Shown here: positions 1 to 64,000 of the stretch, piece after piece
Layout of the letters: each line of letters starts with the position of its first letter
Position numbering within the stretch: the first letter of the stretch is position 1
Assembly (NCBI GenBank): GCA_950054485.1
Contig: CATLPD010000002.1
Coordinates: 374,644-438,643 of the forward strand
Length of the DNA stretch: 64,000 nt
Direction: 5' to 3'
Source: an uncultured Alphaproteobacteria bacterium
GTDB lineage: Bacteria; Pseudomonadota; Alphaproteobacteria; Micavibrionales; CSBR16-224
Position numbers and translations under genes: made by a program
Notes under the pieces: generated by a model
Database searches by the model: none
What the model was told of the DNA's origin: nothing
Seen by the model: the letters and a program-made list of their open reading frames with translations, nothing else

Positions 1-69
1 GCAATCCATCATACCGGCACCGGTTTGATCGCGAAGTTCTTTTACCATTTTTGCTGTAATTTCAGCCAT
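1..69 (-). CDS. tsf: Elongation factor Ts, N-terminal fragment
   Basis: Translation from the ATG at 67-69 gives MAEITAKMVKELRDQTGAGM, the classic EF-Ts start, whose TGAGMMDC segment contacts EF-Tu. EF-Ts is the guanine-nucleotide exchange factor for EF-Tu. Only 23 codons are visible and the gene continues off the left edge. It lies 50 bp downstream of rpsB on the same strand, the usual rpsB-tsf operon order. The identity is secure despite the short length because this N-terminal motif is highly conserved. Confidence 0.95.
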   Translation of the reverse strand, partial: MAEITAKMVKELRDQTGAGMMDC

Positions 70-119
70 TTTTATATCCTCTTATACTCGTTAACTAACA
101 CTATACTCAGGACAGCGGC

Positions 120-1034
120 TTATTGAGCCGCTGCCTTTTTTTCTTCAGCTATACCATCGTTGTCTTTGGCAACTTTGGCATCTTTATCATCTTTCTTTTC
201 GCTAACAGCTTTATCTTCTGTTTTGGCTTTTTTATCAGCAGATGCTTTTGCTTTTGACTTTTTCGGCTTTGAATCGTCTGTCAGTACAGTTTCAACCGGT
301 GGTTTATCGCTGGCGCCAACATCAACGCCGGCAGAACCGATTTCAGCCTGCAGACCATCAAGGATAGCGTCAACGAACAGATCACAGTAAACCGAAATCG
401 CGCGTGTCGCATCATCGTTACCTGGAATCAGGTAATCAATACCATCAGGTGAGCAGTTTGTATCAACAACAGCGAATACAGGAATACCAAGCTTTTGCGC
501 TTCTGCAATTGCAAGATCTTCCTTGTTCACATCAATAATGAACAATGCATCCGGCAGACCGCCCATATCCTTGATACCGCCCAGTGATAGTTCAAGCTTT
601 TCAAGTTCACGTGAATACTGTAAAGCTTCTTTCTTTGTGAACATTGATACTTTGCTTTCATCCGCTAACAAAGTCTCCAGTTCACGTAGACGTCTGATAG
701 AATTTGAAATTGTTTTCCAGTTCGTCAACATTCCACCCAACCATCTGTGATTGACGTAGTACTGACCACTGCGACCGGCAGCTTCTTTAATCTTTTCAGC
801 AGCCTGACGCTTTGTACCTACGAACAGAACACGGCCGCCATTTGCAACGATGTCACGCATGGATTGCAGCGCACGATGCAGCAAAGGAACGGTTTGTTCC
901 AGATCCAGAATGTGGATGTTGTTGCGTGAACCAAAGATGAATGGTTTCATTTTCGGGTTCCAGCGACGGGTCGTGTGACCAAAGTGTACACCTGCTTCTA
1001 ATAGCTGGCGCATTGTGAATGTTGGCATAGTCAT
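120..1034 (-). CDS. rpsB: 30S ribosomal protein S2 (uS2)
   Basis: Small-subunit ribosomal protein, 304 aa. The N-terminus contains [19 protein letters not shown], and later VGTKRQA and [13 protein letters not shown], all S2 hallmarks. I chose the ATG at 1034 because AAAGGAG stands 6 nt before it; an in-frame upstream extension to 1094 lacks family similarity. The last ~50 residues (from about 255) are a Lys/Asp/Ala-rich low-complexity tail beyond the S2 fold, of a kind found in other alphaproteobacterial S2 proteins. It is the first gene of rpsB-tsf, with a ~140-nt leader and its own promoter at 1177-1205. Confidence 0.97.
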
Positions 1035-1176
1035 GATAATCTCCTTTATTTCTCCGGTTATGCCTCTGCAAAGGGGTGAAATCCTTATGGACACCGGTGC
1101 GGCAGAACGTATAAACGCAGCCTGTCCTTTGCATGTGAATTAAGCTTTTCACCTTATTGTGATCTGCTTGATGCGA

Positions 1177-1205
1177 TTTGTACCTGTTTTATCGCCGAAT
1201 TGCAA
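1177..1205 (-). promoter_or_regulatory. Probable sigma-70 promoter of rpsB-tsf
   Basis: Reading the minus strand, TTGCAA (1200-1205) is separated by 17 bp from TACAAA (1177-1182). Transcription would begin near 1170, leaving a leader of about 135 nt before the rpsB ATG, long enough for autoregulation by S2. The promoter is divergent from the one at 1238-1266. It was assigned by eye. Confidence 0.55.
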
Positions 1206-1237
1206 GCCTTTCGCGCAAAATTAACAATAAAAATTAA

Positions 1238-1266
1238 TTGACATAATTGCAGGATTTGTGTATATT
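1238..1266 (+). promoter_or_regulatory. Near-consensus sigma-70 promoter for the paralogue array
   Basis: TTGACA (1238-1243), a 17-bp spacer and TATATT (1261-1266) lie 33 bp before the first ATG of the array. The -35 box is followed by TAAT, as in the promoter at 10623-10651. The region between rpsB and the array (1035-1298) therefore holds two divergent promoters and the rpsB leader, and no gene. Confidence 0.7.
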
Positions 1267-1298
1267 AATACATTGTTAATTTTTAGGTTGGTACTTCT

Positions 1299-2117
1299 AT
1301 GCCCGGAACCGGAGACACAAGATGTGAATTTAGCTGCTGCGCAGACAAGCGTAGGCAGGAATACGAGCCTGAAATTATCGGCGATATTGTTATCCCTACC
1401 CCAACTGCTGAGGATATGGAGTGGAAATACATTCTTGATCAAAGCCGTGAGGAATATAATTTCGACCACTTCGAAACATGGCGTAACGCTAGTGTTTACA
1501 AAGAAACCAACCTTTGGCGCGTTAAATATCTCATTGATAACGGTAAAGAAATCGACAACAACCGTGGAAAAGCACTGTACAACGCAGTCGTTCACGACCA
1601 GCATAATTTGATCCGGCTACTTATTTTGAAAGGCGCGAATGTTAACGTATATTGCGGACAGCACCTTGTGAAATCTGCAATAGATAAAAATAAAAAAGCG
1701 TTTCATAGCTTTTTGAAATTGGGTGCTGATATAAACTTAGCTTTCAAACACGCCAAACCTGACGAGCTTAGAGCTCTCGCTGAAATGACCGGACGCAAAG
1801 CACACTATTGGGAGAAACAAGATGACCAAACCATATTGCGCCGCCATTTCGAACAAGACGGCGACGTAACCTATAAAATCCGAACAGTTTTCAATTTTGA
1901 AAGCCGCAAAATCAAAATATATACCGAACAGGGCAAACACAAGTTCGAGCCCCGTTTTGAAAAATTCAGCGATCAGGAAACCTTGAACGAGATTGACGAG
2001 GCTTACCAGAAACTCCTTGAAATGGACGGCATGCCCACCCCACCCGAAAATTATAATTGTAGATCGCAAAAAGCTGCTCCGTCCGTTAATCCGGTGCTGA
2101 AAGGCCGCGCACCATGA
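1299..2117 (+). CDS. Ankyrin-like hypothetical protein, paralogue A of a tandem array
   Basis: 272 aa, no signal peptide or membrane segment, so probably cytoplasmic. Three parts are visible. An N-terminal motif GDIVIPTPTAEDMEW lies at about 28-42. A helical middle at about 65-160 contains ankyrin-like units (ALYNAVVHDQHNLIRLLILK followed by GANVNV, and FLKLGADINLA). A C-terminal module (about 168-255) has YWEKQDDQTILRRHFE, then TVFNFESRKIKI. The same N-terminal motif and C-terminal module recur in the next two genes. The 3' end overlaps the next ATG by 4 bp (ATGA), so translation is likely coupled. The ribosome site is weak, but the promoter at 1238-1266 is strong. Function unknown; ankyrin-like units suggest protein binding. 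Confidence 0.85.
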   Translation: MPGTGDTRCEFSCCADKRRQEYEPEIIGDIVIPTPTAEDMEWKYILDQSREEYNFDHFETWRNASVYKETNLWRVKYLIDNGKEIDNNRGKALYNAVVHDQHNLIRLLILKGANVNVYCGQHLVKSAIDKNKKAFHSFLKLGADINLAFKHAKPDELRALAEMTGRKAHYWEKQDDQTILRRHFEQDGDVTYKIRTVFNFESRKIKIYTEQGKHKFEPRFEKFSDQETLNEIDEAYQKLLEMDGMPTPPENYNCRSQKAAPSVNPVLKGRAP

Positions 2118-3229
2118 GCAAGAAACAGGATGACGAATTTCTTTTACATTACGCATCTGGCTATAGCGCGTCAGACTGGGATTATAACGATGCCATAAAA
2201 GATGCAGCGGAACACCGTAAAAAAATGGACGCTGATAAAAAAAGCGCCGCTGAACGTGCAAAGGAAGAACAAGAACGCCAGGAAATGTTGGAGCGCCAAC
2301 GCATAGAGCGCGAAAAACGTGCTGCAGAACATCGCCGTAAGGCCGAAGAGCGTCAAAGAAAACGCGAAGAAGAAGCACGCCTAGAAGCCCAACGCAAAGC
2401 GGCAGAAGAGCGTGAAGCCGCCCGATTAGCTGAAGAAGCACGACGCGCCGCTGAGGAAGCCCGCATAAAGGCCGAAAAAGAGTTTAACAGTCCGAAGACG
2501 ATTGGCGATGTGACCGTTCCCTCTCCTACAGACCAAGATAAATTATGGTTCGCGGAAAATCTGGAACGTCCGCATATATCTGCATATCAATGCGACAACA
2601 TGCAAATAACAACTCTGTGGCAATTTCACAAAGTTTTGGAAGATGAGCGGACCAGACCGAAACTGTTGGCGCGTTTATTCTTTCTTGCTGCTCAAGACAG
2701 CGAACTAGAAAAATACAAACTATTAAAACATCACAAATACGATATTGCGCATGATTATAATGCAGCTCTAAGACTCGCCTTTAAAGATAATGATCACAAG
2801 GCTTTTGATAAGCTATTGGAATGGGGCGCAAAATGTGAAAATGCACTTCGTGCACCGGAGCTATCAGATTTTGATAAAATCAAAATGGCCCAATTTGCAG
2901 GTGTAGTTCAATATCATTGGGAAAAGCAGGACGATCAGACAATCCTGCGCCGTCACTATGAAACGGATGAAGAGACCATCCTAACGATACGCACCACATT
3001 CAACTTTAAGAGCAAAAAAATCAAGACCACCACCCTAATTGATAATAATCAATTAGACACATGTTTTGAACGTTTTGATGATCAGCCAACAGATGTCGAG
3101 CTTATGGAAGCGTTCGACAAACTTAAAGCATTAAACGGAAAACCTACTCCAATTGCTGAAATGAAAACCAGCACACTCAAAGGGCTGGGCATCAGTGCAT
3201 TGCCTCGCGGATTTAACCCAAATGACTGA
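2114..3229 (+). CDS. Coiled-coil plus ankyrin-like hypothetical protein, paralogue B
   Basis: 371 aa, cytoplasmic by appearance. Residues about 30-120 are an almost uninterrupted charged coiled coil of Lys/Arg/Glu/Ala (for example RRKAEERQRKREEEARLEAQ), absent from its two neighbours. After it comes the array's motif IGDVTVPSPTDQDKLW (about 130-145), a helical ankyrin-like region (about 170-265) and the shared C-terminal module: YHWEKQDDQTILRRHYE, then TIRTTFNFKSKKIKTTT and a final helix with LMEAFDKLKALNG. It overlaps paralogue A by 4 bp and precedes paralogue C by 10 bp, so the three are one operon. It looks like paralogue A with an inserted or acquired coiled coil. Function unknown. Confidence 0.85.
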   Translation: MSKKQDDEFLLHYASGYSASDWDYNDAIKDAAEHRKKMDADKKSAAERAKEEQERQEMLERQRIEREKRAAEHRRKAEERQRKREEEARLEAQRKAAEEREAARLAEEARRAAEEARIKAEKEFNSPKTIGDVTVPSPTDQDKLWFAENLERPHISAYQCDNMQITTLWQFHKVLEDERTRPKLLARLFFLAAQDSELEKYKLLKHHKYDIAHDYNAALRLAFKDNDHKAFDKLLEWGAKCENALRAPELSDFDKIKMAQFAGVVQYHWEKQDDQTILRRHYETDEETILTIRTTFNFKSKKIKTTTLIDNNQLDTCFERFDDQPTDVELMEAFDKLKALNGKPTPIAEMKTSTLKGLGISALPRGFNPND

Positions 3230-3239
3230 GGAATTGTAA

Positions 3240-4010
3240 ATGTATTACCGCATAACCAAAGTTGATGAAAATATGACAGCGCCGAACGGCGATATCATCC
3301 CTGGCCCGACTAAAGCGGATCGCAAATGGGTGCGTGATTTCGAATGGAATGAATACAAACTGATTGATGCTTGCGGAGAAGGAAATTTATGGCGTATACA
3401 GTTTGCGCTAAGGCGTGAATATTATTTCCCTGACGTCGGGGAAGATTGCATTACCGCAGCTATAGAAAATGACCGCATTGAGGTGTTAAAACTGCTGAAG
3501 TCAAACGATGTGACACTGACTGATTATGATTCAATTGGTAGCCTTCTTGCACTGGCTGTGGAAAGTAAATCCAGCACATGTTTCGAATACATCCTGAGTC
3601 AAAGCGAAGAAAGCATCGAAGAAATTCTTGATAATATGTACTCTGGCGATGCCATGGGTATAAAACTGATGCTGTCTCAACAAGGCGGTGTCTGGAAATC
3701 GGCCACACCGACATCAATCAACCGTTTTGAGTATCACGAAACAATGAAATCTGATGAAATTCGTGAAATCACAACAACCTTTAATTTCAAGGCGCGTAAA
3801 ATCACGACAACTATTCGCGAAAATGACGTATTTGCAGGATTAAGCGAACAAAATTTCAGCGATGCAGAAACGGATGCCGAGATTATCGAGGCCCATGAAA
3901 AATTGAGTGCTTATAATCCTGATCTGCCGGATATCAGCCAGTTTACCAACCGGTCCTTAAAACCAAGGGCTAGCTTGCTTGCACGTCCTCAACCCCGGAA
4001 ACCTTTCTAA
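3240..4010 (+). CDS. Ankyrin-like hypothetical protein, paralogue C
   Basis: 256 aa. It starts at the ATG at 3240, with GAGGA 7 nt upstream. It keeps the array's N-terminal motif in the form NGDIIPGPTKADRKW (about 16-30). Ankyrin-like helices follow (CITAAIENDRIEVLKLLKSN). The C-terminal module is only partly retained: the QDDQTILRRH segment is lost, but ITTTFNFKARKITTTI and the closing helix AEIIEAHEKL remain. The final 13 codons run antisense to the end of dnaE (41-bp tail-to-tail overlap), giving a basic Pro-rich tail. It is the most diverged of the three paralogues. Function unknown. Confidence 0.83.
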   Translation: MYYRITKVDENMTAPNGDIIPGPTKADRKWVRDFEWNEYKLIDACGEGNLWRIQFALRREYYFPDVGEDCITAAIENDRIEVLKLLKSNDVTLTDYDSIGSLLALAVESKSSTCFEYILSQSEESIEEILDNMYSGDAMGIKLMLSQQGGVWKSATPTSINRFEYHETMKSDEIREITTTFNFKARKITTTIRENDVFAGLSEQNFSDAETDAEIIEAHEKLSAYNPDLPDISQFTNRSLKPRASLLARPQPRKPF

Positions 4011-7000
4011 TCAGGCTCAGTTCCTCACTGGTTACGGCGTAACTGCTGGGAAGGCTTATTTCAAGATCACGGCCCTTTGCCTTTAATGCTACAGTAAATT
4101 TAACTTTACCATATGATACGCCGCCCAATATCTCTTTAATATCGGATATGTGTTCTGCATCCGACATAGTAATCATGACCTGCTGGGTTACAAAATCAAC
4201 AGCTTTGCTAAGTGGTTCAAAATGCTGGGCCAAAAATTTGATGTCATCTTCGCCCTGAATCTGAACATCCATTTGCGCGATTACAGTTGAACCTGTTGTA
4301 AGAATTTCACGGCTGGCTGATAATACATCCGAAAAGACCGTTGCTTCGAAAACCCCGGTAGAATCTGACAATTGAACAAAGGCAAAACGGTTGCCTTTAG
4401 CGGATACTTTTTCCTGCTTTTTGGTCACAATCCCTGCCATTTTAATACGGCTGGAGGGCATGGTTTTCAACTTACGCTGGACATCGGCAAAAGATGTCAC
4501 ACCAATGCGTTCCAACTGGGTTTCCATTGAATCTAGCGGATGCGCGGACAGATAAAAACCTACAGCTTTAAATTCTTTTTCAAGCTTTTCCAGTGGCTCG
4601 AAGGGCTGCAAATTAGGTAACGGTGGCTTTGGCAATTCAACTGCCCCGCCTCCAAACAGGCTGTGTTGACCGCTTTCTTTTTCCTGCGCCAACATCGATG
4701 CATATCGCAAAAGGGTTTCGATTGATGCCAGAACTTCAGACCGTTTTTCATTCATGCAATCAAATGCACCAGCCGCCGCCAAAGATTCCATCTGACGTTT
4801 ATTTAAAACCTTGGCATCGCAACGTTGCGCTACATCATATAGGTCTTTAAAAAATCCATTGGCTGTTCTCTCTTCGCACAACGAATGCATCGCGGCCCCG
4901 CCGACCCCTTTTAAGGCGCCCAGAGCATAGCGGATAGATGGCAGATCTTCCTCGACCTGAACGGCAAATTCGACCTCCGATTTATTGATATTCGGCATGA
5001 GCAGCGGAATGCCCATATTGTTTAATTGCTGGCGGAAAAAGGCCAGTTTATCCGTGTTCCCCATATCATAGGTCATCGTCGCGGCCATGAATTCAACAGG
5101 ATAATGCGCTTTTAAATAGGCTGTCTGGTATGCGACCAACGCATAGGCATAAGTATGCGCCTTGTTAAAACCATATCCGGCAAAGGCCGCGATCTGATCG
5201 AAAATAGCAGAGGCCTTCTCTTCTTCCAGCTGATGATTATCGTTAGAGCCTTGAATGAACAATTCACGCTGGGCATCCATTTCTTCTTTAATCTTCTTAC
5301 CCATCGCGCGTCGCAGCAGATCCGCACCGCCAAGGCTGTAACCCGCCAGAACCTGCGCCGCTTTCATGACCTGTTCCTGATAGATCATAACCCCGTATGT
5401 GTCTTTAACGACAGGTTCCAGCAGCGGATGCATGTAATCAAGCTCTTCCTCGCCTTTCTGGCACGCCAGATAACGTGGGATGTTTTCCATGGGCCCAGGA
5501 CGGAACAGCGCGATAATAGCCGCCGCCTCGTCAAAATTTTTAACTTTCATCTGACGGCAAAGGTCTTGCATGCCCGCACTCTCCAACTGGAATACCGCAG
5601 CATTATCAGCGCGGGCCAACATTTTAAATGTGTCCTCGTCATCAATCGGGAATTTCAGCGGATCAAGTTTAACGCCCTGCGTCACCTTGATGGTATCAAT
5701 TGCTTTTTTGATGATCGATAAGGTTTTCAAGCCCAGAAAATCGAACTTTACGAGACCCGCAGGTTCGACAAATTTCATATTAAACTGGGTCGCCGGCATG
5801 TCTGATTTCGGATCTTGATAAAGGGGAACAAGCTCGTCTAGCGGACGGTCCCCGATCACAATACCCGCTGCGTGGGTCGAGGCATGGCGATACAACCCTT
5901 CCAGTTTCAGCGCAATACTGATTAAACGGTCAATAACTTCATCATTTTTACGAGCAGCGCGCAGATCAGGTTCGGTATCCAAGGCTTCCTGTAGAGAAAT
6001 TGGATTGGCCGGATTGCTTGGGATCATCTTGGCGATTTTATCTACATAGCCATAGGATATCTGTAAAACACGCCCAACATCACGAACAACAGCACGCGCC
6101 TGCAGCTTACCAAAGGTAATAATCTGTGCAACACGATCACGACCGTATTTATCTTGTACGTATTTTATGACCTCTTCACGGCGTTCCTGACAGAAATCGA
6201 TATCGAAATCCGGCATGGATACACGTTCAGGGTTCAAAAAGCGCTCGAACAGCAAATCAAACTGTATCGGGTCCAAATCGGTAATCTTCATTACCCAGGC
6301 AACCAGAGATCCCGCACCGGAACCACGCCCCGGACCGACAGGAATATCATGATCCTTGGCCCATTGGATAAAATCCGCAACGATCAGGAAATACCCCGAA
6401 AAACCCATCTTAATTAGGATATCCAGCTCGTATTTCAGTCTCTTCTGATACTTCTTGCGAATATCTTCTTTTTCTTCATCGGTATTATCCGCTGTAAAAA
6501 CATATTTTTCCAAGCGCCACTTTAGCCCGTCTTCGGACTGTTTGATCAGTTCTTCTTCTTCGGTACGTCCCTCGCCCGTATCAAAACGCGGCAGAATGGG
6601 GTCGCGAAACTTCAAAACAAAGGAACACCTTTGCGCAATTTTAACTGTATTTTCAATTGCTTCAGGCAAATCCTTAAACAACTCCACCATTTCCTCGGGA
6701 GATTTGAAGTAGTGTTCGGCTGTAACTTTGGGCCTGTCTTCTTCAATCACATAGCGCCCGCCCGCAATACACAGTAAGGCATCATGCGCCTGATACATAT
6801 CGCGCGTCGTGAAATAACAGTTATTCGTCGCCACGATTGGAATATTCTTGTCATAGGCCAGATCAAGAAAGCCGTCCTCAATCGTAGTTTCATCGAGTGA
6901 GCCATGGCGTAACAGCTCGATATAAAGACGGTCACCAAAAAACTTATGCAGACGATCACAAATCTCCGAAGCGTCCTGTTTTCTGCCTTCACGTAGGTAT

Positions 7001-7446
7001 CGGCCGATTGCTCCTTTTGGTCCGCCAGTCAGGCAGATCAGTCCTTCGTGGTATTTTTCCAATTGTTCCCATGTGATATGGGTCGGGTTCTCCTGCCCGC
7101 TTTCACAGAAGGCCATACTCGCAAGCTTAAGCAGGTTCTGATAACCCGTCTGGTTTTGCACCAGCAATACCAGTTGGTCAGGATCATCCATTGTCACACT
7201 GCCGGGGGTGCTTTCTTCGGGTCTAGCAATTGCCATCTGAGTCCCGATAATCGGCTGAATTCCGGCTTCGGCAGCTTTGCTGGAAAATTCAAGCGCTCCA
7301 AAAAGGTTGCTGGTATCGGTTACAGCCACAGCAGGCATATCAAAAGCCTGCGTTTTTTTCAGCAGGTCTTTAATCTTGATAGCACCTTCCGCCAGTGAAT
7401 AGGCGGAATGGACGCGAAGATGAACGAATTGAGACGGCATAAGCAT
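3970..7446 (-). CDS. dnaE: DNA polymerase III alpha subunit
   Basis: Replicative polymerase, 1158 aa, the usual size for proteobacterial DnaE. An N-terminal PHP domain begins at FVHLRVHSAYSLAEGAI. The polymerase palm carries VGPGRGSGAGSLVAW (about 370-384) and the catalytic Asp motif SMPDFDIDF (about 410-418). An OB-fold at about 980-1060 includes IKMAGIVTKKQEKVSAKG. ATGs at 7446 and 7440 are both possible; the second (MPSQFVHL) matches the family start better, but neither has a clear Shine-Dalgarno. It sits between two groups of plus-strand accessory genes: its 3' end overlaps paralogue C, and its 5' end is divergent from the gene at 7546. Confidence 0.97.
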   Translation of the reverse strand: MLMPSQFVHLRVHSAYSLAEGAIKIKDLLKKTQAFDMPAVAVTDTSNLFGALEFSSKAAEAGIQPIIGTQMAIARPEESTPGSVTMDDPDQLVLLVQNQTGYQNLLKLASMAFCESGQENPTHITWEQLEKYHEGLICLTGGPKGAIGRYLREGRKQDASEICDRLHKFFGDRLYIELLRHGSLDETTIEDGFLDLAYDKNIPIVATNNCYFTTRDMYQAHDALLCIAGGRYVIEEDRPKVTAEHYFKSPEEMVELFKDLPEAIENTVKIAQRCSFVLKFRDPILPRFDTGEGRTEEEELIKQSEDGLKWRLEKYVFTADNTDEEKEDIRKKYQKRLKYELDILIKMGFSGYFLIVADFIQWAKDHDIPVGPGRGSGAGSLVAWVMKITDLDPIQFDLLFERFLNPERVSMPDFDIDFCQERREEVIKYVQDKYGRDRVAQIITFGKLQARAVVRDVGRVLQISYGYVDKIAKMIPSNPANPISLQEALDTEPDLRAARKNDEVIDRLISIALKLEGLYRHASTHAAGIVIGDRPLDELVPLYQDPKSDMPATQFNMKFVEPAGLVKFDFLGLKTLSIIKKAIDTIKVTQGVKLDPLKFPIDDEDTFKMLARADNAAVFQLESAGMQDLCRQMKVKNFDEAAAIIALFRPGPMENIPRYLACQKGEEELDYMHPLLEPVVKDTYGVMIYQEQVMKAAQVLAGYSLGGADLLRRAMGKKIKEEMDAQRELFIQGSNDNHQLEEEKASAIFDQIAAFAGYGFNKAHTYAYALVAYQTAYLKAHYPVEFMAATMTYDMGNTDKLAFFRQQLNNMGIPLLMPNINKSEVEFAVQVEEDLPSIRYALGALKGVGGAAMHSLCEERTANGFFKDLYDVAQRCDAKVLNKRQMESLAAAGAFDCMNEKRSEVLASIETLLRYASMLAQEKESGQHSLFGGGAVELPKPPLPNLQPFEPLEKLEKEFKAVGFYLSAHPLDSMETQLERIGVTSFADVQRKLKTMPSSRIKMAGIVTKKQEKVSAKGNRFAFVQLSDSTGVFEATVFSDVLSASREILTTGSTVIAQMDVQIQGEDDIKFLAQHFEPLSKAVDFVTQQVMITMSDAEHISDIKEILGGVSYGKVKFTVALKAKGRDLEISLPSSYAVTSEELSLIRKVSGVEDVQAS

Positions 7447-7492
7447 TTTTAGTAAATTCTTGCGTGAAAATCAATTCAAAACCAATATCCGT

Positions 7493-7521
7493 TTGACATT
7501 ATGACAAATTTTTGCTATCTT
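7493..7521 (+). promoter_or_regulatory. Sigma-70 promoter for the 7546-8624 gene pair
   Basis: TTGACA (7493-7498), a 17-bp spacer and TATCTT (7516-7521). The sequence around the -35 box (CCGTTTGACATTAT) resembles that at 10623 (CCTGTTTGACATAAT), and the spacing is identical to the promoters at 1238 and 10623. It is divergent from dnaE. Confidence 0.65.
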
Positions 7522-7545
7522 AGAGCAACTTAAGAGGATTTAAAA

Positions 7546-8097
7546 ATGGTAGTTATGGGTAAAATAAAAGACGATTTGCATACCAGTTTAAAAAAACACT
7601 TTGATGATACGGTGTTAGAGCAACGTCTTGAGTATACTCACAAGTACAAAGCGGTTATCCAAAGACTGCAAGAACAGCTTGAAGTTTTAAAATCGGCTGG
7701 GCTCTCTAACATTTCGATATCGCCTTTAAAGCTTAAGGAAAAGACACGTATTAAGATGCCCCAGAAACATTGGAACGATTTACAACTGGTTTTGGAAATT
7801 CACGATCGCCAATATCTGCTGTTTCTGCTGGATAACGATAAAATCTATATGCATAACGGGGTTATAAACAAGCATGAAAGCTTTTTTACGCAGGTTGGAC
7901 CGACACCGGATCAGGAAACAGACGGTATAGTCTACAACCTGTCGGACAAAGAATCTTGTGAAGACTTTCTAAAAGGCATTGCAACGACCGCAGCCCATTG
8001 CGTTGCCGAACAAACATTTTATGAAGAAACCGGCCTTTCCACGCCTCAACCCATGTCGCGCAAAAACGGGCCTACCCTTTCAGCTAGAAAGCCTTAA
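7546..8097 (+). CDS. Hypothetical protein, first of a probable paralogous pair
   Basis: 183 aa, soluble, no recognised family. The start has GAGG 8 nt upstream; the in-frame ATG at 7555 is an alternative. A basic/acidic N-terminal helix runs to about residue 35. An amphipathic helix (YKAVIQRLQEQLEVLKSAG) follows, then alternating beta strands (LQLVLEIHDRQYLLFLLDND) and a C-terminal helix (FLKGIATTAAHCVAEQTFYE). A disordered tail ends in GPTLSARKP. The next gene, 5 bp downstream, has the same order of elements, suggesting ancient duplication. Not related in sequence to the array at 1299-4010. Function unknown. Confidence 0.8.
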   Translation: MVVMGKIKDDLHTSLKKHFDDTVLEQRLEYTHKYKAVIQRLQEQLEVLKSAGLSNISISPLKLKEKTRIKMPQKHWNDLQLVLEIHDRQYLLFLLDNDKIYMHNGVINKHESFFTQVGPTPDQETDGIVYNLSDKESCEDFLKGIATTAAHCVAEQTFYEETGLSTPQPMSRKNGPTLSARKP

Positions 8098-8102
8098 ATC
8101 GA

Positions 8103-8624
8103 ATGAACGACAAAGACTTCAAAAAAAAATTTAAAGACGCCCAGGCTTCATACGTCGTCGGGGGACGATGCGCATCTGTCATCCAAAACCTAAGCCGCAT
8201 TATAGATCAATGTCAAAAGAACGGCATGGACGTTAAGCTGAAAACCATAGGACGTGCGCATGGCGAGGGCTTTTCCTATATTTCATCAGGCTCGGTCGAC
8301 CTGACCGGCATTATTCAAATTTTCGACAATGAATTTATGTTTGTGCACAAAGTGAAAGACAATGAGGAAGCCTGCTCGCAACTATATCTGGCAAAACTGG
8401 ATACACGCTTTAAGACGGCTGGAGAAAACAGGGCTTACTCCTATGATATTGACGAATATGGTCAAAAAGCCTATGACGCGCTTACTGAAAGAATTATTGA
8501 TATCTATGTCACCCTTGAAGCGTACTACAAAAACGACGTTTGCAACGTGCTGGAATACCAACCGACAGCGCCCTTAGAATCAAAAAAGACGGGCCGCAGC
8601 CTCTACCCTACAGGTCGGCCTTAA
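8103..8624 (+). CDS. Hypothetical protein, second of a probable paralogous pair
   Basis: 173 aa, soluble, no recognised family. Predicted elements parallel the preceding gene: a charged N-terminal helix, a helix with SVIQNLSRIIDQCQKNGMDV, strands (LTGIIQIFDNEFMFVHKVKD), and a C-terminal helix (AYDALTERIIDIYVTLEAYY). A basic tail ends in GRSLYPTGRP. It begins 5 bp after the 7546 gene stops, so the two are probably co-transcribed. The last 17 bp overlap the 3' end of lolD on the opposite strand. The Shine-Dalgarno is weak. Function unknown. Confidence 0.8.
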   Translation: MNDKDFKKKFKDAQASYVVGGRCASVIQNLSRIIDQCQKNGMDVKLKTIGRAHGEGFSYISSGSVDLTGIIQIFDNEFMFVHKVKDNEEACSQLYLAKLDTRFKTAGENRAYSYDIDEYGQKAYDALTERIIDIYVTLEAYYKNDVCNVLEYQPTAPLESKKTGRSLYPTGRP

Positions 8625-9306
8625 TAATCTTACCATCCTCGATCTTTAACTGGCGATCCATCTTACGAGCCAGATCATAGTCGTGCGTTGCAATCAATGC
8701 GCCCAGACCGGCATTGCGTGCCGTTTCGATTAAAAGATCAAAAACATCATCAGCTGTGTGCGGGTCAAGATTACCTGTCGGCTCGTCCGCCAACAGCAAG
8801 GCCGGATCATTAATAAGCGCACGGGCAATCGCGACACGTTGTTGTTCCCCCCCCGATAATTCAGATGGGAAATGGTCAGCGCGTGTGTGGATACCAACAC
8901 GTTTCAGCATTTGAAACGCCTTGTCCTGGGCGTCAGAACGGGGCTCACCCTTAATCATTTGGGGTAATACCAAATTTTCAAGCGCATTAAAATCGGGCAA
9001 AAGATGGTGGAACTGGTAAACAAAGCCGATATGCGATCTGCGTAATTCTGTGCGTGTAGAGTCAGCCCTATCCTCGACCTTGTGGCCATCAATGAATACG
9101 TCACCTTCATTTGGTGGCTCCAGCAACCCTGCTATCTGCAGCAATGTCGACTTACCCGACCCGCTTGGCCCTGTCAAAGCGACAATTTCGCCGCGATTAA
9201 TTTGCAGGTCGGCCCCTTTCAAGACAGACAGTGTTTTATCACCCTGCCTGAAACTGCGGGTTACATTTTTTAATTCTAATACTTTTGGATCAATCGGACT
9301 ATTCAT
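8608..9306 (-). CDS. lolD: Lipoprotein-releasing ABC transporter ATPase LolD
   Basis: ATPase of the LolCDE complex, which extracts outer-membrane lipoproteins from the inner membrane. 232 aa, a typical length. Walker A GPSGSGKST (about 46-54), Q-loop QFHHLLP, signature LSGGEQQRVAIARAL and Walker B ALLLADEP are all present, followed by THD for the H-loop. The ATG at 9306 overlaps the lolC stop by 8 bp and gives the family start; a longer in-frame extension would be buried in lolC. It is the last gene of lolC-lolD. Confidence 0.96.
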   Translation of the reverse strand: MNSPIDPKVLELKNVTRSFRQGDKTLSVLKGADLQINRGEIVALTGPSGSGKSTLLQIAGLLEPPNEGDVFIDGHKVEDRADSTRTELRRSHIGFVYQFHHLLPDFNALENLVLPQMIKGEPRSDAQDKAFQMLKRVGIHTRADHFPSELSGGEQQRVAIARALINDPALLLADEPTGNLDPHTADDVFDLLIETARNAGLGALIATHDYDLARKMDRQLKIEDGKIIKADL

Positions 9307-10570
9307 TGCGCAGGCCCTCCACAGGGTCGAGGCGCGCAGCACGCCATGCCGGATACAATGTCGCAGCAAACGAGAGGCTCAGCGCCATAACAACAATTGC
9401 AGTCACCTGTCCTGCATCCATTTGCGATGGCAAACGTGACAGAAAATAAATTTCATCGGCAAACAGTTCTGTATCCGTCATACCTTCCAGCCAGCGGCGA
9501 ATGCTTTCGATATTCATCGCAAAAATCGTTCCAAAGACCGCCCCCATCAGGGTGCCGAGAAAGCCAATCGATGCACCGGTAATCAGGAAAACACGAATAA
9601 TCATACCGCGTGTTGCGCCCACAGTACGCAAAATCGCAATATCCCGGCTTTTATCCTTTACCAACATTATTAGGCTGGAAATAATATTAAAGGCAGCAAC
9701 CAGAATGATCAGTGTTAGTATCAAAAACATCACATTGCGCTCAACCTGCAAAGCCGTATAGAAACTGGCGTTCGTATCGCGCCAATCGGCAACACGAACA
9801 TTTTTACCGAACTCATCCATTAAAGAGTTTCTTGCCATTTGCGGCTGGCTTGGCGTGGTTGTTATGACTTCCAGCGCTGTAATGCCTGCCCCCATCTGAT
9901 AGAATAGTTGAGCAGTCTTTAAAGACATGAAAATAAAGCTGGAATTATATTCGTACATTCCGACATCAAAGATCGAACCCACCTTGAACGTCCGGCTGCG
10001 CGGAATGGTCCCGAATGGACTAGCGCGGCCCTTTGGTGCGATCAGCGTAATCTGGCTGCCGACAGCCAAACCATAACGATCCGCCATAACTTTACCAATT
10101 GATACCCAACCGTCATCGAAATGACCGCCTTCGCGGTTTATAACCTCTACCAAGGAATCTGATAAAATGGGTTTGCGCTGAAAATCTTCATCACTGATAC
10201 CGCGTACAACAACCCCCATGGCATTGCCATTCACGTTCATCAGGGCTTGTCCTTCGATTGTCGGAATAACGCTGACAACCAGATTTCCGCCCGCTTTTTG
10301 TGCGCGCTGTAAAATCGTATCGTAATTTTCTAAATTGCCGCTGTTCGCGTAAATATTGATATGCCCGTTCAGTCCAAGGATACGGCCAATCAGCTCGGAT
10401 CTGAAACCGTTCATGACAGACATCACAATAATCAGTGTCGCCACACCCAGCATAATGCCGATCAGCGAAAACCACGCGATAATCGAAATAAAACTTTCAC
10501 GTCTTTTAGAGCGTAAATACCGGCCAGCAACAGCCAATTCAAAAGCAAATTTTGAAAATAGATTCATCAT
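9299..10570 (-). CDS. lolC: Lipoprotein-releasing system permease LolC/LolE
   Basis: Inner-membrane permease of the Lol exporter, 423 aa. It starts at 10570 with AGGG 7 nt upstream. Four membrane segments are visible: one at about 25-50 (IAWFSLIGIMLGVATLIIVM), then a large periplasmic domain, then three at about 275-400, including MFLILTLIILVAAFNIISSL and AIVVMALSLSFAATL. The motif MLVKDKSRDIAILRTVGATR is the cytoplasmic coupling region of the LolCE/MacB superfamily. A single permease gene is present, as in many alphaproteobacteria where one LolC/E-type subunit replaces the pair. Confidence 0.95.
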   Translation of the reverse strand: MMNLFSKFAFELAVAGRYLRSKRRESFISIIAWFSLIGIMLGVATLIIVMSVMNGFRSELIGRILGLNGHINIYANSGNLENYDTILQRAQKAGGNLVVSVIPTIEGQALMNVNGNAMGVVVRGISDEDFQRKPILSDSLVEVINREGGHFDDGWVSIGKVMADRYGLAVGSQITLIAPKGRASPFGTIPRSRTFKVGSIFDVGMYEYNSSFIFMSLKTAQLFYQMGAGITALEVITTTPSQPQMARNSLMDEFGKNVRVADWRDTNASFYTALQVERNVMFLILTLIILVAAFNIISSLIMLVKDKSRDIAILRTVGATRGMIIRVFLITGASIGFLGTLMGAVFGTIFAMNIESIRRWLEGMTDTELFADEIYFLSRLPSQMDAGQVTAIVVMALSLSFAATLYPAWRAARLDPVEGLRNE

Positions 10571-10622
10571 GCAGTTACCCTATGATTTTCTTTATATGAT
10601 TACAAGCTGATATTAACCCTGT

Positions 10623-10651
10623 TTGACATAATATTAACATTGTGTTAGTAT
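10623..10651 (+). promoter_or_regulatory. Near-consensus sigma-70 promoter for the 46-codon gene
   Basis: TTGACA (10623-10628), a 17-bp spacer and TAGTAT (10646-10651), 31 bp before the start codon at 10683. The -35 box and following bases (TTGACATAAT) match the promoter at 1238. Confidence 0.7.
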
Positions 10652-10682
10652 TTACATGAGCTATAAAACGGAGGGAAAAGCT

Positions 10683-10823
10683 ATGCCAATGACACCATCA
10701 ATTCACGGACTACCAGGATCAGCACCATTAAAAAGCAATTGGGCCAGACATGCTAGCCCGAAGGCTACAGAAACAAGCCCAGCCTATAAATCAAAGCCAC
10801 AACATAGAACACTGTCAAAATAA
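10683..10823 (+). CDS. Small hypothetical protein, 46 aa
   Basis: The ORF starts at ATG 10683 and ends at TAA 10821-10823. A strong Shine-Dalgarno (GGAGGG) stands 7-8 nt upstream, and a near-consensus promoter lies 31 bp upstream, so expression is likely. The product begins MPMTPSIHGLPGSAPL and is rich in Pro, Ser, Lys and Ala, with no hydrophobic segment; it is probably disordered and cytoplasmic. No antitoxin, leader-peptide or ribosomal motif is recognised. It stands alone between the divergent lolC start and a palindromic element. Function unknown. Confidence 0.65.
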   Translation: MPMTPSIHGLPGSAPLKSNWARHASPKATETSPAYKSKPQHRTLSK

Positions 10824-10912
10824 AAGTCCGTTAAATTTCAATAGGCATTCAATCGCCCCTCCTGCACCGCGTAGGCATACATCATAAATTTGAGATGCTA
10901 TAAAAGGGACAT

Positions 10913-10999
10913 TGTCATGCCCACCCCGGTATATTGTGGGCATCTGGCGCCTTGAAAATACTTCCTATTAGCCAGGTCCCCGCGCAAGCGGGGATGACA
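10913..10999. repeat. Palindromic double-hairpin intergenic element (REP/BIME-like)
   Basis: Terminal inverted ends TGTCAT (10913-10918) and ATGACA (10994-10999) enclose two GC-rich hairpins. These are TGCCCAC/GTGGGCA (10918-10924 with 10936-10942) and CCCCGC-gcaa-GCGGGG (10978-10993). Between them, ATCTGGC and GCCAGGT form a further inverted pair, so the whole 87 bp can fold. No coding capacity. It lies just beyond the 3' end of proS and may also end transcription, although no T-run follows. Only one copy is seen in the window. Confidence 0.6.
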
Positions 11000-11013
11000 T
11001 TTTAAAAGATAAC

Positions 11014-12489
11014 CTAGTAAGATTTCCCGACCATGACCTTTTCGCCATTATGTGCGAAAGGCATACAACAGGTTTTAATTGAAAACTCTTTTTTGATTGC
11101 TTCAAATTTTGGATCTTCAAGCAAGCTTGTCGGCATCATAACCAATACAGGCTCAGCATCTACAAAAATCTTGTGAAGGTCATCCAAATTATCAACTTCA
11201 CGCATCTGATCTTTCATGCGCGATTTAGCGCGATCAAAGATTGATTGCTGAATGCGATCCAGAATATCTTCGATAGAGGCCACAAATTGATCAACTTCCA
11301 AAGTCTGTTTGCCGTCGCGTCCCAGATCACGGGGAACGTAGGTCAGCTTGCCCTCTTCCATTTCACGGCCGCCGATTTCAACGCGCACAGGCACACCTTG
11401 TTTAATCGTCGCCCACATTTTGTCAGATGATCGTTTATCGCTGTCATCAAATTTTACACGGATGTTTTTCTCGGCCAGACGATCCTTAATTTTTTCACAG
11501 AAGGCAAACAAATCATCATTATCATCACCTTTTACAATCGGCAGAATAGCCACCTGAACAGGCGCAACGCGCGGCGGCATAATCATACCGTCATCATCGG
11601 CGTGGCTCATAATCATTCCGCCAATCAGACGTGTTGAAATGCCCCAACTGGTCGTCCAAGCCCTTTTATTATCGCCGTTTTGATCCTGAAAAGTAATGTC
11701 AGCGGCGGTCGAGAATGTTTGGCCCAAATCATGCGATGTTCCAGCCTGGAGTGCCTTACCATCCTGCATGATCGCCTCCATGGTATAGGTTGCAATCGCA
11801 CCCGGAAAACGCTCGTCAGCTGTTTTTTCCCCGACAATCATCGGGATCGCCAAATAATCCTCGGCAAATTCACGATATTTATCGACCATCAGACGGGCAT
11901 CTGCATTTGATTCTTCGGCTGTGGCAAAGGCATTATGCCCTTCCTGCCATAAAAATTCGGATGTACGCAAAAACAGGCGCGGACGCATTTCCCAGCGCAT
12001 CACATTACACCACTGGTTTAATTTCATTGGCAGGTCGCGGTAGGAATTAATCCATTTTGAAAAACTCTCGCCGATAATCGTTTCGGATGTCGGACGGATA
12101 ATAAAGGGCTCGGCCAATTCACCCGCCGGTTTCAACCCGCCTTCACCATCGCTTTCCAGCTTTGAATGGGTTACAACCGCACATTCCTTGGCAAAACCGT
12201 CAATATGTTCGGCCTCTTTTGCGATATATTCCAATGGAATAAGCAGCGGAAAATAGGCATTTTCAACACCCAGCTTTTTGATCATGCCGTCAAAAACGCG
12301 CTGCATATTTTCCCACAGGGCAAAGCCATAGGGCTTAATAATCATACAGCCGCGTACAGGCGCGTTTTCCGCCATATCAGCAGCCTTAATAACCTGCTGA
12401 TACCACTCGGGAAAATCCTCCTCACGTGTAGGTGAAATTGCGGATTTGAACTTTTTATTCGGTTGTTTCTGCGCCTGTTGCTGGCTCAT
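11014..12489 (-). CDS. proS: Prolyl-tRNA synthetase, archaeal/eukaryotic-like type
   Basis: Class II aminoacyl-tRNA synthetase charging tRNA-Pro, 491 aa. The order is that of the type-3 family: FPEWYQQVIKAADMAE near 27-42, motif 1 around IIKPYGFALWENMQ, motif 2 VMRWEMRP with FLRTSEFLWQEGHNAF, motif 3 GISTRLIGGMIMSH, an anticodon-binding domain from about 300, and a C-terminal domain ending CCMPFAHNGEKVMVGKSY with the characteristic terminal Tyr. Most alphaproteobacteria carry the shorter bacterial type (~440 aa) at this locus. The start at 12489 has GAGGA 8 nt upstream and lies 35 bp inside the preceding gene. Position before lolC-lolD is the conserved one, so displacement in situ is plausible. 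Confidence 0.93.
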   Translation of the reverse strand: MSQQQAQKQPNKKFKSAISPTREEDFPEWYQQVIKAADMAENAPVRGCMIIKPYGFALWENMQRVFDGMIKKLGVENAYFPLLIPLEYIAKEAEHIDGFAKECAVVTHSKLESDGEGGLKPAGELAEPFIIRPTSETIIGESFSKWINSYRDLPMKLNQWCNVMRWEMRPRLFLRTSEFLWQEGHNAFATAEESNADARLMVDKYREFAEDYLAIPMIVGEKTADERFPGAIATYTMEAIMQDGKALQAGTSHDLGQTFSTAADITFQDQNGDNKRAWTTSWGISTRLIGGMIMSHADDDGMIMPPRVAPVQVAILPIVKGDDNDDLFAFCEKIKDRLAEKNIRVKFDDSDKRSSDKMWATIKQGVPVRVEIGGREMEEGKLTYVPRDLGRDGKQTLEVDQFVASIEDILDRIQQSIFDRAKSRMKDQMREVDNLDDLHKIFVDAEPVLVMMPTSLLEDPKFEAIKKEFSIKTCCMPFAHNGEKVMVGKSY

Positions 12490-12880
12490 CGGTTATATCC
12501 TCGTCGGTTTGACACAGCGCCAATAGCGCTTTTTCACTATCAGTTTTAAGCGGCTCGCCGTTAAAAAACAACTGATTGTTTACAACTTGGATTGTACCGA
12601 CATTGGCGAAATTTTCAATGCCAGGTTGGGTCGGCAGGCCAATATATTCTGCAACGTCTACGGCGATGTTAAATTCTATAACCTCTGCTGCCACGATTTG
12701 CGCGCCTCCGATATCTGCTGGCACCACAGCATTGCCATTAACATCGATTCCGGGTTGATATTCAACATCTGCCGTGGGCTGATATTCTGTAAGATATTGG
12801 CAATAGTCTTCCTCGATGACAATATCCTGAGCCAAAGCGGGCATGGCCAAAACCAGAAACAATAAAATCAATTTTTTCAT
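12455..12880 (-). CDS. Exported hypothetical protein
   Basis: 141 aa with a clear Sec signal peptide (MKKLILLFLVLAMPALA, cleavage before QD), so periplasmic or surface-bound. The mature part is acidic, with two Cys (YCQYL and LCQTD) that could form a disulphide, and a Glu/Thr-rich end. No family recognised. It is inserted between DUF1467 and proS in an otherwise conserved series, and its last 35 bp overlap the start of proS, so translation may be coupled. Function unknown. Confidence 0.8.
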   Translation of the reverse strand: MKKLILLFLVLAMPALAQDIVIEEDYCQYLTEYQPTADVEYQPGIDVNGNAVVPADIGGAQIVAAEVIEFNIAVDVAEYIGLPTQPGIENFANVGTIQVVNNQLFFNGEPLKTDSEKALLALCQTDEDITDEPATGAETTE

Positions 12881-12889
12881 CTCATATCC

Positions 12890-13147
12890 TTATACAAATG
12901 TTGCATTCAGATAATAATCTTCAATTTCCGTGCCATAGATATAAAAGATCATCCATATTATGAATGTCACAGCAACGGCGATTGCTGTATTTAATTTCAA
13001 CTTATACTTTATACGCGCATTTTTCGGCGCGCCCGCGTCATTGCCCCTGTCAGGGCTTGCGTCCGTTTCGATCTGCATTGGCAAAACAACAAATAAAGTC
13101 ACCCACCACACCAGAAAGAACGTAAATACAGTCGTTAAGATATCCAT
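12890..13147 (-). CDS. DUF1467 family membrane protein
   Basis: 85 aa with two membrane helices, at about 5-24 (TVFTFFLVWWVTLFVVLPMQ) and 53-71 (TAIAVAVTFIIWMIFYIYG), separated by a polar loop. The WWVTLFVVLP motif is typical of DUF1467, a small alphaproteobacterial family usually coded next to rnj and proS, as here. The stop of rnj and this start are a few bases apart, indicating one transcript. Biochemical role unknown. Confidence 0.85.
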   Translation of the reverse strand: MDILTTVFTFFLVWWVTLFVVLPMQIETDASPDRGNDAGAPKNARIKYKLKLNTAIAVAVTFIIWMIFYIYGTEIEDYYLNATFV

Positions 13148-13148
13148 T

Positions 13149-14816
13149 TTAAATCCTGATTAAATGCACACGGGTTTGGGGTTTCTTATCAAACTGAGAT
13201 TCGAAGTAGCGCCGCGCGGCAATACGTGCCGTTTCCTCAATCTGATAATCGTTACTCCGTTTATTCTTCGGTATATTACGCACTTGCTCCGCAACTATTT
13301 TTGCAGCCTCGATGATAAATTTTTCATCATTTTCACAATCTTCATCAATCAGACCGATGGCTGAAATTTTCGGGTCTGCAACCAGCTCGCCCGCCCCGTC
13401 AACAACCAAAGTCACAACAGCGCTGCCGTGGAACATGATGCGGCGACGGTTTAAAATAGCTTCGTGGTCAATAGGCACCAGACGTTTACCTTCCAGCGCC
13501 AACATGCCTGACGCCACTTCGCCGACTTTCTCTAGACCACTTTTTGATATTTCAATTACATCACCGTTCATAGGAATGACGGGCGCCTTATATCCGCATT
13601 CTTCCGCCAGATCGGCATGGCGCTCCATTTGCATATGTTCGCCATGAACCGGCAAAACATATCGCGGTTTGACCCAATCCAATAATAATCGGATTTCATC
13701 ACGATAAGGGTGACCCGATACATGGATCGGCGCATCCCGGTCTGTAATAATCGTAACGCCGTTACCCAGCAGACGATTCTTAACACGCTCGATGGCTTTT
13801 TCGTTTCCTGGAATTGTTCGCGAAGATAACATTACGATATCATTCTCGCCCAGTTCAATTGTGCGGTGGGCATCATCCGCTATGCGTGACAGCGCCGCGC
13901 GACTTTCGCCCTGTGACCCTGTGCAAACGTATACGATCTGGCTGTCATTCAGATAATTAATATCATCGGCCTCCAGAAAATCGGGAATACCATCAAGATA
14001 CCCGCAATCTTTTGCAACATCATTAATACGCCACAGCGATCGTCCCGCAAGTGCGACACTGCGACCATTCGCCTCTGCCGCTTTTGCGATAGATACCAGT
14101 CGCGCCACATTCGATGAAAAACAGCTGACCGCAATTTTGCCCTTAAATTCGGAGAATAATTCCGTCATATTTTCGCAGACATTTAATTCGCTACCGGAAT
14201 GCCCGGGCACCATGGCGTTTGTTGAGTCGCCAACGATCGCAAGAATATTTTCTTTGGATAATGCCTCCAGCGCGCCTTGATCTGTGACATCACCCGCGAT
14301 CGGGTTCGCATCCAGCTTCCAGTCACCCGTGTGCAAGACCGCACCTACACCATCAACTTCAATTTTCAAGGCCCGCATTTCAGGGATAGAATGCGCCATT
14401 CGGATTGTCGAAACCTTAAAGGGCCCGGCTTTAACAGCCTCATCATCAGGCAGAAATTTATATTCAACCTGATTGCCCCAATTGACTTCTTGAAGCTTTC
14501 TATGGATCAACCCCGAGGTAAAAGGCGTCGCGTAAATCGGCTTTCGAATACGATCCCAAAGATGTTCGATCCCGCCGATATGATCTTCGTGCCCGTGTGT
14601 GACAAATAGCCCCAAAACATCATCTTTGATTTCTTCCAAAAACGATATATCCGGCAAGATAATATCAACGCCCGGCATCGTATCATCGCCAAAGCCCATA
14701 CCGCAATCGACGACAATCCATTGCCCTTTGTAGCCGTAAAGGCTGAGGTTCGCGCCGAAAATACCGCATCCGCCCAGCGGAATAAATGTCAGTTTGCTTT
14801 TGTTTATTTTGTTCAT
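13149..14816 (-). CDS. rnj: Ribonuclease J
   Basis: Metallo-beta-lactamase/beta-CASP RNase with 5'-3' exo- and endonuclease activity in RNA maturation and decay. 555 aa, the usual length. The zinc motif THGHEDHIGG (about 73-82), LHTGDWKLD, a CASP-domain region including GDSTNAM and CTGSQGESRAAL, and PVHGEHMQMERH are all present. The C-terminal domain (from about 450) carries VVTLVVDGAGELVADP. It is coded between birA and DUF1467, a standard alphaproteobacterial arrangement. Confidence 0.95.
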   Translation of the reverse strand: MNKINKSKLTFIPLGGCGIFGANLSLYGYKGQWIVVDCGMGFGDDTMPGVDIILPDISFLEEIKDDVLGLFVTHGHEDHIGGIEHLWDRIRKPIYATPFTSGLIHRKLQEVNWGNQVEYKFLPDDEAVKAGPFKVSTIRMAHSIPEMRALKIEVDGVGAVLHTGDWKLDANPIAGDVTDQGALEALSKENILAIVGDSTNAMVPGHSGSELNVCENMTELFSEFKGKIAVSCFSSNVARLVSIAKAAEANGRSVALAGRSLWRINDVAKDCGYLDGIPDFLEADDINYLNDSQIVYVCTGSQGESRAALSRIADDAHRTIELGENDIVMLSSRTIPGNEKAIERVKNRLLGNGVTIITDRDAPIHVSGHPYRDEIRLLLDWVKPRYVLPVHGEHMQMERHADLAEECGYKAPVIPMNGDVIEISKSGLEKVGEVASGMLALEGKRLVPIDHEAILNRRRIMFHGSAVVTLVVDGAGELVADPKISAIGLIDEDCENDEKFIIEAAKIVAEQVRNIPKNKRSNDYQIEETARIAARRYFESQFDKKPQTRVHLIRI

Positions 14817-14834
14817 GACACAGGTATATCACAC

Positions 14835-15533
14835 TTAATTGAAAAATACATCGCCCGAAGCAATTTTCACATCGCCCGCATCCTGCGCCAATATAAGGCA
14901 GCCGTTTTCATCTATTGTTTTAAAAATGCCATGTTTTGTTTCATTCGGCAGGCGGACAGTGATCTCCTGACCCAACCCTTTTGCGTGGGTAAGCCATTCT
15001 TTTTGAATAGGCGCGAAACCATCATCACGCCATGTCCGTAGCTTTTTCGAAAAAACTTTCAGAAATCTTGCGGCCAAATCTTCGGGGGGCATGTCACTAT
15101 CAAGCTTAGCTGCTCCATCAGGGGCGTGTTTAATATTGACACCAAGACCAATAACAATCCATTTTGTTTGATTATTATATGCTTCGCTTTCAAGCAGTAT
15201 ACCTGATACCTTATTTCCATTTAAAGACAAATCATTTGGCCACTTGTTTAAAATTTCACCTTCGGAAATATCGCTGAGGCATTCACGTAAAGATATTGCA
15301 GTGACAAAAGAGAGCTGCCCTGCATTTTTCAAACTGATTTGATCGTCAATAATAACGGATAAATAAAGATTTCCTGCCGGTGATATCCATTCATTACCGC
15401 TGCGCCCGCGACCTTTACTTTGTTGGCGCGCCAATACCGCAGCATGATAAGTGCCCTGCCCGGCAAGCTCTTTTGCCGTGTCATTTGTACTGTCCAGAAT
15501 ATCAAAGACTTTGATATTAAAACCGCTGCCCAT
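14835..15533 (-). CDS. birA: Biotin--[acetyl-CoA-carboxylase] ligase
   Basis: Attaches biotin to the carrier domain of acetyl-CoA carboxylase via biotinyl-AMP. 232 aa. It begins at the ATG at 15533, 4 bp after the nuoN stop; the in-frame extension into nuoN is unlikely to be real. Catalytic motifs are present: STNDTAKEL, GRGRSGNEW (biotinyl-AMP loop), KWPNDL, and VIGLGVNI. There is no N-terminal DNA-binding domain, so it is a group I enzyme without repressor function. It is the first gene after the nuo genes, the common alphaproteobacterial order. Confidence 0.95.
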   Translation of the reverse strand: MGSGFNIKVFDILDSTNDTAKELAGQGTYHAAVLARQQSKGRGRSGNEWISPAGNLYLSVIIDDQISLKNAGQLSFVTAISLRECLSDISEGEILNKWPNDLSLNGNKVSGILLESEAYNNQTKWIVIGLGVNIKHAPDGAAKLDSDMPPEDLAARFLKVFSKKLRTWRDDGFAPIQKEWLTHAKGLGQEITVRLPNETKHGIFKTIDENGCLILAQDAGDVKIASGDVFFN

Positions 15534-15537
15534 AGAC

Positions 15538-16992
15538 TTATATGGTGACCAAAGCAGTTGCTGCGGCCTGTGCGGCATTCACAAGCGATTGCGGGAACAG
15601 AATAAAGGCGACCACAAAGATCGTCGCTATGCCGCTGATGACCTCAAGATCACGTGTCGGCTTATCCAGAACATGAATAGGCTCTTCAAAATACATGATT
15701 TTGATAATGCGCAGATAATAATAAGCCGCAACAACACTTGTCAGAACGCCCAAGACCGCAAGGCCGTAAAGCTCGGCTGAAACGGCGGCTTGAAAGACGA
15801 ACAACTTGCCAAAGAAACCTGCCAACGGCGGTATACCTGCCATCGAGAACATCAGAACCGTCATCATCAAAGCCACAACTGGATGTGTTTTACCAAGGCC
15901 TGATAGATTATCAATATCGGTCGTCTGGCGGTCGTTTTGACGTAGCATTAACACAATCGCAAAAACGCCGATATTCATGACCATATACAAAGCCATATAG
16001 ACTATCATACTGCGGACGCCATCAAAGCTGGCCGCCGTCATTCCCACCAAAGCATATCCCATATGACCAATGGTACTGTATGCCAAAAGACGTTTGATAC
16101 TGGTTTGCGGGATAGCCGCAAAGGCACCAACAATCATTGAAGCCGCGGCAATAATCCAGATGACATCCTGCCACTGTGCTGTCATATCGCCAAAACCATC
16201 AAACAGAATGCGTGCCAAGAGTGCGAATACAGCGGTCTTGGGGGCGATTGCCAAAAATGCGGTAACGGACGTCGGCGCACCTTCATAGACATCAGGCGTC
16301 CACATGTGAAATGGCACGGCAGATAGTTTGAATGCGACACCACAAATCAGCATGATCAGACCAAAGCTGAGCGTAATGGATACGCCATCCTGAAGCGCTA
16401 GTGTTTCAGAAAGTCTTGTAAAGTTGATCGTACCCGAGAAGCCGTAAATTAGAGATATCCCGTACAGAATCATTCCTGAGGCCAAAGCCCCCAGGACAAA
16501 ATATTTGATCCCCGCTTCGGATGAACGTAAGAAATCCCGGCGAATAGAAACAAGAACATATAGCGGCAAACTCATCAATTCTAGTCCGACATAGGCCAAC
16601 ATCAAATCATTCGCCGAGATAATGAACATCATCCCGACTGTTGAAAAAAGGGCCAAAACGGGAAATTCGAAACGGTTTATTTTCTCTTGCGTGTTGTAGG
16701 ACAAGGTCATTGCAAGACAAGCAGCCCCGCCCATCAAAACCAGTAATTTCATAAATTGGGCAAACGGGTCATAGATAAAACTGCCCATAAAACCTTTGAA
16801 TGGCTCTGATGGCATTGCCGCAATAACCAGAGCCGTAACAGCAAAGGCAGAGACCGTCATCAAAGTCACTTGTGGAGTGCTTTTATCTTCGCGCACCAAG
16901 CCGAACAGCAGAATAATCATACCAAAAACAGTGAGTACAATCTCAGGCAAAGCCGCTGTTGCGTGGAAATAAAAATCAGCCAGACTATACAT
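15538..16992 (-). CDS. nuoN: NADH-quinone oxidoreductase subunit N
   Basis: Antiporter-like proton-pumping membrane subunit of complex I, 484 aa, with about 14 hydrophobic segments. The conserved core SIKRLLAYSTIGHMGYALVG (about 305-325) carries the Lys-containing central helix motif, and KLSAVPFHMWTPDVYEGAPT is the discontinuous-helix signature shared by NuoL, M and N. The ATG overlaps the nuoM stop by one base, so translation is coupled. Last subunit gene of the operon. Confidence 0.97.
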   Translation of the reverse strand: MYSLADFYFHATAALPEIVLTVFGMIILLFGLVREDKSTPQVTLMTVSAFAVTALVIAAMPSEPFKGFMGSFIYDPFAQFMKLLVLMGGAACLAMTLSYNTQEKINRFEFPVLALFSTVGMMFIISANDLMLAYVGLELMSLPLYVLVSIRRDFLRSSEAGIKYFVLGALASGMILYGISLIYGFSGTINFTRLSETLALQDGVSITLSFGLIMLICGVAFKLSAVPFHMWTPDVYEGAPTSVTAFLAIAPKTAVFALLARILFDGFGDMTAQWQDVIWIIAAASMIVGAFAAIPQTSIKRLLAYSTIGHMGYALVGMTAASFDGVRSMIVYMALYMVMNIGVFAIVLMLRQNDRQTTDIDNLSGLGKTHPVVALMMTVLMFSMAGIPPLAGFFGKLFVFQAAVSAELYGLAVLGVLTSVVAAYYYLRIIKIMYFEEPIHVLDKPTRDLEVISGIATIFVVAFILFPQSLVNAAQAAATALVTI

Positions 16993-18557
16993 TATTCAAC
17001 CTCCTCGGGCACGGCTAATGGCACCGGTGCATCTTCAAATTTTTCCGCCTCGATCTTTGCGGCTTTTTCACGTGTTAAAAAGCGCATGTCATAGCTGTCA
17101 ATCAACTTGTTTACAGATGGCTGCATCGGTCTTAAAAAACTGTTCGGTGCAATACCCATCCATAAAACCAGGGCAACCATAGGCACAAATATGAATATCT
17201 CGCGCGCATTCAGATCTTTCATCGCGCTTGCATCCTCATTTACGGATGGTCCAAAGACAACACCGCGATATAGATACAGCATGTAGGCCGCACCCAGAAC
17301 GACACCCGTCGCCGCCAGAACCGTAAAGGTTGTTGAAATCTGGAAAGCGCCGATCAGGATCAGGAATTCACCCACAAACCCGCTTGTGCCCGGTAAACCG
17401 ACTGACCCCATGACAAAGACCATGAAGACAACAGCATAGGCCGGCATATTATTAACAATGCCGCCATAACGTGTCATTTCGCGTGTATGTAAACGGTCAT
17501 AAACGACGCCTACACACAGGAACAGCGCTGCTGAAACGATACCGTGCGACAACATTTGAAAGATCGCCCCTTCAACCCCTTGCGCAGTCAGGGTAAATGT
17601 TCCAAGGGTTACAAATCCCATATGGGCCACTGACGAATAAGCGATCAGCTTTTTCATGTCTGTTTGAACCAGCGCGACCAATGATGTGTAGATAATCGCA
17701 ATCACACTCAGCGTAAAGACCATTGGAATGAAATAATCTGTCGCCATCGGCAACATCGGAATAGAAAACCTGAGGAAACCGTATCCACCCATTTTCAGCA
17801 AGACCCCTGCTAGAATAACCGAACCTGCTGTCGGGGCCTCAACGTGAGCATCCGGCAACCAGGTATGAACCGGCCACATTGGAACCTTAACAGCGAAAGA
17901 AGCAAAAAGCGCCAACCACAGCCAAGGCTGCAGATGTTCTGCAATATCGGTCTGCATCAGTGTTGGAATATCTGTTGATCCGTAATGGAAGTAAATTGTC
18001 AAAAAAGCGACCAAAGTCAAAACCGATCCCAGCAACGTATATAAAAAGAATTTAAACGATGCATAAACACGGCGCGGGCCACCCCAAACGCCAATAATAA
18101 TAAACATCGGGATCAGCACGCCTTCAAAAAAGACGTAGAATAAAATCGTATCAAGCGCGCAAAACATACCGATCATCATGGTTTCCAAAACCAGAAATGC
18201 GACCATATATTCCTTAACACGTTCCTTGATACTGTCCCAGCTTGCGAGGATACAAATCGGCGTCAGGAAAGTTGACAGCAACACGAAGAAAACGGAAATA
18301 CCGTCAATCCCCATTTTGTAGCCGATCCCCAATGCAGGAAACCATTTGGCACTTTCCACAAATTGGAAATCCGCCGACGTCGCATCAAAATGCAAATACA
18401 TATATAGCGACAAGGCAAATGTAGCGCATGAAAACAACAGCGCCGCGCTGCGTGCATTGCGTGATACGTCTTCCGTATTACCGCGAATAAATAAAATAAA
18501 TATCGCACCCAATAACGGCAGGAAAGTAATAGCAGATAATACTGAAAAATTAATCAT
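16992..18557 (-). CDS. nuoM: NADH-quinone oxidoreductase subunit M
   Basis: Second antiporter-like proton-pumping subunit, 521 aa. [20 protein letters not shown] and [19 protein letters not shown] are diagnostic for NuoM. About 14 membrane helices are followed by a charged C-terminal tail (about 485-521, ending PLAVPEEVE) that extends slightly beyond the last helix. It lies 15 bp downstream of nuoL and overlaps nuoN by one base. Confidence 0.97.
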
Positions 18558-18572
18558 GACCCAATTCCTTCC

Positions 18573-20498
18573 CTACAGCATCACAATGAATAGCGTGATA
18601 AAAATAACAACGCCGGCCAGCATTGTGTAAGCATAGTCATAGACAAAGCCCGTTTGAATTTTACGGATTTGAAATGCGCCTTCCTTGACGCTATTGGCAA
18701 TACCATCCGGGCCCAGACCATCGATAATCTTTTTATCCCCGCCCTTCCAGAAAACATATCCGAATTTAATCAGCGGCACGACAATCGCATTATGATACAA
18801 CTCGTCAAAATACCATTTCTTATACAAGAATGTGTGTACAGGCTTAAAGGTATTTGCAATTTTTTGCGGCCAGCTTTTTCTGAACATATACAGAAGATAC
18901 CCAAAAGCGATACCGGCCAGGCCTATAGCAAATGGCAAAATTGGTACCCAAGACGGCACATGATGCGCGGCTTCGACAGTATCATTACCCTCCAGAATAA
19001 ACAGCGTGTCACGCCAGAACTCAAAACGGTCTTCACCGACAAACCATGAATATGCAATGTAACCTGATAGAATGGCACCAAGGGCCAGTATAATCAGCGG
19101 AAATAACATCACGGGTGGTGATTCATGAATATGAGCCATAACTTTTTCATCCGCACGTGGTTTTCCGTGGAATGTCATGATGATCAAACGCCATGAATAG
19201 AATGCCGTCAAAAAGGCTGCCGCAATGCCACACCAGAATGCGAAATTACCAACGAACGAGTGGTCTGCATAGACGGCCTCTAATATCATATCCTTGGAAT
19301 AGTAACCCGCAAAGAACGGAATACCCGCCAGGGCCAGTGACCCGATCCACATCATCGCATAAGTGATTGGAATTTCTTTCCAGATACCGCCCATGTTGCG
19401 CATATCCTGTTCATCGGACATCGCGTGAATGACCGATCCGGCTCCCAGGAATAACAGCGCTTTGAAAAACGCATGTGTGAACAAGTGGAACATGGCCGCG
19501 CCATAGGCCGAAACTCCAAGCGCGAAAAACATATAACCCAACTGCGACATAGTCGAATAGGCAATCACGCGTTTAATATCATGTTGTGTGATCGCAATCG
19601 TGGCAGCAACCAGCGCCGTCAGCGCACCGATCACTGTAATAAACTCCATCACGCTTGGCGCATATTCAAACACAGGGGAAAGACGCGCAACCAGAAATAC
19701 ACCGGCTGTCACCATTGTCGCAGCGTGGATCAGGGCTGAAACTGGTGTTGGCCCCTCCATCGCATCAGGCAACCATGTATGCAAACCCAACTGCGCCGAT
19801 TTACCCATCGCACCGATAAACAGTAAGAAACAAGTCACTGTCAAAGCATCCCACTGATGACCTAAAAATTCAAAAGTCGTCCCGGCAATTTCAGATGCCT
19901 GATCAAAGACCGGATCAAATTGCAACGTCCCGAAAAGCATAAAGACGGCAAATATACCAAGCGATAAACCAAAATCACCCACACGGTTAACCACGAAGGC
20001 TTTAATCGCAGCGGCATTGGCCGAATGTTTATGATGCCAGAAACCAATCAAAAGATATGACGCAAGGCCAACCCCTTCCCAGCCAAAGAATAACTGAACA
20101 AAGTTATTTGATGTTACCAGCATCAACATGGCAAAGGTAAATAACCCCAAGTAGGCCATAAAGCGGGTTTTCGATTTATCGTGGCTCATATAGCCGACGG
20201 AATAAATGTGAACCATGGCAGAAACCACATTCACTACGAAAAGCATCACGACAGACAACGTGTCGAAACGTAATGCCCAGTTTAATTCCAGATCACCGGA
20301 TTTAATCCAAGACATCAGCTTGATGGTCTCCGTATTTCCTTCCAGAATAACGGAATTAAACATCACAATTGATGCGATTGCTGCGACGCACAGAAATGTG
20401 CATGTTATTGCCTGTGTCGCGCGATCACCGATAATACGGCCAAGGGCTCCGGCAAAAATCGCACTAAATAACGGTAGGAAAACTGCAATAAGACCCAT
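18573..20498 (-). CDS. nuoL: NADH-quinone oxidoreductase subunit L
   Basis: Distal antiporter-like subunit, 641 aa. It carries the NuoL signatures LFFGWEGVGLASYLLIGFW, GLHTWLPDAMEGPTPVSALI and HDIKRVIAYSTMSQLGYMFF. The C-terminal ~100 residues should form the long lateral helix (the HL helix) that braces the membrane arm, followed by a final membrane segment (TMLAGVVIFITLFIVML). Seven bases separate nuoK and nuoL. Confidence 0.97.
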   Translation of the reverse strand: MGLIAVFLPLFSAIFAGALGRIIGDRATQAITCTFLCVAAIASIVMFNSVILEGNTETIKLMSWIKSGDLELNWALRFDTLSVVMLFVVNVVSAMVHIYSVGYMSHDKSKTRFMAYLGLFTFAMLMLVTSNNFVQLFFGWEGVGLASYLLIGFWHHKHSANAAAIKAFVVNRVGDFGLSLGIFAVFMLFGTLQFDPVFDQASEIAGTTFEFLGHQWDALTVTCFLLFIGAMGKSAQLGLHTWLPDAMEGPTPVSALIHAATMVTAGVFLVARLSPVFEYAPSVMEFITVIGALTALVAATIAITQHDIKRVIAYSTMSQLGYMFFALGVSAYGAAMFHLFTHAFFKALLFLGAGSVIHAMSDEQDMRNMGGIWKEIPITYAMMWIGSLALAGIPFFAGYYSKDMILEAVYADHSFVGNFAFWCGIAAAFLTAFYSWRLIIMTFHGKPRADEKVMAHIHESPPVMLFPLIILALGAILSGYIAYSWFVGEDRFEFWRDTLFILEGNDTVEAAHHVPSWVPILPFAIGLAGIAFGYLLYMFRKSWPQKIANTFKPVHTFLYKKWYFDELYHNAIVVPLIKFGYVFWKGGDKKIIDGLGPDGIANSVKEGAFQIRKIQTGFVYDYAYTMLAGVVIFITLFIVML

Positions 20499-20505
20499 TT
20501 TTCAA

Positions 20506-20817
20506 CTACCCCTTCATGATATTAATTTCGGTGACATCAATTGACCCTTTTTTGCGGAAATAGGTCATCAGAATGGCAAGGCCGATGGCAGCCTCGGCTG
20601 CAGCAATCGTCAGGATCAGCATAGCAAAGACCTGCCCCGTTAAATCGTGCAAGAAATGCGAAAACGTCACCAGATTGATTGTGACAGACAACAAAATCAG
20701 TTCAATCGACATCAATATCAAAATCACATTACTGCGATTTAAAAAGATGCCGAATACACCTGTTACGAACAAAGCCGCCGCAACGATCAGATAATGTACA
20801 ATTCCAATTTCCAACAT
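20506..20817 (-). CDS. nuoK: NADH-quinone oxidoreductase subunit K
   Basis: Membrane subunit of 103 aa with three helices, of the MnhC-like family. The two functionally important membrane Glu residues are seen in [17 protein letters not shown] and [16 protein letters not shown]. It follows nuoJ by 11 bp. Confidence 0.97.
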
Positions 20818-20828
20818 TCTAATTTCCT

Positions 20829-21446
20829 TTATACAATCCCTGATCCGCTCTCGACTTGCTCGACACGCAGGACATCTTTGACCTGACGGTTCACCTGTTC
20901 ATTAATTTTCTGGCGCTTCACACCCGGTCTGTGACGCAGTGTCAAGGTAATCGCACCAATCATAGCCACCAACAGGACCAGACCTGCCATTTGGAAGAAA
21001 AGCATATAATCTGTGTACATCACTTCACCCAAGGCGCGTGTGTTATCCATTGCATCCTCTGCTGAAAACGGGGTTTGAACATTCAGCTCTGCATCTTCCG
21101 AGAAATGCCAGTTTGAAAAAATCCACACCAGCTCGCCCAGCAGAACAAATCCCACCACAGCCGCAACTGTCATATTTTTCTTCAAATTATCGCGCATGCG
21201 GCTCATGTCGACGTTTAACATCATGACAACAAACAGGAATAAAACGGCAACTGCGCCGACATAGACAATGACAAGGATCATTGCCAAAAATTCTGCTCCT
21301 AATAAAACGAAAAGTCCCGCAGCATTGAAAAAACCCAGGATTAGAAACAGCACCGAATGCACGGGGTTGCGCGCAGATATCACCATGATACCGCTGAGCA
21401 GTAAAATGGTAGAAAACATATAAAATACAATTGCTTCGACTATCAT
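20829..21446 (-). CDS. nuoJ: NADH-quinone oxidoreductase subunit J
   Basis: Membrane subunit, 205 aa, with five helices. [20 protein letters not shown] is the family core on the third helix, where a pi-bulge links quinone chemistry to proton transfer in characterised complexes. The C-terminal tail (about 170-205) is charged and non-membrane. Nine bases separate nuoI and nuoJ. Confidence 0.97.
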
Positions 21447-21455
21447 CTTTATACC

Positions 21456-21944
21456 TTATCTATAGGGTGCGTCCATTTTAAGGTTCGCGGCAATTTGCGC
21501 CTCCCAGCGCTCGCCGTTTTCAAGCAGCTTATCTTTATCATAGTAAAGCTCCTCACGCGTTTCTGTTGCAAATTCGAAATTCGGCCCCTCAACAATTGCA
21601 TCAACGGGGCAAGCCTCCTGACATAGACCGCAATAAATACATTTGGTCATGTCAATGTCATAGCGCGTTGTACGGCGTGAACCGTCATCGCGGGCTTCAG
21701 CCTCGATCGTAATCGCCAATGCAGGGCAAATCGCCTCGCATAATTTACAGGCAATGCAGCGCTCCTCACCATTCGGGTAACGACGCAAAGCATGTTCACC
21801 GCGAAAACGCGGGCTGATCGCATTTTTTTCAAACGGGTAGTTAATTGTAACCTTGGGTTTGAAGAAATATTTCAGCGTCAGCCAAAACCCTTTAACAATT
21901 TCGACCAGAAAAAAGCTGCGTGCTGTTTTATCAAGAAACGTCAT
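21456..21944 (-). CDS. nuoI: NADH-quinone oxidoreductase subunit I
   Basis: Peripheral-arm iron-sulphur subunit, 162 aa, holding clusters N6a and N6b. Both 4Fe-4S motifs are complete: [16 protein letters not shown] and [16 protein letters not shown]. An amphipathic N-terminal helix (about 10-30) would rest on the membrane. The ATG at 21944 follows the nuoH stop by one base; the longer in-frame extension is not supported. Confidence 0.97.
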
Positions 21945-21945
21945 C

Positions 21946-22980
21946 TTATCCTTCCACTCCTGCCGGCATTGGTAAAGCATCATTCATAATCAAAGCACCG
22001 GCAACAACCAAAACCCAAAGCAAAGATAGCGGCAGGAATATTTTCCAACCCAATCGCATCAGCTGGTCATAGCGGTAACGCGGCAATGTCGCACGTGACC
22101 ATAGGAAGATAAATAAGACGGCACAGATCTTTAATACAAACCAGATCAATCCCGGCACCATCGTCAACCATTCCCATTCCAGGCCAAACGGAACTTTCCA
22201 GCCGCCCAAGAATAGAATGACGGTCATCGCTGACATCAAAATCATGTTCATATATTCGCCCAAGAAGAACAGCGCGAATGTCATGGATGAATATTCAACG
22301 TTATATCCACCAACTAATTCTGACTCACCCTCGGGCAGATCAAACGGCGCGCGGTTTGTTTCGGCAAGTGCCGAAATCACAAAAACAATAAACATCGGGA
22401 ACAACAACAAATGCATCCACCATGTGCGTTCAGCCATCACAATTTCTGTCAGGTTCAATGATCCTGTCACAAGAATAACTGTCACAATCACCAGACCGAT
22501 CGAAACTTCGTAGGATACCATCTGCGCTGCAGATCGCAGGCCGCCAAGAAACGCATAGCGCGAATTTGACGCCCATCCCGCCATCAAAATACCGTATACC
22601 CCCAAAGACGAAACCGCAAAAAGATAAAGAATTCCGACATTTACATCCGCCAGCACCATTCCCACATCAAAAGGAATCACAGCCCATGAAATCAAAGCCA
22701 GCATGAAAGTCAGCATCGGTGCCAAAACGAAAATTGCACGGTTGGAAGCAGACGGAATAATCGTCTCCTTACCAAACAGCTTTAAACCATCAGCCAAAGG
22801 TTGCAATAAACCAAAAGGACCCACCATATTCGGGCCTTGGCGCAATTGCATCGCCGCCATCACTTTACGCTCGGCATATGTCAGATAGGCCATCGCACCC
22901 AAAAGCGGCAAAACGATCAGCAAGATTTTGCCGAGAATTTCAAAAACGGGAAGCATATAAATGTCAAAGAATTCAGCCAT
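21946..22980 (-). CDS. nuoH: NADH-quinone oxidoreductase subunit H
   Basis: Membrane subunit, 344 aa, that forms much of the quinone-access channel. [19 protein letters not shown] and [20 protein letters not shown] (the acidic loop near the E-channel) are diagnostic. Eight or so membrane helices are predicted. The start overlaps nuoG by 8 bp. Confidence 0.97.
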
Positions 22981-25042
22981 TTGCCGCCACCTTCTTGTTT
23001 GTTTTACCTGATGCCTCGGCCGTGCATTCCGCCATCGTTACAGAATGACGCGATATGACATTGGTCTGATAGTAATTCTTGATAGATGTTTCAAACCCTG
23101 CTTTTAGGATTTTGCCGGGAACACCCAGCCCCTTCCATTTCACTTTCATCGGAACATTAATATCTTGGAGTTCCGGATGGTCGGTAACCATCGCCGCCCG
23201 CAGTCCTTGCAAATTATCGTAAGGTAAAGGAGAACCTGTAAAATCAGACAGCGCACGCAGGATTTTCCAGTCTTCACGTGCCTCGCCCGGTGGGAAGACA
23301 GCCTGACGGGCAATTTGTGCGCGGCCTTCAACATTCATGTAAACACCGGCCTTTTCGGTATAGGCTGCACCTGGCAAAATCACATCCGCATGAATTGCGC
23401 CATGGTCGCCATGGTGCCCTTGATAAATCACAAATGCCTTTTTGCTGAGGCCTTTGAAATTCACATCATCGGCACCCATTAAATATAGCGCTTTGATTTT
23501 GCCTGATTTGGTTTCTTCAATCATTTTGGCAGCATTATATCCACCGCGTCCCGGAACGAAGCCCAAGGTCAACGCGCCAATACGGCTGGCTGCAGTGTGG
23601 AGCATATTAAAACCGTTCCAGTCCTTTTTAATGATTTTGAATTCTTCCGCTATTTGGGCAACAGCCTGCTGAATGGCTTTTCCATCTTTACGGCGCAGCG
23701 CACCTGCCCCCAGAATAACAACAGGGTTTTTCGCCTTTTTCAACGCTTTAACAAAGGCAGATTTTGATTTACGAAGTCCGGTCAGGGTATCAGCACCCGC
23801 CCCCAGATATTCATATTTGTAATTCAAATCCAGCTGTTCGCCGATCACACCAATCGGCAAATCGCGATTTGCCAGCGCTGCTTTACGAATGCGCAGATTA
23901 ATCATAGGCGCTTCCCAGCGCGGATTCGTACCCACCAGTAGAATGGCATCAGCCTTTTCAATATCGGCAATATTTGTATTAAACAAATAGCCGCCTGCAT
24001 TTTCAGCATCAAACACAGCCCCGTCTATCAGACAGTCCGTATGTGGTGATCCCCATGCATTCATCAGATCTTTTAGCGCTTTGATTTCTTCCATCGCAGC
24101 CAAGTCACCGACCAGAGCACCAATTTGTTTGCCATCAATCTTTTCCAGCTTAGAGGCAATCAGCGCGAACGCTTCTTCCCATGTCGCTTCGCGCAGCTTT
24201 TTACCATCGCGTATATATGGGCGATCGAGGCGCTGTACTTTTAAACCATCATAAGCAAATCGGGTTTTATCACCGATCCATTCTTCGTTAATTTCTTCAT
24301 TCAGGCGCGGCAGAACGCGCAGAACTTCGTTACCGCGGCTATCGACACGAATGTTCGACCCAACCGCATCCATCACATCAATTGTTTCGGTCTTACGCAG
24401 CTCCCACGGGCGCGCTTTAAATTCATACGGGCGTGACACCAAAGCACCAACCGGACATACGTCGATTAGGTTACCAGATAGTTCAGATTCTATCATTTTT
24501 TCAACATAAGGCGCGATTTCAACCACTTCGCCGCGGCCAATTAATCCCAAGGATTCAACGCCGCCCAATTCTTCACTGAAGCGAATACAGCGCGTACATT
24601 GAATGCAACGGTTCATATGTGTGTCGATCAATGGACCAAGATATTTTTCTTTGACGGCGCGTTTATTTTCCGCATAGCGTGAACGGTCATAACCGTAAGC
24701 AACAGACTGATCCTGCAAATCACATTCACCGCCCTGATCGCAAATCGGGCAATCCAGCGGGTGGTTAATCAGCAAAAATTCCATGACGCCCTGACGGGCT
24801 TTCACCACCTTTGGTGATTTTGTCAAAACCTTCATGTCGTTGCCGCAGGGCTGCGCACAACTGGCGACAGGTTTCGGTGCGCCTTCAACCTCGACCAGAC
24901 ACATACGACAGTTGGCCGGAACCGACAAACGGTCGTGGTAACAAAAACGCGGAATTTCGATACCCAATTGTTCGGCCGCCTGCAAAATGGACGTGCCCTG
25001 TTCAACCGTAATTTCAATTCCGTCAATTGTCAGCTTTGGCAT
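22973..25042 (-). CDS. nuoG: NADH-quinone oxidoreductase subunit G
   Basis: Large peripheral iron-sulphur subunit, 689 aa, a typical alphaproteobacterial or mitochondrial length. The N-terminal 2Fe-2S ferredoxin-like domain has [20 protein letters not shown]. Then come the His-Cys3 region ([18 protein letters not shown]) for N5, and [10 protein letters not shown] for N4. A molybdopterin-oxidoreductase-like domain fills the rest (from about 215) without catalytic function in this enzyme. The extra cluster N7 Cys set of the longer gamma-type is not evident. It lies 10 bp after a P-loop kinase gene that separates it from nuoF. Confidence 0.96.
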
Positions 25043-25052
25043 ATCAACTTCC

Positions 25053-25625
25053 CTATATCTTTAAATGGCGCAGGGCCACCTTGAGTGTATCTTCGGCAGA
25101 TTTATCAGTGCGGATGCGATGCCAACCTGTTAAATCACCAAAATCTTTTTTAAACTGCAAGCCGACCACAAAACCGTTAGCATCCGAGACACCCTTTTCA
25201 CGGTTTTCGGCGCGTTTTTCCAATTCGGACTGTTCATTTTCCAGCCAGAACGGGTTAAAAGAGGCCTTGTATTCCTTTGCAACAGCATGCGCCTGATTAC
25301 GATGCCAGCTATCCAGAAATGTCGCATCGAGAATCACGTTTTTACCCTCATCCAAGGCTGTTTCATAACGGTTGAACATTTCCTTGTATGTTTGCATGCT
25401 AAATTCAGAACTGTAGGCTTTGGGCGGTAAAACGGCACGCACATCATAATGTTTTATTTTTTCTTTTTTATACCAAAGCTCTTTGCGAATGTTGTCGCTG
25501 TCCAGAATAATTGTCTTTCGGGCCTCGGCATTAAAGTTTTCTTTCAGCTTTCTCGCCAAAGTTGACTTACCGTTGGCAGATGCCCCGCCGACTACAATCA
25601 CAAATTGTTTTCTTTTCTTTGCCAT
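25053..25625 (-). CDS. P-loop kinase-like ATPase (AAA_33/zeta-toxin-like) inside the nuo operon
   Basis: 190 aa. Walker A is GASANGKS (about 14-21). Then come ILDSDNIRKELWYKKEKIKH (substrate-binding Asp region) and a Walker-B-like NVILDATFLDSWHRNQA. This is the pattern of small-molecule or sugar/nucleotide kinases of the AAA_33 and zeta-toxin-like group. The ATG at 25625 begins 10 bp after nuoF, and the stop lies 10 bp before nuoG, so it is part of the nuo transcript. I know of no complex I role for such a protein. Alternatives are a metabolic kinase or a detoxifying phosphotransferase; the substrate is not predictable. No toxin-antitoxin partner is adjacent. Confidence 0.85.
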   Translation of the reverse strand: MAKKRKQFVIVVGGASANGKSTLARKLKENFNAEARKTIILDSDNIRKELWYKKEKIKHYDVRAVLPPKAYSSEFSMQTYKEMFNRYETALDEGKNVILDATFLDSWHRNQAHAVAKEYKASFNPFWLENEQSELEKRAENREKGVSDANGFVVGLQFKKDFGDLTGWHRIRTDKSAEDTLKVALRHLKI

Positions 25626-25635
25626 TGCCGCCCCC

Positions 25636-26919
25636 CTATGCCGCATCAACCGCACGGGTGCGGTATTCCATGATGCGTTTTTCCATTTCAGGACGGAAAT
25701 GATTAATCAGACCTTGTATCGGCCAGGCAGACGCATCACCATGGGCACAAATTGTATGTCCTTCCATCTGTGCGCCGACATCCAGCAGCATATCGATTTC
25801 ATCAACGCGGGCATGACCTGTGACCATACGCTGCATAACTTTATAAAGCCAACCTGTACCCTCGCGGCACGGCGTACATTGTCCACAGCTTTCATGCCAG
25901 TAAAAACGTGCCAAACGCGCAATCGCAAAAATAATGTCTGTTGATTTATCCATGACAATCAGACCGGCTGTCCCAAGGCCTGAATTCACGGCGCGCAAGG
26001 AATCAAAATCCATCAGAACTTCGTCACAAATATCTTTTGGCAGTAAACGTGTTGAAGACCCACCCGGAATGACAGCCAGAACATTATCCCAACCACCGCG
26101 GACACCGCCTGCATGTTTTTCAATCAGCTCCTTCATCGGGATGCCGAGTTCTTCCTCGACATTACAGGGGCGGTTCACGTGACCGGAAATACAAAACAGT
26201 TTCGTGCCATGGTTGTTTTCACGTCCTAAACCTGCAAACCATGAACCACCGCGACGCAAAATATCCGGCACAGAAGCAATGGTTTCAACATTATTCACCG
26301 TTGTCGGGCAAGAATAAAGCCCCGCCATCGCCGGGAATGGCGGCTTGTTACGCGGCATACCTTTTTTACCTTCAAGGCTGGATAGCAGTGCCGTTTCCTC
26401 ACCGCAGATATAAGCGCCCGCACCGCGATGCAGATAAAGATCAAAATCCCATCCGGATTTCGCAGCATTTTTACCCAGCATTCCAGCATCATATGCCTCG
26501 TCGATCGCGGCCTGTAGGATTTCCGCCTCGCGATAAAACTCTCCACGGATATAGATATAACAAGCATGAGCCTGCATCGCGAATGATGCAAGCAACGCAC
26601 CTTCAATCAGCTTTTGCGGTTCATGACGAATGATATCGCGGTCTTTACATGTACCCGGCTCAGATTCATCGGCATTGATCACCAGATAATGAGGTTTTCC
26701 TGAATCTTTGGGCATAAATGACCATTTCAGGCCTGTCGGAAAACCCGCGCCACCACGGCCGCGCAGGCCTGATGCTTTCATTTCATCAATAATCCATTCG
26801 CGGCCTTTTTTGATCAAGGCTTTTGTATTATCCCAACTGCCACGCTTTTGCGCCGATTTCAAATCTGCGCCCTGCCAGCCGTAAAGGTTTGTAAACATGC
26901 GATCCTGATCTTTAAGCAT
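25636..26919 (-). CDS. nuoF: NADH-quinone oxidoreductase subunit F
   Basis: NADH- and FMN-binding subunit, 427 aa. The NADH-binding stretch [19 protein letters not shown]-site [13 protein letters not shown] and [14 protein letters not shown] are present. The 4Fe-4S N3 motif is [15 protein letters not shown]. It overlaps nuoE by one base. This is the point of NADH oxidation in the complex. Confidence 0.97.
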
Positions 26920-27584
26920 TATTTACCTCCCTTCTTTTTCTTGAGTTCTGGTGGCGGCGCCATATCGATACCCGCGGCCTTGGCTTCTTTTTCTAAAGAC
27001 GTTGGTCCCAATTGGGCCATTGACCCTTTTCGGCCGGTCTGTGACCCCACAGGGACATCCTTACCGGATGACAGGCTCTCAATAACGGTTTCAAAAATTT
27101 CAGGTGTCAGGTCTTCGTAATAATCATCGTTGATTTGTGCCATTGGTGCATTCACACAAGCGCCCAGACATTCAACTTCGGTCAGAGTAAATTTACCATC
27201 CTTGGTAGTCTCACCGTGCCCAATGCCCAGCTTGCTCTTGCAGGTCTTTAGCAGATCACCTGCCCCGCAAAGCATACAGGGTGTCGTCGAACATAACTGA
27301 ATATGGTATTTGCCCACGGGTGCCAGATTATACATGGTGTAAAATGTTGCAACCTCGACCACACGGATCACAGGAATATCAAGAATACGCGCAATTTCTT
27401 CCATCGCGGGTTCGGGAATCCAGTTATCATGTTGGCGTTGCGCCAGATCCAAAAGCGGCATAACGGCAGACTGCTGAAAACCGATAGGATATTTTTTGAT
27501 AATTGCCTCGATTTTCTTCATATTCTCTTTTGTGAATGTGAAGCTTTTCGGCTGGTTCGGATATTTTTTATATTTAACGCCCAT
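26919..27584 (-). CDS. nuoE: NADH-quinone oxidoreductase subunit E
   Basis: 2Fe-2S (N1a) thioredoxin-like subunit, 221 aa. Cluster Cys residues are in [11 protein letters not shown] and [12 protein letters not shown]. The C-terminal ~50 residues are a Lys/Pro-rich extension after the thioredoxin fold, as in other alphaproteobacterial NuoE. I chose the ATG at 27584, one base after the nuoD stop; a TTG four codons upstream is the alternative, but the only purine-rich run lies too close to it. Confidence 0.95.
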
Positions 27585-27585
27585 G

Positions 27586-28788
27586 TTACCTATCAATCTC
27601 CCCGAAAACTACGTCCATAGATCCGATAATCGCAACCGTATCCGCCAGCATATGTCCGCGTGACATATAATCAATTGCCTGTAAATGCGCAAAACCAGGC
27701 GCACGGATTTTACATTTATACGGCTTATTTGTGCCGTCTGAAACCAGATAGACACCGAATTCGCCTTTTGGCGCTTCAACAGCGGCATAAACTTCACCTT
27801 CTGGCACGTGATAGCCTTCGGTATAAAGTTTAAAATGATGGATCAGCGCCTCCATCGAATATTTCATATCTGCGCGCGACGGCGGTGTGACCTTATGATC
27901 TTCAGTCATGACAGGACCTGATGGCATGTCGTTGATCGCCTGCATCATCATTTTGGCAGACTGGCGCATTTCTTCGATACGCACCAGATAACGTGCGTAA
28001 CAATCACCCGTTGTTCCGATCGGCACATCAAAATCCATCTTGTCGTATACTTCGTAGGGCTGCGATTTACGCAGGTCCCATGGAACACCTGATCCGCGCA
28101 GCATTGGGCCCGTAAAGCCCCAATCCATCGCCTCGTCCTTTGAAACGATACCGATATCAACAGTGCGCTGTTTAAAAATACGATTTTCAGTCAACAAGCC
28201 TTCCAGATCAGCCAGAAACTTCGGAAAATCTTCGGCAAAGCTGTACATATCCTCAGCAAGGCCTGCCGGCATATCAAGACGCACACCACCAGGGCGGAAG
28301 TAATTTGCATGCAAACGGGCACCGCAAACGCGGTCATAGAACTCCATGCCGATTTCGCGCTGTTCGAATCCCCACAGTGAAGGCGTAATCGCGCCGACAT
28401 CAAGGGCGTAAGTCGTGATATTTAGAATATGGTTCAGAATACGTGTTAATTCCGAAAATAGAACACGGATATATTGCGCGCGCAACGGCACTGTAATGCC
28501 GAGTAATCTTTCCACACCTAATGCAAAGGCATGCTCCTGATTCATCGGCGCAACATAGTCAAGCCGGTCAAAATAAGGAATCGCCTGCGTATAGGTTTTA
28601 TGTTCGATCAGCTTTTCCGTACCGCGATGCAGCAAGCCAATATGTGGATCACAGCGTTCAACAACTTCACCGTCCATTTCCATGACCATACGTAAAACAC
28701 CGTGCGCCGCAGGGTGCTGTGGCCCGAAATTCAATGTATAAGGCTTGATCTGGGTCTGATCTTTTATCTTTACGTTATCTTTTGCCAT
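27586..28788 (-). CDS. nuoD: NADH-quinone oxidoreductase subunit D
   Basis: 49-kDa-type subunit, 400 aa, forming the quinone-binding site with Nuo[21 protein letters not shown] holds the His residues of the quinone pocket, and [20 protein letters not shown] is also diagnostic. It is separate from nuoC, as in alphaproteobacteria and unlike the fused E. coli nuoCD. The ATG directly follows the nuoC stop. Confidence 0.97.
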
Positions 28789-29490
28789 TTAATGCCCCTT
28801 GCCGCCGATTGATTTGTAGCGGTGATCATCGTCTGTTTCATCTGTGATCTTTTCAATCATCTCAAGACCGTGCTCGGGCATATGTGCTTTTTCATCACCC
28901 GGCAACAGGTTTTGGACATCGGTCATCCCTTCCCATGGGCTCAGGAAATCAAACTTACGGAATTGCTGTGATAATTTAACAGGCTCGTAAACTACGCGCT
29001 TTTGTTCTTCGTCATAGCGTAATTCGACAAAGCCCGTCAGCGGAAAATCCTTGCGCAGCGGATGGCCGTTAAAACCATAGTCGGTCAAAATACGGCGTAA
29101 ATCAGGGTGATCTTTGAAATAGATGCCATACATATCCCAGACTTCGCGTTCAAACCAGTTCGCTGTACTGAACAAATCAACTATGGAATCCACCGGCGTT
29201 TTCTCGTCTGTGTTCAGTTTAACGCGAATGCGCAAGTTATGATGCAGACTTAACATGTGATAGACCACTTCGAAACGTTCGTCACGCTCTGGGTAGTCAA
29301 CCGCTGTAATATCAACAACCTGTTTGAAATTACAGGCCGCGTCATCACGTAAAAAACTGATCACACGGCGAACAGATTCGCGGCGGACGGTAATTGTCAG
29401 CTGCTGATAGGAAATATCTGTTTTCAAAACAGCATTTGCCAGCTTGCTTTTCAGATATGATTTGAGGTCTTTTAAATCCTGTACACTCAT
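28789..29490 (-). CDS. nuoC: NADH-quinone oxidoreductase subunit C
   Basis: 30-kDa-type subunit, 233 aa. [20 protein letters not shown] and [20 protein letters not shown] form the family signature. A C-terminal acidic/Gly tail (about 205-233) lies beyond the conserved core. It starts 4 bp after the nuoB stop. Confidence 0.97.
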
Positions 29491-29494
29491 CGCC

Positions 29495-30046
29495 CTACCT
29501 CACAATCCGCGTATCTTCACGGGCGATCTTTTTTTGCAACTGCAAGATACCGTAGACCAGCGCCTCTGCTGTTGGCGGGCAACCCGGAACATAGATATCA
29601 ACAGGCACGATGCGATCACAGCCGCGCACAACAGAATAGGAATAGTGATAATAACCACCGCCATTTGCACATGATCCCATAGAAATCACCCAGCGCGGCT
29701 CTGCCATTTGGTCATAGACCTTACGCAGTGCCGGGGCCATCTTGTTGGTCAGCGTACCCGCAACAATCATAACGTCAGACTGACGCGGTGACGGACGCGG
29801 AATAACACCAAAACGGTCAAGGTCATAACGTGACATATAAGAATGGATCATCTCGACCGCACAGCAAGCGAGGCCAAAGGTCATCGGCCATAGAGACCCT
29901 GTACGCGCCCAATCCAGTAAATTATCGAATTTCGCAACGATAAAGCCTTTTTCATTCATTTCATCGGTTGCAGCCTTCAGAATCGCATCCTGTTCAGGCC
30001 CGGGCAAAATTAATCCGCTTTTTGTTCGTGTTTCAGCCACTGTCAT
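29495..30046 (-). CDS. nuoB: NADH-quinone oxidoreductase subunit B
   Basis: PSST-type subunit, 183 aa from the ATG at 30046, binding cluster N2, the electron donor to quinone. [10 protein letters not shown] provides the tandem Cys pair; [13 protein letters not shown] and [16 protein letters not shown] provide the others. The ATG overlaps the nuoA stop (TGATG). A TTG three codons upstream (30055) has a better-placed GGGAG and is a real alternative start. Confidence 0.96.
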
Positions 30047-30444
30047 CACTCCCAATCAAGGGCTCCCTTTTTCCATTCGTAAATAAAACCGATGGTCAGG
30101 ACCATCAGGAACGTAAACATAGACCAAAAACCGATTACACCGATTGTTCCCAGCGAAACCGCCCATGGAAACAAAAAGGCAATTTCCAAATCAAAAATAA
30201 TAAAAAGAATCGATACCAGATAAAAACGCACATCAAAGCGCCCGCGGCTGTCATCAAAAGCTTCAAATCCGCATTCATAAGCCGAAAGCTTTTCTTTGTC
30301 AGGATTTTGTTTCGCCGCCAGATAAGAGGCCACAACCATTATAATAGAAAGGCCCGCGGCAATCGCGATAAAGATAAGAACGGGCAGATATTCGACAAGT
30401 AATTCCTGAGGCATTTTGGGTTGCTCTTGATTGGTTTTTGCCAT
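30046..30444 (-). CDS. nuoA: NADH-quinone oxidoreductase subunit A
   Basis: Small membrane subunit, 132 aa, with three helices; the motif [20 protein letters not shown] is the TM1-2 loop beside the quinone channel. First gene of the 14-subunit operon. The ATG at 30444 is only 4 bp past a good -10 box, so this start would be leaderless. The internal ATG at 30414 ([15 protein letters not shown]), with AAGAG upstream, resembles usual NuoA N-termini better and may be the true start. Confidence 0.94.
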
Positions 30445-30448
30445 GGTT

Positions 30449-30477
30449 ATTGTATGCCCCTACCCTATACAGGGCAA
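30449..30477 (-). promoter_or_regulatory. Probable sigma-70 promoter of the nuo operon
   Basis: On the minus strand, TTGCCC (30472-30477), a 17-bp spacer and TACAAT (30449-30454). The predicted start of transcription falls on or very near the annotated nuoA ATG. A contribution from read-through of tRNA-Asp, 100 bp upstream on the same strand, cannot be excluded. Confidence 0.5.
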
Positions 30478-30542
30478 GTAGAGTCTGCAAGAAATAATTC
30501 TATTTTTTTATCAAAGAAATGAAGCGTTTAAGGAAGAAAAAG

Positions 30543-30619
30543 TGGCGCGAGTGACGGGACTTGAACCCGCGGCCTCCGCCGTGACAGGGCGGCGCTCTAA
30601 CCGACTGAGCTACACCCGC
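30543..30619 (-). tRNA. tRNA-Asp (anticodon GTC)
   Basis: The minus strand folds as a full cloverleaf: acceptor GCGGGTG pairs with CACTCGC (one G-T), the anticodon loop CTGTCAC has GTC, and the T-loop is GGTTCAAGTCC. CCA is encoded. 77 nt. It lies between tRNA-Val and nuoA, a conserved alphaproteobacterial position. Confidence 0.97.
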
Positions 30620-30747
30620 GCATTGGGTTGACATCTGTATTTACGATGTCGGCTCATAGGGGTGTATATTTCCCTTATTCAGTGCTGGTTGTCAACCGTT
30701 TTTGTAAAAAAACTTGCGGTTTTTTGATTCTGTTGCAAAATCAAAGC

Positions 30748-31341
30748 ATGAAACACAGATGCGGATGGGCAAATCCGAAAAATCAGCTTTATATTGACTA
30801 TCACGATCACGAATGGGGCGTGCCCGTTACGGACGATCAAATCCTGTTTGAATTCATCGTGCTGGAGGGCGCACAAGCCGGCCTCAGTTGGGAGACGGTT
30901 CTTAATAAACGCGCAGGATACCGCAAAGCATTTCATGATTTTGACCCTGAAAAAGTCGCAGCAATGAGCGATGATGATTTACAAGCCTTGCACCAGAATC
31001 CGGAAATTATTCGTAACAAGCTAAAAATCAAAGCCGCCCGCACAAATGCACGCGTTTTTTTAGATATTCAAAAGGAATTTGGCAGTTTTTCAAAATATCA
31101 ATGGCAGTTCGTTGACTTTAAACCGATACAGAATCACTGGGCGTCTTTAAAAGATATGCCTGCCAATACCCCATTAAGTGACAAGATATCAAAAGACCTT
31201 AAAAAGCGTGGCATGACATTTGTGGGCACGACTATTATCTATTCGCATATGCAGGCAACAGGAATGGTGAATGATCACATCACCGGTTGCTTCAGGCATA
31301 CTGAATGCGCAGCGATGCAAGATATCAGATTAAAGGCTTAA
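30748..31341 (+). CDS. tag: DNA-3-methyladenine glycosylase I
   Basis: Base-excision repair enzyme that removes 3-methyladenine. 197 aa from the ATG at 30748. The start MKHRCGWANPKNQLYIDYHD is typical: the Cys and a later His/Cys group (HITGCFRHTEC) form Tag's zinc site. GLSWETVLNKRAGYRKAF contains the catalytic-pocket Glu and Trp. Upstream in-frame codons to 30628 have no family similarity. It is convergent with the next gene (17-bp overlap) and divergent from tRNA-Asp. Confidence 0.95.
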   Translation: MKHRCGWANPKNQLYIDYHDHEWGVPVTDDQILFEFIVLEGAQAGLSWETVLNKRAGYRKAFHDFDPEKVAAMSDDDLQALHQNPEIIRNKLKIKAARTNARVFLDIQKEFGSFSKYQWQFVDFKPIQNHWASLKDMPANTPLSDKISKDLKKRGMTFVGTTIIYSHMQATGMVNDHITGCFRHTECAAMQDIRLKA

Positions 31342-31828
31342 GCGGTTTTTTATAGGCGGCTTTATTCTCTGTCAGAACAAACTGCGACAGATAATCGACA
31401 TCTTTGTCCAGATCGTATGTATCCGCGCCTGTTTTAAATGCTGATTTTAGACGGCTTTCGATTGCACCGATGGTTCTGGCGATTTTGCGTGACGAAATAA
31501 CGCTCTGCCCTTCTGCATTCTGCCAATGATAGCAGCGATCGCCCTGACGTTTATATTCAGAGAAACCCAGCATGACGCAGCCAACCGCAATTGACAAAGT
31601 GGACGCCATACCCAAAAAGGCAACATCAGCCGCAAACCAAAGTGCTGCAGCGCCAAACGAAAGCCCGCCAGCGCCTAGATAAAACATTTCACCCAGTCCT
31701 TTGGCCTTATGAGGATTGTCTTTAGATTTGTATTTATTGAACAGACTTTTAACCTGTGAGCGATCCGCATTTGTCATCAGATCGTCAGACGATTTTGGCA
31801 ATTCGATATAATCGATTTGATAATACAT
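31325..31828 (-). CDS. Membrane-associated hypothetical protein
   Basis: 167 aa. A polar N-terminal region (about 1-48) is followed by two close hydrophobic segments (about 50-85: LSFGAAALWFAADVAFLGMA and STLSIAVGCVMLGF). A cytoplasmic-looking helical C-terminal half follows, ending in a basic tail KKPLKPLI. No signal peptide. GGGGA precedes the ATG by 6 nt. It has its own promoter at 31858-31886 and a 17-bp tail overlap with tag. No family recognised. Confidence 0.78.
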   Translation of the reverse strand: MYYQIDYIELPKSSDDLMTNADRSQVKSLFNKYKSKDNPHKAKGLGEMFYLGAGGLSFGAAALWFAADVAFLGMASTLSIAVGCVMLGFSEYKRQGDRCYHWQNAEGQSVISSRKIARTIGAIESRLKSAFKTGADTYDLDKDVDYLSQFVLTENKAAYKKPLKPLI

Positions 31829-31857
31829 TACTTATCCCCATATGTTGTTATTGCACA

Positions 31858-31886
31858 TTATTAGCATGCAAAAACGACTATGACAA
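31858..31886 (-). promoter_or_regulatory. Sigma-70 promoter for the 31325-31828 gene
   Basis: On the minus strand, TTGTCA (31881-31886), 17-bp spacer, TAATAA (31858-31863), about 30 bp before the ATG. The start of the motif (TTGTCATAGT) resembles TTGACATAAT at the plus-strand accessory promoters. Confidence 0.6.
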
Positions 31887-31918
31887 GAAATAAGGATTGC
31901 TATATATGCAATGGAAAA

Positions 31919-31994
31919 TGGTGGGCGGCGACGGTCTCGAACCGCCGACCTATTCGGTGTAAACGAATTGCTCTACCAACTGAGCTAGCCGCCC
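31919..31994 (-). tRNA. tRNA-Val (anticodon TAC)
   Basis: Acceptor GGGCGGC pairs with GCCGCCC, the anticodon loop TTTACAC contains TAC, and the T-arm has GGTTCGAGACC. Encoded CCA, 76 nt. It lies just downstream of hupB, as in many alphaproteobacteria. Confidence 0.97.
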
Positions 31995-32050
31995 TTACAT
32001 AGGAGTTTGATTTTTATCGAACCCGCAGTGAACTGTCAAGCACCAAAATA

Positions 32051-32085
32051 AAAAAAAGACCGGAGCAAAATGCGTCCGGTCTTTT
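32051..32085 (-). terminator. Rho-independent terminator of hupB
   Basis: On the minus strand a stem AAAGACCGGA / TCCGGTCTTT with a short loop is followed by a run of eight T. It lies about 40 bp after the hupB stop. Confidence 0.85.
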
Positions 32086-32126
32086 CAAATCTCGATTAAA
32101 AGATCTGTTAAATATCAAAATTGATA

Positions 32127-32399
32127 TTAGTTAACAGCGTCTTTCAGCTTTGAACCAGCAGAGAATTTAACCTGGTTAGCAGCTTTAATCTGGATCTCTT
32201 CACCTGTACGTGGGTTACGGCCTTTGCGGGCTGCACGACGTGTCTTTTTGAATGTACCAAAGCCAACTAGTGTGACAGAACCAGATTTTTTAACGCCTGA
32301 TTCGATACCTTCAAGGATCAGGTTGATGTAGCGCTCAGCTTCAGCCAGGCTACCGCCAGATTTCTTAGCAACGAATTCTTTAAGTTCAGTTTTGTTCAT
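32127..32399 (-). CDS. hupB: Nucleoid protein HU
   Basis: DNA-bending histone-like protein, 90 aa, the standard HU length. MNKTELKEFVAKKSG and GFGTFKKTRRAARKGRNPRT (the DNA-binding beta-arm, with the intercalating Pro in GRNP) are conserved. The ATG at 32399 has GGGAG 7 nt upstream. It lies downstream of lon, the usual lon-hupB order, and ends at a strong terminator. The 146 bp between lon and hupB hold no other gene. Confidence 0.97.
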   Translation of the reverse strand: MNKTELKEFVAKKSGGSLAEAERYINLILEGIESGVKKSGSVTLVGFGTFKKTRRAARKGRNPRTGEEIQIKAANQVKFSAGSKLKDAVN

Positions 32400-32545
32400 G
32401 GGGTCTCTCCCTTTCATAAGTTAAATTAAAGATTACAAGTTAAAAATATAAATATTGTAATCTGTCCCCAACACCTCGCATCGGTTGCTATTGCTACGAT
32501 TCGAAGTGTCTAAGTGATTCTATGATGCCTATTTTTCAGGAAAAC

Positions 32546-34963
32546 TCAATGGTGAATCACGTCTTTTTCGTGCTTTTCGGCGGGATTCAGGGCGATTTTC
32601 TCAATTTCTGCCAAAATTTCGTCAGAAATCGGCTCCGGCATTTCCGTAAGTGCGTGTGAAAGCACTTCTTCTATGGTTGAAACAGGAACAATCTCGAGTC
32701 CTTTTTTGACGTTATCAGGGATCTCGGCCAGGTCTTTTTTGTTATCCTGCGGGATAAGAACCTTGGTAATTCCACCACGTAAGGCGGCCAAAAGTTTTTC
32801 CTTTAGTCCCCCAATAGGCAGTACGCGACCCGAAAGACGGATCTCGCCTGTCATGGCAACATTGCTGTAAACAGGAATACCTGTCAGGGATGAAACCATT
32901 GTCGTCACCATGGCAATACCGGCAGACGGGCCATCCTTTGGTACCGCGCCTTCCGGCACATGAACCTGAATAGATTTCCGGTCGAATATACGCGGGTCAA
33001 TACCAAGCGATGGCGCGCGTGACTTAATCAGCGTTTCCGCAACGCGGACAGATTCCTTCATGACATCTTTCAGATTACCCGTGGCTGCAGTCTTTTCCTT
33101 GCCCGGGATCATAACAGATTCGATCGAGAGCAGATCACCACCTGTTTCTGTCCAAGCCAGACCTGTGACAACACCTGTCTGGTTTTCATCTTCGGCTAGG
33201 CCGTAACGATAACGTTTTACCCCTGCAAACTTTTCAAGGTTGCTTGGTGTTACCTTTAGTGATTTGCGTTTGTTCATCAAAATTTCTTTGATCGCTTTAC
33301 GCGCCAAACCGGATAATTCGCGTTCCAGATTACGCACACCAGCCTCGCGAGTGTAATAACGGATCAAATCACGCAACGCCTTGTCAGTGATTGAAAATTC
33401 TTTTGCTTTCAGGCCATTTGCATCCAGTTGCTTTTTGATCAGGTGACGTTTTGCGATCTGGACTTTTTCATCTTCTGTATATCCTGACAGGCGGATGATT
33501 TCCATACGATCAAGCAGCGGGCGAGACATATCAAGACTGTTTGATGTACAGATAAACATCACATCCGACAAGTCGTAATCAACCTCAAGATAATGATCCT
33601 GGAAAGTATCGTTTTGTTCAGGGTCTAGAACTTCGAGCAATGCCGAAGATGGATCGCCACGATAGTCATTGCCCAATTTATCAATTTCATCCAACAGGAA
33701 CAACGGGTTTGATGTCTTTGCTTTTTTCATGCCTTGTATCACTTTACCCGGCATCGATCCAATATAGGTGCGACGGTGACCGCGAATTTCAGATTCATCA
33801 CGCACACCACCCAGTGACATCCGTACGAAATTACGGTTTGTCGCCTCGGCAATCGATTTACCCAAGGACGTTTTACCGACACCAGGTGGGCCCATCAGGC
33901 ACAAAATCGGGCCTTTAACTTTTTCAGTGCGGGTCTGTACGGCCAGATATTCAAGAATACGTTCTTTTACTTTCTCGAGACCATAATGATCACGATCCAG
34001 AATTTTCTTGGCCGCCTTCAGGTCTTTTTTGACCTTGCTGCGTTTTTTCCACGGAACAGAAAGCATCCAATCGAGGTAATTACGAACGACTCCGGACTCA
34101 GCTGACATCGGGCTCATCTGTTTCAGTTTTTTCAGCTCGCCTTCCGCTTTATCGCGGGCTTCTTTAGATAGCTTTGTTTTCTTGATCTGAGCCTCTAGTT
34201 GCGAGATATCATCTCCGCCCTCTTCTCCGTCATTCAGCTCTTTCTGAATGGCTTTCATTTGTTCGTTCAGATAATATTCGCGCTGTGTTTTCTCCATCTG
34301 TTTTTTAACGCGGCTACGCACACGCTTTTCAACTTCCAGCACATCGATTTCATTTTCCATGAACGCGAATATTTTTTCGAGTCTTTCAGCGAGACTAGCC
34401 GTTTCAAGCAATCCCTGTTTTTCGTCGATTTTCAAAACCAGATGCGATGCGATCGTATCTGTCATTTTCGACAGATCCTCGATTTGACCTATTGAAGTCA
34501 TGACTTCCGGTGGAATCTTTTTGTTCAATTTGACGTACTGCTCGAACTGAGTCAAAACAGCGCGGCTTAATCCCTCAAGGCTTTCCTGACTGGTAGAAGG
34601 TTCTTTGAAATCTGAAATGTCGCCGCATAGCAAACCATCTTTTTCGGATACATTGCTGATCTTGACGCGATAAAGGCCTTCGACCAGAACCTTGACTGTA
34701 CCATCGGGCAATTTCAAAAGCTGTAGAACATTCCCGACAACGCCAACCGAAAAAAGATCATCCGGTGTCGGATCATCTTTGTCAGCTTTTTTCTGGGTCA
34801 CCAAAACGATTTTTTTGGATTTCTCCATGACCGCCTCAAGCGCCTTGACTGATTTATCACGTCCCACAAAAAGTGGCACAATCATATGTGGAAACACGAC
34901 AATGTCGCGCAATGGCAAAAGTGGCTTTGCAGTATCTGATCCAGAAGATCCCAGAATATTCAT
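32546..34963 (-). CDS. lon: ATP-dependent protease Lon
   Basis: Soluble AAA+ serine protease for damaged and regulatory proteins, 805 aa. The N-terminal LON domain (about 14-205) begins PLLPLRDIVVFPHMIVPLFV, followed by a coiled linker. Walker A is GPPGVGKT (358-365) and Walker B is LFLLDEIDK. The Ser-Lys dyad lies in PKDGPSAGIAM (about 680) and GGLKEKLLAALRGG. I take the ATG at 34963; a TTG one codon upstream is possible. A heat-shock-like promoter precedes it. Confidence 0.97.
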   Translation of the reverse strand: MNILGSSGSDTAKPLLPLRDIVVFPHMIVPLFVGRDKSVKALEAVMEKSKKIVLVTQKKADKDDPTPDDLFSVGVVGNVLQLLKLPDGTVKVLVEGLYRVKISNVSEKDGLLCGDISDFKEPSTSQESLEGLSRAVLTQFEQYVKLNKKIPPEVMTSIGQIEDLSKMTDTIASHLVLKIDEKQGLLETASLAERLEKIFAFMENEIDVLEVEKRVRSRVKKQMEKTQREYYLNEQMKAIQKELNDGEEGGDDISQLEAQIKKTKLSKEARDKAEGELKKLKQMSPMSAESGVVRNYLDWMLSVPWKKRSKVKKDLKAAKKILDRDHYGLEKVKERILEYLAVQTRTEKVKGPILCLMGPPGVGKTSLGKSIAEATNRNFVRMSLGGVRDESEIRGHRRTYIGSMPGKVIQGMKKAKTSNPLFLLDEIDKLGNDYRGDPSSALLEVLDPEQNDTFQDHYLEVDYDLSDVMFICTSNSLDMSRPLLDRMEIIRLSGYTEDEKVQIAKRHLIKKQLDANGLKAKEFSITDKALRDLIRYYTREAGVRNLERELSGLARKAIKEILMNKRKSLKVTPSNLEKFAGVKRYRYGLAEDENQTGVVTGLAWTETGGDLLSIESVMIPGKEKTAATGNLKDVMKESVRVAETLIKSRAPSLGIDPRIFDRKSIQVHVPEGAVPKDGPSAGIAMVTTMVSSLTGIPVYSNVAMTGEIRLSGRVLPIGGLKEKLLAALRGGITKVLIPQDNKKDLAEIPDNVKKGLEIVPVSTIEEVLSHALTEMPEPISDEILAEIEKIALNPAEKHEKDVIHH

Positions 34964-35001
34964 CAATTTTCTACCCTTGGTTTTTGACCTGTATAATAAA
35001 G

Positions 35002-35029
35002 ATATAGGGCATTACTTATCGTGAACAAG
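35002..35029 (-). promoter_or_regulatory. Heat-shock (sigma-32-like) promoter candidate for lon
   Basis: On the minus strand CTTG (35026-35029) is followed after 17 bp by CCTATAT (35002-35008). This fits the alphaproteobacterial RpoH pattern CTTG-N17/18-CYTATNT. The position, about 40 bp before the lon ATG, and the target gene make sense. Assigned by eye. Confidence 0.5.
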
Positions 35030-35061
35030 CGCTGCCCTAGACCAATCTTTTAAGTATACAC

Positions 35062-35697
35062 TTATTTATTTTCGTCTTTCTTAACCTCTTCACGGTTTGC
35101 GACGATATGGTCAATAATATTGAACTCTTTTGCTTCCTCAGCGGACATAAACGTATCGCGTTCAAGCTTCTCTTCAATGGTCTTCAGCTTTTGACCCGTG
35201 TGCTTGACGTAGATATTGTTCAGACGATGACGCAAGCTCAGGATTTCTTTCGCCTGAATTTCAATATCAGTCGCCTGCCCTTGCGCACCGCCGGACGGCT
35301 GGTGAACCATAACGCGTGCGTTTGGAAGAGCGTAACGCTTACCTTTCGCGCCCGCTGTTAATAACAACGAACCCATAGACGCTGCCTGGCCGATGCAAAC
35401 GGTTGCAACATCAGGTTTGATATATTGCATCGTGTCATACATTGCCAGACCGGATGTCACAACACCGCCCGGTGAGTTAATGTACATATAGATATCTTTC
35501 TTCGGATTTTCCGATTCAAGGTGCAGCAACTGCGCACAAATCAGTGATGACATGTGATCTTCGACCTGACCTGTCAGAAAGATAATGCGCTCTTTCAATA
35601 GACGCGAATAAATATCATATGCGCGTTCGCCCCTTGCCGTCTGTTCAACGACCATTGGTACCAGGTTCATTACAATGTCTTCGATATCTGCACTCAT
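35062..35697 (-). CDS. clpP: ATP-dependent Clp protease proteolytic subunit (ClpP, canonical)
   Basis: 211 aa, the normal ClpP length. Catalytic Ser in GQAASMGS, His in MVHQPSGG and Asp in [19 protein letters not shown] form the triad. The processing-region N-terminus ([20 protein letters not shown]) is standard. AAGGA precedes the ATG by 7 nt. clpX normally follows clpP and precedes lon; here only 98 bp separate clpP and lon and hold no gene. A GC-TTAA palindrome (GCTTAATTTAAGC, 35735-35747) lies upstream. Confidence 0.97.
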
Positions 35698-35805
35698 TTT
35701 TATGTCCTTATCTGGATTGTTTTATAGATACAACGCTTAATTTAAGCATAGCATGATGAAAACGCAAAACAATTGAAACTTTGTAAAAATTTTAAAAAAG
35801 CACAT

Positions 35806-35838
35806 AAAAAAACAGCCGGACATACATCCGGCTGTTTT
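35806..35838 (-). terminator. Rho-independent terminator between the two clpP genes
   Basis: Stem ACAGCCGGA / TCCGGCTGT with a short loop, followed on the minus strand by a T-run. It lies 20-55 bp after the stop of the 35862-36728 gene, so the two clpP genes are probably separate transcripts. Confidence 0.8.
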
Positions 35839-35861
35839 CCATTCTATTTAGAAGGGTGTAA

Positions 35862-36728
35862 TTATTTAGGCCCTGACAAGTCATTTGACTTTGGAGCCGG
35901 CTTTTTATCAGCCTGTGGTGTATCGTCGTTCGCAGATTTCTTGCGGTCTGCAACACGTTGCAATACGCTTGGCACTACATCTTCGTTGAAGTGTTTGCGT
36001 GGGCTTTTGCGTGTCATGTGTTCGAACGGTGCTTTTTTCTTCGCGCTATGCTCGAATACTTCGTCAACCAAACCAAGTGTTTTAGCTTGGCCAGGCTTCA
36101 GCCAGATATCACCGGCGCGCAGCAGTTCATCCCAATCTTCGTGTGGTGTTCCAGAGTGGTTTACGTAGATCTGTGTCAGATCATCCCACATACCTTCAAT
36201 CAGATCCTGGTTTGTGCGTGTCGCTGTTGCTGTACCGCGTCCGCCACCTGATGGCTGGTGAATCATTACCTGAGAGCTTGGTGTCGCACCGCGCTTGTCA
36301 CCCGCACACAATAGGATCGAACCCATTGATGCAGCCATACCTGAAACAACTGTTTGGATTTCAACGTCAACGCTGCGCATAAGATCGTACATAGCCAGAC
36401 CGTCAAATACTGAACCACCTGGTGAGTTAATGATAACCTGAATCGGCTGATCTTTTTTAGGGTTGTTGTCTGATGTCAGCAACATTACCGCAGCCTGGAA
36501 AACAGCAGCCATACCGCCATCAACCTGTCCGTCAAGACGGATAATACGCTCTTCCAAAAGTTTAGAGAACAGATCCATGCCGCCTCGCTCGTCACGTACG
36601 TTTGGAACAATACGGTTCAGATCGATGCTGCTTGTCGGAATACCATTAATGCGCGATGGTTCTGCACCTTCGCCGCCAAACATGATTCTACCGCTTTGAT
36701 CAGTTGTTAACGGATTTACTTTAGTCAT
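35862..36728 (-). CDS. Second ClpP-family protease, with N- and C-terminal extensions
   Basis: 288 aa, about 80 longer than usual ClpP. The core (about 35-225) keeps Ser in SGMAASMGS, His in MIHQPSGGG and an Asp aligned with the catalytic one (RAGDIWLKPGQAKTLGLVDE), so it is probably active. The N-terminal ~30 residues are Gly/Ser-rich. The C-terminal ~60 residues are basic and disordered, ending KSNDLSGPK. GGAAGGA precedes the ATG. It sits between tig and clpP, with its own terminator. It may form mixed ClpP rings or a separate peptidase; the partner ATPase is unknown. Confidence 0.93.
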   Translation of the reverse strand: MTKVNPLTTDQSGRIMFGGEGAEPSRINGIPTSSIDLNRIVPNVRDERGGMDLFSKLLEERIIRLDGQVDGGMAAVFQAAVMLLTSDNNPKKDQPIQVIINSPGGSVFDGLAMYDLMRSVDVEIQTVVSGMAASMGSILLCAGDKRGATPSSQVMIHQPSGGGRGTATATRTNQDLIEGMWDDLTQIYVNHSGTPHEDWDELLRAGDIWLKPGQAKTLGLVDEVFEHSAKKKAPFEHMTRKSPRKHFNEDVVPSVLQRVADRKKSANDDTPQADKKPAPKSNDLSGPK

Positions 36729-36846
36729 TACTATCTTCCTTCCAAATATGTTGTTTTGTCACAAACACATCAGGACACAATCACCGCCGACAAATTACAC
36801 AACACCCTTGTCCGTGACTGTTTAAGACAGTTTACAAAAACGAATC

Positions 36847-38262
36847 TTAAGCTTTTTTCTTCTTGGTTTTCGCTTTTGCTTCTGGTTTTTTATCCGATGA
36901 TTTTGATTTTGACTTCTCGGCCTTTTTCTTAGCTTTCTTAGGCTTTGAAGCAGCGTCGTCCTCATCAGGATCCTGCATCAATTCTTCAATTGAAACTTGA
37001 TTATTTTTTATGGTAGCGATTTCCAGAATAAAGTCAACAACTTTATCCTCAAAAATCGGAGCCTTAAGAGACTCAAGCGCTTGCGGGTTTTTCTGGAACA
37101 TTTCAAACACTTGCTGCTCCTGCCCCGGGTAACGCTGGGCTTCTTGGATAACGGCTTGCTGCAACTCAGGCTGCGTCACTTCAATCTTGTTTTCACGGCC
37201 AACTTCAGCCAATACAAGGCCCAGCTTTACGCGGCGCTCTGCAATTTCAGCATATTCTTTTTTATCCGAATCAGAAATTTCACTTTCTTTAATGCCTTGC
37301 TGATGGGCAACTTGATGCAGAATGTTATGCTCTTCGGCGTGAACCATGCCGTGTGGCAGATCAAATTTATGTGCCTTATCCATTTCATCCAGCAGATCGC
37401 GTTTAATGTGCATGCGTGACATCTTGTCGTATTCTTGCTGCATCTGGTCTTCGATTGCTTTTTTCAGACCTTTCAGATCATCAAAGCCTAGGCTTTTCGC
37501 GAACTGATCATCAACTTTCGGCGTCGTCGATTTGTGAAGGTCTTTGACCTCAACATCAAATACAGCGTCCTTTCCTGCCAATTCCTTACTTGCATAAGGA
37601 TCTGGGAATGTCACTTTAACCTCGACCTTATCGCCGACTTTCTTACCGATCAATTGATCTTCAAATGTATCGATAAAGCTGCCCGACCCTAGTTCCAGAG
37701 GGTGGCCCTCGCCCTTCATACCCGGGCGGCGTTCACCATCAACCTTGCCATCGAAATCAATAATTGCAACGTCACCTTTTTTCAGGCCGCGCTTTTCTTT
37801 AAGAGGCTCTGTTGTCTTCTGGTTAGACGCAATGCGCTCCAATGCTTCTTTCACTTCTTTCGCATCAGGCTTCGCTGTTTTGCGATCCAGTTTCAGTTTT
37901 TTAAAATCCATCAGCTTGATTTCAGGTAGAATTTCAATAGACATATGGAATTCAAGGCCTTTACCATCTTCAAAGCTTTTGATTTCAATCTTTGGCTGTG
38001 TTGCGGGGCGCAATTTATTTTCATTAATCGCCTTTGTTGCACCGTCATTGACTGCACGCTCCAGAACCTCACCTTTGATCGCATCGCCGTATTGTGCGCG
38101 CACGATATTCAAAGGTGCCTTACCTGGGCGGAAACCTTTTAGACGAACGGTTTTCGAAACTTCCTGTAGACGGGCATCCATCTTCTTCTGGATTTCTTTG
38201 TCGTCCAATGTGACTTTGTATTCATGGGTCAATTTGTCTTTTTTGACGGATTCAATTTTCAT
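36847..38262 (-). CDS. tig: Trigger factor
   Basis: Ribosome-bound chaperone and peptidyl-prolyl isomerase, 471 aa. The ribosome-binding domain carries VRLKGFRPGKAPLNIVRAQY (the GFRxGKxP signature). The FKBP domain spans about 160-245 (GDVAIIDFDGKVDGERRPG). The C-terminal chaperone domain follows. The last ~35 residues are a Lys-rich tail, as in other alphaproteobacterial Tig. I prefer the ATG at 38262 (MKIESV), 8 nt after AGGAA, over the one two codons upstream. Confidence 0.97.
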   Translation of the reverse strand: MKIESVKKDKLTHEYKVTLDDKEIQKKMDARLQEVSKTVRLKGFRPGKAPLNIVRAQYGDAIKGEVLERAVNDGATKAINENKLRPATQPKIEIKSFEDGKGLEFHMSIEILPEIKLMDFKKLKLDRKTAKPDAKEVKEALERIASNQKTTEPLKEKRGLKKGDVAIIDFDGKVDGERRPGMKGEGHPLELGSGSFIDTFEDQLIGKKVGDKVEVKVTFPDPYASKELAGKDAVFDVEVKDLHKSTTPKVDDQFAKSLGFDDLKGLKKAIEDQMQQEYDKMSRMHIKRDLLDEMDKAHKFDLPHGMVHAEEHNILHQVAHQQGIKESEISDSDKKEYAEIAERRVKLGLVLAEVGRENKIEVTQPELQQAVIQEAQRYPGQEQQVFEMFQKNPQALESLKAPIFEDKVVDFILEIATIKNNQVSIEELMQDPDEDDAASKPKKAKKKAEKSKSKSSDKKPEAKAKTKKKKA

Positions 38263-38293
38263 GATCATAATTCCTATATATTAGTTTGCCTGT

Positions 38294-38322
38294 ATTAATG
38301 CGGTTTTTTACCCGAATGTCAA
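38294..38322 (-). promoter_or_regulatory. Probable sigma-70 promoter of tig
   Basis: On the minus strand, TTGACA (38317-38322), 17 bp, ATTAAT (38294-38299; a TTAATA box with 18-bp spacing is also possible), 31 bp before the tig start. Confidence 0.55.
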
Positions 38323-38435
38323 TTATCTTTATTACGAATTCTGTATTTCAGAAGAACAAAGAAGATTAGGCGAAATGCATATTTCATACATGAGCCGCAA
38401 TCTGATGTCGTAATTCTGGAATAAATAAGAGTAAA

Positions 38436-38520
38436 TGGTGCGGGTGATAGGACTTGAACCTACACATCTCTCGATACCAGAACCTAAATCTGGCGCGTCT
38501 ACCAATTTCGCCACACCCGC
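38436..38520 (-). tRNA. tRNA-Leu (anticodon TAG)
   Basis: 85-nt class II tRNA with a variable arm. Acceptor GCGGGTG pairs with CACCCGC, the anticodon stem is CCAGA/TCTGG with loop TTTAGGT (TAG), and the T-arm has GGTTCAAGTCC. CCA is encoded. Confidence 0.97.
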
Positions 38521-38583
38521 ACGGTGTATGTGGTAAGGGTTAAATACCTACACGAATTTATTCTGATAGAAAAGAAAAATCTT

Positions 38584-39195
38584 TTATTTACCCCAAACTT
38601 CTTCCAGACGCTGATCACGCCCGCAGTTCCAGCGATAAAATTTATAGCGGACAGGGTTCTTTTTGTAATAATCCTGATGGTAATCTTCAGCGTCAAAGAA
38701 TGTAGCTGCTGGCTCGATTGCTGTCACAATATCCTGCCCCAGCTTTGCTTCCCATTTCTTTTTGCTGGCCTCGGCCATCTCTTTTTCTTCATCATTCTGA
38801 TAGTAAACGGCTGCCGTATACTGAAAACCTTTATCACAGAACTGCCCCTGATTATCAAAAGGGTCATGGTTTTTCCAAAAAACATTCAACAGATCTTCAT
38901 AACTGACTTTGGCAGGGTCATATGTCACGCGGATTGCTTCGCGATGAGCGGTATCACCGCCGGAAACCTGTTGATAGCTCGGCTTGTCAACGTGTCCGCC
39001 TGTGTATCCCGAGACAGCTTCGCTGACACCATCTAAAGCCTCCATATCTTTTTCAATACACCAGAAACACCCCGCAGCGAAAATAGCTGTCTTCGCCCCT
39101 TGGGGTTCCTGACTAAAGCTGCTTTTTGTCATTATAAATATCCCTATAAGTAAAGTTACGATAAAAAAAGCTAGAACATCATAACGTGTCAGCAT
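38584..39195 (-). CDS. msrA: Membrane-anchored/exported peptide methionine sulfoxide reductase A
   Basis: Reduces the S-form of methionine sulfoxide in proteins. 203 aa from the ATG at 39195, preceded by GGGGGGA. An N-terminal hydrophobic segment (about 5-24, VLAFFIVTLLIGIFIM) precedes the catalytic domain, so the enzyme probably faces the periplasm. The catalytic motif GCFWCIEKDM is intact, with YTGGHVDKPSYQQV and a resolving Cys possibly in FCDKG or NCGRD. It overlaps msrB by 17 bp, implying coupled synthesis of both stereo-specific reductases. Confidence 0.94.
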   Translation of the reverse strand: MLTRYDVLAFFIVTLLIGIFIMTKSSFSQEPQGAKTAIFAAGCFWCIEKDMEALDGVSEAVSGYTGGHVDKPSYQQVSGGDTAHREAIRVTYDPAKVSYEDLLNVFWKNHDPFDNQGQFCDKGFQYTAAVYYQNDEEKEMAEASKKKWEAKLGQDIVTAIEPAATFFDAEDYHQDYYKKNPVRYKFYRWNCGRDQRLEEVWGK

Positions 39196-39691
39196 CCATT
39201 CCCCCCATTGTTTCACTCGGCTTAAAATTCAAAGCCACGCCGTTATTGCAGTATCTTAAGCTCGTCGGCGCCGGACCATCTTCAAACACATGCCCTTGGT
39301 GCCCCCCGCACCGCGCGCAGTGATATTCGGTTCTAGGCCATACCAGCTTCCAATCAGTTTTGGTTTCAACATGACCTTCGATCACGTTGAAAAAGCTTGG
39401 CCAGCCCGTGCCAGAATCATACTTCATGTCCGATTTGAACAGTTCCAGCCCACACCCCGCACAAGCATATACGCCTGAGCGCTTTTCAGTATTCAGCGGA
39501 CTGGTCCCTGCCGGTTCTGTGCCTTCTTTGCGCAGTACACGATATTCTTCAGGTGTCAGTTTTTCTTTCCATTCGCGATCCGATAAATCGATCGCCTTAA
39601 TATCTCCGTGATTTGCCATGCTCTGCGAGCTCCCTACGGCAACCAATACCGAGGTCGCCAACAATGATTTTATAAAGTTTCGTCTTTTCAT
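39179..39691 (-). CDS. msrB: Tat-exported peptide methionine sulfoxide reductase B
   Basis: Reduces the R-form of methionine sulfoxide. 170 aa. The N-terminus MKRRNFIKSLLATSVLVAV is a twin-arginine signal, so the enzyme should be folded in the cytoplasm and exported by TatABC, whose genes lie at 52.9-54.3 kb. Zinc Cys pairs CAGC and CARC, catalytic RYCNNGVALNF, and SGTGWPSFF are all present. First gene of msrB-msrA. Confidence 0.95.
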   Translation of the reverse strand: MKRRNFIKSLLATSVLVAVGSSQSMANHGDIKAIDLSDREWKEKLTPEEYRVLRKEGTEPAGTSPLNTEKRSGVYACAGCGLELFKSDMKYDSGTGWPSFFNVIEGHVETKTDWKLVWPRTEYHCARCGGHQGHVFEDGPAPTSLRYCNNGVALNFKPSETMGGMDADTL

Positions 39692-39729
39692 TTTACTTCA
39701 TTCAGATAGTTGTTTTTTAACCAATATCC

Positions 39730-39743
39730 ACCACCGCGGTGGT
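39730..39743. promoter_or_regulatory. Perfect 14-bp palindrome upstream of msrB, possible operator
   Basis: ACCACCGCGGTGGT is its own reverse complement. It lies 39-52 bp upstream of the msrB ATG within an AT-rich promoter-like region (AAATATATACC on the minus strand). A dimeric repressor site is a reasonable reading; no regulator gene is nearby. The rest of the 176-bp gap 39692-39867 shows no gene. Confidence 0.4.
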
Positions 39744-39867
39744 ATATATTTTATTATTCGCAGGATAGCGAACAAAGGTTACATTTTTTTCGAAAATTAA
39801 ATGAGACGAGAAAATCCCCACATCTCTATTGAATCAAAAAACGCCTTTCAGCACAAGTGGCAATTTT

Positions 39868-40560
39868 TCATGCGGCGTGTTTTTTTCTCTTTTTCTCTGA
39901 AATCAGCGGGATAATTTTTTTCATGAGTAAGGGAAACAAGCCCAAAAGAATTAAAGCCATAAAGACCTCGGTCGAAATAATGTCTTCGAGACTTTTGATT
40001 GTGCGCAACGTGGTACCAGCATACACATATATGACCACCCAAGACAAAGCGCCAATTATTGTTATCAACACATACTTTAATAGCTTCATTTGTGTCAGCC
40101 CCATCAAAAAATTGATCAGGCAAAAAGGCATAATAGGCATGACACGCAGACTGAACAGGTAAAAACCGCCTTCCTGCGCGACGCCATCATTAATCAGCTT
40201 TAATTGATCGCAATATTTTTCCTGTAACCCTTCTCCCAGATAATGACGCGCCAACAAAAACGCAAAGACCGCACCTGTGACCGCAGAAAACAACGAAATT
40301 AAAACACCCGGTATAAATCCAAATAGCGCGCCCGCCGCAACCGTAAGTATCGCCGTCGCGGGAATGGATACAATCGTGAAAGCAATAAACAACAGCGAAT
40401 ATAAAATTAAGCTGGTCGCAGGGTTGCGATGATAATAAGTAGAATACTCAGCCTGATAGGCTTTTAAAACATCCAAAGACATGTAACTTTGCAAACCTGC
40501 AAAATATAAAGTCATCAATAATATGATAAAGCCGCTGAACAGCCAAATCTTTCGTGTCAT
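39868..40560 (-). CDS. TVP38/TMEM64 (VTT-domain) membrane protein
   Basis: 230 aa with about six hydrophobic segments. The VTT/SNARE-associated core is visible as IPATAILTVAAGALFGFIPG, then LLARHYLG, and FSLRVMPIMPFCLINFLMG with the conserved Arg and Pro. The family is related to DedA; members act in membrane lipid distribution or undecaprenyl-phosphate handling, and the exact role here is unknown. The C-terminus is a basic cytoplasmic tail. Confidence 0.88.
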   Translation of the reverse strand: MTRKIWLFSGFIILLMTLYFAGLQSYMSLDVLKAYQAEYSTYYHRNPATSLILYSLLFIAFTIVSIPATAILTVAAGALFGFIPGVLISLFSAVTGAVFAFLLARHYLGEGLQEKYCDQLKLINDGVAQEGGFYLFSLRVMPIMPFCLINFLMGLTQMKLLKYVLITIIGALSWVVIYVYAGTTLRTIKSLEDIISTEVFMALILLGLFPLLMKKIIPLISEKKRKKHAA

Positions 40561-40636
40561 TCAAATACCTTCGCTTTGCAATCTGCTTTCAAACTACAAT
40601 GTTACAAAGGTTTAACAACCGAGAAAAGTTCCTGTA

Positions 40637-41272
40637 TTAACGTGAACGTCCGATTGTAACACGATCCTGAGCGCTTCTTGCGCACACAGTTTGTGCAGCC
40701 TCGTAAGAAATGCGTCTATTTTCGCGCGTCAAGTCACGTGCGCATCGCTCGACAATACGATTGAATTCTTCATATGTAACAGTAATACGAACATCAGATT
40801 GGCCACGCTGCCCTTGTTGCTGGCGAGCGCGTCTGTATACATCCTCATTATATTGCGGTTGCGTTGTGCGGACATTGCCATTGTTACGTGCGGCCTGTCC
40901 AAACTGGGTTGCGCAAAAATTAACAGCTGTATTTGCTCTTACATTCTCGTACATCACGGCGCGTGCAGCGCAATCGCGAATAGCGTAATAATCCCCACCA
41001 TTTCTTTGAACATATCGCATAGTCGCCTCTGGAACCTGACGCAAGTTTCTTTCGCGATTACGTCGTTCATTTACACGATCATTGTAACGGCGGTCAGCGT
41101 TACGCTCGGCACGTCTTTGCGACCTTTCCCACTGGCGATCGCAATCACCGCGGCAAAAAACATCCTCTAGGATATCACCCGCGCTTTGGGCCTGTGCCGG
41201 TTCGGCAGCGACCATCGAAATTGCTGGAGCCATACCAACTGCAGCCAGTGCATATAAAACAGATTTTTTCAT
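40637..41272 (-). CDS. Exported Arg-rich hypothetical protein
   Basis: 211 aa. Sec signal peptide with AEPAQAQSAG at the cleavage region (about residue 29). The mature protein is very rich in Arg, Asn and Gln (RRAERNADRRYNDRVNERRN) and contains six Cys, several spaced as possible disulphides (FCRGDC, DCAARA, NFCATQF, ERCARD, VCARSA). No family recognised. A basic periplasmic protein could bind nucleic acid or polyanionic envelope material, but this is inference only. Confidence 0.8.
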   Translation of the reverse strand: MKKSVLYALAAVGMAPAISMVAAEPAQAQSAGDILEDVFCRGDCDRQWERSQRRAERNADRRYNDRVNERRNRERNLRQVPEATMRYVQRNGGDYYAIRDCAARAVMYENVRANTAVNFCATQFGQAARNNGNVRTTQPQYNEDVYRRARQQQGQRGQSDVRITVTYEEFNRIVERCARDLTRENRRISYEAAQTVCARSAQDRVTIGRSR

Positions 41273-41370
41273 TTTTGTATCCCCTTGGTCAATTAACTAT
41301 TGTTTAACATAATATCAGTTTTTTTATATCTATGCAAGCGGTTTTTATATTCATAAGCTTTATCAAGGAC

Positions 41371-43356
41371 TTATACGTCAATATTTTCAGCAAAAACAGC
41401 GTTTTCCTGAATAAAATTGAAACGTTCCTCAGGTTTTTTACCCATCAATTGTTCGACAAGTCTGCCCGTTCCGGTCACTTTACGCATTTTTTCAGCCATG
41501 CCATGTTCAGTGTCCGGCACAGTAACGCGCAGCAAACTGCGTTTTGAAGGGTCCATCGTCGTTTCTTTCAACTGCTTGGCGGGCATTTCACCGAGCCCCT
41601 TGAAACGGCTTATTTCAATCTTCTTTTTGCCTTTGTAAACGGTTTTCATCAATTCGTCTTTGTGCGCATCATCACGCGCGTAATTGACCTCGCCCCCTGC
41701 AGCCAGCCTGTATAGCGGCGGCAGCGCAAGATATAGCGAGCCCGATTCAATAAGGCCCGGCATTTCTTTATAAAACAACGTCATCAAAAGCGACGCAATA
41801 TGCGCACCATCGACATCAGCATCTGTCATGATAACGACACGTTCGTATCGCAACGAATCCAGATCAAAATCCTTACCATATCCACACCCCAGCGCCTGCA
41901 CCAAGTCTGATATTTCATTATTTGCGCGAATCTTGTCTGCCGTTGCACTCGCAACATTCAAAACTTTACCACGCAGCGGTAACACGGCTTGCGTTTCGCG
42001 ATTACGGGCTTGCTTAGCAGAACCACCCGCCGAATCCCCTTCGACGATAAAAATCTCCGTCCCTTCAGATGTTTTGCGGCTACAGTCCGACAATTTACCC
42101 GGCAAGCGCAATTTTCGCGTCGCTGATTTGCGTTTGGTTGCCTTTGCTGCCTTGGCGCGCTGACGCTCTTCCGCACGTTCGATAAAATATTCCAACAGTG
42201 TATTCGACGTCGTCGGGTCCGCTGTCAGCCAGTGATCGAAATGATCGCGCACAGCGGCTTCGACCAGACGGGATGCATGTGCTGTTGCCAGTTTATCCTT
42301 TGTTTGTCCCTGAAACTGCGGGTCACGGATGAAGGCGGACAAAATAACGGCCGCGCCGCCCAAAACATCGTCAGCTGTAATCATCGATGCCTTTTTGACA
42401 CCCGTCAGCTCGCCAAAGTTTTTAATTCCTTTGACCAATGCTGATCGCAGGCCGATTTCGTGGGTCCCACCCTGCGGTGTCGGAACAGTATTACAATATG
42501 ATCTTGTAAAGCCGTTTTCATCTGCGGGCCAAGAGACCGCAACCTCGACTTTACCTTGATTATCCGAAAACGGAATTTCACCGTAAAACGGCGCGGGAAT
42601 AAACCCATCACGCCCTTCAAGGCGACGGTTTAAGAAATCAAGAATACCATTTGGGAAACGCAATGTTTCTTCAGTCGGAACATCGTCGCCTTCGCTGATC
42701 AATGACGGATCACAAACCCAGCGAATTTCAACACCTTTAAATAGATAGGCTTTTGAACGTGCCATGTTATGAACGCGGGCAGGTGAAAAACTCATGTCCG
42801 GTCCGAAAATTTCGGGGTCAGGCACAAATGTTACACGCGTACCGCGGCGATTGCTGACAGCGCCCAGTTTCTGGATTTTGCCCTGCGCAATTCCGCGCGA
42901 AAATTCCTGTTTATATAATTGTTTGTCACGCGCAACCTCGACAATCGTTTCCGTTGTCAGCGCATTTACAACAGAAATACCAACCCCGTGCAGACCACCA
43001 GAGGTGTTATAGGCCTTGTTTGAAAACTTACCGCCGGAGTGCAGCGTCGTCATAATGACTTCTAATGCTGACTTTCCAGGGTACTTGGGGTGATCATCTA
43101 CTGGAATACCGCGGCCGTTATCTTCGATTGTGATACGGTTTCCAGGCTCAAGCTCGATCGAAATGCGGTTAGCATAGCCTGCAACCGCTTCATCCATCGA
43201 GTTATCTAGAATCTCGCTGACCAGGTGATGAAAGGCACGTTCATCTGTACCACCAATATACATACCGGGTCTTTTGCGGACGGGCTCCAGCCCCTCCAGA
43301 ACCTCAATATCTGATGCTGAATATTCTTGTGCTGTATTATCTGCTGTCGAAACCAT
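41371..43356 (-). CDS. parE: DNA topoisomerase IV subunit B
   Basis: ATPase subunit of the decatenating type II topoisomerase, 661 aa. The GHKL ATPase domain has EILDNSMDEAVAGYA, EDNGRGIPVDDHP and NTSGGLHGVGISVVNAL. The TOPRIM region has EIFIVEGDSAGGSAKQARNR and MTDADVDGAHIASLL, followed by FKGLGEMPAKQLKETTMDPS. Length and a VEVAVSWP insert pattern favour ParE over GyrB. Divergent from yciA with 64 bp between them. Confidence 0.95.
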   Translation of the reverse strand: MVSTADNTAQEYSASDIEVLEGLEPVRKRPGMYIGGTDERAFHHLVSEILDNSMDEAVAGYANRISIELEPGNRITIEDNGRGIPVDDHPKYPGKSALEVIMTTLHSGGKFSNKAYNTSGGLHGVGISVVNALTTETIVEVARDKQLYKQEFSRGIAQGKIQKLGAVSNRRGTRVTFVPDPEIFGPDMSFSPARVHNMARSKAYLFKGVEIRWVCDPSLISEGDDVPTEETLRFPNGILDFLNRRLEGRDGFIPAPFYGEIPFSDNQGKVEVAVSWPADENGFTRSYCNTVPTPQGGTHEIGLRSALVKGIKNFGELTGVKKASMITADDVLGGAAVILSAFIRDPQFQGQTKDKLATAHASRLVEAAVRDHFDHWLTADPTTSNTLLEYFIERAEERQRAKAAKATKRKSATRKLRLPGKLSDCSRKTSEGTEIFIVEGDSAGGSAKQARNRETQAVLPLRGKVLNVASATADKIRANNEISDLVQALGCGYGKDFDLDSLRYERVVIMTDADVDGAHIASLLMTLFYKEMPGLIESGSLYLALPPLYRLAAGGEVNYARDDAHKDELMKTVYKGKKKIEISRFKGLGEMPAKQLKETTMDPSKRSLLRVTVPDTEHGMAEKMRKVTGTGRLVEQLMGKKPEERFNFIQENAVFAENIDV

Positions 43357-43420
43357 TTTTTTTTCTTATAATAACGAAGATGATGTTCATAAATTAAACC
43401 AAAACAGGAACAGATTTCCA

Positions 43421-43810
43421 GTGAAAAACGACGAAAGCCTGAAAAATAAAGGTAACTGCCCTACACTCCGCACAATTCCTATGCCATCTGACACCAATGC
43501 GAATGGTGATATCTTTGGCGGGTGGCTGCTCAGCCAGATGGATTTGGCCGGTGCCGTAGTCGCCGTTGCGCGTGCTAAAAACCGTGTTGCAACCGTGGGC
43601 GTTAATGCGATGAGCTTTCATAAACCCGTCAATGTCGGGGATACTGTCAGCTTTTACACTGAAATTCAGCGGGTGGGTAATACCTCACTGACCGTAAAAA
43701 TAGAAAGCTGGGCGAAAAGACGGCTTACAGGTGAAGAGGTTAAAGTGACAGAGGGCGAATATACTTACGTCGCCATCGATGAAAACGGACAGTCAAAGAA
43801 AGTCGATTAA
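43421..43810 (+). CDS. yciA: Acyl-CoA thioesterase, YciA family
   Basis: Hot-dog-fold thioesterase, 129 aa. NANGDIFGGWLLSQMDLAGA holds the catalytic Asp region, and NAMSFHKPVNVGDTVSFY is also diagnostic. I use the GTG at 43421 (AGGAA upstream), because in-frame codons before it run back into parE and do not match the family. The following gene begins immediately after the stop (TAAATG). Confidence 0.92.
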   Translation: MKNDESLKNKGNCPTLRTIPMPSDTNANGDIFGGWLLSQMDLAGAVVAVARAKNRVATVGVNAMSFHKPVNVGDTVSFYTEIQRVGNTSLTVKIESWAKRRLTGEEVKVTEGEYTYVAIDENGQSKKVD

Positions 43811-44959
43811 ATGCGTATTATTTTTTCTTTTATGATTATTTTGGCATTGGCCCTGCCCGCTTCGCAGGCATCAGCCATGGACTATATCAAAGGCCTGTTA
43901 AATTGGGGAAAAAACAAGATTGAACAAGACGAAACCGACAACAGTCTTGCCACACAACACATTGAGGAATTCAATGCAGAAGCCAAAGTAGTCCAAAAAA
44001 CATATTTTGAGCAAGAGCCCATATCCTTTGAGCTTAGGCTTCCTTCATCTTGGGAATACCTGACTGCAGACCAGTCGTCTCCACCAAATGTGGACAGCCG
44101 CCTATTAAAAACAATCGATATTTATCGCGGGCCTGTAATCGTCGGTGGTGACCGCCCGCTTTTGAAAATACAAGCGATTGCGTTGGAGCATGAAATATTG
44201 GCTGAACATTGGTTGCAGAACTTTATCTTCGAAAATGGCTATACCCAAGAAGGGGAAATGATCAATTCATCTGAAAACGAATCCCAGATTTACTTCATCC
44301 ATCTTGAAAAAGGAGTGTCTTATAAATCTGTAATGAAGGCATATATCGTGGGCAGCCGCTTGTTAGCCGTGCGCTATGATGCGCCCGTTGTTGCCGGAGA
44401 AAAATTTTACAATTACGGACTGGAGATCCTAAAGAGTTTTAAAATAACCGACTTCACACCTTCCGCCATCGAAGACATGACCGATTACACCTTTCAGAAA
44501 AGCTTTAAATTCAGCTATCCGGTATCCTGGACTATCCAGAATTCCGCTATGAAAGATCCCAATAAGAAACAGTTCGAATTGCAAAATATCGACAAAGCTG
44601 AAAACATCAAGGGGATGATCCGTTTTGTTTTCTATAATAAAACAGGAAACAAGGATATTGAAGATGTTGTCGCACAATTAAAGACATCAATTGAAACAAG
44701 TCATTCGCTGAGAATTGAAAAACTGTCTGCAAATGCGCCCCTGAATGTTGGGTTGCTTTTTGATACGGCGTATATCGAAAAATATGACGTTGGTTTCACG
44801 AATACACGGCATAACAACTATGAGCTATGGATTTCGGCGCTGGAGTCAGACGATTGGAACACCTTTATCTATCTTTTGACACCCAAGAAGGAAATTGATT
44901 ATTACGAATGGGCCAGAAACACACGCGCGTTTGATTTGATACTCCACTCCATAAATTAG
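43811..44959 (+). CDS. Exported two-lobe hypothetical protein
   Basis: 382 aa with a Sec signal peptide (MRIIFSFMIILALALPASQA, cleavage after ASA near 23). The mature protein shows two similar halves: ISFELRLPSSWEYL (about 72-85) and FKFSYPVSWTIQ (about 232-243) start comparable alternating alpha/beta regions, each followed by a motif like ILKSF or FDLIL. This suggests internal duplication of a PsbP/DUF1795-like fold, not certain. It is translated directly after yciA and converges on glnA. Periplasmic; function unknown. Confidence 0.8.
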   Translation: MRIIFSFMIILALALPASQASAMDYIKGLLNWGKNKIEQDETDNSLATQHIEEFNAEAKVVQKTYFEQEPISFELRLPSSWEYLTADQSSPPNVDSRLLKTIDIYRGPVIVGGDRPLLKIQAIALEHEILAEHWLQNFIFENGYTQEGEMINSSENESQIYFIHLEKGVSYKSVMKAYIVGSRLLAVRYDAPVVAGEKFYNYGLEILKSFKITDFTPSAIEDMTDYTFQKSFKFSYPVSWTIQNSAMKDPNKKQFELQNIDKAENIKGMIRFVFYNKTGNKDIEDVVAQLKTSIETSHSLRIEKLSANAPLNVGLLFDTAYIEKYDVGFTNTRHNNYELWISALESDDWNTFIYLLTPKKEIDYYEWARNTRAFDLILHSIN

Positions 44960-44960
44960 A

Positions 44961-44996
44961 CAAAAAAAGCGCCCGCACAATAGATGTAACGGGCGC
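44961..44996 (-). terminator. Rho-independent terminator of glnA
   Basis: Stem GCGCCCG / CGGGCGC with a 14-nt loop; on the minus strand it ends in seven T. Located 20-55 bp after the glnA stop. It may also slow plus-strand transcripts from the gene ending at 44959. Confidence 0.85.
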
Positions 44997-45015
44997 GATT
45001 AGTTTTAATTTACAC

Positions 45016-46443
45016 TTAGCAAGAATAATACATCGCAAATTCGATTGGATGCGGCATTGTTTCATATGCAATCAATTCTTGATGGCGTAGATCAATATAT
45101 CCTTCAATCATTTCTTTGCTGAAAACATCACCTTTCATCAGGAATTCATGATCTTCGCGCAAAGCATTTAAAGCCTGACGCAATGATCCGCAAACTTGCG
45201 GAACCGATTTAAGATCTTCAGCCTCCATCTCATAGAGGTTACGGTCCATCGCTTCACCCGGATCAATTTTGTTTTGGATACCGTCAAGCCCTGCCATAAG
45301 CTGGGCCGCAAAAGCCAAATACGGGTTTGCCGCAGGATCAGGGAAACGAACCTCAATACGTTTTGCATTTGCTGATGCGCCGTATGGAATACGGATTGAC
45401 GCAGAACGGTTACGTTCTGAATAAGCCAGCAGAACAGGTGCTTCGTAGCCCGGAACCAAACGCTTGTAGCTGTTTGTCGTTGGGTTTGTAAAGGCATTCA
45501 GCGCGCGTGCGTGTTTGATGATACCGCCGATGTACCACAGGCATTCCTGCGATAATTTCGCGTATTTATCGCCCGAGAATAAAGGCTTGCCATCTTTCCA
45601 AAGCGACTGGTGGCAATGCATGCCTGAACCATTATCACCAAAGACTGGCTTTGGCATGAATGTTGCTGTTTTACCGTAAACATGGGCAACGTTATGAACC
45701 ACATACTTATAGCTCTGCATTGCATCCGCAATGCGGGTCATTGTATCAAACTTAATTCCCAGCTCATGCTGTGATGGCGCGACTTCGTGGTGATGTTTTT
45801 CAATCTCAAGGCCGATTTCTTTTAAAACCGATACCATTTCAGCACGAATGTCCGCACCGCTGTCGACCGGCGCAACGGGGAAATATCCACTTTTAGATGC
45901 CGGGCGGTGCCCCATGTTACCGTTTTCATAGTTACGCCCACGGTTGTATGGCCCCTCTTCACTATCAAATTGATAGCCGACATGGTTCATATCCATATGG
46001 ATGCGCACATCATCAAAAATAAAGAACTCGGCCTCGGGACCAAAATAAACACTATCTGCAATGCCCGTCTTGCGCATGTAGGCCTCTGCTTTTTTCGAGA
46101 TAGATCTAGGATCACGATCATATTTATCCTGCGTTTTAGGTTCGATAACATCACAGAAAATATTCATAGAAGAATGATTGACGAAAGGATCAAGGTGCGC
46201 GGTTTCAATGTCAGGAACCAAAATCATGTCTGATTCATCAATATCTTTCCAACCCGCGATGGAAGAACCGTCAAACAGAATACCTTCTTTCAGGACATCT
46301 TTGTTAATCGTGCTGATATGCTGTGCTGTATGCTGCAGTTTACCCTTTGAGTCTGTAAAACGGAAATCAACATACTCAACGTTGTGTTCCTTTAAAATCT
46401 TTAATAGGTCATCTGCAGATTTAATATTAAATGGATAGGTCAT
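45016..46443 (-). CDS. glnA: Glutamine synthetase type I
   Basis: Ammonia assimilation enzyme, dodecameric GSI, 475 aa. Latch and active-site motifs [35 protein letters not shown] and [11 protein letters not shown] are present. [12 protein letters not shown] carries the Tyr expected to be adenylylated by GlnE. The C-terminal helix ends EFAMYYSC. glnB, usually upstream in alphaproteobacteria, is not adjacent; tRNA-His lies on the other side of a 160-bp gap. Ends in a strong terminator. Confidence 0.97.
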
Positions 46444-46542
46444 TTTTTCCTCTAAATTTTTACCGTGTTACTTATACTCACACAGGTTATATGATTCCTT
46501 TTGTTTTTAAAGGGATTAATTCAAATCTTTGCTATTTTTTTC

Positions 46543-46572
46543 TTGACCATCTGTCCCGAAAACCTTTATGAA
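46543..46572 (+). promoter_or_regulatory. Probable promoter of tRNA-His
   Basis: TTGACC (46543-46548), 18-bp spacer, TATGAA (46567-46572), 31 bp upstream of the tRNA. The rest of the 160-bp gap (46444-46603) is AT-rich and should also carry the divergent glnA promoter, which I could not assign. Confidence 0.45.
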
Positions 46573-46603
46573 TGTGCATGTCCGATTTGGGCATAAATCA
46601 TGT

Positions 46604-46679
46604 GGCGGCTGTAGCTCAGGGGTAGAGCACTCGGTTGTGATCCGAGTTGTCGCGGGTTCAAACCCCGTCAGCCGCCCCA
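46604..46679 (+). tRNA. tRNA-His (anticodon GTG)
   Basis: 76 nt including the extra G at -1 (46604) that pairs with C73, and encoded CCA. Acceptor GCGGCTG/CAGCCGC, anticodon loop TTGTGAT with GTG, and T-arm GGGTTCAAACCCC. Confidence 0.97.
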
Positions 46680-46745
46680 TTCTCTCTCATTCAAATAAAT
46701 GAACCCGCTTTATACCCTCTCGCAAACCTCCGGTTTGCCACTTTG

Positions 46746-46779
46746 GGGTTCAAAGCCCATCAGTCGCCCCATTCTCCCT
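46746..46779 (+). repeat. Duplicated tRNA-His 3' end
   Basis: This 34-bp block matches 46654-46687 (T-arm through CCA and beyond, ending ATTCTC) at 30 positions by eye. It is preceded by a short hairpin GCAAACC-tcc-GGTTTGC (46722-46738). No full second tRNA can be drawn. It could be a remnant of a tandem tRNA or an attachment-site-like duplication; no integrase is present. Confidence 0.7.
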
Positions 46780-46863
46780 ATAATAACTTTGCTGAAATTA
46801 TCCATTTATTTACTTTTCGTTTTCCTTTTTATTCTATAATATTAAGGATATGAGGGCTAAAAA

Positions 46864-48210
46864 TTGAGCAAAAAACCTTTTTTCAAGCGACGCGTTTTAA
46901 TCGCTGCGATTGTGGCTGTACTGGTTGTCAGTAGCCTTACGGTTTCGTATGCCCAACGCGGTAACAGAGGTGGCAACGGCACACTTAACTTGCCACAACC
47001 TAACGTCAACGCTGTATTAAGCCACTTAGGCATTCCAAACCCGTTAAATTGGACACGCGATGTTCTGGGGCTCGGGTTTGCACAGAATTTCCAGGGCGGA
47101 CAACAGCTTGTTCAAAACCTAATACAAAACTGGCTAGATGTTTTACTGCCCGGAAAAAAGGACCGCGCCGCACAATTGAATACAGCACAAATGGACCGGG
47201 CCCGCAATTACGGCAGCGGTATTAACGCACAAAATATTGATGAATATCAACTGAATACCGAACTAAACGAAATTGAACAAGTGTCAGGCGGCATTTCTGA
47301 AACAGCTTGCCAGATTGCTACCGGTATTACCGGTAGCAGCGGCTCTGGCGGTGGCAGCAACGGCGGCGCTGGCGGTGGTAACGGAACAGGCCAAGGCGGG
47401 TTATCCAGCGGCTTTCAGATCTCAGGTGCAATCACACGCGCCCTTGGCGAACAAATGAACAAAGTTGGCCTTAACAGTGAAGGATCACCATCTGAATTCG
47501 GTCCTACATCGGATTACGGCGAAAGATATAAAATTTACTCACAACATTTTTGCGACCCCTCCATGAATGGCGGACAAGCCGGCTGTAACCCGCAGGGCCC
47601 CCAATTACCAAATGCTGACATCAGCGTCGAAAGCTTTCTTTTAAAAGACACTATCGATATGGATAAAATGGAAGAAAAACTGGCAACCGAGGCTATCCTT
47701 AGAAACTTGGTCGTTCCAAATGTCGGCCAGCCTATTTCAGAGCAGGCGTTTGGTGGCTATGGCGGAAAAAACGGTATGCTGAAAAAGCGTCAATTGCTTG
47801 CATTGCGTAATATGCCAGTTGCAGCCGTTTCCAACATCATTGGCCGCCGCACAGCCATTCCAGACTCAAACGTATCAGATACCATTCGCCCGATCCGTGA
47901 GCGCGCGGGGGTTGAACCGACCCAAATTTCGGACAAAGCAAGTTTTAACGAGATCATGCTTGCCCTGACAAAAGAGCGTTTTTACGATTCAAACTATTTC
48001 CTGACAGTCAGTCAATCGACACTGGATCAGGTGGCGCAGGAGCAAATGGGTATTGATGTATTAACACAAATTACTTTACGCCAAATCCACACGCTACAGG
48101 AACAAATCAACGGCCTGATGGCGGCGCGTGCCAGCATCAAACACAATAACGATAGTTACAGTAACGCCTCGCTAAGATATGGTGGCGTTTCAGGCACATC
48201 ATCACCATAA
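46864..48210 (+). CDS. Exported Gly-rich hypothetical protein
   Basis: 448 aa. The start is TTG at 46864, with GAGGG 7 nt upstream; the nearer ATG at 46850 reads into a stop after five codons. An N-terminal signal/anchor (about 10-30, RVLIAAIVAVLVVSSLTVSY) is followed by a helical region. A Gly/Ser linker (about 155-180: GSSGSGGGSNGGAGGGNG) follows, then a helical C-terminal half with DTIDMDKMEEKLATEAILRN and EQINGLMAARASIKHNN. It resembles the general layout of exported components of conjugative or type IV machinery, but I recognise no specific family. Confidence 0.75.
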   Translation: MSKKPFFKRRVLIAAIVAVLVVSSLTVSYAQRGNRGGNGTLNLPQPNVNAVLSHLGIPNPLNWTRDVLGLGFAQNFQGGQQLVQNLIQNWLDVLLPGKKDRAAQLNTAQMDRARNYGSGINAQNIDEYQLNTELNEIEQVSGGISETACQIATGITGSSGSGGGSNGGAGGGNGTGQGGLSSGFQISGAITRALGEQMNKVGLNSEGSPSEFGPTSDYGERYKIYSQHFCDPSMNGGQAGCNPQGPQLPNADISVESFLLKDTIDMDKMEEKLATEAILRNLVVPNVGQPISEQAFGGYGGKNGMLKKRQLLALRNMPVAAVSNIIGRRTAIPDSNVSDTIRPIRERAGVEPTQISDKASFNEIMLALTKERFYDSNYFLTVSQSTLDQVAQEQMGIDVLTQITLRQIHTLQEQINGLMAARASIKHNNDSYSNASLRYGGVSGTSSP

Positions 48211-48212
48211 CA

Positions 48213-49169
48213 TTATATTTTAGGTAAATATTTTTCCGGGTTCAGCGCTTCGCTGCCACGGCGAATTTCAAAATGCAATTGCGGTTGATCAACACGCCCG
48301 GTGCTACCGACTGTACCAATCATATCGCCCTGCGATAGTGTTTGTCCGCGCGTTACTTTGACACTGTCCAAATGCCCATAGGCTGTTACCCATCCGTTCG
48401 CGTGACGCACCAGTACCAGATTCCCGAACCCCTTTAGTGCATCGCCGACATACATGACCTGGCCGCTATTCGCCGCATTAACAGATGCGCCGCGCACAGC
48501 TGAAATATTCACACCATCATTATGCAGGCCACTTTCCTTTGGCCCATAAGATGACAAAATCTTACCCTTAACAGGCCAAGCAAACCCGCGGTCTTCAAAT
48601 GTTTTCGGCGTGTATTTTTTGACCGTTGTCGGGGGCGCCAGAACCGCCTTTTCAATCTTAGCCGGCTTTTGGGCTGGCATTGATTTTAAAGTTTCAGGTG
48701 TTTTTACCACAGGCTGAACACTGTAGCTGGCTGTTTGAACGGTAGGCGCCGGTGTATGTGACGCGACCTGCAAGCTTTGCCCTGCATTTATATTATAAGG
48801 CGCGCGCAAATTATTCTGGCGGGCCAGTTCGGTTATACTCATGCCGAACATCCGCGAGACGCGATACAAGGTATCCCCCTGCTCGACCGTATATGTTCGC
48901 GGTGCTGGTAATTTCAAGCGCTGGCCTGACTGAATGGCATAAGGCGGAGCGATGTCGTTTGCATCAATAATATCCCGCAAAGATAACCCATAGCGCTCGG
49001 AAATTGCATATAGGGTATCATTCTGCGATACCATGATCGCCCCCGTCGGGGAGTCCAGATCACGCCCCAGATTTACGACAGGCGCCGGCGGGGCTGTTCG
49101 TTCCATACATCCCGCCAAGCCAATAGCAAGTGCGGTCATCATTAGAATTGTTTTTGTTTTTTTATTCAT
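48213..49169 (-). CDS. nlpD: NlpD-like lipoprotein with two LysM and a LytM/M23 domain
   Basis: 318 aa. Lipobox LAGC at about 18-21, so an outer-membrane lipoprotein. Two LysM repeats (about 45-88 and 91-135: VSQNDTLYAISERYGLSLRD and VEQGDTLYRVSRMFGMSITE) bind peptidoglycan. The LytM domain (about 195-315) has GLHNDGVNI in place of the active HxGxD motif, so one zinc ligand is lost. This is the state expected of an amidase activator for cell separation, not an active endopeptidase. It ends the serS-surE-pcm-nlpD operon. Confidence 0.93.
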   Translation of the reverse strand: MNKKTKTILMMTALAIGLAGCMERTAPPAPVVNLGRDLDSPTGAIMVSQNDTLYAISERYGLSLRDIIDANDIAPPYAIQSGQRLKLPAPRTYTVEQGDTLYRVSRMFGMSITELARQNNLRAPYNINAGQSLQVASHTPAPTVQTASYSVQPVVKTPETLKSMPAQKPAKIEKAVLAPPTTVKKYTPKTFEDRGFAWPVKGKILSSYGPKESGLHNDGVNISAVRGASVNAANSGQVMYVGDALKGFGNLVLVRHANGWVTAYGHLDSVKVTRGQTLSQGDMIGTVGSTGRVDQPQLHFEIRRGSEALNPEKYLPKI

Positions 49170-49172
49170 TCT

Positions 49173-49871
49173 TCAGTTTGGTTGTAGAGCGAGATGCTCT
49201 GGTGGATTGCGGAGAAGCTCCGCTTCTTCGGAAGGTGTCGCAATATGCGGCAATAAAGGCACGAAACGTGTCGGCATTAAACGTTCGCAGTCAAAGCCGT
49301 CTTCGTAACGCGTAATACGGTATATATGCTGTGATGCCTTATCATACCCCATCGGGATAATCATCACACCGCCGATTGAAAGCTGGTCAAGCAAGGCCTC
49401 TGGCGGCTCTGTTGTGGCAGCGGCTGTAACGATAATACGATCAAACGGAGCCTGCTCGACCCAGCCCTGCATACCGTCACCGCAGATTGTTGTAATGTTT
49501 CGAACCTGCAAACTGTCCAGAACTTTTTGCGCCCTATGCAACAAAGGTCTGTGGCGTTCAATAGAATAAACACGGCGGCAAACTTTTGATAGAATGGCGG
49601 CCTGATAACCGGACCCCGTCCCGATTTCCAAGACTTTCATACGATCATTAACGCGCAGCGCCTGAGTCATAAGCGCCACAACCAGCGGCTGGGAAATCGT
49701 TTGACCCAGACCAATTGGCAGCGCCGTATCTTCATAGGCCTGATCATGGAACATTTTCGGTATAAAAGCCTCGCGCGGGACACGTTCGATGGCAGCAAGA
49801 ACAGCGGTATTCGTAATCCCCGATTTGCGGAGCTTCATAATCAAACGTATTTTGCGGGCTTCTACGGTCAT
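49173..49871 (-). CDS. pcm: Protein-L-isoaspartate O-methyltransferase
   Basis: SAM-dependent repair of isoaspartyl residues in aged proteins, 232 aa. VLEIGTGSGYQAAILSKVC is the SAM-binding motif I; GLGQTISQPLVVALM and GDGMQGW are family motifs. A C-terminal extension of about 15 residues is present. It overlaps the surE stop by 4 bp (ATGA). Confidence 0.96.
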   Translation of the reverse strand: MTVEARKIRLIMKLRKSGITNTAVLAAIERVPREAFIPKMFHDQAYEDTALPIGLGQTISQPLVVALMTQALRVNDRMKVLEIGTGSGYQAAILSKVCRRVYSIERHRPLLHRAQKVLDSLQVRNITTICGDGMQGWVEQAPFDRIIVTAAATTEPPEALLDQLSIGGVMIIPMGYDKASQHIYRITRYEDGFDCERLMPTRFVPLLPHIATPSEEAELLRNPPEHLALQPN

Positions 49872-50662
49872 GCTTTGAATATGTCCTCTAAAGTTTTCAG
49901 GGTTGGCGTATGCGTCAGATTCAATGACAAAGGCGTAATTGTTGTTTTACCAGCATATAAGGCCGCAACATCGCAATCATTTTCAAAACACTTTGAACTG
50001 CTATCCGGTGGACCAATCCAATAATACGGGCGCCCGCGCGGGTCCTCACATTCAACGATATCGCTCATTGACGGTTCATAATGCCCTTGCTCGCGCACAA
50101 CGATTTCAGGCGTAACGCCTTCCTTCACATACGGGAAATTAACGTTAATCAGGACATGATCTGCCCAGCTTTGGCCTTCAAGGCTTTTTAAAATTTTGGG
50201 GATGCTCTGACGTGGTAAATCCCAATTATAGATACCGGTTTCCCTGTCATATGAATTACTGAAGGCAACAGACGGGATACCAATAATGGTGCCCTCGATC
50301 GCAACAGCAACTGTGCCGGAATAAGTAACATCATCTGCAACATTATGACCGTGGTTAATGCCCGAGATTACAAGATCAGGAATCTTGTCTTTCATCAGGT
50401 GTTTCGCACCCATCATCACACAATCGGTCGGCGTACCAAAAACAGAATAGCGTTTGTCCCCGTATTTACGGATACGCAAGGGCGAATGAATCGTCAGGGA
50501 ATGGCCGACAGCCGACTGTTCGGATTCTGGCGCGACAACCCACACATCATCACAAACCGATTTAACTGTTTCCTCTAAAACCTTGAAACCGTGGGAATGA
50601 ATAGAGTCATCATTCGCTAGCAAAATACGCGCATTTTTCAAATCTTTGGGGAAATTAAGCAT
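49868..50662 (-). CDS. surE: 5'/3'-nucleotidase SurE
   Basis: Metal-dependent nucleotide phosphatase, 264 aa. ILLANDDSIHSHGFKVLEE holds the Asp-Asp metal site, and VISGINHGHNVADDVTYSGT is the family motif. It lies 2 bp after serS and overlaps pcm; the group has linked roles in stress survival. Confidence 0.97.
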   Translation of the reverse strand: MLNFPKDLKNARILLANDDSIHSHGFKVLEETVKSVCDDVWVVAPESEQSAVGHSLTIHSPLRIRKYGDKRYSVFGTPTDCVMMGAKHLMKDKIPDLVISGINHGHNVADDVTYSGTVAVAIEGTIIGIPSVAFSNSYDRETGIYNWDLPRQSIPKILKSLEGQSWADHVLINVNFPYVKEGVTPEIVVREQGHYEPSMSDIVECEDPRGRPYYWIGPPDSSSKCFENDCDVAALYAGKTTITPLSLNLTHTPTLKTLEDIFKA

Positions 50663-50664
50663 TC

Positions 50665-51939
50665 TTATCCTTCTTTTTTAATAACGGTTGTGCCGTTCAT
50701 ATAAGGCACCAAAACTTTGGGGACGGTGATCGAACCATCCGCATTTTGATAGTTTTCCAAAACAGCCACCAAGGCGCGGCCAACCGCAACGCCCGAGCCA
50801 TTTAAAGTATGCACAAAATGCGTTTCTTTTTCACCCGCATAGCGATAGCGCGCCTTCATACGGCGGGCCTGAAAATCACCACAGGTCGAGCAGCTTGAAA
50901 TCTCGCGGTATGTGTTTTGTGACGGCACCCAGGCCTCGATGTCATAGGATTTAGCCGCTGTAAAGCCTGTATCACCGATACATTTGATGATCGTACGATA
51001 TGGAATTTCAAGACGTTGCAGAATATCTTCGGCGCATTTTGTCATGCGCTCCAGTTCCTCCATCGAGGATTCTTGCGTTGTAATACTGACCAGTTCAACC
51101 TTGTAAAACTGGTGTTGTCGGATCATACCGCGGGTGTCTTTACCGGCTGATCCGGCCTCCTGCCTGAAACAAGGCGTATAGGCTGTCAGGCGTAACGGCA
51201 AATCAGCCGCATCCAGAATTTGTTCGCGAACTGTATTTGTCAGCGCAACCTCTGATGTTGGAATCAACCAGTCCCCACGTGTTGTCTGAAATTGATCTTC
51301 GCGGAATTTGGGCAATTGACCTGTGCCGTACATACATTCTTCGCGCACCATCAACGGCACAGATAATTCGGTATAGCCGTTTTCTTGTGTGTGCACATCC
51401 AGCATGAATTGGCCAAGCGCACGTTCCAACCGCGCAATGTCTTTACGCAGAACGACAAAGCGTGCACCCGACATATTGGCGGCGGTTTCAAAATCAACCA
51501 TGCCAAGGCTTTCACCCAGGTCAACATGGTCTTTGATATCATTGGCGCGTTTCGGCTCGCCCCATGTACGAATTTCAACGTTATCGTCTTCTTCTTTGCC
51601 TTCTGGCACGGCATCATCTGGAATATTCGGCAGGCTGCTTAACAGTGTATGCAGCTCTTCACCCAATTGGCGCTCTTTTTCTTCCAAGGCAGGCATCTGT
51701 TCTTTAATTTCAGCAACACGTGCCATTTCCGCATCTGCATTGCCACCCTGCCCTTTGATCTTGCCTATTTCTTTGGACACGGTATTACGCTCGGACTGTA
51801 AATCCTGCATTTCGGTAATGACAGCGCGGTGCTGTTCATCCAGCGACAAAATGGCAGGTGTTTGCGCTTTCAGGCCACGGCGGGCCCAGCCTTTATCAAA
51901 AAAATCAGGATTTTCGCGGATTGCACGCAGATCGAACAT
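50665..51939 (-). CDS. serS: Seryl-tRNA synthetase
   Basis: Class II synthetase, 424 aa. An N-terminal coiled-coil arm (about 30-100) would bind the long variable arm of tRNA-Ser. Catalytic motifs [44 protein letters not shown] and [16 protein letters not shown] are all intact. First gene of serS-surE-pcm-nlpD. Confidence 0.97.
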
Positions 51940-52031
51940 ATTACACCTAAAAACAGGAATTGAAATAAAAGGAGAAGACCTCTCCCTTTATTTATAGCTA
52001 ATTATACATGGCAGGTCTATGATAAAAGCCC

Positions 52032-52955
52032 ATGGAACTTGAAAAACATATTATAAATTCGGGCATAAAAGGGCCGACAATCGTCATTACAGGGCGCTTT
52101 CATGGCAACGAGCCTATTGGCGAGATCGTTGTTCATAAACTTGTCAAAGAGATTGAAGCAGGAAAACTCAACCTTTTAAAAGGGCGTTTGGTTCTTTTTC
52201 CTTTATTAAACCCATTTGCCAAAGATCAAAATAAAAGATACGTAGCTACAGATATGAACCGTTATATTTGCCCGAACTATAATAAAGGGGAATTGCCTGA
52301 AGAACGCCTCAGATCGTATTTTGTTAAAGCGCTCGAGAATATATCCAGCAACACAAAAGAATGGCACCTAATTGACATCCATTCCGTAGACATGAATTCC
52401 GACGGACATGTGATTTGCGCAGACAGCAATGAAAGCCTAGAGCTTGCGCCGTGTACATTTTACGATAGTGTTTATTTGAATTGGCGAAACGCACAATTAT
52501 CTGTCAAAACTGAAGACCTCAAGGTTATGGGGCGCAGATTTGAAGAACATGAGAAATTCACACTTGCCGCCATATACGGTGCAAAAGAAATGTGCGCGAC
52601 TTCGGCAATATGTATTGAAGCCGGTCAGCACGATGATAAAAATGCAGAAGATAAAGCCTACAAATCCGTCTTATCAATCCTTTCCTATCATCATATGATT
52701 GACGAAAAACACCTCCATACACATCTGCATCAAAAACGAATTGTTTTTAAAGCTGCGATTATTAAGCGCGACGATAGCGAACACCTTTTAGAGATCCAAG
52801 AAGATGCTCAGCGGCTATCTGCAGGCCAAACCATTTTAAAAGGTAACAACAGGGCTTTTAAAGTGCCCGAAACTTCTGATAGTTGGATTATTGCACACCC
52901 TAAAGTCGATCCCGCGATTGGCGATCATTTCGGATATCTGGCCGTTATTGAGTAG
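52032..52955 (+). CDS. AstE/AspA-like zinc carboxypeptidase-fold deacylase
   Basis: 307 aa, cytoplasmic. [11 protein letters not shown] (about 21-31) gives the first zinc His and Glu, [10 protein letters not shown] the third ligand, and [11 protein letters not shown] the catalytic Glu region. This is the M14 succinylglutamate desuccinylase/aspartoacylase family, which deacylates N-acyl amino acids. No arginine catabolism genes are nearby, so the substrate is open. It is inserted on the plus strand between serS and tatC and overlaps the end of tatC by 11 bp. Confidence 0.87.
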
Positions 52956-53745
52956 TTTTAGTATTCTTTTTCTGTGTCAATTTGATCGACCAGATCGAAA
53001 TTTCATAGAGCGCCATAACAGGCAACGCCAGCATCACCTGTGATATAACATCCGGCGGTGTCAGGATTGCGCCAACAACAAAGGCGCCAATCAGGGCATA
53101 TTTTCTTTTTGCAGCAAGACTTTCGGCTGTAACAAGCCCGACCCGCCCCATCAGGGTCAGCAGGACAGGCAATTGAAAGCATAATCCAAAGGCAAAAATC
53201 AGTTTCATGACAAGGCCAAGGTATTCAGAGACGCGGGTTTCCAGAGCTATAGCAAGCATATCTTTGCCGCCCGCCTGCTCAAAACTGGCAAAGAATTTCC
53301 ATGCTGTCGGGAAGACGGCGTAATAAGCAAAGGCCGCCCCCAGAACAAACAGCACAGGTGTTGCAATCAGAAACGGTAAGAAAGCCTGCTTTTCATTTTT
53401 ATAAAGCCCCGGCGCTACAAATCGATAGAGCTGCACCGCGATAATCGGGAATGCCAGAAAGGAGCCCATAAATATGGACAGTTTCATATAGGTGAAAAAC
53501 GCCTCGGTCAGGCCGGTATAAATCAGACGGCGGTTTTCACCAGGCAGAGCATCGGCAAGCGGCTGAATTAAAAAATCATAAATCTGCGGTGCGAAAAGGT
53601 ACGAGATACAGGAGAAAATCATCAGCGCCAAAACCGACCACATAACGCGGCGACGTAATTCCACCAGATGCTCGATGAGCGTCATGTCGCCAGCCTGTTT
53701 CTGATCGTTCAAAGGCTTCATTTCAGCATCACTCTCTGCTGTCAT
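52945..53745 (-). CDS. tatC: Sec-independent protein translocase TatC
   Basis: Twin-arginine signal receptor in the inner membrane, 266 aa with six helices. The N-terminal [12 protein letters not shown] and a later [20 protein letters not shown] are diagnostic. AGGGGG precedes the ATG at 53745 and the start overlaps tatB by 17 bp. MsrB in this window carries a matching Tat signal. Confidence 0.96.
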
Positions 53746-54094
53746 CTTTGCCCCCTACTTCGGCATCCATATCTGATGCGGCCTCGTCAAAATCATCTTC
53801 AGCAGACACATTGATGCCTTCGCCATTCTTAGCGCGTTCTTCCAATGCTTTTTGCTGTTCTGCACGAAACATTGTTTGGGCATCGCCTGCTTCGTTGGCT
53901 TTGGCGATGATATCGTCCAGCTCACCCTCGCGGCTGATACTGTCAATGCCCTGGGATATGGAGCTTGTAAATTCGCGGAATTTGCGGGTTGCCTTGCCCA
54001 GATTATACAAAACACGCGGCAATTCGTTCGGGCCAATGACCAGAACGGCAACAATTGCAATTAACAGGAATTCTATACCGCCGATACCAAACAC
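53729..54094 (-). CDS. tatB: Sec-independent protein translocase TatB
   Basis: 121 aa, with GTG as start codon. [20 protein letters not shown] is the membrane helix, followed by [19 protein letters not shown], the TatB amphipathic hinge. A long acidic C-terminal helix (about 45-121) is typical. Located 6 bp after tatA. Confidence 0.94.
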
Positions 54095-54100
54095 GACAAA

Positions 54101-54349
54101 TTAGACTTCAGTTTTTGAATTTTCAGAATCTTTTGCTTTTGCATCCTGCGGCGGATTTTCAAGCGTCGGTGGGTCAGATCGCACAGTTTTTGCTGTACGT
54201 TCGGTCTCGTTATCATTTCCGCCAAGGCCGTCTTTAAAGTTTTTCATGCCTTTCCCCATATCACCCATGACCTTGGGCAATTTTCCGGCACCGAAAATAA
54301 CCAGAACCAACAGTAAAATAATCAGAATTTGTGGCAAACCTATACTCAT
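54101..54349 (-). CDS. tatA: Sec-independent protein translocase TatA
   Basis: Pore-forming Tat subunit, 82 aa. It has a short membrane helix, then FGAGKLPKVMGDMGKGMKNF (hinge and amphipathic helix), then a polar tail ending SENSKTEV. It lies 12 bp after scpB. Confidence 0.95.
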   Translation of the reverse strand: MSIGLPQILIILLLVLVIFGAGKLPKVMGDMGKGMKNFKDGLGGNDNETERTAKTVRSDPPTLENPPQDAKAKDSENSKTEV

Positions 54350-54361
54350 GACAGTGTCTCC

Positions 54362-55084
54362 TTAATCGTCATCTTCTTCATTAACATAGGGGTCAACGAT
54401 ATCAACATCAACCTCTATATCAACGTTCAGTGACTTGCGGCCTTCGTCATCATCGTCGCCAAACAGCTCTCCCGTTTGCGGCATCGCCTCGATCGCAGGG
54501 CGTGTATCCAGCAATCCTGCGGCCTTCAGATCATCAACACCCGGCAGGTCTTTCAGCTCGACCAGACCGAATTGATCCAGAAAGTGCGGTGTTGTCACAT
54601 AAGTCAACGGACGCCCCGGAACCTGACGGCGGCGGCCGGGCTTGACCCATCCGGCTTCCATCAGAATATCAAGCGTCCCCTTGCTGGCTGCAACGCCGCG
54701 AATGGATTCGATTTCAGCCCGTGTAACAGGCTGGTGATAGGCAATAATCGCCAGAGTTTCCAACGAAGCATTCGTCAGCTTTTTCGGCTCTTCCTTTTCA
54801 ATATTCAGATAAGGCGACAAATCTTCGGCTGATCTAAAGGCCCATTTCCCGCCGCGCTCAACCAGATTAATACCGCGCGTTTCATAGCGTTTTTGCAGCA
54901 TTTCAAGGCAATCCGACAGGTCATCATGCATATCCGAAGGTGTGCGCTCGATAATGTCCTGCACCGAAACAGGCTCGAACGATGCAAATAACAAAGCTTC
55001 CAGAATGCGCAGGCTCTGTTCCAGGTCAACCGTTACAACAGGATCCTGATTTTCTGTTTCGATGGTTTCGTTATCAAGGCTCAT
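54362..55084 (-). CDS. scpB: Segregation and condensation protein B
   Basis: SMC-complex kite subunit with winged-helix folds, 240 aa. EALLFASFEPVSVQDIIERT, TLAIIAYHQPVTRAEIESIR and PGRPLTYVTT are conserved. The C-terminal ~40 residues are strongly acidic (for example VDIVDPYVNEEDDD). It overlaps scpA by 4 bp. Confidence 0.95.
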   Translation of the reverse strand: MSLDNETIETENQDPVVTVDLEQSLRILEALLFASFEPVSVQDIIERTPSDMHDDLSDCLEMLQKRYETRGINLVERGGKWAFRSAEDLSPYLNIEKEEPKKLTNASLETLAIIAYHQPVTRAEIESIRGVAASKGTLDILMEAGWVKPGRRRQVPGRPLTYVTTPHFLDQFGLVELKDLPGVDDLKAAGLLDTRPAIEAMPQTGELFGDDDDEGRKSLNVDIEVDVDIVDPYVNEEDDD

Positions 55085-55917
55085 TCTTGCTCCTCCCGCT
55101 TGTTCCGTTTTAGGCGCACGTAAATCGGCGCGTATAATGTTTCTTGTCTAATTTCAATCATGCCCTGTTTCGCCATTTCCAGCGACGCCCCAAAAGTCGA
55201 TGCAATCATCGAACGGCGCACAACAGGCTCTTTATCCTGCATGCCCGGTAAAAATTGCGAAATATCCATCCAGTCACCCGGAATACGTCCCAGCATCGCC
55301 TGAATACGCTCCAGCGCTTGCTCGACTGACATCAGCTCGAACGGTTTGACCGTATAGGTCGAATGTTCCTGACGGCGCTGAATATCACCATAGGCGGCCA
55401 GCAGATCATAAAGCTCGGCCTCGTGCACCGCCTTGGTACGAATTTTCAGGCCCGCCGGATTACCGCGGCCAAAGAAATGGACGTTTAATTGTGGGCGCGC
55501 CATCAAGGCCTCGCCCGCATCACGCATCGATTCCAAACGGCGCAGCTGGAATGCCAGTGCCTCGGCCATTTCCGCGCCTGTAGGCTCGTCGATATTTTCT
55601 TCTTCTTGAGGGATCAAAAGACGTGACTTCAGGTACGCCAACCACGCCGCCATCACCAGATAATCCGCCGCAAGTTCAAGGCGCAGTTTTTTCGCTGTTT
55701 CAATGAAATCAAGATACTGGTTTGCCAGTGCCAGAATTGAAATTTGCGTCAAATCAACCTTTTGATCGCGCGCAAGGTTTAACAGCATATCAAGCGGGCC
55801 GTCATAGCCGTCGATATCCAGCAATAACTGATCTTCTACCGGAATTGCCGACTGGGCATAGACCGGCTCCAGATCCTCTTCAAATTCAACAGATTTTGCG
55901 CTTGATTGATCGCTCAA
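55081..55917 (-). CDS. scpA: Segregation and condensation protein A
   Basis: SMC-complex kleisin, 278 aa. The core begins DIDGYDGPLDMLLNLARDQK (about 34-53), followed by AADYLVMAAWLAYLKSRLLI. The only workable start is TTG at 55917, with a GGGG run 9 nt upstream, giving a ~30-residue polar N-terminal extension. Translationally coupled to scpB. Confidence 0.93.
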   Translation of the reverse strand: MSDQSSAKSVEFEEDLEPVYAQSAIPVEDQLLLDIDGYDGPLDMLLNLARDQKVDLTQISILALANQYLDFIETAKKLRLELAADYLVMAAWLAYLKSRLLIPQEEENIDEPTGAEMAEALAFQLRRLESMRDAGEALMARPQLNVHFFGRGNPAGLKIRTKAVHEAELYDLLAAYGDIQRRQEHSTYTVKPFELMSVEQALERIQAMLGRIPGDWMDISQFLPGMQDKEPVVRRSMIASTFGASLEMAKQGMIEIRQETLYAPIYVRLKRNKREEQE

Positions 55918-55993
55918 ATCTAAAAACCCCGATTAATGTCTGTAATACAGTTATTTCTAGCGCATTTTTAATCAGATTTCCAGAAAATATGTA

Positions 55994-56022
55994 TTGACAT
56001 AACAAATAGAGCTTTGTAGGTT
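55994..56022 (+). promoter_or_regulatory. Probable sigma-70 promoter of the MOSC gene
   Basis: TTGACA (55994-55999), 17-bp spacer, TAGGTT (56017-56022), 20 bp before the ATG at 56042. Divergent from scpA; the 124-bp gap holds no gene. Confidence 0.55.
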
Positions 56023-56041
56023 TCATCAAAGGAGTTAAGAC

Positions 56042-56923
56042 ATGACTATCTCAGTAAAAGAATGCTTTATATACCCCCTGAAATCCGGCGCTGGTATTTC
56101 AGTTGAAGGGCTTGAGTTATTGCCTGAAGGACCAAAGGGCGACCGCCGTTACATGCTGGTACAGGCCGAAGGCCCTAACGAAGGCAAATTCATATCGCAA
56201 CGTGACCGCGGGTGCGAGAAAATGGCCCTAATTCAGACATCTGAAAACGACGAAACTGTTGAATTCAAATTACCGAACGGCAGGTTTTTGAAACTCCCGC
56301 TTGATGTAAGTGGTAAAACAAGAAACGCACGCATATGGAAAGATGATGTCAAAGCCGTTGACATGGGTGACAAGGCTGCAACATTTTTTTCCGATTTTCT
56401 ACAAACACCGTGTCGCCTAATGAAAATGTCTGACGATTTCAACCGCAACGCCAATCCTGATTTTACTGGCAAAAACGACATCGTTAGCTTTGCAGACGGA
56501 TTTCCATTGTTGGTCACCAACACCGCATCTCTAAATGCCTTACAGGCTCATATAGACGATCAAATCGATATGAACCGCTTTCGCGCTAATATCGTTCTGG
56601 ATGGTCTGGACGCATTCGAAGAAGATGTGATTTATACATGCAAAATTGGAAACGATGTTCTGCTGGAATTTGTAAAGCCTTGTACACGCTGTAAATTGAC
56701 AACCGTTGAACAACAAACAGGTCTTCAGACCTCTAATGAACCGATCGCAACGCTTGCCAAGACACGCCGTGGCAGCGCGGATGGGCTGCAAGGTGTTTTC
56801 TTTGGCCAGAATGCAGTTGCCAGAAAGCTAGGGACTATAAAAGTTGGTGATACTGTTGAAATCATCAAAAGACGTAAAATGCACCCCGCCGTTCAACAGT
56901 GCGCTGTTAAATTTAAGCAATAA
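56042..56923 (+). CDS. MOSC domain protein with beta-barrel N-terminus
   Basis: 293 aa, cytoplasmic. The N-terminal MOSC_N part (IYPLKSGAGISVEGLELLPE, then GPKGDRRYMLV) precedes a MOSC core with NRFRANIVLDGLDAFEED and the sulphur-carrying Cys region KPCTRCKLTTVEQQTG. This pattern is shared with YcbX and mARC-type molybdenum proteins that reduce N-hydroxylated bases. AAAGGAG precedes the ATG. It is inserted between scpA and nagZ, with an 11-bp tail overlap with nagZ. Confidence 0.9.
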   Translation: MTISVKECFIYPLKSGAGISVEGLELLPEGPKGDRRYMLVQAEGPNEGKFISQRDRGCEKMALIQTSENDETVEFKLPNGRFLKLPLDVSGKTRNARIWKDDVKAVDMGDKAATFFSDFLQTPCRLMKMSDDFNRNANPDFTGKNDIVSFADGFPLLVTNTASLNALQAHIDDQIDMNRFRANIVLDGLDAFEEDVIYTCKIGNDVLLEFVKPCTRCKLTTVEQQTGLQTSNEPIATLAKTRRGSADGLQGVFFGQNAVARKLGTIKVGDTVEIIKRRKMHPAVQQCAVKFKQ

Positions 56924-57917
56924 GCTGGGCTCTACCTTGCGCACGGTTCACACGAATATCTTCAGCGGCTTTCAAGCGTGCGGCAGACTCTTCACGTAAA
57001 ACAGGCGTTTTTTCCAACACGCGACGGTTGGTTTCAAAATCCTGATTGCATAGCAATGTCAGATCGCACCCCGCCGATAGCGTTTGAAACGCCAGATCGG
57101 CCATATCACCGCGCAGCGCTTTCATCGATACATCATCTGCAATTAAAACGCCGTCAAACCCGATTTCACCGCGTATAATGTCTGTAATTACTTTTGGTGA
57201 TAGCGTACCCGGGCGTTCAGCATCAATATCGTTATATATGACATGGGCCGTCATGGCCCACGCCCCTGCCATCCAAGGCTCCTTGGATAATTCAATAAAA
57301 GGCTTAAAGTCTTGCTTTTGCAAATCACTGTAACCCGCTGATATTTTTGGCAGATCAATGTGGCTGTCGACCGTTGCGCGCCCGTGCCCAGGTATATGTT
57401 TAAAAATGGGGGTCACCCCGTTTGCAAGATGCGCTTCGCAAACCTTGCGGCCCAGTGCCGTAACCGTTTCAGGATCATCACCATATACTCGTTTCGCAGC
57501 CAGAAACTCATGACTATCCAGAACAGGGATATCCAAAACCGGTGTACAATTCACATTTATGCCCAAATCAGATAATTGCTGCGCCATCAATTCGCCATTA
57601 TCAAAAGCAGCCTGCTCAGCCAGATCGAGATCGGTCTTCGCCATCTGGCGAAACTTCAAAGCGCCCGGAAATTCCTCAAATTCAGGCATGCGCAATCTCG
57701 CGACACTCCCGCCTTCCTGATCGATAAGTACAGGCGCATTGTCGCGTCCGACACATTCGCGCAAATCATCAACAAGACGACGTACCTGATCCGGGTTTTG
57801 ACAGTGCTGCTGAAACAAAATAAAGCCGTGCGGGTTTTGATCACGGAAAAGGGCTTTTTCCTCTACACCCAAAATCGGACCATCGGGGTCCAGAATAATC
57901 GCTTTATTTTGTGACAA
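56913..57917 (-). CDS. nagZ: Beta-N-acetylhexosaminidase NagZ (GH3)
   Basis: Removes GlcNAc from anhydro-muropeptides during wall recycling, 334 aa. The start is TTG at 57917 with GGAGG 5 nt upstream; codons before it run through the preceding gene. DQEGGSVARLR and the catalytic His/Asp loop KHIPGHGRATVDSHIDLPKI are intact, and the nucleophile Asp lies in GVLIADDVSMKAL. It overlaps the SPOR gene by 14 bp. Confidence 0.94.
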   Translation of the reverse strand: MSQNKAIILDPDGPILGVEEKALFRDQNPHGFILFQQHCQNPDQVRRLVDDLRECVGRDNAPVLIDQEGGSVARLRMPEFEEFPGALKFRQMAKTDLDLAEQAAFDNGELMAQQLSDLGINVNCTPVLDIPVLDSHEFLAAKRVYGDDPETVTALGRKVCEAHLANGVTPIFKHIPGHGRATVDSHIDLPKISAGYSDLQKQDFKPFIELSKEPWMAGAWAMTAHVIYNDIDAERPGTLSPKVITDIIRGEIGFDGVLIADDVSMKALRGDMADLAFQTLSAGCDLTLLCNQDFETNRRVLEKTPVLREESAARLKAAEDIRVNRAQGRAQLIA

Positions 57918-58857
57918 GACACCCTCCGGATGTAATCTCAAGAATACGGTTACATACAGACTGCGCCTCGGTTTCAGACATCGGGCCAATTTGAACGCGA
58001 TAATAAACACCTTTCGCGCCCAGATCGGCATATTTGTAATGAACCGTATATCCGGAAATAATATCGCCATAGAGCTTTTGTTTTTGCGCGTACTCTTTCT
58101 GGGCATCGCCTTTATCTCTAAAGGCCCCAAGCTGCACAAAATGTGTACCACCAAACATTGTTTTTAAACGGGTTTCGGGATTGACGGTTTCAGATACATC
58201 CTCTGTCTTTTTTTCGATAACAGTTGTTTCAATCGGCTCCGGCTTCACTTCCGGTAATTTCAGTACAGTTTCGAAGTCTTCCTCAATTTCCGGGTCATCA
58301 ACCATGGCAGGTGCTGGCATCCCGCGATCACCGGGGGTGCTGTCCGGAACGCGGATTAACTGGGCGCGCTCTCGCCTCTCGACAGGCCGTTGTTCTGTCA
58401 GCTTTGTATCAAGATTTAAATCAGGCGCCTGTACCAGCGAATTTTCAGGGCGTGAAGTGATAACATTTATATTATTGCGATCCATTGGCTGCTCGGGTTC
58501 GGGCAACAGAGTTTCAACCTCGGGCTCGCGATTGCCATCAATAGCACTGAATATCGTGCTGTCCTGATGTGGAATTTCCATACCGCCACGGCTGGCCGGC
58601 AAAACCTTGTACGGCTGGTTATCCGCACGCACAAGTGGCAGCTCAATATCATCAAAACGATCCGCGCCACGCGGATACGCATACCATACGATAGCCGCCA
58701 TCGCGATAATAACGACCGCCAGAATGGCCCGCGCTGAAAAGCGTCGACGCGCCTTATGCGGCTGACGTTCGGGGCGATAGGCATATAGCACCTCTATCGG
58801 GTCATTTCCCATGTTACGTCCCTCGCCATATTGGTGATTGTCTTGATCATTACTCAT
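57904..58857 (-). CDS. SPOR-domain envelope protein
   Basis: 317 aa. Cytoplasmic N-terminus, one membrane helix (about 43-60: AILAVVIIAMAAIVWYAYP), a long Pro/Glu-rich periplasmic linker, and a C-terminal SPOR domain (about 240-315: THFVQLGAFRDKGDAQKEYA, YYRVQIGPMSETEAQ). SPOR domains bind denuded glycan at the septum, so a division-site role is likely. It overlaps argS by 4 bp. Confidence 0.93.
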   Translation of the reverse strand: MSNDQDNHQYGEGRNMGNDPIEVLYAYRPERQPHKARRRFSARAILAVVIIAMAAIVWYAYPRGADRFDDIELPLVRADNQPYKVLPASRGGMEIPHQDSTIFSAIDGNREPEVETLLPEPEQPMDRNNINVITSRPENSLVQAPDLNLDTKLTEQRPVERRERAQLIRVPDSTPGDRGMPAPAMVDDPEIEEDFETVLKLPEVKPEPIETTVIEKKTEDVSETVNPETRLKTMFGGTHFVQLGAFRDKGDAQKEYAQKQKLYGDIISGYTVHYKYADLGAKGVYYRVQIGPMSETEAQSVCNRILEITSGGCLVTK

Positions 58858-60593
58858 CCGTGCATCTCCTCAACAGGTTTTACGCCCATAATCGCAAGGC
58901 CTGATGCCAGCACTGTCATTACCCCCGCAACCAATGCAAGGCGCGCGCGGGACAGTTCAGCATCATTTTCATCCAGAAAGCGCAAGGTTGTATCCGTGCG
59001 GCCCTTGCTCCATAGGCTATGAAAGGCCGAAGCCAGATCATTAAGATAGAACGCTATACGGTGTGGTTCAAATGCTTCAGCAGCACTTTCAACCATTTTC
59101 GGCCAACCCGCCATCACTTTAATCATATAAAGACTGTCTTCGTCATCGATTTTTGAAAGATCTGCAGATGACAGCGCCTTTACAGATAAATCCATATTCG
59201 GAAACATTTCGCCAGCATTGCGCATCACGGAACAGCATCGCGCATGAGCATATTGCACATAGAATACGGGGTTGTCTTTTGACTGTTCGACAACCTTGTC
59301 AAAATCAAATTCCATTTCAGCGTCAGGCGTGCGTGTCATCATAAAGAAACGGACAACATCGGCCCCCACTTCCTCGACCATTTCGCGCAGCGTGATGATA
59401 TTACCGGAACGTTTGGAAAAGCGCACCAGCTCCCCACCCTTAAACACTTTAACAATCGAATTATAGATGACTTTCAATTTGGCATCGCCGTTTGAAAAGG
59501 CATCGATTGTCGGCTCAAGGCGTTCCTGATAACCTGCATGGTCTTTACCCAAAACGTTCAACATCAGGTTGTAACCACGCTTGATTTTATCATAGTGATA
59601 GGCAATATCAGGCATTATATAGGCCCACGTGCCATCACGTTTTTTCAAGGCGCGATCCTGTTGGTCGCCGAACTTGCTGGAACGGAATAATGTCAGGGGC
59701 ACAGGCTCCCAATCTTCCATTTCCTTGCCCTTTGGCGGCGGTAATGTGCCTGTATAAATCAGATCTAGATCTTCCAGAAATTTAAAGGCTGTATCCAGAG
59801 TTCCGCTTTCGACGATGTCGCGCTCGTTGGTGAAGACATCATGCTTGATGCCAATCAATCGCAAATCTTCACGGATCATTTTCATCATATGTTCAACGGC
59901 GAATTCACGTACAGGAACCAGCCATTCTGATTCCGATTTGCCCTGCCATTGATCGCCATCACGCTTAACCAGCGCCTGCCCGACCTCTTTCATGTAATCG
60001 CCGGGATACAAACCTTCAGGAATGTCGCCGATATCTTCACCCAGGGCTTCGCGATAGCGCAAATGGGCTGTGCGCGCCAGAACATCAACCTGCGTTCCCG
60101 CATCATTAAAATAATATTCACGCGTGACCTTGTATCCGGCCTTATCCAACAGGTTCGCCAAAGTATCACCGATTACAGCACCGCGTGTATGCCCTGCGTG
60201 CATCGGCCCTGTCGGATTAGCAGAAACATATTCGATATTTACAGGCTGGCCCTTGCCAACTGTAGTATCACCATAGCCGATCCCCTCATTTAAAATGTAA
60301 TTTAAAAGATCGGCCCACTGTCTTTGTTTAAGACGAAAGTTGATAAAACCGGGCCCTGCAATTTCTGCACTTTCAACGCCATTAAGCTCTTTGATCAACG
60401 GCAGCAATTCTTCAGCAAAAGCGCGCGGGTTCTTTCCGGCCTGTTTACACAAAACCATGGCAGCATTTGTGGCCATATCACCGTGTGATGGATCACGCGG
60501 CTGTTCAACCACAACGCGCGAGGTGTCAAATTCAGCACTGATATTTTTCAGCGCTGTCACAAGTTCATTTTCGTAGGTCTTGTAAATATTCAT
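58854..60593 (-). CDS. argS: Arginyl-tRNA synthetase
   Basis: Class I synthetase, 579 aa. The HIGH-type site is in YVSANPTGPMHAGHTRGAVIG. VLGKDHAGYQERLEP and FSKRSGNIITL (in the KMSKS position) complete the active site. The C-terminal anticodon domain is helical. First gene of argS-SPOR-nagZ. Confidence 0.97.
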   Translation of the reverse strand: MNIYKTYENELVTALKNISAEFDTSRVVVEQPRDPSHGDMATNAAMVLCKQAGKNPRAFAEELLPLIKELNGVESAEIAGPGFINFRLKQRQWADLLNYILNEGIGYGDTTVGKGQPVNIEYVSANPTGPMHAGHTRGAVIGDTLANLLDKAGYKVTREYYFNDAGTQVDVLARTAHLRYREALGEDIGDIPEGLYPGDYMKEVGQALVKRDGDQWQGKSESEWLVPVREFAVEHMMKMIREDLRLIGIKHDVFTNERDIVESGTLDTAFKFLEDLDLIYTGTLPPPKGKEMEDWEPVPLTLFRSSKFGDQQDRALKKRDGTWAYIMPDIAYHYDKIKRGYNLMLNVLGKDHAGYQERLEPTIDAFSNGDAKLKVIYNSIVKVFKGGELVRFSKRSGNIITLREMVEEVGADVVRFFMMTRTPDAEMEFDFDKVVEQSKDNPVFYVQYAHARCCSVMRNAGEMFPNMDLSVKALSSADLSKIDDEDSLYMIKVMAGWPKMVESAAEAFEPHRIAFYLNDLASAFHSLWSKGRTDTTLRFLDENDAELSRARLALVAGVMTVLASGLAIMGVKPVEEMHG

Positions 60594-60719
60594 GTCGGGT
60601 CCAGTTCTCGAATCTTTTGCGCAATTAGATTATCAACAGGCGCGACAATACGCAAATTATTCAGTTGTATTCAGGGCAGAAACGATTATCTTTGAAACAT
60701 AATAATCAAGGATACAGCC

Positions 60720-61442
60720 ATGAATAAAACAGCCGTCGCCCTCACCGCCATAATCTGCTTTACGATCAGTATGTTGGGTATGGGGTATTTTATACAAAAC
60801 GGCCTGATTAATATTCGCGGAAACGACCGCCATGTCGAAGTTAAAGGCCTTGCCGAACGCGATGTTATCGCTGATATCGCAGTGTGGGAGCTGAATTACG
60901 AAGTTCAAACTGATGACCTAACGCAGGGACGGGCCGAACTGGCAAAAGGCGAAAAAATCATTCGCGATTTTTTGAACGCGCATGACATTTCAAATGAAGA
61001 AATCAAATTACAGCGCCTGAATGTCTATCAGCGACAGCAAGAGCGCAGCCGCACGGGCAATACGACAGAATTCGGGCGCGTCTATGTCATCAGCCAAAGC
61101 TTTCAGGCATCAACCACCAACGTTCGTAATATTGAAAAAGCGACGCAGGATGTTGCCAGCCTCATTGAGCAGGGTATCGTTTTGCAGCCGTCAAATCCGC
61201 GTTATATCTTCACACGCCTGAATGATGTGAAACCCGAAATGATTGCTGAGGCCACAAAAAATGCCCGTGAAGCTGCAAGACGTTTTGCAGAAGACAGCGG
61301 AAGCAACGTCGGGCCGATCCTGCGTGCCAGCCAAGGCTGGTTTAATATCCTGCCCCGCCTGGGCGAAGATTACGGCGAACAACAAGCCATTGAGAAAAAA
61401 GTCCGCGTTATTACAACCATAGACTTTACGCTGCTGAATTAA
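60720..61442 (+). CDS. SIMPL (DUF541) domain exported protein
   Basis: 240 aa. An N-terminal signal/anchor (about 5-28) is followed by a SIMPL domain that begins VEVKGLAERDVIADIAVWEL and includes ATKNAREAARRFAEDSGSNV. AAGGA lies just before the ATG. The family is periplasmic and has roles proposed in stress and signalling, none proven for this type. It is inserted between argS and dgt; its stop abuts the dgt stop. Confidence 0.88.
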   Translation: MNKTAVALTAIICFTISMLGMGYFIQNGLINIRGNDRHVEVKGLAERDVIADIAVWELNYEVQTDDLTQGRAELAKGEKIIRDFLNAHDISNEEIKLQRLNVYQRQQERSRTGNTTEFGRVYVISQSFQASTTNVRNIEKATQDVASLIEQGIVLQPSNPRYIFTRLNDVKPEMIAEATKNAREAARRFAEDSGSNVGPILRASQGWFNILPRLGEDYGEQQAIEKKVRVITTIDFTLLN

Positions 61443-62672
61443 TTACAACGCCTGATAAACATCAAACATTTCCTGATGTTCCAGCACCGCTTTGCGGTCC
61501 GTCATGCCGGCAATGTAATCTGCGATAACACGCGCTTTCCAGTCTTGATCACTCCATCCCTTCGGCACATGAGTGATTTGTTTGCGCCAACTATACGGCA
61601 GGCAGCGATCATTCGTGATAAAGGCTTCGAACAAATCCTTGATAACTTTTTGTGACGTCATACGAATACGGCTGAGGCGTTCGTTCAGATAAAAACGATC
61701 AAACAAAAATTTTCTAAGCTCTTTATCGGCCTTTTTCCAATCATCCGAAAAATCAATCATCTGCCCCGATGCATGGCGGATATCATCTGAAGACTTTGGT
61801 TTCAGATCAGCCAGACGGCGGCGCGATTCAGCCAAAACGTCCATCGCGATATGTCCCATAACTTCACGAATGACTTCGTGGCGTAATATGGCCTCGGGAC
61901 AATCAGGAAATTCCTTGCGCACGTTATAAACAATTCCACCGATAACCGGCAGATCCTTTAGGTCGTCAAGTTCAAAGAAACCTGCGGACATACCATCATC
62001 CAAATCATGACTGTTATAGGCGACATCATCAGCAATACCCGCGACCTGTGCCTCGGCTGACGCATAAGTGCCCAGCATCAGATCTGTTTGATCTTTAAGC
62101 TCGTTCAACGTAACTTCCAGTTTCTTTTTAGTCACAGGGCCATTGTGCTTGCAAAGCCCTTCCAATGTTTCCCACGTCAGGTTTAAACCACCATATCGCG
62201 GATATCTTTTTTCAAGCTTGGTTACAACACGCAAGGTCTGATCGTTATGATCAAACCCGCCATAGGGCTGCATGCATTCTTTCAAGGCATCTTCGCCCAC
62301 ATGCGCAAAAGGCGTATGCCCCAGATCATGCGCCAAGGCACAAACTTCAGCCAGATCTTCGTCTAGCTTTAAAGATCTTGCGAATGATCGCGCGACCTGT
62401 GCAACCTCGATACTATGGGTCAGGCGCGTTCTGTAATGATCGCCCTCGTTTGAAATAAAAACCTGTGTTTTGTGCTTCAAACGACGAAAAGCGCTTGAAT
62501 GAATCACGCGATCACGGTCGCGTTGAAAATCTGTGCGTGTTTTGCTGGGCGGCTCGTCATGAATACGTCCACGGCTTTCCGCATCGCGCGCGGCAAACAT
62601 CGCCTTGCCATCATCGGCGATTAAATCTTTTAACGGATCCTGATCCGGCGTTTTGACTTTTGCAATGGCCAT
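61443..62672 (-). CDS. dgt: Deoxyguanosinetriphosphate triphosphohydrolase-like protein
   Basis: HD-domain dNTPase, 409 aa. RDRVIHSSAFRRLKHKTQVF, then RLTHSIEVAQVARS, and LAHDLGHTPFAHVGEDAL supply the HD metal motif. GIADDVAYNSHDLDDGM is also conserved. It is divergent from erpA. Confidence 0.94.
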   Translation of the reverse strand: MAIAKVKTPDQDPLKDLIADDGKAMFAARDAESRGRIHDEPPSKTRTDFQRDRDRVIHSSAFRRLKHKTQVFISNEGDHYRTRLTHSIEVAQVARSFARSLKLDEDLAEVCALAHDLGHTPFAHVGEDALKECMQPYGGFDHNDQTLRVVTKLEKRYPRYGGLNLTWETLEGLCKHNGPVTKKKLEVTLNELKDQTDLMLGTYASAEAQVAGIADDVAYNSHDLDDGMSAGFFELDDLKDLPVIGGIVYNVRKEFPDCPEAILRHEVIREVMGHIAMDVLAESRRRLADLKPKSSDDIRHASGQMIDFSDDWKKADKELRKFLFDRFYLNERLSRIRMTSQKVIKDLFEAFITNDRCLPYSWRKQITHVPKGWSDQDWKARVIADYIAGMTDRKAVLEHQEMFDVYQAL

Positions 62673-62692
62673 AGCCTACTCCTTTGAAACAC

Positions 62693-62721
62693 TTGATATT
62701 CATTGATTTATAGCCTATTTT
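62693..62721 (+). promoter_or_regulatory. Probable sigma-70 promoter of erpA-xthA
   Basis: TTGATA (62693-62698), 17 bp, TATTTT (62716-62721), 27 bp before the ATG. No clear IscR-type palindrome is visible. Confidence 0.5.
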
Positions 62722-62748
62722 ACTCATGAAGATAAAGGAGTTTTTATT

Positions 62749-63093
62749 ATGGCCGATACGCGCCAGATCAAATTGACAGATTCCGCCGCAAAGCGCGTTA
62801 AAACGCTGATTGAAAAAGATCAAAGCGGCGCGGACATGTTGCGCGTGACCGTCTCAGGCGGGGGCTGCAGCGGGTTTCAATATGCCTTCAAGCTTGATAA
62901 TCAGATGAATGATGGCGACCTGACCTTTGAAAATAACGGGGTAATATTGGTAACGGATGATGCCTCGCTCGACCTTCTGAATGGATCGGAAGTTGACTTT
63001 GTTGATGATCTGATGGGATCAATGTTCAAGGTTAATAACCCGAATGCCGAATCTATGTGCGGATGCGGCACATCTTTTTCAATTAAGTTTTAG
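62749..63093 (+). CDS. erpA: A-type iron-sulphur carrier (ErpA/IscA family)
   Basis: 114 aa. The three cluster Cys residues are seen in VSGGGCSGFQY and SMCGCGTSFSI. LTDSAAKRVKTLIEKD starts the fold. AAAGGAG precedes the ATG by 8 nt. Its position divergent to dgt and before xthA is common in alphaproteobacteria; the protein may help deliver clusters to complex I and other enzymes, an inference from the family. Confidence 0.93.
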   Translation: MADTRQIKLTDSAAKRVKTLIEKDQSGADMLRVTVSGGGCSGFQYAFKLDNQMNDGDLTFENNGVILVTDDASLDLLNGSEVDFVDDLMGSMFKVNNPNAESMCGCGTSFSIKF

Positions 63094-63101
63094 GAGTTCA
63101 A

Positions 63102-63869
63102 ATGCGTATTGTGACGTGGAATGTAAACTCAATTAACGCAAGATTGGGGAATGTGACAAAGTGGGTCAAAGATAATGATCCTGATGTCGTCCTGTTACAG
63201 GAATTAAAAACCATGGATGATGGTTTTCCAACACAAGATTTTGAAGACATTGGCTATAATTGTGCCGTTTTTGGTCAAAAAAGCTGGAACGGCGTTGCCA
63301 TTTTATCAAAGCACGAAATCAGTGATGTGATACGCGGCCTGCCGGGTGACGATAGTGATGAACAGTCCCGTTACATAGAGGCCACTGTCAATGGCGTTCG
63401 CGTTGCCAGTATATATCTGCCAAATGGCAATCCCGTCGATACTGAAAAATACCCCTATAAGCTCAACTGGATGGACCGCCTGCGCACCCACGCCAGAGGC
63501 CTTTTGCAATCTGAAACACCTGTCGTTCTGGGTGGCGATTACAATATCATCCCTGAAGGCCGCGACTGCCATAACCCGGCTGCATGGGCTGATGATGCGC
63601 TGTTCCGTCTCGAAAGCCGTCAGAAATTTCGTGCGATTGAAAACCTGGGATACACCGAGGCCTTTCGCGCATTAAACGATAATACCGTTGCTTACAGTTT
63701 TTGGGATTATCAGGGCGGTGCATGGCAACAGGACAAGGGCATTCGTATTGATCATTTCTTGCTATCGCCACAGGCAACTGACCGTTTGAAAGATTGCAAA
63801 ATCGATAAAACACCGCGCGGTGAGGAAAAAGCATCCGACCATGTGCCCGTCATCCTGACTTTAAAATAA
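63102..63869 (+). CDS. xthA: Exodeoxyribonuclease III
   Basis: AP endonuclease and 3'-5' exonuclease for base-excision repair, 255 aa. MRIVTWNVNSINARL, DVVLLQELKTMDD, GGDYNIIPEGRDCHNP and the terminal ASDHVPVIL give all the metal and catalytic residues. AGGAG lies 5 nt upstream; it forms an operon with erpA. Confidence 0.96.
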   Translation: MRIVTWNVNSINARLGNVTKWVKDNDPDVVLLQELKTMDDGFPTQDFEDIGYNCAVFGQKSWNGVAILSKHEISDVIRGLPGDDSDEQSRYIEATVNGVRVASIYLPNGNPVDTEKYPYKLNWMDRLRTHARGLLQSETPVVLGGDYNIIPEGRDCHNPAAWADDALFRLESRQKFRAIENLGYTEAFRALNDNTVAYSFWDYQGGAWQQDKGIRIDHFLLSPQATDRLKDCKIDKTPRGEEKASDHVPVILTLK

Positions 63870-63908
63870 TGCCTTATTTTTGCCATATTTTTGGGATAGA
63901 ATAAAATT

Positions 63909-64000
63909 ATGAAGCAGCAAAACGGAAATGTCCTGTTTATTATTCTGATTGCGATTGCCCTTTTCGGCGCGCTGAGCATTGCTATGACGGAAACAAATTC
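63909..64000 (+). CDS. Pilin-like/anchor protein, N-terminal fragment
   Basis: The ORF starts at ATG 63909 and runs off the right edge. The visible residues include NGNVLFIILIAIALFGAL, a hydrophobic N-terminal helix after a short polar leader with Gly just before it. This matches type IV pilin-like N-termini of many alphaproteobacterial surface proteins, though the usual Glu at +5 is not evident. It lies 39 bp after xthA. The function cannot be assigned from a fragment. Confidence 0.6.
   Translation, partial: MKQQNGNVLFIILIAIALFGALSIAMTETN

What the first reader, a model, noticed from the sequence alone, without database searches (positions are those of the whole stretch)
1299..4010. Tandem array of three paralogues sharing a two-part signature and a variable ankyrin-like middle
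Seen: all three genes carry an N-terminal motif of the form (I/N)GD(I/V)...P.PT..D..W and a C-terminal module ending in T.FNF..(R/K)KI, followed by a helix with A..KL. Two also carry WEKQDDQTILRRH. The middle is helical with ankyrin-like units, and only gene B has a ~90-residue coiled coil. Overlaps of 4 bp and a gap of 10 bp show one operon under a near-consensus promoter. Inference: a locally duplicated, diversifying family whose conserved ends form a new domain and whose middle binds variable partners. I recognise no named family.
Basis: partly seen in the sequence, partly recalled or inferred. Interest (0 to 1): 0.7.

Follow-up and report, generated by a model that had tools for sequence, protein, structure and literature searches.

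The report
Ankyrin proteins with undescribed C-terminal domain
Three neighbouring genes belong to a large, fast-diversifying protein family of Micavibrio-related bacteria in which a variable ankyrin-type binding part is always joined to the same small, undescribed end domain, which makes it a good candidate for a set of adaptor or effector proteins whose job is still unknown.

Summary
Genes A, B and C are homologous (A-B E=1e-29, A-C 1e-10, B-C 3e-10). They end in the same ~80-residue domain, here called CTD. AlphaFold2 predicts it with confidence as five antiparallel strands plus a helix. It matches no Pfam, NCBIfam, PHROGs or PDB entry by sequence, and Foldseek finds nothing at E<=0.001. The own genome carries 17 CTD copies. 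In 55 genomes of the order (Micavibrionales, judged from named hits), CTD is in 7/7 genomes of the window's family and 15/16 of a second family (up to 41 copies), and in none of the other 32; the fuller order scan adds three genomes of a third family. It was absent from nearly 800 other genomes sampled in class and phylum. In 142 members CTD sits at most 35 residues from the C-terminus, followed by a basic, proline-rich tail; the only partner domain found is ankyrin. One correction: B's insert is an ER/K-type single helix, not a coiled coil. Best reading: modular adaptors, a common C-terminal dock plus a variable ankyrin-type binder. No VirB4, VipA or T3SS ATPase was found in the window's family, so delivery to prey or host is unproven.

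The parts
1238..1266 (+). sigma-70-type promoter-like site, TTGACA-N17-TATATT
   Evidence: 11 of 12 matches; about 32 nt upstream of the start of A
1299..2117 (+). gene A, 272 aa: N-terminal hairpin with IP.PT..D..W motif, helical ankyrin-like middle, C-terminal domain (CTD), basic tail
1797..2054 (+). CTD of gene A (aa ~167-252)
   Evidence: strands 169-222, helix 230-241; retrieved by a profile built without any sequence of this genome at 9e-9
2114..3229 (+). gene B, 371 aa: as A, with an extra N-terminal highly charged helix
2198..2491 (+). ER/K single-alpha-helix type insert of gene B (aa 29-126)
   Evidence: found in no other of 142 members
2906..3163 (+). CTD of gene B
   Evidence: homologous to A over 227 aa at 1e-29
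3240..4010 (+). gene C, 256 aa; its 3' end overlaps convergent dnaE (3970-7446, - strand) by 41 bp
   Evidence: Ank_2 0.008
3681..3935 (+). CTD of gene C
   Evidence: independent profile 2.7e-5, BLASTP to A and B about 1e-10

Best explanation
A, B and C are members of a lineage-specific family of modular adaptor proteins. Each has a variable alpha-solenoid of ankyrin type, which by analogy binds a different target protein, and one invariant small domain (five antiparallel strands plus a helix) that sits at the C-terminus and is followed by a short basic, proline-rich tail. The most likely mechanism is that the C-terminal domain and tail dock every member to the same partner or site (a shared cellular machine, a membrane or assembly site, or an exporter), while the ankyrin part brings or blocks a different target. 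The paralogues multiply by tandem duplication and dispersal, and the binding part changes faster than the dock. Shown: homology, the separate C-terminal domain, its terminal position, its restriction, the ankyrin link, the faster-changing N-terminal part, tandem duplication. Inferred: binding, docking, and where in or outside the cell they act.
For: CTD is at most 35 aa from the C-terminus in all 142-143 distinct members used (median 21) with a tail charge of +2.8 against +0.14 in 49 control genes of the window (p=2e-10) and 2.6 against 0.9 prolines. The only other Pfam matches in 140 members are ankyrin models (103 by Ank_2). CTD identity 63% against 50% for the N-terminal part, p=1e-12. CTD and ankyrin counts rise together across 55 genomes (rho 0.87 overall; 0.64 within the two families). 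CTD exists on its own in ORFs of 97-112 aa, two of them in this genome, and one such form is kept between two genera (clade 100/94), so the domain has a role without the ankyrin part. AF2 of A shows three parts with CTD at pLDDT about 95; an independent relative gives the same strand order.
Against: No partner, location or phenotype is known. About a quarter of members show no Pfam ankyrin match, and the middle parts of B and C are barely ankyrin-like by sequence. A function in which the ankyrin part is only structural is not excluded.
Confidence: 0.55

Rival explanations
1. They are exported effectors acting on a prey bacterium or a eukaryotic host, with the CTD plus basic tail as the export signal, as ankyrin effectors of intracellular bacteria are exported through C-terminal signals.
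For: Strict C-terminal position and basic tail; massive ankyrin expansion in the same two families; Orientia ankyrin proteins are type I substrates recognised by their last 60 residues (PMC4315096); a cultured Micavibrio has type I and II but no type III or IV secretion (PMC3189940).
Against: VirB4 is absent from all seven genomes of the window's family, T6SS VipA from all 55, and no T3SS ATPase reaches its cut-off in any. Type I type ABC exporters are everywhere, so they do not discriminate. The LDAVTSIF make-up of the last 60 residues is no higher than in window controls (50.3% against 50.4%). Standalone CTDs have no cargo.
Confidence: 0.3
2. They are intracellular regulators or scaffolds (for example of cell shape, division or a predation organ) with no contact with another organism.
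For: No member inspected shows an obvious N-terminal signal peptide (reading of the sequences, not a predictor run); no known injection machine in the window's family; standalone CTDs suggest homo- or hetero-oligomer partners.
Against: Copy number up to 41 and rapid divergence are unusual for housekeeping scaffolds; the family is absent from most related families that share the basic cell plan.
Confidence: 0.3
3. They are components of antiviral defence or a mobile element.
For: Some ankyrin stretches match PADLOC model PDC-M72A and NCBIfam MzaA.
Against: Those matches cover essentially the ankyrin part only. No CTD relative in 2.9 million viral contigs or 72,556 plasmids; neighbours are housekeeping genes that differ from locus to locus.
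Confidence: 0.05
4. Ordinary decaying ankyrin genes with a chance-conserved end.
For: The middle parts of A, B and C are strongly diverged.
Against: Intact frames, 11 of 13 synonymous codon changes under an identical 13-residue peptide, order-wide conservation of CTD.
Confidence: 0.02

Closest known systems
Orientia tsutsugamushi ankyrin (Ank) protein family
   Same: Many diverse ankyrin paralogues in one alphaproteobacterial genome; the C-terminal 60 residues act as type I secretion signals for 19 of 20 Anks (PMC4315096).
   Different: Known (own knowledge) for F-box/PRANC-like helical C-terminal motifs, whereas this CTD is a beta sheet plus helix. No export shown here; the T1SS residue make-up is not enriched.
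Poxvirus ANK/PRANC proteins (own knowledge)
   Same: Same architecture logic: variable ankyrin repeats plus a small constant C-terminal docking domain, in large paralogue sets.
   Different: The constant domain is F-box-like and helical; no sequence or fold relation found.
Legionella/Coxiella Dot/Icm ankyrin effectors (AnkH, AnkY, AnkG)
   Same: NCBIfam models of these match the ankyrin stretches of relatives.
   Different: Matches stop before the CTD; no VirB4-type T4SS in the window's family, and the Dot/Icm machine itself was not searched.
Pfam Ank_2 / Ank repeats (PF12796)
   Same: 103 of 140 members match.
   Different: No Pfam family covers the CTD.
PUR-alpha repeat and other small sheet-plus-helix folds
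   Same: Strands followed by a helix; a PUR-alpha repeat III structure appears far down the Foldseek list of A.
   Different: E about 1 and low probability; no fold match at E<=0.001.

Membership tests
Ankyrin-repeat proteins (Pfam PF12796 and relatives) | significant match to ankyrin models | tested here: met
   Family-wide: 103 of 140 members. For the window: A 2.8e-5 but below the curated cut-off, C 0.008, B none; B is homologous to A.
Ankyrin-repeat proteins (Pfam PF12796 and relatives) | stacked helix-turn-helix pairs | tested here: met
   Predicted for A between residues 57 and 164; Foldseek partial matches to DARPins, ASB7 and Ankyrin-1 with probability 0.94-1.0 but E above 0.02.
Orientia/poxvirus type Ank with F-box/PRANC | C-terminal F-box-like helical domain | tested here: not met
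   CTD is predicted as five strands plus one helix; no Pfam match shared by CTD members.
Type IV (Dot/Icm, VirB) effectors | a T4SS in the same genome | tested here: not met
   VirB4 (PF03135) absent in all 7 genomes of the window's family; Dot/Icm-specific parts not searched.
Type VI effectors | T6SS sheath protein in the genome | tested here: not met
   PF05591 absent in 55 of 55 genomes.
Type III effectors | T3SS ATPase over the curated cut-off | tested here: not met
   0 of 55 over cut-off; the single sub-threshold hit per genome fits a flagellar ATPase, which also rings in the E. coli and B. subtilis controls.
Type I secretion substrates | C-terminal signal recognised by an ABC exporter | not testable with these tools
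   Exporter-like ABC proteins exist in all genomes; composition signature not enriched; needs a secretion assay.
CTD family (this work) | ~80-residue W...FNF...F...A...L..GG domain within about 35 residues of the C-terminus | tested here: met
   A, B, C all match; a profile without this genome finds A (9e-9) and C (2.7e-5), while one aminopeptidase is a false hit at 1.1e-4.

The most novel reading that the evidence does not exclude
The CTD is a new export or docking module that lets a predatory or host-dependent alphaproteobacterial lineage with no detected type III, VirB-type or type VI injection machine deploy dozens of ankyrin proteins against prey or host through one shared route.
Probability: 0.2. 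Interest if true: 0.8.

Novelty: new variant of a known kind. Interest (0 to 1): 0.5.

Why it matters
Large ankyrin repertoires usually mark intimate contact with another cell. Here such a repertoire, with its own undescribed constant end domain, appears in two families of an order whose cultured members feed on other bacteria, and is missing from most of the other families. If the end domain proves to be a common dock or export tag, it gives a handle for finding a whole hidden set of interaction proteins in uncultured Micavibrio relatives and for asking how they reach their targets without a known injection machine.

Tried and rejected
T4SS, T6SS and T3SS effector readings: machinery not found in the window's family. 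T1SS residue signature: not enriched; exporter search not discriminating. Defence or mobile-element reading: no viral or plasmid relatives, housekeeping neighbours. Coiled-coil reading of B: replaced by ER/K single helix. Known fold for the CTD: none at E<=0.001 in PDB or BFVD. A marginal CTD hit in another order (G390, E=2.3e-4, 1380-aa frame) was not accepted, because an aminopeptidase scores 1.1e-4 with a related profile. An alignment of all 68 CTDs was too diverse for the pattern scan of named genomes, so a 17-sequence subset was used.

Full report
What is there. The window lies in contig C2 of a 2.28 Mb genome. Genes A (1299-2117), B (2114-3229) and C (3240-4010) lie on the + strand between rpsB and dnaE, both on the - strand and identified by reading the translations; C overlaps the 3' end of dnaE by 41 bp. 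The spacing, and a promoter-like site TTGACA-17-TATATT about 32 nt upstream of A, fit one operon. BLASTP among the three gives A-B 1e-29, A-C 1e-10, B-C 3e-10. The 13-residue peptide shared by A and B is encoded with 11 of 13 codons changed, so it is kept by selection and is not a recent copy.

The domain. Searching the own genome with a profile and growing it over relatives isolates a ~80-residue C-terminal domain (CTD): a W, an lteiFNF..R strand, a conserved F, then a helix with A...L..GG, then a short tail. It lies near the C-terminus of the ORFs examined: 143 distinct C-termini, of which 142 could be used as full sequences; median 21 and at most 35 residues from the end; the last 20 residues carry +2.8 net charge and 2.6 prolines, against +0.14 and 0.94 in 49 control genes of the window (part of the set was filtered at 35 residues, and only two weak or overlapping cases fell outside). 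A profile built only from other genomes retrieves A at 9e-9, C at 2.7e-5 and nine further own-genome members from 342 ORFs, and nothing from shuffled ORFs; one aminopeptidase is a false hit at 1.1e-4. B is tied in by its similarity to A.

Structure. AlphaFold2 gives for a relative's CTD five antiparallel strands and a helix, mean pLDDT 84 and about 92 in the core. For full-length A it gives an N-terminal hairpin, paired helices, and the same strand-and-helix order at about 95. The CTD has no PDB or viral fold match at E<=0.001, and no Pfam, NCBIfam, PHROGs or PDB sequence match. The helical part of A finds DARPins and ankyrin structures, though only at E above 0.02. B and C were not modelled, for lack of jobs.

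Distribution. In 55 genomes of the order the CTD is in 7 of 7 genomes of the window's family (6-21 copies, 17 in this genome) and 15 of 16 of a second family (2-41), and in 0 of 32 others. A fuller scan of 142 genomes adds three genomes of a third family with five copies each. Class and phylum samples of 384 and 397 other genomes give one marginal hit and none; viral contigs and plasmids give none. The same two families hold the order's ankyrin expansion (Ank_2 counts 5-95 against 0-6 elsewhere; the tool scored about 76 candidates per genome, so high counts are lower bounds), and the two counts rise together. The own genome is unusual in having 17 CTDs but only 11 Ank_2 matches: its solenoids have drifted from the ankyrin consensus.

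Evolution. Nearest pairs are 63% identical in the CTD and 50% before it. Tandem neighbours often cluster in the CTD tree, A with B at 100/93; the place of C is unresolved. CTDs alone, in ORFs of 97-112 residues, exist, and one form is shared by two genera. B's extra 98 residues are an ER/K single-helix type found in no other member.

How it may work. Established for ankyrin proteins in general: the solenoid binds proteins. Inferred: the constant terminal domain docks all members to one partner or site. Export is a serious rival, because of the terminal position, the basic tail and the Orientia precedent; it is weakened by the lack of VirB4, VipA and T3SS ATPases in the window's family, the unenriched T1SS residue make-up and the existence of cargo-less CTDs. 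An intracellular role is equally open.

Verdict. A real, undescribed domain family with a clean architecture and a sharp taxonomic limit; mechanism inferred only.

Noticed in passing
window 7546-8097 and 8103-8624, + strand: Two adjacent small genes between dnaE and lolD without any Pfam match; both end in basic, proline-containing tails (LSARKP, LYPTGRP) like the ankyrin-CTD proteins, but lack the CTD. They share only a 13-residue weak match with each other.
   Followed up: partly
window 3970-4010: Gene C and dnaE converge and overlap by 41 bp within both coding sequences.
   Followed up: no
55 relatives of the genome: Two families of the order carry 11-95 or more Ank_2 matches per genome in nearly all members, while the other families have 0-6; most of these ankyrin genes lack the CTD.
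   Followed up: partly
L056:4409-4747 and L056:4722-5051 (own genome C1, about 96.9-97.5 kb): Two overlapping genes that consist of little more than the CTD (112 and 109 aa).
   Followed up: partly
window 46864-48210, + strand: A 448-aa protein with a signal-like N-terminus and glycine-rich stretches, without a Pfam match.
   Followed up: no
L118:527-2284 and relatives in several loci: A recurrent neighbour family (up to 586 aa, charged helical N-terminus) near some CTD genes; its copies are diverse.
   Followed up: no
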